Assembly (NCBI RefSeq): GCF_001625195.1
Contig: NC_054390.1
Span: 310,001 to 374,000 of the forward strand
Length of the DNA: 64,000 nucleotides
Origin: Drechmeria coniospora
Taxonomy: Eukaryota > Ascomycota > Sordariomycetes > Hypocreales > Ophiocordycipitaceae
Reading direction: 5' to 3'
Positions 1 to 64,000 of the stretch are shown piece after piece; position 1 is the stretch's first letter, and each line of letters starts with the position of its first letter. The notes beneath the pieces are model-generated. The model saw only the letters and a list, made by a program, of their open reading frames with translations, made no database searches and was not told the DNA's origin. A program made the position numbers and the translations under genes.

Positions 1-1
1 A

Positions 2-109
2 TCTCGGCCCCTTGTGCGGAGCAGGTATGGTTTGCTTCCGCCGGGATTCCTCAAGCCCATCGACGCAGACCTCACCGTCGCGGACAAGCTGCGGCGCTCT
101 TCGCACTGA
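2..109 (+). CDS. 3' end of an unidentified protein-coding gene (partial)
   Basis: One frame is open from the window edge to a TGA at 107-109. It reads as an ordinary protein C-terminus, ending in PIDADLTVADKLRRSSH. Codon use is GC-rich at third positions, like the recognised genes here. The 5' part lies outside the window, so no family can be assigned. A possible splice site cannot be judged in so short a piece. It could be a chance open stretch, but the amino-acid composition favours a real terminal exon. Confidence 0.45.
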   Translation, partial: SRPLVRSRYGLLPPGFLKPIDADLTVADKLRRSSH

Positions 110-465
110 GCCCTGGATTCGTGCGGCCGACGTCGGATTCCACTGAATTCGTGCCGAATCTTTCTGATCTTGTTGGTCACGTCTGCATACTACTTCCTGG
201 CCATCACCCCTGCCCTTCTGCGGCCGCTTTGCTTCCAGGCAACGGCCAAAGATCCCATGGCAGTCAGTCCGGCCCTGGATCTCGCATGTTGCGCCGCCGA
301 ATCCGTTGGGAGAGAACAGTTCCGTAGAGATGCAGCATATAGTCTACCGCGGCCCAGACGACGAATAAAGATCGCCAAATCCTTGGCATGTTAGCATCGC
401 TCGCACCTAGAGGATGTTTATTCGTCGGAAGATGCCTGTGCCAAGTGTCGTGTCGAGAGGATGGC

Positions 466-970
466 TTACATGACGGAGGCCAGCGTCCACATGCACGCCA
501 TCAACATGGCTTGCCTGCTGTAATAGGGTCGGACCGGAGAAGAGTCGGCCAGGGGCTCACCGGCGTCGATTTCGTCCGTTTCCTGCAACTTGGCGAGTCT
601 GATGAGGACGCCGCCGCCGACGCAGACACAGAGGGAGACGAGATCGTGAAAGGTGGCCCGGGTGGGGGAGAGGATGGGAAAGTCGGAGCCGCCGCTGGTG
701 AGAGCGACAATCTGCCAACTGTCCGTGATGAGAGAGACGGTAGCCTGCAGTTGGTCCGTCAGTTCATGGTTGCTCCAGCCCACGCGGCGGCACGACGCGG
801 AGCGAAAGTCTCACCCCCAGGATGCCCGACACGGCGGCTCCGGATAGGTCGGACCATTGGCTCGCAAGAAAGGAGAGTACGACGATGGCGATGAGCGACG
901 TCAACCAGCCGAGTGCGCGACTAAGAACCCGGCACAAGATTGGCCAAGGGGGAAAGCGGCAGGAGGCCAT
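466..970 (-). CDS. Small four-TM membrane protein, two exons
   Basis: Two exons on the minus strand, 970-815 and 744-466, join in phase 0 across a 70-nt intron to give 144 residues. The donor is GTGAGA, the branch-like motif is AACTGACGG and the acceptor is CTGCAG. The spliced product reads smoothly across the junction. Four hydrophobic segments are visible at about residues 22-36, 44-66, 91-110 and 129-143; the middle one is created by the splice. The start ATG has a favourable ACCATGG context. I do not recognise the family. It resembles small fungal integral membrane proteins of unknown function, and an extra upstream exon cannot be excluded. Confidence 0.6.
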
Positions 971-2171
971 GGTACCTCGGAGCGCGCAGCGGGTGGACTG
1001 AAGTGGTGGCGATGCCTGGGTGGGAGCCGAGGGACGTCGGCGATGGTGCTCATGCAGTTGCTGTCTATCCTCGAGGCGTCAGGTCATGCTGAAATGGACA
1101 GGTTCCGAACGGTTAGTATGCGTTTCCTTGGGGGGGGGGGGATTGCCAACGGCTTCGAAGCACCGAGTAGGACCGTCGAGCAGGACGGCGGACGGACGGC
1201 AACGGGGCAAGGCAAGTGTTTTTCGGTAGCTGAGCACTGCCTACTGCTCAAGTAGCCGTCTTGGATGGGTAATCATGCTGCCAGAGTGCATGGTCCAGTG
1301 CGAGCGGGCAGTCCTTGTCGTCATTCTCCGACGCAGTCGTGGGAGGGAAGCGTAGAGGAGGCAGTGCAGGTGCACTGTGCCGTGGTAGCAGGTACCAGCG
1401 GCTGCATGGCTGTAGCATAAATGAGCGTGCGAGGTGCGTATTCGTGGCAGCAAGCTCGTGCATGACGCTGATCCGTGTCGCCGATCCGCGTTGCTCGTCC
1501 TTCACCCTCGTCGTCGTCGTCGGTGGCTCGACGCTCGTGACAACGCAAACGAGACAAGCTCTGCAAGACTGACATTGGCCGGGAGAAGCTCATGGAACTT
1601 GATGGAACCGACGGTACGTCCATTCGCCATGGTGCCTGCCAAAACTGCCATGACGGAAAGTGCAGGCAGGAGCTCCCAAGTACAAGTACAGCACGAGAAA
1701 TGCAAGTACGCATACATGCATGAGCGGATGTATGAAGTACATGTAGATGGTCCTCGATCATGCGTATGCCGAGGTCACTGATACATGCACCGATGTCCAG
1801 GGGCACATGCATGTACTGGGCATGCATTTATGCGAAAGGACTCTCATACTGCTGCTTAGCTATGTGTGTCGGCAATGATGCTGCGAATAATGCTGCGTAA
1901 CTACAGAGAATGCGTGTCGGTAATGATGATGTGAATGTATGCGTGTCGGTAATGATGGTGTGGATGTATGCGTGTCGGCAATGATGGTGTGAATGTATGC
2001 GTGTCGGTAATGATGCTGCGAATGTATGCCTGTCGGTGCATGTACAAACAAGCAAATACACACAGCATGCACTTGTAGGGAAATGATGCTTGTCCATACA
2101 AGCGTCGAAATGGCAACTTCTCATGCGACGCGTCGATGCAACGGGCGTCGGCGCCGTAATAAAGGCAAGGC
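971..2171. other. Intergenic region without a supported gene
   Basis: No open frame here has coding character. The stretch holds a run of twelve G at 1130-1141 and a 30-bp tandem repeat at about 1862-2033. It separates the small membrane protein from the ferric reductase 3' end. Confidence 0.6.
1862..2033. repeat. 30-bp tandem repeat, about five degenerate copies
   Basis: The unit contains TGCGTGTCGGTAATGATG followed by GTGAATGTA, with G/A and T/C differences between copies. It sits 140 bp beyond the stop codon of the ferric reductase, in its 3' flank. Its period is a multiple of three, so it opens long shadow frames that should not be read as genes. Confidence 0.8.
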
Positions 2172-4127
2172 TCAAAAGGCATACTCCTCGACGTGCAGGT
2201 AGATGCCCTGGGCGCCGGTTCCCTTGTGCACGGCACGCTCGTCGCTCAGCTTCGCGACGCAGTTGCGGGTGCGCGCGACGAGCTCCTTTCCGCCACAGAC
2301 GGCCACTGCCGTCTCGCCCCAGGCCTGCTCGACGGGCTCGCGGATCAGGGCCTCAATGTCCGGCCGGGCCGTGTACTCGCGCAGGCACTCCAGGCTCGGC
2401 CTGCCGTCGAGCGACTCGGCCGCCGAGGAGCGGCGACTCCGGCGGCCGCGACAGCAGCAGCCCCCCGACGACTCGGCCGTGGGCGTCGACGGATGCCCGT
2501 CGCACCCGGCGTTGGACTCTCTCCTCGCCGTCGTCCCGCGGCGGCCGCCTCCGGCTCGCCAAGGCCGCACGAGCGGCACGGCGGCGGAGCATTCCCCGTG
2601 GCCGGCGACGCCGGTGATGGCGACGTGCAGGCGCACATCGACGCCCTTGGCGCGCGCCTCGAGCGCCGCCTCCTTTGCTCGGTCGACAAAGTAGGCAATC
2701 TCGTCGGCCGTCCTCGCAATCAGGACGACCTCGATCCTCCGCACGCACGTCCGCTCCGTCGCGGCGGCGGCGCACTCGAGCACGGGGATGGCGAAGCTCG
2801 CGCCCGTCGAGGCGCCGATGAGGACGAGCGTCTCGTACGCGTCCCAGCGCGGAGGGGCGCCAAAGGGCCCGGAGACAAAGGCCGTGAGGGTCCTGTCGGG
2901 GTGTCTCGCGGCGCGCTCGCGGAGGCGGCGGGAGAATCCCTTGTGCTCGCGGACGATGAGCTGGATGCTGCTGCAGCAGCAGGTGCCCTCGACGCGGTGG
3001 GCGCAGGCGATGGTGTAGGGGTGCGCCTCGAGGGGCCCGAGGCGCGGGACCCAAAGGTAGACGTGCTGGCCGGCGCGCCAGGGGAAGTGGACGTCCTTGA
3101 CGGTCACGACGGTCGTCGCGTCGCCCATGGTCCGCAGCGAGATGGTGTGTCCGACGCGGCGTCTCGCGTCGCAGGCTGATGATCCTCGCGTCGTCCATGC
3201 CGTGTTTCGCCAGAGCAGGAGCAGCCACCTCGCGGCACGGTCGAAGACGAGGAAGGCGATGGACATCCAGAGCAGATAACGTGCGTTGGCCGGGATGTGT
3301 CGGTACAGCAGGTACAGCAGGACGACGGACGTCACGACGTGCTGGGCGAGCCACAGCTCGTAGGCCAGCCGGCGGACGGGCAGGAAGCCGACGACGACGG
3401 ACCAGAGCAGCAGACCCCAGGCGCCGAGGCCGTACCGGACGATGGGCATGGCCGACAGCTGGTACTCGACAAAGTCGGCGCGGACCCACTCGGTCCAGAA
3501 GTGAAAGCCGTGGACGGTGGCGGTGACGAGCATGGTCCGGGCGACCCAGCGGTGCAGCCAGTTGAGGCGCTCGTGGCTCGAGCCGATGAGCCAGCCGACG
3601 GGATTCACCTTCATGGCGAGGAGGAAGAGCAAGGGCAGCTGGGTGAGGGTGACCCAGGCGACGCGGTAGCCGATGCGCTCCCAGTAGAAGGCGTCGTCGA
3701 CGACGACCCTCCACGACATGAAGTAGACGATGACGGCCCAGTAGGCGAGCAGGACGAGCACACGGCCGAGCGGGGGCGGCGTGGCCCAGCGGAGGCCCTT
3801 GATCGGCACGTAGAGCTGCGGATGGCCGAGCTCGCGCACCAAGGCCGTGGCCGTGGCCCACGCCTGGCCGGCTCGACCGTCGGGACGGGTCGCCCGCTCA
3901 GGATGCGGACCGCGGCACGCCTTGGACCTGGGACACGTCAGCAGGGCACGGGGTGAGGGAGGTGGTCGAGCTGCTTGCCTCTGGCGGGCGCCGACGTGGT
4001 TGACGGCTCGGATGAGGACCAAGAGGCCGACGACGGCGGCCACGAGGTACCAAAAGTCGTCGGCAAAGGCGTAGTTGGTGTCCATGCCCATGCCCGACGT
4101 GTGGCCGGCGTGCGAGTGCGTGTCCAT
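2172..4127 (-). CDS. Ferric/cupric reductase transmembrane component (FRE family)
   Basis: A 651-residue open frame with the layout of fungal plasma-membrane metalloreductases, which move electrons from NADPH through FAD and two hemes to extracellular Fe3+ or Cu2+. The N-terminus is His/Met-rich (MDTHSHAGHTSGMGMD), compatible with metal binding outside the cell. Several TM helices follow, with the heme-ligand histidines in LHRW, VHGFHFW, LAQHVV and LYRHIP. The FAD motif HPYTIA lies near residue 370, the NADPH-site motif GASTGASF near 440, and a CGG motif lies before the C-terminal YLHVEEYAF. Residues about 50-67 are atypical; a GC-AG intron at about 3978-3928 (51 nt, in frame, with a CTGACG branch) may remove them. 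The region around residues 530-580 is low complexity. Upstream lies an array of GACGTC sites. It is divergent from the Bim1-like gene. Confidence 0.87.
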   Translation of the reverse strand: MDTHSHAGHTSGMGMDTNYAFADDFWYLVAAVVGLLVLIRAVNHVGARQRQAARPPPSPRALLTCPRSKACRGPHPERATRPDGRAGQAWATATALVRELGHPQLYVPIKGLRWATPPPLGRVLVLLAYWAVIVYFMSWRVVVDDAFYWERIGYRVAWVTLTQLPLLFLLAMKVNPVGWLIGSSHERLNWLHRWVARTMLVTATVHGFHFWTEWVRADFVEYQLSAMPIVRYGLGAWGLLLWSVVVGFLPVRRLAYELWLAQHVVTSVVLLYLLYRHIPANARYLLWMSIAFLVFDRAARWLLLLWRNTAWTTRGSSACDARRRVGHTISLRTMGDATTVVTVKDVHFPWRAGQHVYLWVPRLGPLEAHPYTIACAHRVEGTCCCSSIQLIVREHKGFSRRLRERAARHPDRTLTAFVSGPFGAPPRWDAYETLVLIGASTGASFAIPVLECAAAATERTCVRRIEVVLIARTADEIAYFVDRAKEAALEARAKGVDVRLHVAITGVAGHGECSAAVPLVRPWRAGGGRRGTTARRESNAGCDGHPSTPTAESSGGCCCRGRRSRRSSAAESLDGRPSLECLREYTARPDIEALIREPVEQAWGETAVAVCGGKELVARTRNCVAKLSDERAVHKGTGAQGIYLHVEEYAF

Positions 4128-4180
4128 GGTGGCGGTTGCCAGGGCGTGCCAGCGTGGGGGTTTGCAGGAGGGCCGAGGGT

Positions 4181-4313
4181 GACGTCGGAGCGAGTGACGT
4201 CGAAGGCGAGGGACGTCGAAGACGAGGGACGTCGAAGACGAGGGACGTCGAAGACGAGGGACGTCGAAGACGAGGGACGTCGGAGGCGAGTGACGTCGAA
4301 GGCGAGTGACGTC
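4181..4313. promoter_or_regulatory. Nine GACGTC sites at 16-bp spacing upstream of the reductase
   Basis: GACGTC begins at 4181, 4196, 4212, 4228, 4244, 4260, 4276, 4292 and 4308, within a 16-bp tandem unit. The array lies 54-186 bp upstream of the reductase ATG (4127, minus strand). GACGTC is the core of the CRE/ATF bZIP target TGACGTCA; some copies have a T before the core, so half of the flank matches. It may be only a minisatellite, but the palindrome is kept in every copy while neighbouring bases vary. Confidence 0.45.
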
Positions 4314-6003
4314 GGAGGCGAGGAGGGACGTGTCGTCGTCGTCGTCGTCGTGTACTGCAGCTCACAGGTCCATGCTATTGACCTCTAGAGAGCTTGTCCA
4401 GAGTCGACCTGGCCGGAGGTGAATGGTTCCCGGTGTGTACGGTAGGCGTAGTCGACGTCAATCACCTTGGGTGAATTCAAGGCTGAGGGAGATGGGAGCC
4501 ATGAGACCAGGAGCTCTGGTGGTATGGCTTGGTCGGGATGGATTCGCTCCGTGGCCTCGTTGGAGGAAGCAAGTCTCCGAACTCGTACCGTAAGTAATGG
4601 GCGTCCTCCGTCTCCGTACAGGTGGCATGGTAATCTCCGTACAAGCCTGGACGAGGGTCGACCGAGGGTCGGTCAATATGGCGGCAAAAATTTGCTGTGA
4701 CATGACACGAGTTGGGGCCTTTGGTGCGTTTGTGTATACTCGTGCAGCCTCACGCTCGGAGTACATGTACGTACATGTAAGTACAGTAATTAGTGCCTTG
4801 TCAAACATTGGCGGCACGGTACCTCACTTACAGTGCAAGTAATTACTGCAAGTACAGTGCGCCATAAGTACACCAACTGCAGCAAGTACAGTCGAGTGCT
4901 TACCGTGCACCCAACTGCTGCAAGTACTTACAGTGCACCCAACGGCACCAACTGCAGCAAGTACTTACAGTGCGCCCAGCTGCAGCAGGTACTTACAGTA
5001 CTTACAGTGCACCCAACTGCACCAACTGCACCAAGTACTTGCCTTGCGGTACAAGTAGCGTCCGTCCGCGGGTCGCAAGAACCCCCCCAATGTCCCACTT
5101 GCCATTTCGCAATTCTCGCTCTCCTGCACCGCAAGTACCAGCAAGTACCGCGCAGGATCTCTAAAAGTATTGCCATGATGCGGTCGTCCGCTCCCGTCGT
5201 GCTATTTGGAGCGACGAGTACATCATGTGCCGATTCGAGTACTTGCCGTGTACATGACGTCGCAAGTTGGCTAGCGTCGAGAAGGGGAGAAACTTGCTCA
5301 AACACTCTCAACCATGTGGTCTCGAGCGCCATGATTGGCTCTGCAGCGCCCGGCCCGTCGCCCCGCCGGTCGCCGATCGGACTGCCGGTAGTAGCTGCCA
5401 TGCGCGCCTCCCCCGATCCGGAGTACAGGTACCAGCGGGATGGACGTGCCAGCACTGAAATTCGTGTACTTGTACTTGCTTTTACTCGGCACCGTACAGT
5501 ACTGCGCATGTATTTAAGTACTAGGTACGGAGTAAGTACAGTACTTACTGTAGGTAATTACAGTAAGTGGTGCTGCCTACAGCTACAACATGCTTACAGT
5601 ACTTGAATTCAACTAGTTGTACTTGCTCCGTACTGCATCTACTGTACGGACTACCATATTTGGTGCAAGTACATGCTTGCTGCCCCAAAAACCACCACGT
5701 AATACTTGCATGTCCTTGTACAGTACTTGCAAGTAATACTCCCTAGCTGAGCACGTTTTGCCAGCAACGCCATGAAATCCGCATCCCTCGTGCGAGCGAT
5801 GGTCTTGGCTTGAAACGAAGCGCTTTGACTGACCGTTTAAATCTCGTCGCAGGTAGGAATCACGAAATTTTCCTCAGTGTCGTCTCCGCCGTTGATGGTT
5901 TGCCTTGGGTCCCGAAGATCTTGCATGGAGCGTGCGGGTACTGGTTGGTGTGCAAGTGCTTGCGGTGCATGACGGCCAGGGTATGCAGGCGCCGACACAG
6001 CGC

Positions 6004-6010
6004 TTTGCTC
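6004..6010 (+). promoter_or_regulatory. TTTGCTC copper-response-like word, distal
   Basis: TTTGCTC matches the core of the fungal copper response element used by Mac1/Cuf1-type regulators. It lies about 600 bp upstream of the Bim1-like start. A seven-base word is weak evidence alone; the adjacent genes make it worth recording. Confidence 0.2.
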
Positions 6011-6583
6011 CCTCTGATCAACCACTAATTGCCTGTATTACCTGTAATAATACGCCGTTCTCCCTACTAGTAGGTGTCCAAGTGCTTGTGCACCTGATTG
6101 TTGGTCAACCTGTACTGTACTTACCGTGCAGTGCAAGTACATGTACATCAAGTTTCGCTCACTCGGATCCGCGCGTGCGAGGACGTACTGTGCTCTACCT
6201 GCAAGTACTTGTCGCCGTGCTCTCTTGCAGTACAAGCCAACACAAGCAATGCCGTACTGCAAGTACCTGTAGGTAGATGCAAGCAAGCACTTCACAGTGC
6301 AGTGCTGTACAGTGCCTGTATTACTCGAAATTTATAGGTACGGTAAGTACTTGTACTTGATTGTGCGCTTTTGCCGTTGGACGCTGGGCGGATGACCCTC
6401 CCCCCCACCACTCTCCACGCACCGGCGCCGCTCCAGTGGTGGTGCGGCATGCATTTATTTATTTACTCGCCTTACTTATATTATACTTGCTTGCTCGACC
6501 CTCGCCTTCGCAAACCTTGCGTGCTCTTCATCATTCCTTGCCTGCCCCTTCTCGCTCCCCGTCCGTTCCGCTCGACGCATCCC

Positions 6584-6590
6584 TTTGCTC
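6584..6590 (+). promoter_or_regulatory. TTTGCTC copper-response-like word next to the Bim1-like start
   Basis: TTTGCTCG lies about 20 bp upstream of the ATG at 6611 and fits the eight-base CuRE consensus TTTGC(T/G)C(A/G). Its position may place it in the 5' UTR, which weakens the promoter reading. Confidence 0.22.
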
Positions 6591-6610
6591 GTCCGCGACC
6601 CGACGTCACG

Positions 6611-7335
6611 ATGAAGTCGCTCGTCACCTTGTCGGCCCTCTGCGCCTTCGCCGCCGCCCACTTTACCCTCACCTACCCGCCCTCCATCGGCTTCGAGGAC
6701 GCCGACGAGGACAAGGCTCCCTGCGGCGGCTTCACCCCCGACTTCACCAAGGACCTCGTCGACTTCCACGTCGGCGGCGAGGCCATCGCCGTCCGCCTCA
6801 TGCACCCTCAGTGCAACTGGCTCTTCCGCGTCACGACGGACGAAAAGGCCGCCTCCGGTTGGGAGCAAATCTTCCCCATCGTCCAGCAGAGCGGCCTCGG
6901 CGACTTTTGCGAGCCCCAAGTCACCGTCCCCGAGAGCTACGTCGGCAAGAAGGGCGTCGTCGGCGTCGTCTCCTCGGCCGTCGACGGTCTGCTGTACCAG
7001 GTGCCTCCCCCTTCGTCGTCCAGTTCCACGGTCGGTGCGTCGGCTGACATTTTTTCCCCGTCCAGTGCATCGCCGTCAACTTTGTCCCGGGCTCGGCCGA
7101 GCCTCCGTCCAAGTGCAAGAACGGCACCATCAAGGCGTCCTTTGTCGCGGATGCGAGCTTATCCGCTCTCGTCGGCAAGTCGGCTGACGGCGCTGCCGAG
7201 GGAACGTCCACCACCACGGCCGCCGCCGCGGCCGCGACGACGAGCAAGAGTGCCGCCTCGACCATGGCGCTTGGCTGGAGCAGCTCGCTGGCGGCGCTGT
7301 TCATCCTCGCCCTCGGAGGGGCCCTGTACAACTAG
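6611..7335 (+). CDS. Bim1/X325-like GPI-anchored copper-acquisition protein
   Basis: Two exons, 6611-7000 and 7066-7335, with a 65-nt phase-0 intron (GCTGAC branch, CCAG acceptor), give 219 residues. A signal peptide of about 17 residues ends before HFTLTYPPSIGF, so the mature protein starts with His. This N-terminal His is the copper-brace residue of the LPMO-like X325 family, which includes Bim1 and LaX325 and binds copper without oxidising polysaccharide. Conserved features include CGGF, the LMHPQCNWLFRV segment and paired cysteines. The C-terminus has an Ala/Thr/Ser-rich spacer and a hydrophobic tail ending in ALYN, as expected for a GPI anchor. In Cryptococcus, Bim1 helps the transporter Ctr1 take up copper. 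The neighbouring divergent gene is a metalloreductase, which fits a surface copper/iron uptake role. Confidence 0.86.
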
Positions 7336-7773
7336 GCGAGCGAGGGTGCAGACGAGTATGCCGATGACCGGCCGTTCCATGTACATGTGTAAAAAATTGT
7401 TGCTCTCCTATAGGCTTGGATCATCACTTTTCGCCACTCTCCGAGGTACCGGAACGATGGCTGAGAAACCGGCGGCGGATTCTGTGGGCTTTCTGCTAGG
7501 CCGGTTCGCATGAGCCTCGGAGCTATGGCCATCAATCCAAGCCAAGTCGAATCGTGAATCGATTATTTGCAAGTAAGGGGGCATCGAATGAGCAGCCATT
7601 ATTCGCCAAAGCAACAGAGTGTAGCAGAATGCAAGAGTATAATCAAGGACTGACTATCCAACCTTTATATGCATATTCCCCTACTGTGTGCTCTGTCGGG
7701 AGGCAATTGTGCATTGTATCAACATTTCGATGCTGGGGCTAATAGTTTCCAAGAATTGAAATGTCAAGTTGCC

Positions 7774-8013
7774 GATGGACGAATCTTGGAGGAGATGGAC
7801 CAATCTTGGAGGAGATGGACCAATCTTGGAGGAGATGGACCAATCTTGGAGTAGATGGACCAATCTTGGAGCAGAAGGACCAATCTTGGAGCAGATGGAC
7901 CAATCTTGGAGCAGATGGACCAATCTTGGAGCAGATGGACCAATCTTGGAGCAGATGGACCAATCTTGGAGGTGATGGGCGAATGTTGGAGGTGATGGGC
8001 GAATGTTGGAGGA
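7774..8013. repeat. 20-bp minisatellite, about twelve copies
   Basis: The unit CAATCTTGGAGCAGATGGAC repeats head to tail with few changes (GGAG/GCAG/GTAG). The period is not a multiple of three, so all frames cycle through the same peptide words and appear open. It lies about 440 bp beyond the Bim1-like stop codon. Confidence 0.9.
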
Positions 8014-9412
8014 GCGAATGGAAGCCTCCAGTAACATTTCCATACAGCTGGCTGCTGACTAACCATGCATGGACATGTATCTGGCCTTGCCCAGCCTCCG
8101 CCGGCGGCACCAAGTACAAGCAGGCGCAGGTGCAGAGGCAAACCTCGTTTCTGCATACCGCCTACAAGTAAGATTTTACCTTGTGCGAGGAATGAATAAT
8201 TGATAAATGGTGCAACTAGTATAATCAGGTACTTGCACACTCACCCAACGGTCAACGCTGAATACGTAACACCGAGCCACCTGCATTAACCTCCGTACGG
8301 GCAAGACGCCGACAGCCCCCTAGCGAGCTAGTTTTCCAAAGTAAATACGACCGAAAAGGACGTTTGCTTTTTCATTCAGGCCTTGCATTACTATCTTGGT
8401 AAGAAACATTACTACAAGCCCCATCGCCGTGGAACTGTGCTTCGTACCAGGTGCACTGTGCAGTGATTGTCTCGTGCAGGCTTGCCTTCTTCTTCATCAG
8501 CATTGCGTCCGAGAATTTTTCTGCCGCCAAGCTCTTCCGCTGAGCTCTTGGGCCACCTCTTGGACGTTTGACAAGTATCTGCTCCATGTCGAGTCATGCT
8601 CCGAGGCCTTGTTCGTGTTGGGCTGTCCCCGAGGAGATGTTTGTGTTTCGGCGGCGCCAACTCGTCGATCTGCCCATTGCTTTATCGTCTCTGAAAAGTT
8701 TTTTTTGGTTGTCGTCCCATCTTCCGAAGCAGGCCGGTTCATCTTTAATGCCGTTGTATCTGGAAAGGCTATCCATCCAATCACCTGGTTTGACTGTTGC
8801 GCTCAAGGGAGCCTGCAATGTCCGTGGAATTGCTCTGTCAATAATGCTCGGGTACGGTTCCCACGTGGAAAAGAGATCAATCGGTTGATGCTGTTTCCAG
8901 TGCGTATCTCGTTTCCATAACATTGGTTGCTGCTGTTCGGCCTGTATCGCGGCTTCGTCAAGATCAATTAATTCCTGCCATCGGTTTCTCGGCGAGGGCA
9001 AGGCAAATAGGTCCGGTTCCAGTATCACGGTCAAGGCATATGGGAGCCTCGAAATCGTTGAGCTCGTAAATCGACTCCCGTAGTTTCGAGGAAAATAATA
9101 TCGTTCGGTAAAAGTCGGCCAGGATGGGGCTAGAAGTTGCTGTTTCCCGTTGCCAGGTTCGTCAGAGTACGAATCACCTTGGTGTGCTCGAGGTTGGCAC
9201 GTTCCACGTCAGCTCCCCAGGTTTCGACATGACGCTCCTGCGAGGAGCTTCTTGCGTGTGGACCAATGGACGGAGTACATGTGATTGCGCACGGCATTAT
9301 AATATCACTGCGTACTTGCAAGAACAGGATTCACCTGCTTGTTACTTGTTGCCGGTGTAGTTGTTGGGTGTTAATTATTACAGTACCGGCGGTGTGCAGT
9401 GCACTTGCGTAG

Positions 9413-9640
9413 GTGCTGCATCAAGCACAGTAATAATATTCAGCTCACACGTTGAGTAGGTACGGGGTGCTGCATCAAGCACAGTAATAATATTCAGCTC
9501 ACACGTTGAGCAGGTACAGCGTGCTGCATCAAGCACAGTGATGATATTCAACTCACACGTCAAGTAGGTACGGTAATAATATTCAGCTCACACGTCAAGT
9601 AGGTACGATAATAATATTCAGCTCACACGTCAAGTAGGCA
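9413..9640. repeat. 54-bp tandem repeat with two shortened 36-bp copies
   Basis: Units start at about 9421, 9475 and 9529 and contain TGCTGCATCAAGCACAG, then TAATAATATTCAGCTCACAC. The last copies lack the TGCTGCATCAAGCACAG half, giving a shorter period. This looks like array decay by internal deletion. Confidence 0.85.
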
Positions 9641-9969
9641 CAGTGCGTACGCCTTCAGTAGTACTCGGTCGGCACCTAGATTGGTGCCTCGGTCGGTATC
9701 TAGATCAGACCAAGACCAGATCCTAGCCCAACTATTATTACTTGGTCGGCTAAATCAAGGGACCTTGCTAATATGCGGCAACGCGGCTCGTCATTGCCGC
9801 CCATGTCCTTCGAGTGCCATGCCGCCACATGCCGAAAGGGCGGATCGGATAGAATACTCGTTCAACTCCGACACGTTCTTTACTCATTCCATTCGATTCC
9901 ATCTGGCAGCGGCGACAATCCAACACTACAGGCTCCAGAAGACTACCCGCGCCGTGAGACCTAGTATTG

Positions 9970-10200
9970 CGCACCTGCGCTGCACCTACAGTAGGCAGGC
10001 ACTGGGCCAGTCTCGGCAGTTCATGGCTCCTTCCCAACACATGAAAGGACACGAGGCACGCACAACCACGGCGAAGAAGAATTTTCACCATTTCGGCTTC
10101 AGCACCAACTGCCCAAATTCAACCCAGCCAGCAACTTATCAGGAGCAGGACTTTGAACCGGAGAGGCAACTGCGATGCAAACCGGATAACAAGCCTCGGA
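9970..10200. repeat. Degenerate dispersed repeat, copy 1
   Basis: It shares CACCTACAGTAGGCAGGCA and a later block, GGCTTCAGCACCAAC plus CAGCAACTT, with a copy at 18401-18690. Matches are interrupted by many substitutions, as in an old transposable-element remnant. No coding frame survives. Confidence 0.55.
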
Positions 10201-11039
10201 ACCCTTCGCTTCGGCGTCGAGTTCGACATGGTTCTTGCACCGAAGAAAGCTACCATTATGAGGAGTACCGTGAGCTCCAACGACATGAACGGCCTGAATG
10301 CAAGTCGACGGAGTTGTTGCATCTTCAGGCCGTCCAGGAGGAATACAAAACAACAGTCACAGGTTCCCGCCGGAGTGCCTGGACCAGCTGAGCACCCCGG
10401 CGAGCCATGACGAGCGGAAGCGGCCGACAAGGGCACTCCAAGATGCCACACCGATGTCGATTATAGTAAATGGTCAATGTCGATTGTAGCAAGTGGTCGA
10501 TCACTACAGATCCATCATCAGCAACGTTGAGGCTCACGGCTTGCCTGTCAGCATCAAAGTCTCAACACCCATCCTTTCGTCCCGTTAGTCGGACTTGGGA
10601 GCTGACGAGTCATGATCCGGAAGGCCCGTCCCACTGGAAGGAAGAAGTCATAAAGGTCTGGACTATCATCGAGAAATACAGTACTTTGATATCGTAACCG
10701 AGTACCAGTACATATGCGGCATTTCGTCCACTTTGGTACACCAGACGGCTTCACGGTGGACCAGGTCAGCCAGTTTCCTCAGTTCCTATCAACGAAACTT
10801 GGCGCCGTTACCAACCACGTCCCGGCGAAGCGCGCGGCAGTACAATTTGCCCGGCGAAACTTCCAAGTGCAGCGGCCGGACCTGGTGAGGCTGCATGGCC
10901 AGTACTCTGTCCAATATCCGGTTGATATGACGATGCCTAGAAAGGAGAACAATAGGCCTTGGGGGGTTTGCAGGGCAAAGATGCGTGACATGAGGCTTCG
11001 TGCTGGTTCTAGATGCGAAGGAACATTCGAACATCGGCA

Positions 11040-11400
11040 GCCCCCACGCGTCACGGCGTTGCTCTCGACGACGCCGAGTATTGGATTCGGACGACCCTGC
11101 ATTGCATGGAGGAAATGAGGTGCGTTGATTGGGGAGATGACTCCTGGTTCGCCTGCAGAGTGTGTACTGACACAACGGCAACTACTACAGAGCAAGATTT
11201 CGGTCGTCGAAAACCAACTACGCAACGCAGCCTAGCCAGCGATATCTTTCACAAACCAATTCTTAATCTTGACGCCATCAGCAATCACCTCCCAGCGGAG
11301 CACGCGGCAGGGGAATATGCGTCGAATGGCTGGATGGTCAGCACTTTGTTGCACTCTATTGCACTCTATTGCACTCTATTGCACTCGTTGCACTCTACTG
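11040..11400. repeat. Degenerate dispersed repeat, copy 2
   Basis: Blocks such as CCTGCAGAGT, ACACAACGGCAAC, AGAGCAA, ATCTTGACG and GGTCAGCACTTTG line up in order with 18598-18825. The end of this copy runs directly into the CACTCTATTG minisatellite, which may have grown from its edge. Confidence 0.55.
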
Positions 11401-11790
11401 CACTCTACTGCACTCTATTGCACTCTATTGCACTCTATTGCATTCATTGCACTCTACTGCACTCGTTGCATTCTACTGCACTCTATTGCACTCGTTGCAC
11501 TCTACTGCACTCGTTACACTCTACTGCACTCTATTGCACTCGTTGCACTCTCCTGCACTCGTTGCATTCTACTGCACTCTATTGCACTCGTTGCACTCTA
11601 CTGCACTCGTTGCACTCTACTGCACTCGTTGCATTCTACTGCACTCTATTGCACTCGTTGCACTCTACTGCACTCGTTGCACTCTACTGCACTCTATTGC
11701 ACTCGATGCACTCTATTGCAATCGTTGCATTCTACTGCACTCTATTGCACTCGTTGCACTCTACTGCACTCTATTGCACTCCGTTTTACT
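11343..11790. repeat. 9/10-bp minisatellite (CACTCTATTG / CACTCGTTG)
   Basis: About 45 units alternate among CACTCTATTG, CACTCTACTG and CACTCGTTG. The mix of 9- and 10-bp units leaves long open frames rich in Leu, His, Ser, Cys and Tyr on the plus strand; these are artefacts of the repeat. Confidence 0.9.
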
Positions 11791-13639
11791 ACGTTGCTTC
11801 GACCGACGTTGATCATGGCAGGCGAAAGATCAGTACAGACCCTGCCACCAGCGAAATGGAAGCCGACCGCATACTGAGCGTCTAGGACACTGTCGACGAG
11901 GTACGTGCGCTAATTAAATAACTATTGCTGAGGGATATTACTCTACTGACGATTTTAGAACTCGCCAGAAGTAATATCTCTGCTTCCTAGATGAACCTTT
12001 TTTTTTCATGACTGCTAATATCCGTTTTAGTTCTGGCGAAACAAAAAAGATGTAATTATTTATCCATCCATTCTTGTTGGGTTATCCAAGTTTTAACTAT
12101 TACTAGAACTATCTTGCAGCTGCCAAGGTTCGTTTTATGCATTATTTTCGATAGCTACCTAACCTAATTCGATATAGCTTAAAAGATTAGAAATTGCAGT
12201 AAGTTCCCGTTATATCATCCATGTCGGCTATTGTATGACTTACTATGTAGCAGAAACTTAATGCAGAGCACGAAGTATGCTTCTAATTATATTTCTTTCC
12301 TTTCTGTGTCTTAAGACTAATTATTTTTAGTACTTGTGTAAAGAAGCTGCTGTAAGATGTACCGTTTGATGAATTTAGGTAACTGGGTTTATATTAATGG
12401 AGCTGGTATAGGCTGCAGAGAAATATGCTTTGGCAAGTAATTGTATCCTTGGTACAGATGAGCCTACACTAACGAAAATTCGTATACAAAGAGAGCAGAG
12501 AAAGAGGGAGTTGTATGATCTCCCTCTTCCTGTAGGAGTACTCGTACTGATCTTACTGCTCTAGGCTGAAAACAATAATACGGAGGTAAGTTGTGACTGT
12601 AGAATGAAACTGTTCGAATACTAACAATCTCAAGATTACCTACCAGAAATATGTATGCGTTACTCGTCTATTCCACAAAGATATTGTACAGACATGAAGG
12701 ATCACAAAGCTTGACGAAGAAAATTGATGGTGGGTTGCTTTTTCGCTGTTTGTCCAGTCCCCCAGCCCACTTTAATTTTCAGTGCGGTTGAGGCGTTTTT
12801 GATCAATTGCCCATCGACTCGCTTACTGACATGAGCATAGATGCATGCATTGTTGCAATCCATAAGGGAGGGTGCTGAACTTTGGGGCTGTCGTTGATGT
12901 TTTCGTTCATTTTTTAGGCCGCAAGAGCCCACCACCCTGTATTAACTCTCCGTTACGGCGCGTTCATTTGGGCATCACCTCCGTTCAATTGACGAAAAAA
13001 AACCACAATCCCTCTGATCCGGATACACTTGCACTGCATGGCATCCCGTTGAGATGAATACTCCCTTGCACGTACTGGAGTGGAAGACGAAGGGTAGTTC
13101 TAGTCGCAATCGGCGAGGGCAACTGTGTCTGTTTGGTAATAAAGTCGGTGTTTGTTTGAGTTGTTGGCATATCAGATAGACCTGGGATTATTGACCATTT
13201 CTATGTAGCCATACAAGCACTTGCAGACGTGCTCTAAGGAGCATTGTGTGACGGATGTTCGAAGCGTCCTAGGGTACTGTCACTTGGGAAGTGAGTCAGG
13301 CGTGACGCGGAACAGTTTGTCGACTGAGAGTCGGCCAAGAAGCTTTGCACTTCTTAATTACAAGGCAATTGCTTAGATTGATCAGTCAAGAAGTAAGCTA
13401 CCTAGCTAGCAGTAGAGACTGTGCTATACATTTGTTCATTCTTTCACTGATCCTGTCGGATCGGCTGATTATGGTCAGATCACTCGATCGATCGATCACG
13501 ACTCACCACTTGGAATGTCACGTGACCATTGGTGCGTGTCTTGCCTGCTCGTCAGCCTACCCCTCCCGGCCTCATATCCGACCTGCATCCTGTACCTCTG
13601 GTTGGGCTGTCATTATGTTTGTGAAACATTGCTACTTAA

Positions 13640-14310
13640 CCAACCTTGATCACTCGACACATTGCCACTCAACCTCGATCACTCGACACATCTGCCCATA
13701 ATAACCGTCGTCGACAAATCAAAGAACAAAATAATACTGTCTGCCATTCAACCTTGACCACTCGACACATCTGCCCATACTATCCATCGTCGACAAATCA
13801 AAGAACAAAAACAATACTGTCTGCCATTCAACCTTGATCACTCGACACATTGCCATTCAACCTTGATCACTCGATACATCTGCCCATAATAGCCGACGTC
13901 GACAAATCAAAGAACAAAATAATACTGTCTGCCATTCAACCTTGACCACTCGACACATCTGCCCATACTATCCATCGTCGATAAATCAAAGAACAAAAAC
14001 AATACTGTCTGCCATTCAACCTTGATCACTCGACACAACTGCCCATAACGTCCATCGTCGACAAATCAAACAACAAAAACAATACTCAACCTTAATCACT
14101 CGATATATCTACCCATAGCATCCATCGTCGACAAATCAAAGAATAAAAACAATACTGTTTGTCATTCAACCTTAATCACTCGACACATCTGCCCATAACA
14201 TCCGTCGTCGGCAAATCAAAGAACAAAAACAATACAGTCTGCCATTCAACCTTGATCACTCGATACATCTGCCCATAACATCCATCGTCGGCAAATCAAA
14301 GAACAAAAAC
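13640..14310. repeat. About 82-bp tandem repeat, roughly eight copies
   Basis: Each unit contains CAACCTTGATCACTCGACAC, CATCTGCCCATAACATCC, then TCGTCGACAAATCAAAGAAC and AAAACAATACTGTCTGCC. Copies differ by scattered transitions and a few partial units at the left edge. It lies in the AT-richer part of the gene-poor stretch. Confidence 0.88.
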
Positions 14311-15271
14311 AACACAAACAAGATATTACACAATGCCAGGGAATTACTGCTCGTAGTACGAAGCATGTACTACGGTATCAGTCTGTCCAAAAGAATATTA
14401 ATAGCCATCGAAAACAAATGCGACTGGAAGACCATGCTGGTATAACTCCAATACGAGCCTTTATATTATTGCTTCAAGACAAATAATATGAGCCGTTATA
14501 TTTGGTAAATGACCAACACTTGTACCGTATTATACGAGCAAGCCACCCAGTAGGATACTATCCTATATACTAGTCAGACTCAGCGTCACTCCCATACTAG
14601 TTGCAGCAACTGACGGCAGTACTGCTGCTAGCCAAAATACTGCCGTCATACTACCAGTCCAACTAGTATCATGTCGGACCGAAGCCGACCGTCGACTCAA
14701 CGTTGACTACCGACATATCATATCATCGACCAAGTAGTCGTTCTTGCTACTGATTGGGAACAATCACACACTGGTACTATCAGTCACTACATTGTAATAA
14801 TACTACCAAAGTATAACTCGTACCAAGACGATCCATCGTACCGTCAACTGACCGCACCACCAACTAGTTGCACAAACCAACTAACAGTACGGATCAACCG
14901 ACTTTACAGATGCATTGACGGACCAACGGATTGCTCGGAGAAACAAGTGAACTTTAACCTCGACACAGTCTCTACCAGTTGGGGTACTACCGCTTGGAAA
15001 AATTGCCTCCATAACTGCTTACTGTTTTTCATAAACTAGATTACAGAAGGAAGAGGAAATACAGCACGGCGGAAGAAGAACAAACCCAAACCGACTACTG
15101 CTACAGTGAACAACCCGACTACTGTCAAGGTCCTGCTGTTGAAACTGTTGCATATGCGCCTAGCATCTCGTCAAATTCATGATTCTATTGGCAAGGACAG
15201 GTTTGATTTTTCTGGACATGTGTACAGAAAAAGACGAGTCCGGACTAATTCCATCAGCGACGAAAAAAAGC

Positions 15272-15955
15272 CTACAGCTTATTGTCGACGTAGGCACCGA
15301 CAACACTGCCTTTCTCCCAGATCAAGACAACTCTGGGTTCGTCGGCAGACGGCAGCGCTCTTTTACCTTGGCGCCTATTCACGATGCCGATGGATTGCGA
15401 TTCGGGAGCGAAGGGATAATAGTGCTCAATCGAGGTGTTGCTGGCCTTGAATCCCTTGGGGTCGTTTGGATATTGATCCCAGGGCAAGAATCGAAGTGAA
15501 TACTGCCAATACGAATCGGTAGGTAATTTGTCCTGCTTAAAAGCCTCCCAGGCCTTCTTCTGGGCCTCAACCCAAAAGGTATTCTGGCCCGGGGAGAGGT
15601 AAGCGTTGAAACGCTTGCAGCTAAGGCAGCCACCCATATCCGCTTGGTAAGTGCTGCCCGGACCGGTAAGGCAGTTTTTGTAGGCAAGCGCCTTGGCATC
15701 GTCGTCCTTTGCGTCGAAGAATCCGGAAATATCCTCGCATGTCTTGGAGATCATTTGTTCCGAGATGCAAGGGGGGATAGTAGGGCCTTTTGTTCCAAGG
15801 GTATAGGTACCTTCAGGATGACAGGCATCACCGAGTACATTTGCTTCAATTCTGCCGGTCAATTCGCTTGTCGTGTACGTGAATTTCTGAGCAGAAGAGG
15901 TCGTGCCGAGGGCAACGACAAGGCCAGCGATGACGGAGCTCTTGGTGGTGGGCAT
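15272..15955 (-). CDS. Small secreted cysteine-containing protein (effector-like)
   Basis: A single-exon frame of 227 residues from the ATG at 15955. I chose this start because a signal peptide follows directly (about 22 residues, hydrophobic core VIAGLVVALGTTSSA), although the frame stays open upstream. The mature part has six cysteines in GDACHPEG, PPCISEQ, KTCEDIS, KNCLTG and GGCLSCKRF. The C-terminal third has RQGKRALP, a possible Kex2 site, and ends in a short hydrophobic stretch VVLIW. A TATTTAA box lies about 95 bp upstream. I do not recognise the family. The gene stands alone between repeat-rich stretches, a setting common for fungal effectors, but no function can be claimed. Confidence 0.72.
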   Translation of the reverse strand: MPTTKSSVIAGLVVALGTTSSAQKFTYTTSELTGRIEANVLGDACHPEGTYTLGTKGPTIPPCISEQMISKTCEDISGFFDAKDDDAKALAYKNCLTGPGSTYQADMGGCLSCKRFNAYLSPGQNTFWVEAQKKAWEAFKQDKLPTDSYWQYSLRFLPWDQYPNDPKGFKASNTSIEHYYPFAPESQSIGIVNRRQGKRALPSADEPRVVLIWEKGSVVGAYVDNKL

Positions 15956-16194
15956 TGTGGCGTATGCGTCTTGAAGGTCAAACGGGTACCGGTGATGCGA
16001 TTTGATCGAGTGTGCAGTTGGTGGATGAAATCGGGTGCGCGCCTGGCCATTAAATACATGATCGCGTCGGATGACGCAACGATTCAACAAAGGCCGAAGG
16101 ATGCTGTACTGTATGCACTTTGCCTTGCGTCGCATAACGTACCGGCCCCAGCCCCCTCGATGATTTGTTGGTGGAGCTGTCGTGGAGACGACGT

Positions 16195-16773
16195 TCAGTT
16201 GTTGCTGTTTGTTGCTGTTGTAACCTGAGCCGAAGTCTGATGGTTGCATGATGCTGAGTCGTTTTGCATAATGCCTAGTCCTGGTACTGCTGCAATAGCG
16301 CGTGGCAATTGAACAAGCTCGTCAAGGCTCCTAGCTGTTTTGCTCTGGTCCGTATTATCCTTTCCACATATTCTGACTCGTACTCCGTATTCCTGTTCTA
16401 GTTCGGTTTCGAATTTAGCACTGCGGCTGAGCATTCTTTGGCGCTCGCTCCAATAGTGAGTGACGTGAAAAAAATGGGATGAATTCACGAAAGCTTGTAG
16501 TTGGCTTTTGAAATGACACGTTTGGCTTTGAACGGTCCATCCCCCCCCCCCGCGTTGTCTTGATGTTTTGTTAAAGTAGGTAGACCATGTCTCTCCCGAA
16601 AGATAACCCATTACTGTTTTCTTATTATAATGAGTGGCCATTTGCTTTCTGACGAATTCAAGTTCTGCTCGTATTTCTTTGTGCGTTTTTCGTAGCCGGT
16701 CCGCCTGCAGCATGACTCGCTCTGGTCGTACAGTAGGCCTTGCCGACTGACTCGGTGCGGTTGTGAATAGCAT
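16195..16773 (-). pseudogene. Decayed Ty3/gypsy polyprotein fragment (post-integrase region)
   Basis: The minus-strand frame carries LQADRLRKTHKEIRAELEF and then KQMATHYNKK, which resembles the segment after the integrase core in fungal Ty3/gypsy polyproteins. A neighbouring frame continues with GRDMVYLL, a stop, and QNIKTTR, matching the family pattern in which VYLL is followed by a basic residue and NIKT. So the fragment has at least one frameshift and one nonsense change (near 16574). The rest of the element and its LTRs are not visible. A run of C/G at about 16542-16552 interrupts it. Repeat-induced point mutation is a possible cause. Confidence 0.5.
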
Positions 16774-17084
16774 CTGTACAAAGCGCTGATTGAGATCGTA
16801 AGCTACTCCTACTTTTTGCTTCGTCCAAGGCTCAAGTCGATAGACTTAATATCGATTGAGCGATTTTTGCCCGGGCCTCTGCAAGGTTGGTGTTGTGTGC
16901 ATCAAGGCCCCGGCCAATCTTCCAAAAATAGCTGTCTAGCGGTCCGATCAGCTTGACCGGGCGCATATACCTTTGCAATCAGGATCCAAATACGGACGTC
17001 TCCTCGGATATAGAGATGCTCGTCGTAGACGAAACAAAGCACCGCCGCGCAACTGGAATGGCGGTGAGGGACCAGACGCCGGTT

Positions 17085-17490
17085 AATGCATTCCGTGCAG
17101 AGCACGAAAGAACAGGTGCAGGGTTGTCTGGATCCAGTACTCCGCCTCGCATGGCGGAGAGGGACCAGACGCCGGCTAATGCATTCCGTTTAGAGCACGA
17201 AGGAACAGGTGCAGGGCCGCCTGGATCCAGTACTCCGCCTCGGTAAGAGTCGTGATGTTGGGGGGCAGTCGGTATTCGATAGTCTGGATCTAGTACTCCG
17301 CCTCGGCAAGAGTCATGACGTTGGGGGGCAGTCGGTATTCGATGGTCATGATCCAGTACTCCGGCTCGTATGGCGGGGAGGGACCAGACGCCGGCTAATG
17401 CATTCCGTATAGAGCACGAAAGAACAGGTGCAGGGCCGTCTGGATCCAGTACTCCGCCTCGGCAAGAGTCGTGACGTGGGGGGGCTGTCG
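17085..17490. repeat. Composite tandem repeat of two alternating modules
   Basis: One module holds GACCAGACGCCGG, TAATGCATTCCGT and GAGCACGAAAGAACAGGTGC; the other holds GGATCCAGTACTCCGCCTCG with AAGAGTCGTGATGTTGGGG. They recur three to four times in varied order, suggesting unequal exchange within an array. Confidence 0.75.
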
Positions 17491-18104
17491 GTATTCGATG
17501 GTCCCTTGCAAGAGTGGTAAGAAATTCCACGCCTCGGCAAGATTTGTAGGAGTGGCAAGAAATTCCATGCCGCGTACCTCGGATCAGGAAGTGTCATGGG
17601 ATTGATGTTCCTCTCTAGGCATCATCATCTCAACCAGATCCTCGACAGAGTGCTGGCCATTGTACGGCCGAGCGCTCTGGCGGGATGTGATTCGTGATGG
17701 TATCAAGGTTTGTCGTTAGGAAGCGGTCGACATCAGTGTCGGACCTCGGAGTGTCAACGCCTTCTGGCTCCCCAAGGTTCACGGGGATACTCGGCTGGTT
17801 TAGAAGTCGAACGGCCGTTTTGAATTCTATTCAATCGGCCAGTAATACTCCTCGAGGATGGCAAAGGTAGATAGATTCCTTGGGCACCAGAATCATTTCA
17901 AACTCCACGCCGAAGCGAATGGTTCTGAAGTTTGCCATCATATTTGAAGTAGAGTTTGGAATTGAGTGATGCGAGATCTGATTTCTTGATGGCTGATTCA
18001 AACTCCACGCCTAAGCGAATCGTTCCGAAGTTTGGCATCGTATTGGGAGTGGAATTTGAACTTGAGAGTGATGGAATCTTGATTCTTGATGGTTGAAACT
18101 TGAT

Positions 18105-18300
18105 GACTGGGTTGGATTGGAGACTGGGGTGAATTGGAGACTGGGGTGAATTGGAGACTGGGGTGAATTGGAGACTGGGTTGACTGGTTGAATTGGACTG
18201 GGTTGAACTGGAGACTGGGTTGAACTTGAGACTGCGTTGAACTGAAGACTGCGTTGAACTGGAGACTGCGTTGAATTAAAGACTGCGTTGAATTTGGAGA
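18105..18300. repeat. 17-bp tandem repeat (GGAGACTGGGGTGAATT)
   Basis: Eleven or so units of about 15-17 bp, drifting from GGAGACTGGGGTGAATT on the left to GAAGACTGCGTTGAACT on the right. The gradient of variants indicates an old array. Confidence 0.8.
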
Positions 18301-18400
18301 GTTGCTTCTCGAGCCAGAGATTCTGCTTTTTGCAGTCGTCGGGCATGGGTTAGGTGACCTCTAGACGGGGAAGGTGCCGCGATGGCCCAAGACCGGCCCC

Positions 18401-18830
18401 AGCACCTACAGTAGGCAGGCAAGTAATTACGGTACTGTAAGTGCTCCTCCGGAAGCTGTCGTGCTGCCCTTCAACTACCACAACATGAGATGCGAGGGAA
18501 TGGGCAAAAATATCCCGCCAGCGGAAGGAGTATATTCATTCGCCCACTGGACATGGCGCGGCCTGACTCTCCCAAGGCGAGCACGACCAGCGTTGGTTGC
18601 CTGCAGAGTATAAACCAACACAACGGCAACAGTCGCAGAGCAAAGTATCGGGCTTCAGCACCAACCACCCGACGCAAGCTCGCCAGCAACTTTTGACGAA
18701 TCAATTCTCGAGAACCATTCGTTTCGGCGGCCGAATCTTGACGTGATCAACCATCGCTTCCCAAAGGGGTGCGCGGAAGGGCGGACGGGGGTATGCGTGG
18801 GAAGGCTGCATGATCGGCACTTTGCTGCAC
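18401..18830. repeat. Degenerate dispersed repeat, copy 3
   Basis: This copy aligns in blocks with both 9970-10200 and 11040-11400 and seems the most complete. It ends near a CGGCACTTTG word that matches copy 2. No open frame of note survives. Confidence 0.55.
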
Positions 18831-19582
18831 CACGTTGCCCCGGCCGATACTGGTTTCGTATGCTGCAGCTCGGAGAGGCCAAGGCAACGGTAGATCCAGA
18901 GAGGTTCAGAGACCTGACCATGATGATGTCAGTATGCGCTGAATGGCGGTACGACGAGTTGGAAGTGACGACAGGTAATCCGCTTTGGAGACGTCATTCG
19001 CCTCCTAGATCTCATTGCCGAGGTCAACCTGTATAGAAAAGACAAGCACGTCATACGTGGTGGAATTGGACAAGACAATGCCGGCCCATGCAAGCCGTCC
19101 GTGAAGGGTGATGACGTGGCCGAGGACGCAACGGACGACCTGCCGAACCCTGACGATTCCGGAAGCCTTCATCTTATGTTCCACACTTGACCTCTTCCTC
19201 TCCTGGCCAATGTGCAAAGTTTGGCTTCGTTGGTATCGCGAGTTCGTTGCATCCGGCTCGCCACCACGGGACAGCCTGCATTCACACGCAGCAAAGGGAA
19301 TGCCGAGCACGATTGCCAGATCTATTCGAGATGGATGCGCGGGAAAGATGTGTGCATTTTTCGGGCCGCCTCACAACCACCGCTGGACGCGCACGATGGC
19401 GGCGTTGGACACGTCCATGGCGGCTCATGGGTCTCATTTTATCCAACAAGGGGCATGCATCGAGAGTGACGTCATGCCGCCACCCTTGTTCGCCTGGCCA
19501 ATTGATGGCATTCACCTTGCTCGCGCCGCCGACGCGTCGGGCAATCATGGCGGCGAACAAGGCCGATGGGTCGGCGAGGCCA

Positions 19583-20404
19583 TCAAGCCTCCGCCGGTCC
19601 CTGGCTTCTCGTCTTGCGTGCCGTCCTGCCAACGGGCGGCGGCGCCGTCTTGTCCTTCTTCGGACGACCGCCATTGCCCGGCACGGCGTTTGGTGCAGGC
19701 GCGGAGTCGTTGGCATCGTCGACGGCGCCGTCATCCATCTTGGCTTTCTTGTCCGTAGGCGTGTCGGGGTCCGGATCGGCGGGCGCGGGCGCGGGCGCGA
19801 CGGCGGGCTTGGGCGACGGTTCCGCACCGTCGTCGGCGAGGCTGGCGTCGTTTAGCTTGCGCTTGTCGCCGATGGCAGGATCGGCCAGCGTCGACGGCTT
19901 GCCGGGTCCGAGAGTGTCGACGACTTCACCGTTGACCGACCCCGCATCGTCGCGCCCCGGAGGCGCGGGCGGAGGCGCAGGCTCGAAGAGGCCGGGGATG
20001 ACTTGGTGCGAGTCTGCCGGAGGCGGCTCCTCGTCGATCTTGAGCTCCGGCCGAGGCGTCCCACCGGCCGGCGTCGATCCGTCGAGGGGCGTCTGCGGAA
20101 GGGATTGGACCTCGACCGGCTTGGGACCGAGGAGGGCGCGCTCGGGGATGCCGCCGTGGTTTTCTCGCTCACGTTCCGGCTTGCCAGGTTGATGCCCAGC
20201 CGGTGCGGGCGCGCAGACGGGCAGGGGAAAGGCACCGGCCTTGGCCTCGGCCGCCGGCTGGCCAGGAGGGAGCGCTGCGAGGATTAGCCCATCACGGTCC
20301 AACCTTGATCGATCCGAGCTCGGGCGGCGAGTCACTGGACCAGGGCGCCGGGGGGCCAGGGCCATACCTTTTGCAGCGGCCGCTTGGGCAGTTGCGTCGG
20401 CCAT
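19583..20404 (-). CDS. Low-complexity, probably nuclear protein with AT-hook-like tail
   Basis: A single-exon frame of 273 residues from the ATG at 20404. The first ~100 residues contain SSDRSRLDRDGLILAALPPG and a conserved-looking FPLPVCAPAPAGHQPG. The remainder is Pro/Ala/Asp-rich and disordered, with basic patches DKRKLND and DKKAKMDD and a tail with GRPKKDK (AT-hook core GRP) and RTARKTRSQG. Together these suggest a DNA- or chromatin-associated nuclear protein. The strong third-position GC and absence of stops support coding, but GC-rich DNA also produces long shadow frames, so this is less certain than the enzymes. A later in-frame Met exists at residue 14. Confidence 0.55.
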   Translation of the reverse strand: MADATAQAAAAKGMALAPRRPGPVTRRPSSDRSRLDRDGLILAALPPGQPAAEAKAGAFPLPVCAPAPAGHQPGKPERERENHGGIPERALLGPKPVEVQSLPQTPLDGSTPAGGTPRPELKIDEEPPPADSHQVIPGLFEPAPPPAPPGRDDAGSVNGEVVDTLGPGKPSTLADPAIGDKRKLNDASLADDGAEPSPKPAVAPAPAPADPDPDTPTDKKAKMDDGAVDDANDSAPAPNAVPGNGGRPKKDKTAPPPVGRTARKTRSQGPAEA

Positions 20405-20628
20405 GGGGGCGGTGGTATGAAATGACGCACGACGGAAGAGGGACGAAGGATGTTCCAAGGTGCCGGCCAAGGAGGTGGAACGTCGGAGGACGAGCTTTCC
20501 GAGTCAAGTCGGAACGGTGGAGGTGCCTTCGGAGCTGCCGTTGGAGCTGCCGTTGGAGCTGAAGCTCGAAGCTGACGTCGGTGCTCGACGTGCCGGGCCG
20601 ACGACGACGAGGGAACAACGACGGTAAA

Positions 20629-20706
20629 GGGCGAGAGGCGGCGGGCGAGATGAAGGGCGAGAGGCGGCGGGCGAGATGAAGGGCGAGAGGCGGCGGGCGT
20701 GACGAT
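20629..20706. repeat. Short GC-rich tandem repeat, three copies
   Basis: GGGCGAGAGGCGGCGGGCG followed by AGATGAA or TGACGAT repeats three times, about 230 bp upstream of the start of the low-complexity nuclear protein gene. Confidence 0.75.
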
Positions 20707-22139
20707 GGGAGATTGGGAAGCTGACCGAGGAGGGTGAGGGAAGACGACGACGGTTCCTGAGGGGTCGAGGAGAGACGGCTGGTTGGGGTGGCGAGCAACC
20801 TGCCAAGGTGCCGTCCGACTCGTACTGTGCTCGCACGGTGCGGTCGAGGGCAGGGAGACGCGAAATGCTCTGTACGAACATGGCCAGCAGACACTGTGCC
20901 TCTTGCCAGCTCCCGTCCTTGCCGCTGTCGTCGGTGGCTCCTGCCGCCTGTCACCGGTGGTCCCTGGTTGTCACTGGTAGTCACTTTGTTGTCACTGGTT
21001 GTCACTGGTTGTCACTTTGACTCGATCGACAGCAGGAGGCTAGCCGTCTTTGGCAACGAGCACACCTCGACGGCTTGCCATTGGCAACGTGCCAAGACAA
21101 CCATTGGCCGCCACGCACAGTACGATCCGCGGGCGGCTGTATGGAAAATGACTGTGCGGATTGGAGTTATCGACACTGTGGCGGTCGCATGCAGCTTGCG
21201 GGGAAGCTGAAGTGGCATGTCGGTACTAAGGCGGTACTTGCATGTACCCTGCATTGACAAGACGCAGCCGCACACGTACTGCACAGTGCATCTGCGACGA
21301 AGCACAGTTCTAGGCACCGAGTAATAGGGAGCACACGCACTGCACATCTGGTGCCGAGCACGGGTTTACAGCAGCAAACACGTGCATCTACGGGGCACTC
21401 GTGCTGCATGTCCACTACCCCTAGGTACCTACTAGCACAGTGCAGTTACGGGGAATACCAGGCACGGTTGCACCAATTGTGCAGAGCACTCCGTGCTGCA
21501 GGTGCGCCGACGGAGACGCTGCCCGCAGACGCCGACAGCGCAGCACACCACCCAGTGGTCCAAGGCGCAGCAGGCGACACGATGGGCACAATACGGAGAG
21601 TGCGGAGAAGTTGTGTCGGAAATGCAGAGCGCATGTTGGACGAAATCCCTCTCGTCGCCGCCACGGTTCTCACAGCTGTACGGCTGCACCGGTGCCCGTT
21701 GAAGTGTCGGTGCTCGTGCGCGCTGAAGTGCCTGCACCATACACGCTAAAGTGCGCGCTGAAGTGCCTGAACCATACACGCTAAAGTGCCTGCGCCGTAC
21801 ACGCTGAAGCGCCTGCACCATGGACGCTGAAATGTTGGCGCTGCCATCCAAACACGCTGAAGCGCTGGTGCTGCCATGCAAGCACGCTGAAATGCTCGTA
21901 CCTGTCGGCACGGCGCACGTCACTGTGTGGTGCTGCCCTGCGCCGAACCGTTCGTCAGGCCATCCGTACACGCTGAAGCGCTGGCGTTCGAGCACTGAAA
22001 GGTTCGTACCGGTTCACCACACCAAGGGCTACAAGCATGCTCCCGCTGCCACTCGCCACTCGGTCGGCACACTGACGTGCAGTACTAACCGGCCGATGTG
22101 TGTACGCCGTGTACGGGCAGATGGCTAAATGTAGGATAA

Positions 22140-22590
22140 ATGCAGGCAGATGGTTAAATGCAGGATAAAAGCAGGCAGATGGTTAAATGCAGGTTAAATG
22201 CAGGCAGATGGTTTTATCCAGGCAGGTGGTCACATCCAGGCATATGCTTTTATCCGGGCAGATGGTCGCATCCAGGCCGATGGTCGCATCCAGGCAGATG
22301 GTCGCATCCAGGCAGATGGTCGCATCCAGGCAGATGGTCGCATCCAGGCAGATGTCGCATCCAGGCAGATGACCATGTCCAGGCAGATGGTTGTGTCCAG
22401 GCAGATGGCTGTGTCCAGGCAGATGGCTCCATCGAGGAGGATGATTATATCCAGGCAGATGTAAAGTTTCCTCCGTAATTACTTATCCAGGCACATGGTT
22501 ATATCCGGCACATGGTTATATCCAGACATATGGTTTTATCCCGCACATGGTTGTATCCAGGTAGATGGTTATATGCGGGCACATGTACTC
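22140..22590. repeat. 18-bp minisatellite (CAGGCAGATGGTCGCATC)
   Basis: Roughly twenty units; the central ones are nearly identical and the edges drift (ATATCCAGGCACATGGTT). The period is a multiple of three, so it encodes open frames of IQADGRIQADGR type that are not genes. Confidence 0.88.
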
Positions 22591-23372
22591 CGTATTTCCT
22601 CCGTAATTACTTATCCGGGCACATGTATGTATACATGCAGCCACCAGTAGCCAGACCTTTGCAGGCACGCCCGGCCTTTTGCTTCCACCCTCCCTCTGCC
22701 GCCAAACGGTTGGGTCTCCCGCCGTGGCTGCCATTGCATCACGGCATGCCAGATGCCAATGCAATTCATTGCCCGCTCCATTTCCATCCACTGTGCGGAG
22801 TAGAGTGCCGGGATATCCCGCGTCGGCCCTTGCCATCGGCCCAGTGTACTTACAGTGCACCTACTGCTCCGTAGGTGCTTGTAGTTACCCGGCACAGGGT
22901 ATTATGCTCTACAACTACAGCACAGTACAGTGCGTTTACAGCGGGTGGGCCAACGCCAATGTACTGGTACATGTACGGAGCACGTTTACTTACCTGTGTC
23001 TGCACCCCGAGCAAGTACAAGTACGTCGGCCAAGCTCCAAACAGGCGTCGTTTGTCGCTTAGTCATGCCCCATCCCCTCGACAACACACAGCGCGAGAGC
23101 TGCCACCATTTACTTACCTCCCCGTAAACGCCAATTGTCCATCGACGACGACGACAACTCTCTCCCTCGCCCCCCCTCATCCCCCGACGACAACGTCCTC
23201 TCAGCCAACTTCCCACGCTCCTTTGCACGCGCCCATCGAGCCATCTTCGCCCTCGTCCGTCGACCCCTTCAACCCCCGTCCACCGACCGATCCGGCTCGT
23301 CCCGTTCGACGGCCCCCTCGCCGGCCCCCTCGACTCCTCCCTCCAACCCCCCCGCCCCGGGCTGTTGCCATC

Positions 23373-24186
<814 letters not shown>

Positions 24187-24284
24187 GCCGCCATGCCGAG
24201 GCAAATTCGTGTACGACTGCGAGGCGAGCACCGTGGCCCGTCCGTCCGACCGATCGCCGGCCCACGATGCCTCGTCGGGACCAT

Positions 24285-24290
24285 AATAAA
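24285..24290 (+). terminator. AATAAA polyadenylation signal of the DPM gene
   Basis: AATAAA lies 99 bp past the stop codon, in the 181-bp gap between the convergent DPM and SDR genes. Confidence 0.5.
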
Positions 24291-24367
24291 TACTGTATAG
24301 TCGCTTCGTCGTCTGCCCTCTGCTCGCTTCCCCGTTCCCGTTCCGGGCCGCCCGTGCCGCTTTTCCG

Positions 24368-25371
24368 TCAGCACCCCGTCGCGTGGCGAGAAAGCCCGTC
24401 GCTGGCGACGGCGAGGATGCGACTGGCCGCTGCCCTCGCCGAGCCGGGCCATCCAACATGCATGTCGGCGTACGTCGCATCCCCATGCCTCGGCGCCACG
24501 TCGGACCAAAGTCGCCCGCGCCGAGCGCCCGCGGAGATGCCGTCGTCGCCTGCGTCCTCTGCCGTCGTCAGCGGCGACTCGGCGCCACCGAGGGTGATGG
24601 TGTCGCACCGCACGCCGAACCGACGCCCCCAGTCCTTGGCGATTGTCTTGCTCATGCCTGCGACCCCGGCCCTTGCCAGCGAGTAATTGACGGCGCCGGC
24701 GTCTCCGTCGAGAGCGTTGGCCGACGACACGTTGATGATGCGGCGGGCCTCGCCGTCGTGCACGCAAAAGTAGGCCGCCGCCGCCCGCGCGAGGCGAAAG
24801 GGCGCTGTGCAGTGCAGCGCGATGAGCGTCTCCCACTGCGCCTCTGGCATCCTGTGCACGGCACCGTCCCACCCGAACCCGGCGGTGTTGACGATGATGT
24901 GAATCTTGCCGTGGCCAAAGTGCGACGCCGACGAGACGAGCTCCGCGATGTAGGCGGACGAGGTCATGTCGCCGGAGACGCCGATGGCTTGCCCGCCGGA
25001 CGACTGGATCTTGTCGGCCACGGCCCGGCATTCCTCTGGACCGTCGTAAGCAGCCATGGACGCTCTGGAACGCGCACCCTCACGCTCGAGCACACGCACG
25101 AGCACACGCGCAAGTGCACGCATTCAGACAAGCGTCGCGATGCGCGTGTGCAGCACGGGTGCTCGGAGACGTAGCGGTGCCCATGATGCGACGCAGGGGG
25201 CATACCGGCATCCATGTCGGCGACGACAACCCTCGCACCTTTGCTGGCAAGCAACCGCGCCGTCTCGGCGCCGACGCCCTGTCCGCCACCCGTCACAATG
25301 GCAACCTGTCCCTCGAAGAGGCGCCTTGGGTGCGCGAAGTGGTCGGCCAGCTGAGCCAGGCGATTGGCCAT
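24368..25371 (-). CDS. Short-chain dehydrogenase/reductase with YxxxR active site
   Basis: Exons 25371-25206 and 25035-24368 join across a 170-nt intron (GTATGC donor, CCAG acceptor) into 277 residues. The junction reads VVVADMDAEECRAVADKIQ, as expected between beta-2 and the next helix of a classical SDR. Landmarks are TGGGQGVGAE (nucleotide-binding TGxxxGxG), NTAG, the catalytic serine in INVSSANALDG and the catalytic tyrosine in NYSLARAG, 13 residues later. The usual lysine four residues after Tyr is arginine (AGG). The C-terminal third after SPLTT is unusual and stops soon after a SRHATGC segment, so the end may be shortened or diverged. Asp51 after beta-2 favours NAD over NADP. The substrate is unknown. 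An alternative acceptor seven codons upstream also keeps the frame but inserts extra residues. Confidence 0.82.
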
Positions 25372-26650
25372 GTCGTTTCGTCGGAACCTTTACGAACGGT
25401 GCATCAGGACAACGCCAGATTGGCTCGCGGGTGGAAAGAGACGCAAAATCCGAGCGGGAGACGAAGAAAAGGAAGTTGACGGAAGAGCAGCGGATATTTG
25501 GCAGCTGCTTTTGGTGGTTGGTGAGGTTGCGGGCGGAAACAGCGCGAGGCGGATCTGCATGCCGAGGTCCGTCCCGCTCCCCGGCTGACGATACGTGGAG
25601 CAAGGATTCGGCAAGGCTGCGGCACCGAGCCTTTTTCAACACAGCATGATCCTGTCGTCGCTCAACGGAAATATGCATTGCCGAAACATGCATTGTCGAA
25701 ACATGCATTGTAGTCCGTCTGAGCTTGTACGAGATCGGGATGCAGGCCGCAATATATTCAGGCTGGCTTGTTTCCAGGTCCGTCCCGCTCCCGGGTCGCC
25801 GAAACGCGAGCAAGGATTCGGAATGATTGCGGCACTGTGCTTCGTTCAACACGGCATGATGCTGACGTCGCTCCTCAAAATCATGCGTGGCAAAAATGTT
25901 CATGCTTGTCGGCGGGTGCTGGTTGGAGATCAGGATGCAAGTCACAACATGCTCCATACAAAATGCTGAACTCGGAGCCATCAACATGAATTTGTGAATC
26001 GTTATTTTTGGATGCGACTGTTGTTTGCGCCATCGACATCCAAAGAACCGACACGGGTTATTGCCCGACCGGAACGAATACGAAATGGTCAAGCGTACGG
26101 CGTCATCTCAAAGCATAATCCGTGCTCGTTTCAGGGTTGCGCATCCGGTCGGCTGGCATCCGTCTCGCTGTCGATCGGATCGGCAGCGTCGGGCAATTGG
26201 CCACGGACCATGTATGGAATCTCGACATCGTCCATGCGTATTTCCCTTGGCATTGTCTCCTTCTTGTTATGTTGGCAGGGTTCTGAACACCATGCTCGCC
26301 GCAGTACAAATGTCGCCGAATACCGGCCGGGCCCAGAAGCGTCGACGTTTGGCCATTGCATAAAGGGGATACGAGGCCCGCGATGCAGCTGTCGGGTCAT
26401 TTATGGCGCGGTAGAGTTGCAACGACTAGCCATTGTCAGTGGATGTCGAGAGCTTGTGTCACTTGATGCGAGGTGCATGCGACGATGAGACGGTGCCTAC
26501 CTTGGCCAGTCGTCATGGTAGACTTGACGGCGCGCCTGATGGCGATGCCGGCGTAAAGGCCACAAGGACGTGTGACGGATGGCTCGAGTTTCCCAAGCGA
26601 TGATGACGCAAAGGAAATACCACATGCGTATGCGTAGACCGTGGCCGTCA
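25372..26650. other. Intergenic interval holding a tandem duplication
   Basis: No gene is supported. Two diverged copies of a ~200-bp sequence lie at about 25557-25740 and 25775-25960. The remainder shows no coding character or clear regulatory signal. Confidence 0.55.
25557..25960. repeat. Diverged tandem duplication, two copies of about 200 bp
   Basis: Both copies contain AGGTCCGTCCCGCTCC, GAGCAAGGATTCGG, a variant of GCGGCAC then TTCAACACGGCATGATCCTG, and GATCGGGATGCAGG or its variant. The first copy also has a short internal triplication of GAAACATGCATTG. Confidence 0.7.
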
Positions 26651-28075
26651 TCAAAGCTTAAAGTCTGCATTCGTCCTTTCCCACCCTGTCGGGGACTCGG
26701 CCATGGCGGCGACTCGATCGGCCAGCTTCACCTTCAAGTTGCGATTCTTTTCCGAGCACAGCTCGTACATGGTCGAAAGATTGAACAGCAGCGAGTGGGA
26801 GGAGTAACCTCCGTCGACCAAACCCTCGAGCAGCTCACGACCCTGGTCGGTGATTAGCACCTACTCACAACGGAATGCCCCGCGGCATCATGGCAGCAGA
26901 CCCACCTCGTGAATGCGTCCCAGGTAGAGCAGGCAGACGGCCGTGTTGACGCCGACCATCTCGTCGCCCTCAAACGACTGTTGAAGGCTCCGCCACTTTT
27001 CCAGCGCAGATTCGTACTCGGCATCCGCCATGTCGCACAGGGCGAGAATCAAGCGCTCGGTATCGACCACGCGAGTCGCCGTCGCGCAGCCTCTGGCCTT
27101 GCCGACGTCGCCGAGCTGAAGCCAGAGAAGGGCCTTGGAGAGCCCGAGGGTGCCGTCGCCGCCGTCTCGGAGGCCGGCGAGATGATGGGTCGCGCCGGAG
27201 GGGTCGTCCATCTCGATGAGGGCGCCGGCGACCTTGATGCCGAGGTCGTGGAGGCGGGCCTTCCAGAGCTCTCGAGCGGCATCGTCGTGGCTCGTGCCCG
27301 CCTTGGCGGCGTGCGCCCTCGCTTCCCTCGCGAGCTCGTGGTAGCTCATGACGGCCCGTCGGGGGTCGCCGAAGCCGAGCGACTGGAGGCGGACGTTGAG
27401 GACGCGCAGCTCCCACGGCACGAGGTGCTCACCCGTGCCCTCGTCGATGTAGGTCGGCGCGTCGTTGAGGTCCTCGAGGGCCTTGACCTCCTGGGCGGCG
27501 AGGGGCGTCGCGTCGATGAGCGTCAGGCATACGAGGCGCGTGTAGAGCAGGCCAAAGATGCGCTCGTAGTCGTGCGGGTCCGTCGACGTCGTCAGCTGCT
27601 GGACGGCGGCGACGGCGGCGGCACGGAACTGGCCACGCCGCAGGAGCTCCTCGAGGGGGACCGACGGATCCGGCCGCTTCGGCGAGTTGCGAAAGGCCAA
27701 GGGAACGTCGAGCTGCGTCAGGGGGTGGTAGATGTCGGGCCGGAGGAGGAAGGAAAAGTCCTTGGGACGGACGTCCGGGAGGGGCAGGGGAACGACGTCG
27801 GGTTGGGCGACATGGCCGCCACCGCTCCGCCGGGACTGCTGCCCGCCGGGCGATGGGCTCGAGGTGGACTGTCGGGGGGTGGATGACGAGGCGAGGGGAT
27901 CGCCTCGGTCGTCGACGGGTCCTTTGGTCGAGGGGCGAGGCCTCGAGAGCGTCGTCGAGCCGGCGCTGGCGAGAGGGACGGCCAAATGGCCGACGGGCTG
28001 CGGAGACTCGCCGCGAGTGAGGGAGGACTTGTTGCGGGTGTGACTCTTGGGGGGGTTCCCCGATGGCTGGCTCAT
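26651..28075 (-). CDS. TRAPPC12-like subunit of the TRAPP vesicle-tethering complex
   Basis: Exons 28075-26906 and 26842-26651 join across a 63-nt intron (GTGGGT donor, GTGCTAATC branch, ACCAG acceptor) to give 453 residues. The N-terminal ~90 residues are Ser/Pro-rich and disordered. Then come the family's LLRPDIYHPL segment, a helical TPR-like region (PLEELLRRGQFRAAAVAAV, WELRVLNVRLQSLG) and the hallmark C-terminus LLFNLSTMYELC, ending GWERTNADFKL. TRAPPC12 proteins act in TRAPP-dependent ER-Golgi trafficking. I placed the acceptor at 26843/26842 rather than the nearer TAG because it restores LGRIHEGRELLEGL and uses the branch motif. The start at 28075 is the last Met before the conserved part; the frame is open upstream to 28234. 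Confidence 0.9.
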
Positions 28076-31000
28076 CGCTTTTGCCTGCTCGTCGGCGTGG
28101 GAGCTGCCACGAAGAGGATGAAGGATGCAACGAGGCCAAGCAGCGGTGGCGGTGAACGGTGCTTTGCTACATGCACTCTGTACTCCGTGCGGCACCTGGA
28201 ATTCAGGCACAGCTTGACTTGGATCCAATGTCACTCTTCGCGGGAGAGGCTCCCGTCACAAGTCTACTAAGTACTGTGGGCACGGTACTGCTTGTTACGG
28301 CACTACTTGGTACCCTGTAGAGGTACAGTGCGGAGTACGGAGTACATTGAAATGTAAGGGTACAGGTACGGAGTACGGAGTACAACGTGCAGTACAGTAT
28401 TACTCTGTAAAGAGAACTCCGTACTGTACGTACAAGTACTGTGCATTGTGCAGTATTACTCCATGCAGTAATTACTACTCCATAAGTACTCCGTGCAGTA
28501 TTACTCCGTTCTTGTACGGAGTACGGAGTACTTGGGGACGTTCTTTGGTGCGGGCTGGTTGAGGAAGCGGCCGGCGTTACTATATCCCGTGGCATCTTGT
28601 CTGGGTCGCCACCATCGTGGCCCCCTCACCGCATCTTGCCACGATTTGTTCAACCGTGCTCGGCACACCTTGTCGCTTTGTTCTCTTGTCCTCATCCAGA
28701 AACACAAACTAGCTATGGAGCTTGACCGGCTCTATAGTGATCGGTTGATGCTTCTGCAACGATCAACATTGTAATGAATATCAGCCATGGCCAACGGCTC
28801 CATGCCCTCGATCAACGCTCGTCTGGTCGCCACGCTTCCGAGGGACGTGGCCCCTTTCGTGTGCGAGCATCGCTGGGGAGTGTTTGCACATTTCTCGCGC
28901 GTCTTACTCGCAGACCAGATTATTCCCACGGTTGAACTCACATGGTTGACCCCCCACGGGTGACCTTGGAAACAATCCGCATCAAGCTCTACAGCCGGGC
29001 TGGACGGTCGAACAAGGAGAGGCGGCGGCCCGTAACCTACTCCCATGGACGCACCACATGGCGGACATGGCGGACCTGGCGGAAGACAATTCCACCGACG
29101 TGCTGCCGTACTCCTCCCTAACCCCGTGCGACGGCGGATTGTCGAGCAGCATATGCCAACCGGCACGTATGCTCAAGCATTCTCGACTGCCGAATTCCGA
29201 CTTGGACGGCTCACGGCTGAGAAAGCCCCAAAACATGCTTCAGAACGTTGTCATTTCTGGCCAGCACCTACTCTGCCACTGCATGTCGTGCACTTCCGTT
29301 GCTCCGGAACTTGGAAGCGTCAGCGAGGGCACCTGGGCAGCGACCGACTCTTCCAGGCGTGGAGGGGCGAACCGGCATTCTCGTCATCCCATTCATGATT
29401 CAGCCGATTCTATAATTGGCAACGTACCTACCTCTTGGCGGATCAAACTTGTCCGTCCCCATGCGGAGCACTGCGACGTAGCCCATGTCACTGGATGGCC
29501 TGTTGCATGTTCTGCCGGCCGAACCGACGAGCGACTCCCGATCCGGGACGCATGGCTGCCCTGCGGCTTCTTGAATCGCACGCGAAGTGATGACCTTTGT
29601 TGGGTTTGGACTTATGCCCAACCGAGAATAAGCGGTTGGAGGCGCCCGAGTGACGCCTGAAGGGAGAAGCCCAGAGGGAGACCAACGCCAAGGCAGCGAC
29701 CGTGACAGAGACAGCGACCGTGACGGTGCAGCCACCATGACGGCGACGGCGACGGCGACGGTCTCTGACGAAGTGGCGTTGTTGGACCTCGCGCTTGCGG
29801 CGTCTCACGCTTTGGCGGCGATGTCAAATTTCAGCTGCCGCCGATGTAACATGGCGGCGACCCAAATGGCCATGAGCATGGAAAAGCATACTGATGATCA
29901 GCCCGTCTCGCGCACGCCGCTACTTGGCTTCTCCGGGGACGTTCCTTGTGCATGGGCCGCGGCAACATGCCCTGTGTTCCGTAACGCTAGGACCTGCGAT
30001 GTCCCGAGTTGAATACCGTGGTTACCCGCCATCCCCAGTCGTCCCGACCTTGGACTCCCTGGGCGACGTTTGCGGTGGCATAATCATGACGATGCTAACG
30101 TGCCTTTTCTACGCTAGTTCCGAACGCCACCCCGCGAACTGGAGGGGGAGAGGCTCGGCGACCCGAAGCTTCTTTGCTGCCCTGGTGGGTGCCCTCGACA
30201 GGAACGTTTCGATTGGCATCACGGTTCTGGCGCAGGAAGGGGGACGTGGAGATGGAGATGGATGACGGAGGTCATGGACATGGACACGGCCACGCCCAAG
30301 ACACCAGTACGCGCGCCGTCGAAAGAGCGACAAGGACCCATGGTTCGCTTCCTGCGTCGTTTGTCCCCGGCCGAGGTGCGGCATCTCGCAGGTCGAGCTA
30401 CGTGCGTACCCCTGCTGCGATGGGGCAAGACGGCGCCGACAAGGTTTCCAGGCCGGAACGGAACGAGGAAGCAGGGAGGGGCAGGACGCCGATGAATCCA
30501 CTTTCACTTGGCCGTCGAAACGGTCCATGCTGAAATAGGTCCCTTGAAAGATGCATCCGAAAGCTTGAAGCACCGTGGCGCCGTTTCTGCGCTTCTTGAC
30601 TACCTAGCAGCAAGCCGACGTGCAGGCTCGGCAGCGGCAGAGTGCGTCGAGGTCGCCGGGAAGAGTCGGAGATGAGGGCGTGAGCTCTGGGCAAACATGG
30701 GCCATATGCAGCTTGCGTCTAGCATAAGCCATATGCAGCTTGCATCTCATCTCGTCTTGCACACATCGTGTGGTATGGCAAGGGCCGTCAAGGGCAGACA
30801 TCGTGTGGTATGACAAGGGCTGTCAAGGGCAGACATCGTGTGGTATGACAAGGGCCGTCAAGGGCAGACATCGTGTGGTATGACAAGGGCCGTCAAGGGC
30901 AGTCAGTTGTGAGGATGCGCCTAGCATCAGGGCGAGCGCGGGTTGGACTACAGCATGGTTCACGGAGATGAATCGTCACAAGTCAGCCGACACAATGCAC

Positions 31001-31168
31001 CGGGTAGGAAATGCCCCGGGTGGTGATCTCTTCGTGGATATTATTGTATTAGTATCAAACCTCAGCTTATTTCCTCCGGCCGATCCTTTCCTACTGTTCC
31101 GGATCCGGTCTTGTACAAAACCTGTGTCGCATTTTGCCCCGACAACGCTTGTCCCGGTGACGCTACGT
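28076..31168. other. 3-kb intergenic interval
   Basis: No gene is supported. A zone rich in TACGGAGTAC words lies at about 28270-28540 and a 35-bp repeat at 30765-30905. Several long frames at 29058-29660 and 30109-30573 lack domains, signal peptides or homologous character and overlap on both strands, as expected of GC-rich non-coding DNA. Confidence 0.55.
30765..30905. repeat. 35-bp tandem repeat, four copies
   Basis: GGGCAGACATCGTGTGGTAT followed by GACAAGGGCCGTCAA repeats four times almost exactly; one copy has CTGTCAA. It lies about 260 bp beyond the stop of the Gly/Tyr-repeat protein gene. Confidence 0.88.
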
Positions 31169-31540
31169 TTACTGCTTCTTGTACGATCCGTAACTGCTGT
31201 AGCCGTCCTTGGGAGGGGGGTAGTCGCCGTAGGTCGTATAACCGTCCTTGGTCGGGGGAGCGCCGGCCGCGGGGCTCTCGCCGGCGCCGTCGTAGTCGCC
31301 GTAGCTCGCGTAGCCGTCCTTGGGAGGGGGGGCATCGGAGCCGGCACCCGGGGGAGCGGCGTTCTCGCCGGCGCCCTTGTAGTCTCCGTAGTCGGCATAT
31401 CCGCCTCCGGGAGCGGCGCCGGCCCCCTCATACTTGCCGTAGTCTGCGTATCCCGGCTTCGCCTCGGCCTTGGCCTCGGCCACGGGCGCGGCCATGGTGG
31501 TGCACGCGGCGGCGAGGAGGGCGAGGAGTGTGACCTTCAT
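31169..31540 (-). CDS. Secreted Gly/Tyr-repeat protein
   Basis: A single exon of 123 residues. The ATG at 31540 is followed by a signal peptide of about 17 residues (MKVTLLALLAAACTTMA) and then a short acidic/Ala linker. The rest consists of five diverged repeats of the form GYxxYGxY (GYADYGKY, GYADYGDY, GYASYGDY, GYTTYGDY, GYSSYGSY) separated by Gly/Ala/Pro spacers with GAGE or PPPKD. The end is KKQ. There are no cysteines in the mature part and no KR between repeats. Such Tyr/Gly repeats suggest an extracellular structural or adhesive role. A RiPP precursor is an alternative, considered because of the nearby UstYa gene, but Kex2 sites are missing. Confidence 0.78.
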   Translation of the reverse strand: MKVTLLALLAAACTTMAAPVAEAKAEAKPGYADYGKYEGAGAAPGGGYADYGDYKGAGENAAPPGAGSDAPPPKDGYASYGDYDGAGESPAAGAPPTKDGYTTYGDYPPPKDGYSSYGSYKKQ

Positions 31541-34432
31541 GTTGACGTCGGGGCGGGTGTGAGACGGCAAGGGGGTGCGAGACGGCTAGGGGGGTGCAGT
31601 TTGATAAAAGGCGGGGATGGGTGTCTCCGACGGACGATGGATGATCGGATGAGACAGATGGTTCGCAAACGGAGATGAGATATTCTCGACGAGTTGGATG
31701 TCGAGGGAGCGAGTGCTTGATGGAATGTCGAATGTGATGAATCGAGGAGGGGATCGGCCGAGATTTATGTTTCATGGCCTCGACGCCTTGGGGGGCTCCC
31801 GGTGACGTTTGCCTTGCCGTTGCGCGCCCCGAGACTGACCGTTTCCTTGTGACGGCAGAGACCGTTTCCTTGTGACGACAGAGCTAGCGCGTCGACGGCG
31901 GGAAGTGAGGACTCGATCCAGCTAGCTCGTGGCCGTGACGGAAGCTGGGCGGCGAATGGAGGGCTCAGGGCGGTGCTGCATCGGTGCCGTCTAGCGTCTG
32001 CAGAGTATGCTTATTCGCACACGACGAGGAGCGCGGCGTTGGATGACGGTGCCATTGTCGAGAGGCAGGCGGGCAAGCCACGGCGTCGACCGATTGCGGT
32101 CGGTGGCTCTACCCTTCGGCAACTCTGGTCCGAGATGGCAGCGGCTCGTCGTCGTCGACGGCTGCTTGGACGGCTCGGATCCGGACGGGGCCCCTTCGGA
32201 CGGGGACAAGCTCGGGTCTGCATCCGATCGTTTCGGTCGCCTCGTGTCGTGCCTGTTCCTGGAAACGGCGTGGAGGCATGGAGGATCGCGCGGACGGCGC
32301 AGGTCGACGGCCGAGGATGCGTGAGAGCAGCAGGGGGGGGGGGGGGTCTCGAAGCTTGGGGGAGCGTCTCGAAGCTTGGGGGAGCGTCCCGGCCGGTGGC
32401 GGCGCTGAAAGCAGCCATGGGACCAAGGTGATTCGGAACGACGCTCGAGTGACGGTCGCTTTCGTTCTCCTCACCGGCCGAGCTAGCCCAGGTCGAAGAT
32501 GGAAATGGCAGCGGCTCTGGGCTAGACCTGAAGGGGGAGCCCAGCTTCGTCGACGGCATGGCTCCGACGAGGCTGGTGAGACGGAGACGTCAGAATTCCG
32601 CCAGAGAGCCGCCCAGCGAGGCGCGAGCGAGGCGCGGGAGGCGCCAACGGGCGTCAAGCTGTCAGAAGCATGCCGATCCTTGGCATCCTTGGCACCGTCA
32701 GGGCCCTTCAGGGCCCTTCAGGGTCCTTCAGGGTCCTCCAGCGCCATCCAGGGCCGCTGAAGCCGAGGGCTGGGCCTGGCCTGGGCGACCCCTGTGGAAC
32801 CCCGACCAAGTACCGGGCATGTACCCACAGGCGAGCCCGCACACGCTTCTCGCGAGGAAGCGCACCGTGGGAGTCACCTGACTCTACCTCGACGGTACTT
32901 GCAGCACAAAGCCTAGCACGAAGCCTAGCACGAATCCCCAGCACAAGCCCCTGTATTTGCTGCTGGAAGCTTTGGCGCGCAGAAACGTTGGCTTGTGGCA
33001 TCTGCCGTGGTAGACGACAGGTACCTCTGCGCCCTGGAGAGGTACCTGGACATGGATGGATGCATCGACACTGTGTAGGTGGATGGATGGATGATGGATG
33101 GATGAATTGATCCATCAATCAACCGATGTGAGCCATCAGGAATGGACCGTGACGTGCCATTGTTGTCCTCATTGTTATCGCCGTCATTGTCTTGATGGGC
33201 GTTGCGCATCCATCATCTCCTTAGAGGCCTCTCGTGTCCGTATGGACGTGCCGACAGTGGCATCCTGAGCCTCCATCTACGCGCACTGTGTGCGCACGTG
33301 ACCATCCACAGCGTGTGTTGCACGACTATGATGCAATCTCCATTGCATACCATGGCCACAGCAGCGACCGGCCGGGACGCGCTCCGTGCCATCGAGTGCC
33401 GCCCTTTCACATGCTTCACATGCTGCCATGTGCAGGTTGTTTTTCAAATTCCCCTGCGGCCTGTCCGATGCCGCATCGAGGAGCGCGCGCGAGAGCTTGA
33501 ACGGCGGCGAGGGCATCATGTGACTGTGACGATGTCGACCTCGATGTACCTGTACGACGGCGGTACGTGACGGGTACGTGCGGGCGCGGAATGTTGACGA
33601 GCGGATGCGCTGTAGCCGCTGTTGGCGTGCGCTTAGCACAGTGCGCATGGCCGTGAGCGGACACGGAAATCTCCGAAGCGCGTCGCCCACGTCCCGACGA
33701 GCTTCCACATCCCCCGCCCCCCACAGTTTGAGCCGGATGCATGCGAGACCCGGTCGATCGGTGGATCGATCCCCTCGTCGCCGTCACGTCACATGGGGCG
33801 AGCCGTCCTGTTTGTCGGCATCTCGTTGTGCCTCTGGATGGCCGGGTCGATTCGCTCGATTCGCGCCTACACGTTGCATGCACCAGCCAGTGCCGGACGC
33901 TGTATCCGCACTCGTAGAGGCCCGGCACTGGGCAGGTGCGGCGTCTACGCCATCGCACTTTCCGCATTCGACTTTTTTTTTGTTTGGGAAGGAGCGACGT
34001 TCCATTCCTCCGTTCCTTCCATTGTTCATGGTTGATTGTGCATCGCTTATCATTCATCTCTCGTCGTGCCTCGTTTCTGCCTACTCATCGTCGACGGCCA
34101 TTCCAACATCGCCTCTTTATCATCCCTCGTCGTGCCTCGTTTCTGCCAACTCATCGTCGACGGCCATTCCACCATCGCTCCTCTATCTACCATCGCTCCT
34201 CCATCGTCCCTCGTCGTGCCTCGTCTCTGCCAACTCATCATCGACGGCCATTCCAACATCGCCTCTCCATCATCCCTCGTCGTGCCTCGTCTCTGCCAAC
34301 TCATCGTCGACGGCCATTCCACCATCGCTCCTCCATCCACCATCGCTCCTCCATCATCCCTCGTCGCCCCTCTCTCCGTCTCCCATCACCCATCTCGCAG
34401 TCCCTCGTCCCGCCTCCTCTGCCGAATTCACC
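31541..34432. other. Intergenic interval upstream of the UstYa gene
   Basis: No gene is supported. It has a G run at about 32333-32346, short AGGGCCCTTC repeats near 32697-32740, and the repeat-bearing leader at 34060-34370. Confidence 0.55.
34060..34370. repeat. About 66-bp imperfect tandem repeat in the UstYa leader
   Basis: Units contain TCGTCGTGCCTCGTCTCTGC, CAACTCATCGTCGACGGCCA and TTCCACCATCGCTCCTCCAT. Four to five copies end about 65 bp before the UstYa ATG, so the array probably forms part of the promoter or 5' UTR. The plus strand is pyrimidine-rich. Confidence 0.8.
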
Positions 34433-35641
34433 ATGGCCGTGGCCAAGGAGTCCCAGCAGCGGCTGCTGCCGCAAAACCCGAGCGATTCCGACGACGACCT
34501 CGAGTTCTCTCAAATCCCCATCCCCCAGGACCGACGGAAGAGGAGGCCCTGGTTGCCGCTGCTGGTCCGGGCCGTTCTCTTTCTCGCCGTCGCCGTCGTC
34601 CTCTGCGCCGCATCCTTCTTCGCCGGCGCCCGTGCTGCCATTCGGCCGTCGGCCTTGGATGCCAAGTGCGCCGCCCACACGACGCAGTGGTGTAAGTCTT
34701 GCTCGTCCCTCGCCCCCGGCCTCCGGCTCGAGCGACGGCGCGGCTGACCTTGACGCCCAGCACCGCTCCTCAAGGACGTGCCCATACGTTACGAGGCCCA
34801 GCTGTTCAACGGCTCCTTCATGAAGGAGAACATCTATCGTCAGGTCGGATCCCCCGAGGTCGACAAGGCCTGGGATGACCTCGGCGTCAACTGTAAGCAT
34901 CGCGGCCTCCGAGAGCCGTGCGAGCCGCCCGCTGACCGGGTGTCGTGCATGCCGCAGACCGACCGGGCGTCATATCGTACGAGGACGGCCTCGCGAGCGG
35001 GCTGCAACCGTCGTTTGTCCAGCGAGCCCACAAGTACGGCGGCGGATTCCTCGTCAACGTCGAGGGAATGCACCACCTCCACTGCCTCGTTCGTGCCCCG
35101 CGGCCCTCGTCCCGGAGCAAGGCCGGCTGACCTCGGCGCAGAATCTGCTGCGAAAGTCCCTCTACTTCAACTTTGATCGCTACAAGGAGATGGGCCAGCA
35201 CGCCTTCAAAAACGACGACAAGATCCTGCGCCTGCACGTCAGTGAGTGGCGCGTGCCATGATTGCACCCGTCGTCCGCTCCACGGCGACGGCGGGCCCGG
35301 CGACGAAGAAGCTGACGTCGTCAAGCCCACTGCCTCGACACCATACGCCAAGTCTTGATGTGCAACGCCGACACGGGCGTCCTCGGCCAGGTCTGGGCCG
35401 GCGAGAAGCCTGCGGCCTTTCCCGACTTCAACACGAAGCACCGCTGCAAAAACTATGACGACATTCGAGTTTGGGCCGAGAAGCTTCAAGTCAGTCCATG
35501 CTCCCCCGCATCCCTGCTGACCATGACTTGGCTCTGCGTCATCCTCGACTAACCATGGACAAGGCGCCTGCCATCAAAGACATACCCGATGACTATTTGG
35601 AGAGACCGCGACCGGGAGATAGCGTGCCCTTTACGCCATGA
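34433..35641 (+). CDS. UstYa/DUF3328-family oxidase, six exons
   Basis: Exons 34433-34691, 34761-34892, 34958-35088, 35142-35241, 35326-35489 and 35564-35641 give 287 residues. Introns have GTAAGT, GTAAGC, GTTCGT, GTGAGT and GTCAGT donors; GCTGAC or GACTAAC branch motifs are visible. A cytosolic N-terminus with acidic SDSDDDLEF is followed by one TM helix (about residues 43-66). Family landmarks are WSPLLKDVPIRY, NIYRQVGSPEVDKAWDDLG, and the two HxxHC-type signatures: HHLHCL, and HCLDTIRQ after the fourth intron. UstYa proteins catalyse oxidative cyclisation or chlorination in fungal RiPP and other secondary-metabolite pathways. No NRPS, PKS or obvious RiPP precursor with KR-flanked cores lies beside it; the nearest candidate is the Tyr-repeat protein 3 kb upstream. 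The substrate is unknown. Confidence 0.9.
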
Positions 35642-35739
35642 CCTCGAACTTGCCCCCCGAGTTGGCGAACAGGATAGTTGCGCTTTCATTGTGAGAGTTT
35701 TCGAGGTCCCCGGTGCCATAGCCTTGCCGTGTCTTGCTA

Positions 35740-36270
35740 AATTCACACAAGACGTTGATTTCTGCCTCTGCCTGTCGCGTGTGTCGTGCGCACCATGACC
35801 CCTGACCTTGGACAGTGTCTTGCTTCACTCACAAAAGACGATGATTTGTGTCTTGCTTTACTTACAAAAGACGATGATTTGTGTTTTGCTTCACTCACAA
35901 AAGACGCTGATTTCTGCCTCTGCCTGCCGCGTGTGTCATGCGCACCACGTCGCCTGATCTTGGACTGCGCCTAGAATTGGCAGAAGCCTGGTCGTGAAGT
36001 TGATTTCTGCCTCTGCCTGTCGTGGCGGTGCCGAACATGCCGTGGACACCATGACCCAATGATTTGGACTACGCCTAGAATTGGCAAAAGCTTGGTCGTG
36101 TCTTGCTTCACTCACAAAGGACGTTGATTTCTGCCTCTGCCTGCAGCGGTGGTGCCGTATGTGCCCTGCACACCATAACCTTCATGACCAAGGACTGGAC
36201 TATCCTTGGAATTGGTGAAAGCCTGGTGGTATCCTGCTTCATTCACACAAGACGTTGGTTTCTGCCTCTG
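35740..36270. repeat. Degenerate tandem repeat in the 3' flank of the UstYa gene
   Basis: Units of variable length contain TTCACTCACAAAAGACG, then TGATTTCTGCCTCTGCCTG, then a CGTGTGTCGTGCGCACCA-like part and CTTGGACTGCGCCTAGAATTG. About seven partial copies, strongly diverged. Confidence 0.65.
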
Positions 36271-37775
36271 CATGTCAATGGTGGTGCTGTATGCCTGCCG
36301 CCTTCAGTTCGTGGCCACCTTGTCGTTGTTCTTGGTGGTTCGATGCTCGACAAGGACAGTCGGTTCATGACGCAGCATAAATCCTCCCCCTTAATTCATC
36401 CTGGCCAGGCCACCTCGGGATATGTGGCGCCACGTCTGAGCTTGCAATGTCTGTTCCAATCTCTTCCCAAGTCGTCCGACACATGGTCGCTCGGCTGCAC
36501 GAGGCAGTTTCCATGACGCAAGACGCATACTCTTCATCGACTCGTCGTGGCGAGGCCTCCTCTGCCTTGCAAAGCCTTCTGTATTCACTTCACCAATCTC
36601 CCGAGACATGTGCGGTCGGTGAAACGAGTCAAGCGGCATGCCACACCAAGTGAAATCTCACACGGTGGGCTGCGTCATCCGGCTCACGATGGACTACCAA
36701 ACGCACCGCTCGTGACGAGAAGAGTCCACGTCTAAAGGTGGCCATGCTCGACGAACCGTCTCTAGTTTAGCAGCGGCGGCAACACCTCGATAGACGTCAT
36801 CGAAGTGCCGCAGCTTCGGTGCCGACGGAACGCGTCTCTTGGCAATACGTCTGCGTCCAGCTGCGCCGGGTGGCATATCGACGGCGCGGGTGCGGCGACA
36901 TGGCCTTCCGTCGCCGCCGTAGCCCTTCCGGCCTTTGAAAGCAGCCGTACCGGATTTGTTCCGTACCTACCATCACAACTGCGTGCTGGTCGTGGCAGTC
37001 ATTGCCCGACGGATGCATCGTCATCGTTCATCCTTGCTGGACGGGAGACACGGCTCGTGTCGACCCGAAAAGGTACGCGCTCCTAAAGAAACGGAAGAGG
37101 AGCAGGGAGCAAAGGAATCACGGAGAGACGGGGGAATCGATGGATAGAAATAGATTCGCTGCGACTATGCCGCCGAGATGTGTGTGACAGGGGCACGAAA
37201 TGGGTAAGACGGGGACGCGGGACGGATCTCCACCGGAATCCCCACATTTCGCGGCCCCACTCGGTGCCGCATTCCGGCGTACGTTCCAGCGAAGCGGGTT
37301 CCCGGCACCAGCCTCTTGGCGGCGGAACAAGGGAGTATTTCTGCAGCTGCTCGTTGTATGGAGAATAAAGGGTCGCAGACGCGATTCCTGATAGGTTGGC
37401 CTGTGAACTGGCATTGGTAACGCAGCTAGCTTTCGCTACGCCAACAAGAGGATGCCATCCACCCTCCCCTCCCCCCTCCCATCCCTCTCCTGTGCCGAGG
37501 AGGCGTATCCCGTGGGGCGACGGTTGTGGTGCCAACTTGTGTGCCGATCGATGGACCTACCTTTCTATTCGTCCAGCTCCACCCTCCTCCAGTTGACGTG
37601 TTCGTTTTCCCGAGCGCCGTCTCATCACATGGTCCCTTTGCATCACTCTCCCGCCCCGGATGGACTCGACGACGATCCGCCGCTTCTGTGTCCCCGTTTG
37701 TTCGCTCCATCGTATCGACGTTGGGGTTCATTTTCAAATAGTTCAACGCCCAACGGCCATCTATTTCTCCAATAG

Positions 37776-37860
37776 TATTTTTTTCATCCTCGAGCATCCA
37801 TCTCCTGAAGACGCCATTTCCCCCACGGGAATAGGCGGGTGAGCTAGCACCACAGATGCC
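37776..37860. repeat. Dispersed ~85-bp repeat, copy A
   Basis: It shares AATATTTTTxxCATCCTCGAGCATCC-type sequence, then a CTCC-GAAG block and GGTGAGCTAGC with 41697-41785. The two copies are 3.9 kb apart and flank the doubtful secreted ORF. Confidence 0.55.
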
Positions 37861-40513
37861 GAGTTGTTGGTGCCTGGCGCAGCCGCCATCTGACGGCGAA
37901 TTCTGCCGGTACAGCCACTTTTTGCCGCTCGCGGCTTCGTATGACAGACAGTGCGAAGAGCACCGCCTGCATCGTAGTGCATCCTTTGGACTCAAACAGG
38001 GTCTAATCGTACCTGCCGAGGCCCTTTACAATTCACCAGGCAGTATTTAGATTATTATTTGACTAATCTACGGACAAGGTGAGAGCATCTGAGTAAGTTG
38101 TGTACAATCTTCTGCACGACAATGTCTCTATTTTTCCTGGCTTGTTTAACACCTGGCTCTCCGTTATAGGCCGTTGTCTCTCCAATGATCTCAATATCTC
38201 AATGCACCCCTAGCTTTGTGGGAACCATAATGTCGGATTTCTATACCCTCATGTACTTGCGAACAGGCTGGAGGTTAACCTCTCACACGGTAACGCCTGT
38301 TACCCACTCGCTAGACAATTGTGGTGCTTGTAGTAGAATATAGCTGGATTTGCTACGCTCAACATTTCGGTGCTGCTCGTACCTTTCTTCGTTTCATGGG
38401 CCAAAGGGCGTTGAAGGGTGATATTCTCGTAAGGATTGACTAATCCATGCGAAGAAATACATTTGCAGAAATGCTTGAACACGGGTTTTTGGACGTATGC
38501 TTGGCATGTAGTCACCTCAGTGGCATTATCGAAAGGCTGGCACCGCAATTGTACATTGCCAAGTTTCTACGGGTCCATCCGAGATTGCAGATACATGAAC
38601 CAGACCGATGGTGAGGAGGGGAAACTCTATTCCCATTCCGAAACCCATTTACTCTGCATCAGCCATCAAGAGTTCGATTGCGTGTGATTAACGAGATTTG
38701 TCTGGAAGACCGAACTACGTGTTGAGAGATCCACCTTTAGGGACCTTTCGAGGGACGCCAATGAAGACGATGACCAGGTTCGTGGAACCTTTCATGTACC
38801 CCTGGAGTCTTACTTGGGCTATAGATAAACATAAACATAATATTACTCCGAACTTCTTGCGTAAGTATTGTGCATCCGTGAACCCTTGTTTACGATTATT
38901 CAGTCCATCGCCGCTACCCGCCCGAGACTAGGCTGAAAAGGGAGGAGGAGGAGGGTACGAGTGAGTGAGTTTATTTCTCGCTCAAGTTGAGGATGCACCC
39001 AAGTTCCCACTCGTGTACACTGAATTTGTATGACCTCACAGCGCGGCAAATTCATCAAACTTCGTGTACACTATGCGGAGTAAATATTGTAGCACGCGTC
39101 GCATGGTCACTACAATCTACTCGTGCTGCACACTCGCTGTTGGGACGCTAGGAGTTGTGGTGGAAATAATAGCACTACAGAGACCCCTGGAGCCCCTGAG
39201 CATCACCTACGCCGCCACGAAACTGCAAGTGGGTGTGCTTGTCCAAGTTCAGGTTTTCTGTGTGAGAGCTGCGCCCCAGCTAGCGTATACGATGGGGCAT
39301 TGCGAGTCTGCTGTCGATCATTCTTCGTACCAAATATACAGCGTGTTCCTGGATATGAATGCCCAAACAGTGCCAACACACATGCTACATATTGGTGTGC
39401 ACTCCGTTCGCACACCTGCATGGCATAACGCAGTGCAATGAGCCTTGCAGCATGTGTCGTTTTGCAAGGATTTGCTTGCTGGGGCATCTTTCACACATAT
39501 ATGAGACGGCGAATGTTCGTTGTGGAGCGGGATGTTCTCGGAGGATCATCCGACGTTGCCTTCCATTGGAGGACCAAAAGGCGATTGCTCCACGGTCTCA
39601 ACATCAAGATCGGAATACGGCATGGGCTAGGGAATTACTGACAAATACTGGACTATGAATGATTTTAAAAGTACGCGGACAATCAGGTAGATGCTCAAGT
39701 CGTATCTACGGGCACCGACACTGAGCCTCGGTCGGACGGGATTAAAAACAGTTGAATGATACAATTGCACAATAATTACCTGTGTTTTACTGAAAGTACT
39801 TGCTTTAAAAGAGTATTTGTCTGCCAAGGGTAGAGAAGGGTGAGACGATTAATGAGAATTAGACGTGGGCAATAGATGGTAATGTTAAATCTTAGGCTGC
39901 TTTGCCGTGAACAGTGCCGGATGGCGGCAAGCTGCCATCATCGTCTGCTGGTGAAACCTTCTCATCGGAGGGGGCCACCAGAAATGGCTACAAACAGATC
40001 ATCCTCATGCAACTAGCAGCCGCAGCCGCCTGGCCCGCCCAGCTAGCTGGCTTCTCCAACGAACGTTGATTTGCATTCTCCGCAATATTCAGTGTAGGCA
40101 GCCTCATTGGCTGAACCGGGATGTTGGTGCCGGTACGGAGTAATAGTACATGATATTCGATCCTGAATCCACTTCCATTGCCTTGCCATCATTCCGAACA
40201 TCTCCCCTTCATGCGTTTGCCCAAATTAACATCCCGTCAGTCGGCCTACACCTGACACCAAACGCTGGTCTCAACATTGGCCTCTAGTATACCTAGTCCC
40301 CGCATTAATTGCTCGGTACCTGCGAGTAATTTCGAGCATGATTTACCACCGGATACTGAAGTAGCAAGTTACGATTGTCTGGAAACTTGAGATGTCAAAC
40401 TCCGGTTGCTTGCACCCAAAGGAAATACTCAGGAGCCAAATCCGACGTGTTGCTATGGGGTTACAGATACAGCTGTCCCACCAGTACGGAGTTCAACAAC
40501 GAAGGGTCTGTCA

Positions 40514-40523
40514 TATATATTAC
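40514..40523 (+). promoter_or_regulatory. TATA box upstream of the ORF at 40639
   Basis: TATATATTA lies about 120 bp before the ATG and is followed by an A/C-rich leader (AAGAATTCCAACTTCAACAT), typical of strongly expressed fungal genes. Confidence 0.35.
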
Positions 40524-40638
40524 TGTGACATCTCCCAGCCAAAACTTGTGAATGGATGAAGAAAAGGCTAGGAGTACACTATCCTCGAACCTGAATCCTC
40601 AACAAGCAAGAATTCCAACTTCAACATTCGACTCCAAC

Positions 40639-41133
40639 ATGAAGGGTAACGTCGTCTTCGGGCTCATTGCGATTGTGAACGCTGGCTTTGCGAACGATAA
40701 GAGGTGGATCGGAGAATCGGGCAAGCTCACCACGCAGGTTAAACTCAGTACACTTGCAAGCAAAGCTGGTGCTATCCCGCTCACTCTTTGTGCTACCAGA
40801 AGCTACAGAGGGTTACTGTGGTCCAGACAGGAGCGGTGCTGTCACGTCAAGAACTCGGCCGTGCTGGATAGGATCGACGCCGAGGCCGGTGCGGCAACCT
40901 TGTGCGAGACCAAGGTTTCCAAGTGGCAGGGCTTCGGTGACTGCCTGTGCATCGGACATCCGGACAAAGGACTTGCGAAACATGCCCTTGGCATCCCTAA
41001 TTCTTCTGGCAAGATTGCTTGGGCCAACTACTGTGTCACACCTTCTCTGAGTCGGTGGATATTGGAAGGCTTGGACTGCCCTGATCCCTGGGACCCGACC
41101 ATGATTTTTGGCGGCACAGCCGACGTGCTATAA
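40639..41133 (+). CDS. Putative secreted protein, possibly a damaged gene
   Basis: A 164-residue frame from the ATG at 40639, chosen over 40552 because a signal-peptide-like segment follows (MKGNVVFGLIAIVNAGFA). The mature part has seven or eight cysteines, including RCCHVK, GDCLC, NYCVT and LDCPDP. TATA box and CA-rich leader support transcription. After the stop, a +1 frame continues with Cys-bearing sequence (CYKTGVISNNNACSGG), then a run of 22 G at 41168-41189, then DEGPCRANLNKADGF and CLACVDSF. This suggests the gene once extended further or that the assembly is wrong at the G run. An intron near 40740-40762 is also possible. No family is recognised. Confidence 0.42.
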   Translation: MKGNVVFGLIAIVNAGFANDKRWIGESGKLTTQVKLSTLASKAGAIPLTLCATRSYRGLLWSRQERCCHVKNSAVLDRIDAEAGAATLCETKVSKWQGFGDCLCIGHPDKGLAKHALGIPNSSGKIAWANYCVTPSLSRWILEGLDCPDPWDPTMIFGGTADVL

Positions 41134-41167
41134 GACCGGTGTGATCAGCAACAACAATGCGTGCTCC

Positions 41168-41189
41168 GGGGGGGGGGGGGGGGGGGGGG
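41168..41189. repeat. Homopolymer of 22 G
   Basis: An uninterrupted G tract follows GCGTGCTCC. Such runs are error-prone in sequencing, and this one sits where the reading frame of the putative secreted gene is disturbed. Confidence 0.9.
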
Positions 41190-41696
41190 ATGAAGGTCCT
41201 TGCCGCGCGAATTTGAACAAGGCGGATGGATTTCCGACCAGAAGCACATCTTGCCTTGCATGTGTCGACAGCTTCCAAGGCTGAACTAGATAACTCTCAG
41301 CTTGACCCCAGCTGATGTCACAACTTTCAGTAGTGCTGGTACTATCAAACAACATGGGCCATGATGACAAGACGTGCACGGTAAGAGTTGAGTTAGACAG
41401 CCTGTCAGACCTTAATCTTGTCTTGATTGATTGCTTGAGGCGTTCGCTGTATTTCCTTGGTAGATATCCGCAACGTAAATGGATTCCCCCTTTATATACT
41501 CGTCCATTCATTCATGTATCATACCAGCTCAGGGATGGAACCGATACTCGCGCCGATTGCGGTTGTTGGCTACGCTGTAAGTTGAACTTGCCATCGTCGG
41601 TGAGATCGTGAGCAACTACCCTGAAGATTGCCAAAGAGTTGGGCAGTACAGTAAATTATATGGCAATAAACAATCCACTTCAATACATGCCGTTTA

Positions 41697-41785
41697 GTAA
41701 TATTTTTCCATCCTCGAGCATCCTACTCCGGAAGGCGAGGTGTCCTCCATGGAAATTGCGGATGAGCTAGCTCCGCATATACTGC
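41697..41785. repeat. Dispersed ~85-bp repeat, copy B
   Basis: It aligns with 37776-37860: TTTCCATCCTCGAGCATCC, then CCGGAAGGCG, CCATGGAAATTGCGG and ATGAGCTAGCTCC. No inverted ends or target duplication were seen. Confidence 0.55.
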
Positions 41786-42126
41786 TTGCTGTCTTTTCTT
41801 TTTAACGCGTTATCAACAATACTACATTGGGAAAGGAAGATTGTCACCCACGTTGATGACTAGATAAGCCTTGATCTTGAAGAGTCACTCTTTCGAATCC
41901 GTAACCCAGCTATTGTACAGAACCTTCTGAGCCGGCCTCGTACCACTCAAGAAGGTAGCCTTTCTTCAATACATAGTCTACAAGAGCCTAGTCAAAACAG
42001 AAGCAATGTGTCAACTAAGCTAAAAGCAAGTATCCGGCGGAATTCATCGCAATTCGAGACTATAGAATCATAGGTAGAGCAGGGTAACAAGCGACAACGT
42101 TCCTGGTAGGATAAGGGTAAAGGCCA

Positions 42127-42300
42127 ACGTAGGGCAGTACTAGCAGTTACAACAGCCCCAGAAGCTACAACAGCCCCAGCAATTACAACAGCCTCAGAAG
42201 TTACAATAGACCCAGCAGTTACAAAAGCTACAGCAGTTCCAACAGCCTCAGCAGTTATAATAGACCCAGCAGTTACAGCAGCAGCAGTTCCAGCAGCCCC
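42127..42300. repeat. Minisatellite of CAGTTACAACAGCCCCAG-type units
   Basis: Twelve- to eighteen-base units of AGTTACAACAGCCCCAG and AGCAGTTACAATAGACCC repeat about ten times with drift. All unit lengths are near multiples of three. Confidence 0.75.
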
Positions 42301-43953
42301 AGTCCTTCAGTTTGACAATCCAGAGGCTATCAATCAGATATATAGAACAGAACAGATAAGAGATACTTAGCAATAGGACTAACCAGAAATACCGGAAGGC
42401 TAAAACTTACCATTACGGTATACTAAAGTGAATGAGAATTGCTACAGAAGAGTAATTTGCTCCGTCGTCTGGTTATGCTATTGGATATATGCAAAGAACA
42501 CGGCCATGTGTCTACTTAAATTTCGGCACTGTGTGAAAGTCACGAAATTGAAGTACGGTGTGGCGTCGATGCTAAACTAGGCAGTTGAAGTTGATGCCTG
42601 AAATGCGGAGTCACAGCATTAATAAATGAAGCATTATAGAGCGGAACCACCTACCGAAAAGTGACGGCATTTGATCGAGGATGCAGATTCTAACAGTATT
42701 GTGATGGATGCTACGGAAATACGAGGCATACGGTGCGTAGATGTGTGCACGACGGTACAGTTGTATTGAACAATCGCGGCTTCTACTGCTCCGCGACCAT
42801 CGTGGGGGGGGGATCTAGTTGGAGTCGATCGAACCTGTGGCGCCTATCTCGTCGTCCCCATGTTCGTCACTGCGGCTATTTAGGACTAGCAGTTTGCTAT
42901 TTTCTATCTAGTCCATCCTTTGGTACCATCAACCCCCCTGTCCAAGGTGGGTGTCGCAGTGCCTGAGGGCTTGTGAGCCAAGTACGCGGCCGGATTAGCA
43001 TGATTTGGTAGGAACAAAGTGGCCATCTTAAGGCCTATTGCATTGCTTCCTTGACCAAAGCATCTCACGAAGCTTAAACCTGCCGTTAGAGGCTGTAGGC
43101 TGGCGGCCGGTGATGTGGTGGTCCGTTGGGTCGTCTGTCCATCACACACCATGGGCCGATCAGCCACCCGCGATCGAGAGAGTGCACGAAAACTAAAAAA
43201 AGGCTCTGGACATTCGTGACAAGGGTAAGAGGCAAGTGCCATTCAATGCCGACAATGGAATCCGAGGATGCGTGCAAGTCCGTGCTCGATCAGAGACATC
43301 CGGCTCCGCTGCCTGGAAAGGGGGATGCCTGCGCGCGAATGAATGCATGCATGCTGGGCATCGCGAGGCTGCCGGCTACGGCACGCGCCCGCGTGCATGC
43401 CGTCCATACTTGTCCTTCCCTTGCCAAGCCCCAGAATAGGCCCCCGTATCCGTATCCGTGGTCCGTATTTTGCCGCCTGGAGCGTCCGACGGGAGGGACA
43501 CGTACGTCGCCTTCTCGGTGCAAACTTTATTTCTGCCACCTCTTCCTCTGCAGGTGTCGAGCGAATTTTCGAGAGTCTTCATCCAGGTTGGCATGGCATA
43601 TAGAATAAAATCATTCATCCAGGGCTCACGTTTGCGGCTCGTTCTTCGTCCCGAGTTCTTGGCTGCCGCTTCTCCTGAGACATTCTCGACCGCCGCATTC
43701 CCAGGCCGGCGAGCCATTCCCGATTCATTGGCACCGATTGCGTAGGGGTCAATGTGCTGAACTCGGTTGCTGGAGCCACCGATTGCCTCCATTGCTGTCC
43801 TTCCTCTCGTCCATCCTGATATAGTCTTCGTTCGGCTTCACCTCTCCCGTCGACCCTCGGGTTCCCTGTTCGCTCCCCCCCGTCTTCCGGACCCATGTCC
43901 TTCGTCGATACCCCTGACCAACCGTGAACCCGGCCACGCAGCGAGCGCCCAGC

Positions 43954-45547
43954 ATGGCTCTCACTCTAGCTAGCACGACCACGTCCCTCGTGTCGCCCAC
44001 CATCCTGCCACCGAGCGAGCTCGACATTACCAACGACTGTACGCCGTCCCCTCCGCGACCCTCGCGCTGACCTGGCGAGGCATCGTGCACTGACACGCCA
44101 TCTGCTCGCAGACTCGATTCGAAATGTCGCCGGCACCCTCGCCTACGACACCATGGCGTACTATCGCGGGAACAAGTCGACGAATCAGGTGGTAAGCCAG
44201 ACCCCAGACCGAGCATCTCTCCTCCTTCGGCGCCGCCTCGCTCATGCTTGGCTGCAGGACATTGGCGATCTCTATCACCCCTACTACTGGTGGGTGGCCG
44301 GTGCGCTCTGGGGCACCCTGCTGGATTACTACCATTACACCCTCGATCCGAGCTACAACGACGTCGTGCTCCAGGCCCTGCTGAATCCGACCAACGTCGG
44401 CACGAACCACGACTACATGCCCAAGGAGCACGAGCTCGAGGAGGGCAACGACGACCTGTTCTTCTGGGGATCGGCCGTCCTGTCCGCCGCCGAGAGAAAC
44501 TTTCCCCAGCCGGACGAGTCGATGCCCTCCTGGCTCGACCTCGGCGCCAACGTCTTCAACTCGCTCGCGAGCCGGTGGAACGCGTCCGCCTGCGGCGGTG
44601 GTGTCCTGTGGCAGATATACCCCTCGAACCCGAACGGCATGAACTACAGAAACTCGGTGAGCAACGGCGGCTTCTTCCAGCTCGCCGCCCGCCTCGCCCG
44701 CGCCACCGGCAACGACACCTACCTCGACTGGGCGAACCGGCTGTGGACCTGGTCCAGCGACATTGGGCTCATCGACGCCAACAGTCATCACGTCTACGAC
44801 GGCGTCGACTCGTCCAACAACTGCACCAAGGTCAACAAGCAGTCTTACACTTACACGAGCGGCATCTACCTCTACGGTGCCGCCATCATGGCCAACCACA
44901 CGGGCGACAAGCAGTGGGAGACGCGGGCGGAGAACCTGCTCGAAGGAGCCCTCTGGTTCTTCACGCCCAACGGCAACAGCAACGACAGCTTCGTCCTGTA
45001 CGAGGCCGCCTGCGAAAAGGTCAACCGTTGCAACGCCGACATGACGACGCTCAAGGGCTACCTCAGCCGCTTCATGTGGCACTCCGTCAAGCTGCTGCCG
45101 GCGCTGCGGGATAGGGTGGAGCAGCTGCTGCATCCATCCATCAAGGCGGCAGTCAAGTCGTGCTCCGGCGGCCAGACGGGCCGCGCGTGCGGGATGCGCT
45201 GGTACCTCGACGGCTACGACAACAAGCCGGGGCTCGGACAGCAAATGTGCGCGCTCGAGACGGTCCAAGGCCTTCTCCTCGACGAGGCGCCGCTGCCGCT
45301 CAAGGGCGACGAGATCAAGGTCGTTCGCGATACCAAGTGGGTGCCGCTTGGGAATCGTACGAGCACATCCTCGTCGTCATCGTCCACCTCGACGACGGGG
45401 ACGACGACGACCGGGGGGACGACGACGACGGAGGAGCCGAGCGTCACCCCCACCGAGTCGGAGGAGGCAGCGCCACTCGTGAGAGTCGACGTCCAGTGGA
45501 TGTCGCTGAGTACGTTGTTGGCGATGCTCTTCTTGTGGATGGGGTAA
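43954..45547 (+). CDS. GH76 alpha-1,6-mannanase (DFG5/DCW1-type), GPI-anchored
   Basis: Exons 43954-44038, 44112-44191 and 44258-45547 give 484 residues. Introns use GTACGC and GTAAGC donors and GCAG acceptors. The protein has the family's SIRNVAGTLAYDTMAYYRGN, HPYYWWVAGALWG and the acidic pair in EGNDDLFFWG (the catalytic DD), followed by GGVLWQIYP, NGGFFQLAARLARATGN, YTSGIYLYGAAIMA and RWYLDGYDNKPGLGQQMCALE. A Ser/Thr-rich spacer and a hydrophobic tail (LSTLLAMLFLWMG) suggest a GPI anchor. DFG5/DCW1 enzymes cross-link GPI mannoproteins into the cell wall. The predicted N-terminus (MALTLASTTTSLVSPTILPP) is only weakly hydrophobic for a signal peptide, and an in-frame stop lies upstream at 43915, so an upstream exon or altered signal is possible. 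Confidence 0.9.
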
Positions 45548-47439
45548 TAGTAGCTGGCCGCCGACTCTTGCGCCGGAGGGGGAGAGGTGGCGATATTCCA
45601 TGTAAATAATAATGAACACCACAAACAATCATATATCCATATTCATCCATCTAGTCCTAGCAGACATCCGTCATGTCAGTCAGCCGAGCTGCTCTGGTCG
45701 CATTCATGGCCATCTACGCTCGTTTTCGGTTCGCCACCATGCCTTCCAACCGCTTTGGTGTTATTTCCTAGCATAGTAGTTGACTACTTTTATCCGACGG
45801 GAACTGAACAAGCTGGGAGAGATGGCGAGGATGACGTTCCCCTATTCTGTGACGTCGAAGGCGGCATTCCCCTTTCTCGAAGGATGTGCGAATCCCGAGA
45901 GGGACAGTCGAGATGAATGCATCTACCTACGCGTACGGTGCCATGGTGACTTTAAGCAACCAAAATCATGTGCTCGGCTCATATCAGCCTTATCGTTGAG
46001 TCTCGGGAGGAATAACTGCAATACATGGTCTGCTCATCGCCTCTCCTCGCCATGTTTGGTTCACATTTGACGGTGGGGAAAAGACAGGCAATTGAAACGA
46101 TTTTGGGCAACGAGTTCAAATCCCGAATGGGACGTTGTCGTCATCGTCGTCTTCATTGCTGCTGTTGTTCGCCCAACACTGGACTATCCCGGGTGGTACT
46201 TGCATGCAGAGTCCATGAGGTTGAGTTTATTTCTGGCAACCAGAGCCGGTCACAGCGTAATAATGTATGCTACACTTCCACACGCTTACATGTGTAATCA
46301 TGGCATGCGTTGTTGCCATTCACTTTCCGCACATGTACGGAACGCTTCAAATTGTGTACATCAACGTCTTCCTAGCTTAAGCATTGTTGCAGCGACCTAT
46401 CCGAACTGCTGGTTAATAATACTAGCTGGTTCGTCTAGGGTAAGCCAAGCATAGGTCCAACATTCAGTGTTCGAGTTAGGCTGCATAGACTGATACCCAA
46501 CATCGATCGGCAAACAAGCACCAGCCCCGCCAGTTTTGGAAGATATTATGAGAAGGATTATTGTGTGCTCTAGGATTTATTGGGGGATGATATGTCATTT
46601 TCAGGCCACTGGCAATATTTACGGGGGTTGACCGGTCCCATTTCCATCGGCTGGTAGAAGGTGACAAGGAGAGCATAAATTATCAGCGCTGTAGTGGTTT
46701 GCCGGATTATGTGAAACAGCATAGTGGGCACGGCTAAATTCTTGGCATGCAACCAGGGCATCAGATGTGATTGTTCAACACCGTCCTCCATGGCTTTACT
46801 GCCACCTGTTTCGGTTGCAATGATGGCCGCATGACTGTGCGTCCCGTGCAAATCAGCACCAGCAGCAGATTGACGCCAAGAGTAGCGAGAGGAGGGATAA
46901 GAGGCAATAAATGAGAGCGTTGGAAGGGTAGAGTGGTATGGATATGCCTGCAGGCCAACGCCTGTCACAATATCAATCTCGGCAGTTTATGTCCAAGGCT
47001 GAAGGTTCTTATAGCTCGACTGGGTAGCACATCAGCAGCATCAAGGCAGCTTCCGTCCGGCGACATGATTCCCCTATAGACGAGAAGAATGACGACAGCC
47101 ACCAGAATTTGACATTCGACCGCCGAAAAGGGGAAACTAGGGCTGTTCAAGAAAAGCAATTTCTAAGCTGCGTATCCCGTACCATGCAAACAAAGTTGAA
47201 GCAAATGCAAGTACAGTGGAAAATCCTAGCCCAGTTACGCAAACATATTACCATAAAATACATCCGCAGCTGCAACACTGCTTCGTGACGGCTGTTTGGA
47301 GATTGCTGCCGCTGGACCAAAGCAGTTGGCAAAAATATCAGCCCCTTTTCGGTACAACAGGAAAGGACAGCAGCACTCAGTTGTCATGTTTATTCTGATT
47401 GATAACTATAGATCTAATTGTTGCTTCACTGCCCTCTAG
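45548..47439. other. Intergenic interval, possible gene remnant on the minus strand
   Basis: No intact gene. On the minus strand at 46570-46968 and 46965-47159, frames contain hydrophobic segments (MLFHIIRQTTTALIIYALLVTFYQ and ILVAVVILLVYRG) that look like pieces of a membrane protein, but no splice pattern joins them into a recognised family. Confidence 0.5.
47389..47394 (-). terminator. AATAAA polyadenylation signal of the acyltransferase gene
   Basis: AATAAA on the minus strand lies about 46 bp beyond the stop codon of the acyltransferase gene. Confidence 0.45.
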
Positions 47440-49087
47440 TCATTCATCCCCGACAGTACACCATTTTTCAAACCACTTGGCGAACGCGACAGTTGGGACG
47501 TCGACCGCTCGCCAGAAGATATCGGCGGCCCATATGACGGTCGGAATGCAGAAGCAAGCGCCGAAAAAGAAGCCCACGTTGAACCAATACCCTTCGATCC
47601 CCGTAATACTGTACGCCATGCTCTCCCAGTGATAGCCAATGACGTGCATGACTGGGCCGTGCATGAGGTACATGGCGTACGATATTTTCCCAAGATACTG
47701 CATCGGAGCACTGTTGAAAAACTTCTGCCAGCCCCTGGAGTGGCCCACGGCGAGAATAAACACGATGGCACCCAGCGGCTGCCAGAATCGAAACTGTTTC
47801 TCCGTCCACCATGCCGGGATGATGGAAGTTAGGAACTTCCATCCGGGCGTCACCTCGCCTTGGTAATCAGGTTGTGACAGGAGATACAGACCTAGGAGGC
47901 TGGAAAGGGACCAAAGGATCCTTTTGTAGCGACCCCGGAATGGCGGCAGATGCTGCTCTTGCGGGCACAAGGTCGGGCTCGAAGTGCCCGAGACATGACG
48001 ATGAGCGCCCCGGATTATGTCCAGTTCCGCCAGGACCATGCCGCAGAGAAAGAGGAACAGATCCCATCTAGAGTTGCGATGGACGAACAGAGCAATGGCA
48101 CCCACAATGACGAGTCGAACCACGGTGCGCAAACGAGCGGTTCCAACGATGACGACGAAGAGGCATATGGAGCATCGAAACTCCACAGGGATGGCCCACA
48201 GGTGCAAGTCATATTCTGCAAGGGACGGGACGGAACGTTAGTGTCGCATTCGAAAGAAAGTGTACAGTTGCATCGGCGTGCAGGGACAACTACTCACGTG
48301 GGGTCCCGTCACCATTGCGCCAGGTGAAGAAGGCGACGAATTCGTACATGTAGCCGACCCAGCTCCCCAGCTGGGCAAAGGTAGAGCCCAGGCGGTCAGG
48401 ATGAATCTCCATGTAGTACCGGAAATACGCCTTGGTGTAAGCAAACTCGCGAGTCAGCTCGTAGACGCCGAGTCGCAAGAGCAACACAATGGCCAAGGTC
48501 GAAATCATGGTCGGGAGAAATAAGCGAATGCCTCTGCGGAAGACGAGCGAGCTCACGGCAGGATAGAAATCGGAATAGGCCCGGCGATGGATCAGACTCA
48601 AGAGGCGATAGGACAAGACGTAGCCGGAGATGACGAAAAAGAGGCAGACGGCAGGGGCGCCTTGGTATAGAAGGCGGAGGAAAGGAAGCTTGAGGATGTG
48701 GCCATGGTTCATGGAATTCTTGCGTCCCCAGCCCTCAGACGTGATGAAGGCCTGCATCGCGTAGTGGTTGAAGAAGACGAAGAGGGAGGCGATGCCGCGG
48801 ATGCCGTCGAGATAGGCCGTGGCAGAGCGCGGCCGGGAGCCTTCTTGATGTCCCGCATGCTGGGGCCGGAGAAAGCTGGGGAGGAGGAAGGCCACGACGG
48901 GAAGCAGGAGAGGGCGCCATATGACGGATTTTAGATGACGACCGGGAAGAGACACGGCGGAGAGGAAGTGAGAAAGAGCAGGAGATGCCGATGCAGTGTC
49001 CCTTGGCTTCGGCACATCCTCGCTCTCGCCGTCCGAGACGGAGACGGCCTGCTCGTCCAGCAGGCCGAGCTGAAGGTCGTCTGGCAT
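47440..49087 (-). CDS. Acyltransferase-3 family membrane protein
   Basis: Exons 49087-48298 and 48215-47440 join across an 82-nt intron (GTGAGT donor, CACTAAC branch, TTGCAG acceptor) into 521 residues. The first ~55 residues are cytosolic and polar. The family's signatures follow: YLDGIRGIASLFVFFNHYAM (conserved LDGxRGxAxxxVxxxH), LFFVISGYVLS, then, after the splice, DLHLWAIPVEFR, and near the end GKISYAMYLMHGPVMH. About ten TM helices are visible. Such proteins transfer acyl groups from a cytosolic donor to sugars, lipids or secondary metabolites; the substrate cannot be told from sequence. The splice junction restores TPQYDLHLWAIP, a family motif, supporting the model. No biosynthetic genes lie next to it. 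Confidence 0.9.
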
Positions 49088-49827
49088 GCCGGACGGAACG
49101 ACGGGAGCGGCGACAACGGTCGAGCAGGGATGTGCACTTGTATAATCAGCAACGAACGATGTTCATGCAGTACACGCATGCAGGCGTGCATACGCCCAGA
49201 CAAAGTTGGCTTGTTTTGTTGAGAAGTGGAGAGTTCACGATGGCAGAGTCCACCAGAAAAGCGTGGTGCCCAGGTCGATATCAAGCATGGGTAAGTTATA
49301 ATGATGCGAAGCGTCATAAATCGAATGGGATGGATAACTATTATGCAATACACCACACCATATCCATGTCACTAGCGTGCAATCCGTTATTAATATTACA
49401 CCACGATATATGCTACTACATGCAGCATCTCAAACCCTTTTCTCCGGTAGAAGCATCATGTTGCACTTGACGCCCACCCCAGTACACGTAAATGTACGGC
49501 TACACTTACAGTTCGTGTAGTTACTTGCTAGCGGGTGAGCGGTTACAGAACGACGGCCTGCGAGTTACGGATCAATTGATCAGGGGTGGGCCGGCAATGA
49601 AACCTTATCACTCACAACACCGGCGGACGGCAGTGTGCCGATAGGGATTGGTCGACTGGCGAGTCTTGGATCAGGAAGTGTGACGCCACGGTTGCAGCAC
49701 GCCAACCCTGAAATAAGAAGTCTTGGTGCCTGATCGATAGGTACATGGCGAGAACTCCGTCGATGCTCAGGACATAGCGGTAGGTAGTGGGAAGTTGGGT
49801 TGCTGGCCAGCCTGGGTTCCCCAGAGT

Positions 49828-50165
49828 CCGCATACATGGAACAATGCACACGCTGCTCCGTATTCGCATGTCATGGACACGTCCGCATACATGGAACACT
49901 GCACATGCTGCTCCGTATTTGCATGTCATGGACACGTATATCCGCATACATGGAACACTGCACACGCTGCTCCGTATTTGCATGTCATGGACACGTCCGC
50001 ATACATGGAACACTGCACACGCTGCTCCGTATTTGCATGTCATGGACACGTATATCCGCATACATGGAACACTGCACACGCTGCTCCGTATTCGCATGTC
50101 ATGGACACGTCCGCATACATGGAACACTGCACACGCTGCTCCGTATTTGCATGTCATGGACACGT
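49828..50165. repeat. Higher-order tandem repeat: alternating 55- and 59-bp units
   Basis: CCGCATACATGG begins at 49828, 49883, 49942, 49997, 50056 and 50111, giving spacings of 55, 59, 55, 59 and 55. The longer units carry an extra TATA after GGACACG. So a 114-bp dimer has been amplified about three times. Open frames through it are repeat artefacts. Confidence 0.92.
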
Positions 50166-53100
50166 ATATAATACAATAGAGCAGTCCTTCATACTACTTG
50201 TACTATTGGCAACGTATTACGACATGCAGACTTGCCATCAACCCGGACAGTCGAACAGCAAATTCGAGCTCGATGAAAGTCTGTACAGGCCTCCCTCTTA
50301 GCCGTGTCGATGACTCCTAGTACATGTACTCGTACGAATACAAGCAAGCCAGGCCCGGATAGTACACAAACTCTCGAGCAAGTGTAAATGTACAGTGTAA
50401 TACTCGTGCAGTTGACGTCCCAGGAGTGCTTCCTTCTCGTGAAAGATGCGTACACGTAGGCGTAGCCTCTCGCGTCTGAAAAAATCGGCCACGGCCTTGG
50501 CAAGGTAACAATACCCACATCCTGCCTCGGTACACTCCACCAGTTGGACGGGCCGCATGTCACATAGGTCCGTCTAATCTTACAGGTACTCCATTCTAAG
50601 TAGGAAGGCTGTGTTTTTTTCCGGGTTATCAGCGATGGCTTGTTGGCAAATTAGGTGCACAGTACGGAGTACTCCGGATTACTCAGTCCTATACTTGCTA
50701 CAATACTTACAACTACAGTAGACGACACTTGGTAAACCCAGAGTTGTTGTAGGTCCTTGGTATTTCCCCTTGTTGAATCGTCAAGTCGGGGTCTTGCCCA
50801 TTTCCAACTTCTTGCCTCCTCTCGTGGTACTCATTACTACTCAGGGGCAACGATGTACGAGTTCAGGCAACGTACAAGAATAGTAGTGTGCAAAAATGGC
50901 GTGAACACAACCCCCCGCCGTGGATATCCTATTAGTATTAGGATTGACCCGCCAACCGGGTCCATGGTGGTGACTTGGCCGATCGTTGGAACTCAATGAC
51001 ATGCAGTGCATCGACCATACAGCTAGCGAGAGTTGCTACTTACAACTACTGCACTTGTATTGCTGCAAGTACGGCAAATGAAAGTACGGAGTACTGTACG
51101 TGCACTTGTACGGAGAACACCGTACGCCGTGGCGAGCCTTGACCGGGACACAACACCTAGTACCGAGTTAGCACAGGCATGACTTGGGTATATCACTGTA
51201 TTATATGACGAAATATAATTGCAGAGAGTACAACATATACTTGCAGTAAGTACATGTAAGTACGACGTACTTTGTTGTAGTTACAAGTGCACCTAGTTGC
51301 AAGTACTTACTATACTTTAGTCCGGTTATCTCGTTGCAGGGGGATCGGAGGACCCTCACATTATTGTGCAGATGCACGTACAAGTACTTGGGCTATAATG
51401 GTACTCGTGCTCCGATCTCGTAAATATTGATAGGCTCCCACGTACGGGTACGGTGTCCCCGGGGATGCCGGCTCGGCTCCGTTGTGCCCACCACACACCG
51501 ATTTGTAATTACGTGTTTGTGACCGTACCCCTGCTCCATAAGTAGATGGACAAGCAGTGCGGAGTACCGTTAATAATAATACAAGTACTAATGAGTCACA
51601 ATTACTCCAATCGGGGTACGCCGAACCACAAATCCTCTGCAAAGACAAGTATGGAGCACTTGTATGCACACCACTTGGAAGTAAGTATACAGGACAGGAT
51701 TGTATGGATACACAAACTTACGTAAAAAGTAATACAATAGATGCAAGGCAGGCTATAGAGAAGCACAAATTCAACCACTCGGAGCAGGACATGTGAATGC
51801 ACAACTCACGTCAACGTATCTGCACTCGCACATTCAAAGGGTATTGCAAGCACTCCGTACTCCGTACTCAAGTATACTTGGTAGCAAACCGCAACTGCAT
51901 ATAATTACCGTACGCAGTGCAAGTCGTTGTAAGTAAGCATCTACACAAATACTTGTATATTCCAGCCGATCCGCTCCCAGTAGGTGTATGCCGCTTGTAT
52001 TTTTAAAGTATTACATGCCAATACGAATACGTAGCAGAGTGCCCGGCGCTCCACGTTTTGCCGACTGTAGGGAATGAACCCCGAACCCCCTATCCTGGTG
52101 ACGTGGGCACGCGTGAATTGTGTGGTCGGATGTTGACAGTCATGACCACCTACATGTAATACAACTACAGCGCGGCCACCGACTGAGAGCTAGAAACACG
52201 AGTCTCCAAAATCGAGTCTAGGGAAGATAATAACGGCACAGGGTGCGCCGTCGGAAATGTGCGAAAATTCTGGATACAAGTGCCGTATTCCCCCGTTTCA
52301 TGAACTCCTCGGCGGGGACGGCATGAGCGCTATCGTGCCGCTTGTGGTTTGTGCGTCCCATCACTCCGTATTAATACCCCTTCCTTTCCGCCCGTTGGTA
52401 ATGGATGCTCCACCCCTGTGTCAATTTTTCGAGGGATTTATGCGTTACGCAACCCCGCGTTCACGATACGAGCCGAACGTTGGGACTGCTCGGATCCTAG
52501 CGGGATGATTCCTCGTGGCATTGCTGGAGGACCGACCCTATTCCGGCGTGTCGTGCGTCCATCTATTTGCGGCTACAGTAGTTTGTATCGTATGCACCGT
52601 ACATTTGCATGTGAATAACGGCAGACGTAGCATCACACTCCCATCCTCGTGGTCACCTATTGCCAGCATCTGCAGGTACTGTACTGTGGTTGCAAATATA
52701 TGAATCAGCGCATGGGGTACGCAGTGGGTGTAGACCTTGAGGTGAGTACCTTGCACTCAGGTGTACATGATGGCTATTCAACTCGGATATGGGTGTACAT
52801 TCACATGCACTGTACTCGGTACGGAGTAGACTCTGCTCGCACATCTTGACCTCTGCCACGATGACGGTATGAAAGGGGGGCTCGTGTTCATTGGCAACCC
52901 GCCTGGGTCCGATTGCCTGCCTTGTAGTTTACTCTATGCAGTTTACTCTATGCAACGTATTTCGGCACACAGAAAAACATGTACCCAACTCCCATTGTCC
53001 ATGGAAGTGTAAGAACTTGATTTAGCCTTCTCTCGTGTCACATCTCAAGGTCTCATCCAAATCGATCTGTCTTGCGGACTGTGGTACATCCTTTTCGTAT

Positions 53101-54189
53101 TCGATTGGCAATTCTGAGAAAATATCAAGGCCACGAACCATCGGGAATCCGGCGCGTGATGGCCGCAGGATTGCACGTTTCCGGGTTGCAATCCTATCCC
53201 CCTTCTTGGCACATCTCTGTTTAGTCGCATTGCCCCTGCTGGATCGATCTAGTTCCAACCACTCTTTGTTGTCTTGTGCCTAAACATGGGTCATCCATCA
53301 CCTTGGCCATTGTGCGGTTCATGTCCCCTTTGTCGGTGGTTCTCGTCGTCTTTGCCAGCCTTGGGCTCCGCTCGCCGATCAAGACCCGAGATACTGGGAC
53401 GGCAAGCACGTAATATAGACAACGCACCCCTGCCATCCTTTCATAAGGCTACAATGCTAGTTAAAACTTGGAATAGTGCGTACCTGAAATTTTCGGCCAT
53501 GAGCACACCTACTTGCCATTCTTTCCACTTGCCCGTGGCGAGTATTCTTGCTGGTTTCGATTCTTCGACTTGATCAATGCCCGACGGCATGAGCTCGTGT
53601 TTAGTCTATACGAGTTTGTCTCTGCACACATTGTACTTGCCGTGCCGCTATACTCCATACACGGCACTCCTATCGTACGTGCGTCCCCGACCGTACAACC
53701 AAGTAAGTGCTGCCCTTGTATTACTCCGTACACTATGGATGATTTGTACGAACAAGCAGAATCTTGACAAGGCCCATGCTACTGAGTACCTTTACATGTA
53801 CATATACGTGTCCGGATATAATACGAGTACTCCGCGAGCATGGAGACTATCGGGAGAGGGGCGGAGGGGTGCGAAGGGTTCATGTAACGTGGGTCCGGAT
53901 GGCCAAACTGATGCCGGCGAGCCTGTGAAATCGACGTACAATACGGAGTACCGTGGTGGAATAGTGGATATCTCGCGGCTCATGCAATATTGTCGGGCGG
54001 GCTGGGCAGTGTGCCAAAGCAGTAGGAGGATTCTGGAGGATCGGCATTTCCGTATCATCTAGCGCTTATTATTACTTGTCCACGTATTCTCGGGCGTTGA
54101 AGACTATCAATAGGAGAGTTGGTCTGTGTAATGGCGAGTACAGCCAAGTACTTACTCGGTGCTTGGCTGTTTGCTTGTTGGATTCGGAA

Positions 54190-54196
54190 TATAAAG
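54190..54196 (+). promoter_or_regulatory. TATA box of the microexon peptide gene
   Basis: TATAAAG lies 148 bp upstream of the ATG at 54338. A C/T-rich tract (about 54280-54335) follows, as is common around fungal transcription starts. Confidence 0.5.
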
Positions 54197-54337
54197 ATGC
54201 TGATATCCCTCTGCTTCCTAAGCACGGGAAAAGTCACGATACTACTTACACCTTGCACGCCTACAGCCATTCCATTCTACCGTCAACGTACTTTTCTTCT
54301 TCTTCCTGGCCGACTGCTACGCTCCTGTCTCGCCGAA

Positions 54338-55191
54338 ATGCAGATTATCGCCTTTACACTTCTAGTCTTGGCCGGCCTTGGCCTCGCCGCGCCTGTTTCC
54401 ACAACGGAGCTGGACAAGGTGAGTAGTATCCGACGATGCCCCCTCCTTCCGGAGAGATTTGCTGTGCTAACATGACTTTTCCCTCAGCGAGTGAGTCTAT
54501 TTCTTCCGCACCGAAGCTTGGTAACACTGCAGTTCACTAACGATACGGTTCTCCAGATGGTGAGTTTCGAAGCAGCACACGCAAACGGCATCTGACGGCT
54601 AATTCGCGCCATTCTAGATTGTAAGTTTCCTTGCCACGCGAGAACGGAGGGGTTGCATGTTCGTCCTGTAGTAACATGAATCTTTGCTATAGTTTGAGGT
54701 AAGATCTCCATGCGCAGCGAGAGATGACCACCCGGACGTTGTACTCACTCGGCTTGACGTCTAGCCGGTAAGTCAACCTCGGCCAACAAGACAAATTAAC
54801 CGTCTTCTTTCTCATGTTGACCGTACACTAGCCTGTAAGTGTCATGTCAAAAATGTCCATCTCCGTCCGCATCAGTGCCGAGCTAATTTTCTACCATGAC
54901 AGATTGTGAGTATTACCTTGACCGCGAATATGAACACGAAGACTGGACAAGACGTTAATCGTCTTTCTAGGATGTAAGCACCTCCCGTTCCGGATGAGAA
55001 AGGCGATTGTGATGGATACTAACGCGTCTTCCGACAATAGCATGTACGTTTCCACGCGTGATGATGCGATTCTAATCGGGTGCAATGCTCTAATTTCAGG
55101 AATGACAACAGTTTGTGAGTTACCGGCCATCAAGTCTTCCCCCCTGGATCCTATGTGCTAATTCGTCTGCCAACGCAAGCCCGAGAACTGA
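54338..55191 (+). CDS. Secreted peptide gene built from ten microexons
   Basis: Exon 1 (54338-54418, 27 codons) encodes a signal peptide (MQIIAFTLLVLAGLGLA) and a short pro-region ending TTELDK. Then come microexons CGA (54488-54490), ATG (54557-54559), ATT (54618-54620), TTTGAG (54693-54698), CCG (54765-54767), CCT (54832-54834), ATT (54903-54905), GAT (54971-54973), CAT (55041-55043) and TTT (55112-55114), and a last exon CCCGAGAACTGA (55180-55191). All introns are phase 0, 58-72 nt long, with GTGAGT, GTAAGT, GTAAGA, GTAAGC or GTACGT donors, CTAAY, TTAAY or TTGAC branch-like motifs, and YAG (last: AAG) acceptors. The full-inclusion product is 40 residues. K27 plus R28 form a Kex2-type KR site, predicting a secreted MIFEPPIDHFPEN. 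Using the earlier acceptor at 55099 would instead end the chain as DHE. Splicing is inferred, not observed. I know of no described family like this in fungi. It is convergent with the UNC93-like gene. Confidence 0.75.
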
Positions 55192-55733
55192 AATTGACGG
55201 CAAATCCCCGTCTGGCTTCCGGATGGTATTCGATCGGTTCATATAGCGGAGATTTGGGTTTTGTCAATGGCCGGCGTTGGGAGCAGGATTGGGAAAGGCT
55301 GAAGGGAACAGGAACGGAACAGGACGCTCGATACGGGCGCTACGATGATTCGTCTCGCTTTCCCACTTCACGCCAGTGCATGAACCAAACGTGTCGAGGC
55401 CACTCCGAGCGCTGCTTGCCCGGACGGCACGTTGATTCACCTGCCGCCCGACAAGGTGTGCCAGGCGGCAAGGAGCCGACGGGGCGAACGGTGATGCTCG
55501 TGGAAGAGATGGGCGGTTTCGTCGACGCCTGGATTCATCCTTGACACGGAACGGAGAGCGAGGGTGCAAAAAAATAGTGCAAGGAATAACGATTTGCATG
55601 TGAATCTAATGCAGGAGAAACAAGGAGAAAGAAAAGGCTTCAAGAGACATCGCCATGCCAAAAAAAAAAAGAAAAAAAAGGGAGCCAAAAGCTCCACGCA
55701 ATTCCTCGTCCCCTCTGCTCCCACGTGGCCGCC
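55192..55733. other. Intergenic gap between convergent genes
   Basis: It holds the 3' flanks of the microexon gene and the UNC93-like gene, with an A-rich tract at about 55660-55680. No gene is supported. Confidence 0.55.
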
Positions 55734-57683
55734 TCACGCGTCCAGACGCTTTTCCGGATGCCCCGAGGGCAGGACATCCTGCACCGTCTCGTCGGTGCCC
55801 ATGAGATCCTCCTCGATGGCGACGTGGTCCTTGATCTTGAGGAAGATGACGGGCGAGGCGATGACGATGGAGACGCTCAGCAGGACCCAGTTGCTGATGA
55901 GCTCCGTCATGAAGGGGATCTTGCGGGCGTCGAGGTTGGCCATGATGGCGGCGCCGGCGGACTGGATGCCCTTGTAGAAGCCGACGTAGTTGGCGGAGCG
56001 GCGGCCCGAGTTGGACAGGGCGCCCATGTACCTGGACGGGGTCAGCGGCGGGCGAGGGGACGGCCGGGGGGGTGAGACGCACCAGTAGACGGTGGCCTGC
56101 CAGGCGGCGTCGTAGAGGCCGTAGAGGATGTAGAGGAACATGGGGCCGACGTAGCCGCTGTCCTCCCAGTCGGTGGGCTGGAAGCCGGCGTCGGGGTTGA
56201 CGGACTCGCGCGTGTAGGTCAGCTGGAAGGCGTAGCCGCCGCCCCAGATGGCCATGGTGAGGACGAGGAGGACGACGAGGGAGGCGCGGGCGCGGACGGA
56301 GCGGCGGACGTGCTCGATGTCGAGGACGTAGCCCCAGATCATGGCGGCGACGATCTGGGCGATCCAGTAGAGCAGGCTGTTGAGGGCCTTTGTGCGGGTG
56401 CCGAAGTGGGCGCCGTTGACGTTGTTTTGCTGGTAGACGTAGAACCAGTTGGAGGAGAAGAACATGGGGAAGAGGAAGATGACAAAGGGCTCGAAGCGGA
56501 TGGTCTCGTAGAGGCCCTTGAGCTCGCTCTGCCAGCTCGGGTTCTTCATGAGGACGACGCGCGAGCCGTCGGGGCGGACGACGTCGGAGGCGTCGCAGAG
56601 GAAGAGGGCGAGAAAGGCGCCAAAGGCCATGAGGACGATGAAGCCGATATAGGTGCCGTCGGCGACGGTGACGTTGGCCGTCGTGTGGATGTTTGTTCCG
56701 AGCGGTATCTGGAGGAGCAGGCCGTCGGTCAGCGGCAACTCGGCGGGGAGGGGGGAGGAGGGAGGAGGGGGATGGGGGTGACGGTACCAGACTGCCGATG
56801 ACGGCGCCCATGTTGAAGATGGCCCAGAACCAGGCAAAGTAGCGTCCCTTTTGGCGCTCGTTGGGGTAGGAGATCATGATGGTGCCCTGGGCGGTCCAGA
56901 GCAGGCCGGCGCAGAGACCGAGGAGGACGCCGGCAAAGATGTTGAAGGCCGGGACGTAGTGGTGGACGGAGACGAGGAGGCTGATGGCGTAGATGCAGTA
57001 GCCGACACCGCCAAAGGAGAGGGTCCACTTGACGCCGAGCTTGTTGACAAAGGTGCCGCCGAAGAAGCCGAAGACGGCAAAGGTGCTGTAGAGGGCCGTG
57101 TTCTAGCAGGTCAAGCTCGCGTCAGCAGAGGTAACGGCAGGCAAGCAGGCAAGCAGGCAAGCAAGCAGGCAAGCAAGCAGGCAAGCAGGCAAGCAGGCAA
57201 GCAGGCAAGCAGGCAAGCAGGCAAGCAGGCAAGCAGGCAAGCAGGCAAGCAGGCAAGCAGGCAAGCAGGCAAGCAGGCAAGCAGGCAAGCAGGCAAGCAG
57301 GCAAGCAGGCAAGCAGGCAAGCAGGCAAGCAGGCAAGCAGGCAAGAAAGCAGGCAAGGGAGCTTGTCGTACCATGTTGTTGGCGAGCGTCGCGTCGGCCT
57401 TTCCGCCGCCGCCCAAGCCGCCGAGGGCGTTGAACATGCCGGGGCAGAGGAAGCAGACAAAGGCGACCATGCCGAGCTGGGCCTTGGGCGAGGCGTACCA
57501 GGGCAGGGTGTAGCCAAAGAGGCGACGCTGCCGGTACCGCCAGCCGGGCGGCAGGGTGAAGTCGACGTCGGTGCCGTCATCGTGGTGGCGCGGCAGGTCG
57601 GGCGAGTCGGAGGTGTCGACGGGCGTGTCGGCGGCGGCCGTCGGCGGCGACTGCGAGGCCGCCAGCGTCTCCTTTTCCGACAT
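55734..57683 (-). CDS. UNC93-like MFS transporter with minisatellite-filled intron
   Basis: Exons 57683-57372, 57102-56788, 56708-56083 and 56031-55734 give 516 residues in about 11-12 TM helices. The pattern matches fungal UNC93-like (DUF895) major-facilitator proteins: YTLPWYASPKAQLGMVAFVCFLCPGMFNALGGLGGGG, NTALYSTFAVFGFFGG, GYCIYAISLL, GLLWTAQGTIMISYP, KGRYFAWFWAIFNMGAVIGSL, and VYWYMGALSNSGRRSANYVGFYKGIQSAGAAIM near the C-terminus, with an acidic cytosolic tail. Introns 2 (79 nt) and 3 (51 nt) are ordinary. Intron 1 is 269 nt because an 8-bp repeat fills about 220 nt of it. Substrate unknown; fungal members are annotated mainly as putative transporters. The gene is convergent with the microexon peptide gene. 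Confidence 0.9.
57138..57357. repeat. 8-bp minisatellite inside intron 1 of the UNC93-like gene
   Basis: About 27 copies of GGCAAGCA (CCTGCTTG on the sense strand), with three slightly altered units at the left end and GCAAGAAAGCAG at the right. It lies between the donor at 57371 and the branch/acceptor at about 57103-57123, leaving both signals intact. Confidence 0.95.
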
Positions 57684-60600
57684 GGTGCGGGACGGCCAAA
57701 GATGGCGGCGTCGGCGGCTCGCGGGTCGCCGATGGGGGGACGGAAGCAAAGGCGAGCCGATGCTCGAGCCGGGCCGAGGCTGGTGCCGAAGCAGGCGACG
57801 AGGTGGCGGTGATGAAGCGGGCGGCGAAGCGGGCGGGGAAGCAGGAGCTGAGGTTGGAGCTTATGTCGGAGCGGAGGCCGGTGTCGAGGCCGGTGTCGAG
57901 GCGGTGTCGAGGCGGTGTCGAGGCTGGTGTCGAGACCGGTGTCGAGGCCGGTGTCAAGGCCGTTGTCGAGGCCGTTGTCGAGGCCGTTGTGCGGAGATGG
58001 GCAATGATGTTGATGCGTGGCCGCCGTGGTGCCCGATGGCGAGGCTGACGCCGATGCCGACGCCGATGCTGACGCTGACGCCGACGACGCAGATGGCGAG
58101 GGAGGGCAAAGTCCCTGCCGACCAAAACGACGGGACGAGAGCAAGAGGCCCAAGGCGGGCGGCGGCGGATCGAGGGCCGAGGATGGACGACCGAGGATGG
58201 ACGACCGAGGGTTGACGTCGATTGTCGATGCCTGTCGACGGGTGACGTGAGGGGGGTTTGGCCACGAGGAATCGGATGAACGTTGAGCCAGACGGCGGAG
58301 GCGCGTGGGCGTAGAAAATGGCCGAGGGGAAAGAGCGGGTGGGGTGCGGAGGATAAATAATGCCCTTCCGGTGGTGAGAATTCTCCGTCGGCCAATGACC
58401 AGGGGAGGACGGGGAACGGGGGGAACGGGGGGGGCAAGGAGGATCGGGGATTCGGGCTATTACCTCGCACCTAGGCGGCTGCGACGTGGAGACAACGTTA
58501 CTCGACGACGTGGAATACGAAGTCGGACTCGTCCCTCTCATTAGCGTCTCGTCGGGCCCGGGGTGCGTCGCAGTAAGCAGCAGTAAGCATTCGCATGCTC
58601 ACGCCGACGTCGAACTGTCACGATGAGGCAGCGGTCTAGGGGCGTTGGCGCATAGGCTTTCCCGAAGACGTTTGCCGCATCGTTCGCGGGGGTGGGTGTC
58701 GATGGTTTGTACCGCACACGTAGCCAGTACCCGCGTGGCACAGTGCCTGTTTTGCGCACCGTTGATGGGCTCAGCAGTGAACGAACCCTCTGGGGCACGG
58801 TGCACGCTCCCGAACAGCACACCCTTGGGTGGTACCAGGCACCTACTAGGTACCTGGCAGCACAACAGTCAGTCCACGTGCCCACCGTGGCACAGCGCAC
58901 ATTATTCTCTGTATATTTAGGGCCCTCTGCCGCACAGTGCCTGTTTTCCGTGCAGCTTGTCGGCACCGTCACGCAGTCAACGCCCTCTGCACCGTCCATG
59001 TGCTGCGCAGCGCAGTGCATTTGCTCGGTAAAAGCAGCGATTGCAGTAGGGAGAAGGGAGTAATGCATGTAATTACTCTGCAGGCGACGTAAGCCTGGGC
59101 TGCCCCCATGCGAGGCGCACTGCCGTGCACAGTCCATGTACCATGCAATTCATACGGTCTCACATGCCCTAAGCACTAGGCATGCAGTCCATGTACTCTC
59201 TACCGTCCATGTACTCTATACAGGAACTGTCATGTACTCTATACATTCATATACTCGGCACAGTTCATGAGTTCCGTACAATTGTCCATGTACGCCGTGA
59301 TGAATGCAATCCATGGACTCTTCGTTTCATATGCTACCATGGTCCATGTACTCTGCAATTAATGCAGTCATGTTCTCTTCGTTCGCAGCCCATGTGCTCA
59401 ACATTGCCCATGCACTCCGTAGCCCGTGTGCTCGGTACCATGGTCCATGGACAGGTACTCTGTGATCCATACGTCCATGTATCCTGTACCTGGGCTCCGT
59501 AGGGCTCTGCAGCGTCCAACGGCTCGCACACCCACAGTGCATGTATTGCGCATGCAGGTCATACGGGCAGCGCCAGCCGTGCAAAGGTACCGCTGATGCT
59601 CGGCGGTGTGCTCGGTACCACCAGACGCGGCCGTGTGGACAGGCACGACGCCGATGCATGGGGTGAAGATTCTTATGCCGTCGCTCGTGGGCGTAAGCAC
59701 GACGTTCCAGGCAACGGCTTATTTTCTGCATCGACGCCCTCCGCACCATGCACATTCCTACAGGCACGAGTACGCAGCAAGACTCGTGCATGTTTGTGCT
59801 GTACTGTCTGTACTGACGGTCTGCACTGTACAGTCTGCACTCGCCACGCGCACTCCAAGTACGTGCACCAGCGCGGCGCACCACCCACGGCGCACTGTAC
59901 GAGCTCCCAACGGCGGACGGCCTGGGTCGTGGCGTAATTGGCTCGGCGCCGCAGTCCGCCGGCAAGACCCACCGGGTCGCTCCTATCCCGGATTTCTCAC
60001 GGAGCGGCGGCGACTTCCACGCCCAAGCGGTCGCGACTTCCACGGCCAGCGGTCGCAACTTCCAGCGTCTTGGGTGCCATGCGGCGCCGTCGTGGCGGCC
60101 TTGACCGGCGGGCGAGGGAGGGAGAGGTTGGTGGTGGGTTAAGGGTCACCGGTGCGGGCGCGCACGCGAATCAGTCCCTGCAGCGATTTTCGCCGTCGTC
60201 TTGATACCCGGCTCATCATCTGTCGAGGGAGGTGGCATCGATGCTACGTTCCTGCCGTCCACCTTCGGCTGTCGGCACCCTCGCCATGGCGCTTGCAGTG
60301 GCGGCAGGTGCAACATGATGCGACGCCACTCTCGAGGGGCTTGTGCATGCAAGTACTTTGTACTCGCATGTTCCTTTGGCTAGCGCGCTCGCACCGCAGC
60401 ACGGCGCACATGAGCGCCTGCAGGCCCTGCCCAGTGCCGAGACGGCCGCCGCACGGTCACGTTGCTGCCCTGCGGTACGGCCTAGGTAGATGTACAAGAC
60501 GCGGCGGTACCGGCACGCGCACTTATGCGGCGTCCATGCCGTCTCGCCTCGACTTTCCGTCGACGCCGCTACGAGCGTGCCGGGTACCAGGTACCGCGTT

Positions 60601-62409
60601 GATACGGCCGGCATGTCCGTGCTCGCCAACTTTGGCACGGTGTCAATATGCTTCACGTCTTGGCCGGACGAATGAGCGGCCGTGGCTCGGCGCAGGCAGC
60701 AGGCGACCTGGTTGGGCAGAAACGCGCTGGGATGCTCGTCCTTGTCCGGCCCACGAACCCGCTGTGCTGTGGGCGCTGTAGCTGCCGAGCCGTGGCGGTA
60801 GGCGCCCTGAGATGCGTCGACGGCGTGTCCCGAGCAGGCGGTGCGGCGGCAAGGCTCCGGTGCCGCGTAAACGTATAAATAGCAACCCCCCGCCATCGTA
60901 CGGTCGCCGGCTCGGGACAGAGGCAAAGTCTGCCACCACCGATGTGCGCTCCAGTACGTGTGCGGGCGCTGCGTGTGGGGAGTTTGACAAAGGTGCTAGC
61001 TGTTACGGGGCGGCGCTGTAGCTGGGTGTAACCCCTAACACTAGCTACCTATGCAGTGAATGGGCGACCAGCGATATGCAGTGCCATGCCAGCATGACCT
61101 CCTGCAGCAGTGCTGCTTACAGTGCTGCTTATGCCACCAAGCTCTCTAGTACCTAATAGTAGGCGCCCAAGTGCACCACCAAGGCAGGTACCTAGTAGGA
61201 ATACATGCACGGAGCACTTGCCACCTGCAGGTACAACCCCACCCACCTGCAGTACACCTGCAGCACACCCACAGCACACCTGCTTGCATGTACACGAGGC
61301 ACTGGACCAAGTACCAAGTGCCGCTGCCCGCAACGTGCCGACTGCTGCTCCGTAGTGCCTAGTTGCACTGTGCAGCCAGCGTGCATGCCCTCAGCCATTC
61401 ACCCATACCTGTCCTCGCCACACCACCCACGTACAGCACAACAGCACACCCAGGCACCACTCTGCCTGGCGCGCCGAGGGAATGCCACTGCCGGCGTCCA
61501 GGAGAGCAGCGGGAGCGGGACGGGGAACGGGGAACGGGGACGGCAAACGGCCGACGGCAAACGTGCATCGGGCAACGGAGAAACGGCCGACGGAGGGGCG
61601 TCGTAAAAGGCCCGAAAGGCGTCCTCGCGTCCTCGCCGTCACGGGGTGCCTGGCCCATCTCGTGGTGGATGTACTGTACATGGATGTACTGTACATGTAC
61701 GGAGCGCACCGTGTACGGAACAAGTACTGTACACCTGCAGTACCGGTGGACTGCGCACGTGGGCGCAAGTACCATGTACAGCAGGGGGATGTACTGTACT
61801 GTACGCAGTACTCGGGTGTACAATGGAAAAGTGCCGAGTGCCTAGTGCTGCACTTACATGCAAGTAGTTATACACCTAGCCACGGCGAGTGCATGCATAT
61901 TGCTCCGAGGTGTTTGCAATGTATTGCACAAGTACACAAGCACTTGCGGTCTGGTAGCTACCGACTATTGGTGTTTGAAGTTTGGAGGCGATACGGGCAG
62001 GGCGAGCCAAGCGGGACTTGAGCTCCGTACTCGGCCCGCATCTATTACTTGTGCGTGGCGGTGAAAGGGCCGGAACCACTTGCAGTACAGTGCTCCGTAC
62101 AGAGTTCTCTGCACAACAAGTACACCTTGAAAAAGGGTATTACGTGCGCGTGTGCCGGTACTTGCTTGCATGCGCAGAGTCGGTAATAAGCCAACGCACC
62201 ACCCGGGGCGGCACTCGGATGCCGCGCGCATGGCATGCCGCGCCGCAGGCAAGCAGGGACATGTACTTTCGGCGCTCGTATGCCGCTGGTGTCCGGTGCC
62301 GTCCGGAGGGGCCCGGCGGATGTGCCGCAGGGAAAGCACGACCTTTGAGGGATGAACAGCTGACGTCAGAGCCCACAGCGGGCGCCGCCACCCATCGGCA
62401 AGCCTGACC
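57684..62409. other. 4.7-kb gene-poor interval
   Basis: No gene is supported. It contains 15-bp repeats at 57862-57990 and GACGCCGATGCC units at 58040-58095 upstream of the transporter, CATGTACTC-rich sequence at about 59190-59480, and AGTAC/TGCAGTAC-rich sequence at about 60990-62170. The many long frames overlap each other on both strands and lack domain features. Confidence 0.55.
57862..57990. repeat. 15-bp repeat upstream of the UNC93-like gene
   Basis: Units of GTCGAGGCCGGTGTC type, 13-15 bp, repeat about nine times, 180-310 bp upstream of the start codon. Confidence 0.75.
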
Positions 62410-64000
62410 GCCAGTTGACGGCGGCAGGATCGACGGCGGCAGCATGGGCAGAAGCACTGGGAAGCCCATCGGCAGCGGTAGCATCGACGGTGGCAGCATG
62501 GGCAGAAGCACTGGGAAGCCCATCGGCAGCGGTAGCATCGACCGTGGCAGCATGGGCAGAAGCACCGACAGAAGCTCGACGGCAGCGGTATCATCGATGG
62601 TGGCAGCCTCGACGGTGGCAGCATGGGCAGCAGCATGGGCAGCAGCATGGGCAGCAGCATGGGCATCAGCATGGGCAGCAGCATGGGCAGAAGCACCGAC
62701 AGAAGCCCATCGGCAGCGGTAGCATCGATGGTGGCAGCGTCGACGGTGGCAGCCTCGACGAGGGCACCAACAGGAGCACCCACGACAGCTGCAGCACCAA
62801 CGACGGCGGCACCGACGGAAGCATCACCACCGACAGCAGAAGCACCGATGGTGGCAGCATCGACAACGGCAGCAGAAGCAGGGGCGGCATCGACAGAAGC
62901 AGCACCGACAGCAGTAGCACCGATGGTGGCAGCATCTACAGAAGCACTGACGAGAGCATCAACAGAAGCATCGACGGGAGCATCAACGCCGACAGCGGCA
63001 GCATCGACTGAAGCACCGACGGGAGCATGAACGCCGATAGCGGCAGCATCAGCAGGAGCAGCACCGACAGAAGCACCATCAACGACAGCGGCAGCATCGA
63101 CAGAAGCACCACTACCACCAGAAACACCGATGGTGGCAGCATCGACGGCGGCAGCACCGACAGTGGCAGTGCCGACGGAAGCACCACCACCGACAGCACC
63201 ATCACCCACAGCGGCACCACCGACAGTGGCAGTGCCAATGGTGGCAGCATCGACGGAAGCATCGACAGGAGCAGCATCAGCAGCGGCAGCACCGACAGAA
63301 CCACCATTGACGATAGCGGCAGCACCGATAGCAGTTGCACCCATGATGGTAGCATCGATGGTGGCAGCATTGGCAGAAGCACTGATGGCGGTGGCATTGG
63401 CAGCAGCACCGATGGCGGTAGCATTAACGGCGGCAGCATCAACGACCGCAGTAGCAGCACATATAGTAGCAGCATCGACGGCAGCAGCACCGACTGCAGC
63501 ACCGACAGAAGCATCGGCCGAAGCACCGACCGAAGCACCAATGGCGGCAGCGTCAACAGCGTTGGCGTCAACAGCGTTGGCATCAATAGAGGCGGCATAA
63601 ACAGTGGCAGCATCAGAAGCGGCAGCGCCGACAGAAGCACCATCACCGGCAGCGGCAGCACCGACAGCAGTAGCATCAGCAGCGGCAGCATCAACAGAAG
63701 CACCGACGGCGGCAGCATCAACAGCGGCAGCATCAACAGCGGCAGCATCAACAGCGGCAGCATCAACAGAAGCACCGACCGAAGCACCATCACGGACAGC
63801 AGCAGCGCCGTCAGCAGCAGTACCAATGGTGGCAGCATCAGCAGAAGCACCAACAGCGGCAGCATCAACAGTCGCAGCAGCAGCACCGATAGTAGCAGCA
63901 TCGATGGCAGCAGCACCGACGGCAGCAGCACCGAAGGCACCACCACCAACGGCAGCAGCACCGACGGCACCACCACCAACGGCACCACCACCGACAGAAG
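62410..64000. repeat. 1.6-kb array of 9-, 12- and 15-bp units with 3-nt periodicity
   Basis: Modules such as GGCAGCATCGACGG, AGAAGCACCGACGG and GGCAGCATCAACAGC are shuffled throughout and run off the window end. Nearly all unit lengths are multiples of three, so several frames stay open for hundreds of codons: on the plus strand as GSINSGSIN-, AASTAAAST- or QHQQRQHQQ-like text and on the minus strand as LLMLP- or VDAAA-like text. A real coding exon beyond the edge cannot be excluded, with the Ser/Gly/Asn/Asp plus-strand frame the most protein-like, but no start, stop or domain supports it. Confidence 0.75.

Follow-up and report, generated by a model that had tools for sequence, protein, structure and literature searches.

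The 64-kb stretch of DNA analyzed here (the window) belongs to contig C2 of Drechmeria coniospora, a fungal pathogen of nematodes that is used with C. elegans (excerpt of PMC4859500). It carries, on the + strand at 54338-55191, a predicted gene (the window gene) of 12 exons and 11 introns that runs from an ATG at 54338 to a TGA ending at 55191. The sequence-only reading had proposed that a signal-peptide exon is followed here by ten AG-NNN-GT units, one of them with six bases in the middle, separated by introns of 58-72 nt, and each of these elements was found where it had been placed. The unit structure, the splice signals and the open frame of the window gene can be read directly from the DNA.

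Exon 1 (54338-54418; 81 nt, 27 codons) encodes a signal peptide and a short pro-region, MQIIAFTLLVLAGLGLAAPVSTTELDK; this signal peptide, like those of the six large genes described below, was judged by eye. Intron 1 (54419-54487, 69 nt) has the form GTGAGT...CTAAC...CAG and is followed by exon 2 (54488-54490), a lone CGA, whose Arg completes a Lys-Arg (Kex2-like) site. Intron 2 (54491-54556, 66 nt) leads to exon 3 (54557-54559; ATG, Met), intron 3 (54560-54617, 58 nt) to exon 4 (54618-54620; ATT, Ile), and intron 4 (54621-54692, 72 nt) to exon 5 (54693-54698; TTTGAG, Phe-Glu), the sole 6-nt exon. The series continues with intron 5 (54699-54764, 66 nt), exon 6 (54765-54767; CCG, Pro), intron 6 (54768-54831, 64 nt), exon 7 (54832-54834; CCT, Pro), intron 7 (54835-54902, 68 nt), exon 8 (54903-54905; ATT, Ile), intron 8 (54906-54970, 65 nt), exon 9 (54971-54973; GAT, Asp), intron 9 (54974-55040, 67 nt), and exon 10 (55041-55043; CAT, His). 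Intron 10 (55044-55111, 68 nt) contains a rival, nearer acceptor, TTTCAG, ending at 55099, use of which would add GAA-TGA and hence an immediate stop. Beyond it lie exon 11 (55112-55114; TTT, Phe), intron 11 (55115-55179, 65 nt, with an AAG end), and exon 12 (55180-55191), which reads CCC GAG AAC TGA (Pro-Glu-Asn-stop). Nine of the ten internal microexons are 3 nt and one is 6 nt long, and, as had been claimed, all 11 junctions are in phase 0.

All 11 introns start with GT and end with AG. Their donors are consensus-like throughout (GTGAGT five times, GTAAGT three times, and GTAAGA, GTAAGC, and GTACGT once each), and a scan detected a branch-like motif in ten of them, with 12-18 nt from its A to the intron end, which bears out the earlier description of the splice signals. 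Intron 4 had no scan-detected branch motif; TAACA was picked out there by eye.

The spliced frame is uninterrupted from ATG to TGA and encodes a predicted secreted precursor of 41 aa, MQIIAFTLLVLAGLGLAAPVSTTELDKRMIFEPPIDHFPEN, in which the Lys-Arg site precedes MIFEPPIDHFPEN. The dibasic pair is split across a junction, Lys being the end of exon 1 and Arg the whole of exon 2, so that skipping of the Arg exon would delete the likely cleavage site. Kex2-processed fungal (pheromone-like) precursors consist of a signal peptide, a short pro-region, Lys-Arg, and a short C-terminal peptide. The spliced translation likewise has a signal peptide (by eye) and a dibasic site ahead of the mature peptide; it differs from such precursors in having a single peptide copy, no homologue found, and 12 exons. 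A TATA-like element, TATAAAGA, at 54190-54197 (+), 148 nt upstream of the start codon, is a putative promoter element. An in-frame ATG at 54197 would extend the precursor by 47 residues and was picked by our frame-aware model; we retained 54338 as the start because the upstream ATG overlaps the TATA-like element.

A bare rule (AG, 3 or 6 nt, GTRNG, with units 52-83 nt apart) yielded a chain of 10 units at the window gene and a chain of 2 on the other strand of the window. When the window gene was masked, the longest chain on the same strand was 2, and 200 block-shuffled windows gave no chain longer than 5. A splice-site chain model was run with a flat prior on exon length. Its donor and acceptor matrices were learned solely from loci other than the window gene; three matrix positions were relaxed and the branch-site term was set by hand after the window gene was known. 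It returned exactly the 11 window-gene introns at a score of 79.7, and none of 300 dinucleotide shuffles of the region scored above 20.9. The training units had been picked by regular expression, so the consensus is partly given by construction; exon length was free in the flat-prior run, and the control sequence for the chain model was the 64-kb window alone.

Repeats also occur elsewhere in the window. The runner-up tile of the chain model (46.7) falls in a tandem repeat at 11.3-11.8 kb (11341-11781; 19/29/48 bp), which mimics a splice-site chain and lacks any 3-nt exon; it was rejected as a second splice chain. A 55/114-bp tandem repeat (92-98% match) occupies 49826-50169, about 4 kb upstream of the window gene. 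An 8-bp repeat, GCAGGCAA, is present in 26 copies (98% match) at 57137-57345, within a stretch that seemingly encodes a UNC93-like transporter on the minus strand (family assigned by eye).

No homologue of the 41-aa precursor was found in the protein collection, in a search that reaches only sequences sharing several 5-residue words, and searches of its own genome at the DNA and protein levels revealed no further copy of the window gene. A homologue search with a neighboring protein of the window returned one match, 100% identical over 70% of the query. The introns of the window gene have no interior 8-mers in common, and no origin by unit duplication is visible there. Since its introns show no mutual kinship, the window gene may be older than, or of separate origin from, the large-gene arrays described below. 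With no relatives found, the coding case for it rests on its splice signals, its open frame, and the presence of the large genes in the same genome.

Large genes of the same architecture

The genome (28 contigs, 32.83 Mb) was searched with patterns that detect only 3-nt exons with good splice signals. A pattern of branch site, acceptor, three bases, and donor produced 219 matches genome-wide (52 + 167), compared with 27 (15 + 12) for its reversed control. With a stricter pattern, 48 of 50 matches fell in seven genes (control 0 + 2): one in the window gene, three in a gene at C2:2964420-2975199 (+ strand; gene A), and 44 in a tandem cluster at C2:4297154-4379394 (- strand; genes B1-B5), all on the same contig. 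Two further patterns put 32 of 50 and 8 of 19 matches in the same seven genes; the remaining 18 and 11 were scattered singly, at about control level (21 and 13). Regular-expression units with a 3-nt exon numbered 96 and 491 in the two large-gene regions, where each other exon length from 0 to 12 nt yielded 0-11 and 4-40 units, respectively. The distance from the branch A to the exon in array units was most often 18 nt. A search for first exons recovered five of the six large genes (B1 was missing), and the promoter plus exon 1 of B4, used as a query, matched only B4, B5, and A.

Genes B1-B5 are spaced roughly 17-21 kb apart in an AT-rich stretch. The models of the six large genes are 10.7-13.9 kb each, encode 272-480 aa, and are 90-93% intron, the median intron of B1-B5 being 65-66 nt; they are least certain at their 3' ends and, in B3, throughout. 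In these frame-aware models, which forbid in-frame stops by design, 827 of 962 exons are exactly 3 nt long (A, 131; B1, 142; B2, 138; B3, 152; B4, 138; B5, 126), and 768 of the 827 are in phase 0. Among the 956 junctions, 869 are in phase 0, 60 in phase 2 (47 of them in B3), and 27 in phase 1. As modeled, the longest uninterrupted runs of single-codon exons comprise 91 exons in B2, 90 in A, and 30-56 in the others. The length of internal exons is a multiple of 3 in 146-177 of 148-185 cases per gene.

Several landmarks recur in all six genes. Each has one TATAA[AG] 126-135 nt upstream of its ATG and a first exon of 90-96 nt that encodes a signal peptide by eye. In 6/6 models, corresponding places are taken by an exon of 9 nt and, further along, by one of 39 nt that encodes a (V/I)(I/V)P(L/F)..L block. 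The exceptional gene is B3 (C2:4331644-4345507, - strand), the middle part of which is out of phase, with 41 of its 152 3-nt exons in phase 2; in the unframed run, B3 had 126 3-nt exons and no stops. The shift may be either a model error or the mark of a disrupted copy.

The large proteins matched no known family: the best Pfam E value was 0.049 (one member), NCBIfam and PADLOC returned nothing, and the best PDB E value was 5.2. In the protein collection, none of 4787 candidates qualified as a homologue at an E value of up to 1. As modeled, the large genes appear to encode paralogous orphan secreted proteins. Cluster01087 of D. coniospora consists of six adjacent orphan paralogs, g2506-g2511, two of which are named spore-specific (excerpt of PMC4859500), and may be the same as the tandem cluster of single-codon-exon genes.

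In the window gene and in the six models alike, a signal-peptide exon leads into a series of 3-nt exons separated by short GT-AG introns. By architecture, and with no sequence kinship, the window gene and its six giant counterparts form a proposed class of single-codon-exon array genes. The claim of a secreted-peptide gene built mainly of single-codon exons is thereby strengthened, since six far larger genes of the same design pass the coding tests described next.

Coding character and evolution of the arrays

In the DNA of the large genes only, stops are avoided, codons wobble synonymously, junctions are shared, and units have been duplicated locally. Stop statistics were taken from regular-expression units and unframed chains. 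Stop triplets made up 2 of 587 regular-expression units, both TAA. In flat-prior unframed chains, 664 exons were 3 nt long, whereas the lengths ranking next occurred 16 times each, and none of the 664 triplets was a stop (22.6 expected from their own positional composition, P = 1.1e-10). At 12 control offsets within the same units, 33-114 of 825 triplets (4-14%) were stops. The triplets of the large genes also have a higher G+C content (0.463) than intron interiors (0.354).

Column analysis covered the 111 columns with at least five phase-0 single-codon exons, a choice that drops much of B3. The amino acid was invariant in 13 of the 111, and in these 13 the third-position pairwise difference was 0.275; conditioning on identical residues fixes most of codon positions 1 and 2 by definition. 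Synonymous wobble at invariant columns included TGC/TGT, GGA/GGG, GAA/GAG, and Leu as CTA/CTT/TTG. Four cysteine columns were invariant among the large genes with a single-codon exon there. Junctions were shared to a high degree between paralogs, from 118 in common between B1 and B2 (118 and 119 junctions) down to 73 (of 78 and 112) in a pair involving B3. Because of stop avoidance, synonymous wobble, and shared junctions, we conclude that the single-codon exons are very probably real.

Nucleotide identity was compared in five of the 15 paralog pairs, using columns in blocks with local identity of at least 0.55. Over these pairs, identity was 0.925-0.974 at acceptors, 0.854-0.910 at donors, and 0.634-0.767 in intron interiors. 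Single-codon exons (0.549-0.740) were about as diverged as intron interiors: exon and interior values were 0.740 and 0.767 for B4-B5, 0.691 and 0.732 for B1-B2, 0.645 and 0.634 for B3-B4, 0.644 and 0.653 for B3-B5, and 0.549 and 0.634 for B2-B3. Residue identity of the large proteins over single-codon positions was 24-56%. Codon differences, summed over 15 non-independent pairs, were spread almost evenly over positions 1, 2, and 3 (682, 618, and 730), and dN/dS was 0.49-0.99 in 14 of 15 pairs and undefined in one, so constraint on most large-gene residues is weak. Single-base codon differences were synonymous in 153 of 461 cases, compared with 124 expected without selection (the pairs are not independent). 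The combination of conserved splice sites and diverged exons suggests that splicing is preserved together with a core of residues, whereas the majority of residues drift or diversify. A preserved core amid drifting or diversifying residues is usual in proteins at the host interface.

Traces of array growth are visible in several of the large genes. Exons 7-10 of B1 (C2:4378708-4378921, - strand) are four nearly identical consecutive units with a period of 61 nt, encoding Thr-Ala-Ala-Thr, evidently the product of recent tandem duplication, by which codons were gained. Elsewhere in B1 a block of three units recurs four units downstream, and exon blocks are also repeated in the 3' portions of B3 (four-fold) and B5. 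In a unit-pair comparison that kept only pairs above its similarity cut, neighboring introns were on average slightly more alike than distant ones, most clearly in B1, B3, and A, and hardly in B2; MAFFT unit alignments of overlapping or neighboring pairs were misregistered and were therefore excluded. To judge from these repeats, unit duplication does happen in the large genes. It may also have built the whole arrays, and the uniform 3-nt length and phase 0 are better explained by unit duplication than by independent insertions of introns between codons.

A 22-nt intron-end consensus, with up to three mismatches allowed, had 10 of its 12 genome matches in the large loci (control 0). No arrays were present in the sequence around either of the stray matches, at C2:9894836 and C3:1708423. 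An apparently ordinary gene on the - strand at C2:9893501-9896000 contains a predicted exon of 6 nt, TTACCA; of the two short introns that flank it, one ends three mismatches from the intron consensus of the large genes.

Proposed mechanism, alternatives, and related systems

We regard it as highly likely that 54338-55191 is a real nuclear coding gene of the large-gene class, spliced at 11 introns to give a 41-aa secreted precursor and a 13-residue Kex2-released peptide, with splicing by a ratchet and array growth by unit duplication. In this scheme, the pre-mRNA would be spliced at the 11 short GT-AG introns, and a Kex2-type protease would release the 13-residue peptide after Lys-Arg. Splicing would proceed by intron definition, to which introns of about 65 nt are suited, and would work in ratchet fashion: only 3 nt separate every acceptor from the next donor, and introns would be removed one after another, with one codon gained per step. 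Factors cannot occupy both sides of a 3-nt exon simultaneously, so stepwise, intron-by-intron removal is the simplest model. Tandem duplication of an intron-plus-codon unit would account for at least part of the growth of the arrays in the giant genes, and in our proposal this is why most units have 3-nt exons in phase 0. Transcription, the order of the ratchet, Kex2 cleavage, and a role at the host interface are parts of the scheme that we infer.

On a broader reading our judgment is evenly divided: that this fungus invented a codon-by-codon gene by tandemly duplicating a ratchet-spliced intron-plus-codon unit of about 68 nt, and so made fast-evolving secreted orphans, each with more than 100 single-codon exons, and in addition a small peptide gene. 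In that case the intron would be what multiplies and the codon its cargo, a new protein arising via intron duplication.

Skipping of single-codon cassette exons in many combinations, by which one locus would secrete a mixture of peptides, is an alternative that we consider unlikely. In the window gene, all ten internal exons are in phase 0 and have lengths divisible by 3, and the earlier claim that any pattern of skipping keeps the frame is correct; moreover, with 126-152 single-codon exons, skipping of 1% per exon would by simple arithmetic make most large-gene transcripts differ. Against such a library, intron interiors are more diverged than splice sites in the five of 15 large-paralog pairs compared, junctions coincide between large paralogs, and four cysteine columns are invariant, which together suggest that the large genes include their exons faithfully and yield one main product. 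In the schistosome gene MEG-8.2, the nearest parallel that has been studied, skipping was found in 1 of 10 cDNA clones (excerpt of PMC12998952). It is less probable still that the window locus is now silent and retains the introns of a once-working gene. The failure to find any relative of the window gene would suit such decay, but decay would be expected to damage some of the 22 splice sites, and the 11 introns all keep consensus-like donors and AG acceptors in an open frame.

A non-coding origin of the pattern fares worse. Diverged minisatellites of 60-70 bp, with a monomer that happens to contain AG-3 nt-GT and with meaningless triplets, would account for the fairly even spacing, for the near identity of some adjoining units, and for the confinement of most matches to the 22-nt intron 3' consensus (10/12) to the large loci. 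They would not be expected to avoid stops completely in 664 triplets when other triplets of the same units are stops in 4-14% of cases, to differ in G+C between triplets and intron interiors, or to show synonymous wobble at invariant residues; nor would they begin with a signal-peptide exon or carry 9-nt and 39-nt exceptions at corresponding places in six models. For the large genes the satellite reading is already strongly opposed by these sequence features, and overall we consider it very improbable. Finally, the brevity and frequency of AG-NNN-GT might suggest that splice-like motifs have lined up by accident in the window. The chain at the window gene has 10 units, however, where the 200 shuffled windows never exceeded 5 and the remainder of the real window reached 2, and its chain-model score is 79.7, the highest of 300 shuffles being 20.9; this reading is effectively excluded.

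No report of genes built of single-codon exons was found in the open-access literature searched (most subscription papers and bioRxiv preprints lie outside it), in agreement with the earlier statement that no fungal gene of such a kind was known. Stwintrons and introner-like elements resemble the present genes as unusual intron arrangements or multiplied introns in fungi. Introners are near-identical introns dispersed over many genes. Here, each of the 11 window-gene introns has its own complete donor and acceptor, which sets them apart from stwintrons, and the intron consensus is concentrated in the large loci rather than dispersed as in an introner family.

Very short exons are known in filamentous ascomycetes: isolated microexons occur in Xlr2 of Trichoderma virens (excerpt of PMC11121469), and the lipS genes of Dactylellina haptotyla have two exons that are already as short as 3 nt (excerpt of PMC5639578). 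As described there, these are one or two microexons in otherwise ordinary genes, unlike the arrays reported here. Closer in design are the schistosome microexon genes (MEGs), which encode secreted host-interface proteins of a parasite and have coding regions made mostly of tiny exons. MEG microexons are typically 6-36 bp, and MEG-8.2 has 17 exons of which 15 are micro-exons of 12-33 bp (excerpt of PMC12998952). The frame-keeping of MEG exons is found in all ten internal exons of the window gene; the size range is not, as 9 of its 10 microexons, and 827 of 962 exons in the large models (126-152 per gene), are 3 nt, in a fungus rather than a fluke. The aphid bicycle genes are likewise rapidly evolving putative effectors with many small exons. 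They average about 17 exons, with internal exons almost all in phase 2, and megacycle has more than 100 microexons for about 2000 aa, so up to about 20 aa per exon (excerpt of PMC9168663). The present genes have mainly one residue per exon and are mainly in phase 0 (all junctions of the window gene, 869 of 956 in the large models). Recursive splicing at ratchet points also sets an acceptor against a fresh donor and proceeds stepwise (excerpt of PMC8605326); ratchet points are found in long introns, and no exon results from them, whereas one codon would be gained per step here, between introns of about 65 nt.

Exons of 3 nt escape standard aligners, so single-codon-exon genes are easily missed by normal annotation, and further such genes may be hidden in published genomes. 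If RNA data confirm the models, these would be the most finely divided protein-coding genes met in our searches, with up to 91 consecutive modeled one-codon exons. They would bear on the smallest exon that the spliceosome can use repeatedly and on intron versus exon definition, on the origin of introns and of new proteins, and on the reasons for the repeated emergence of microexon-built secreted proteins in parasites of both animals and plants.
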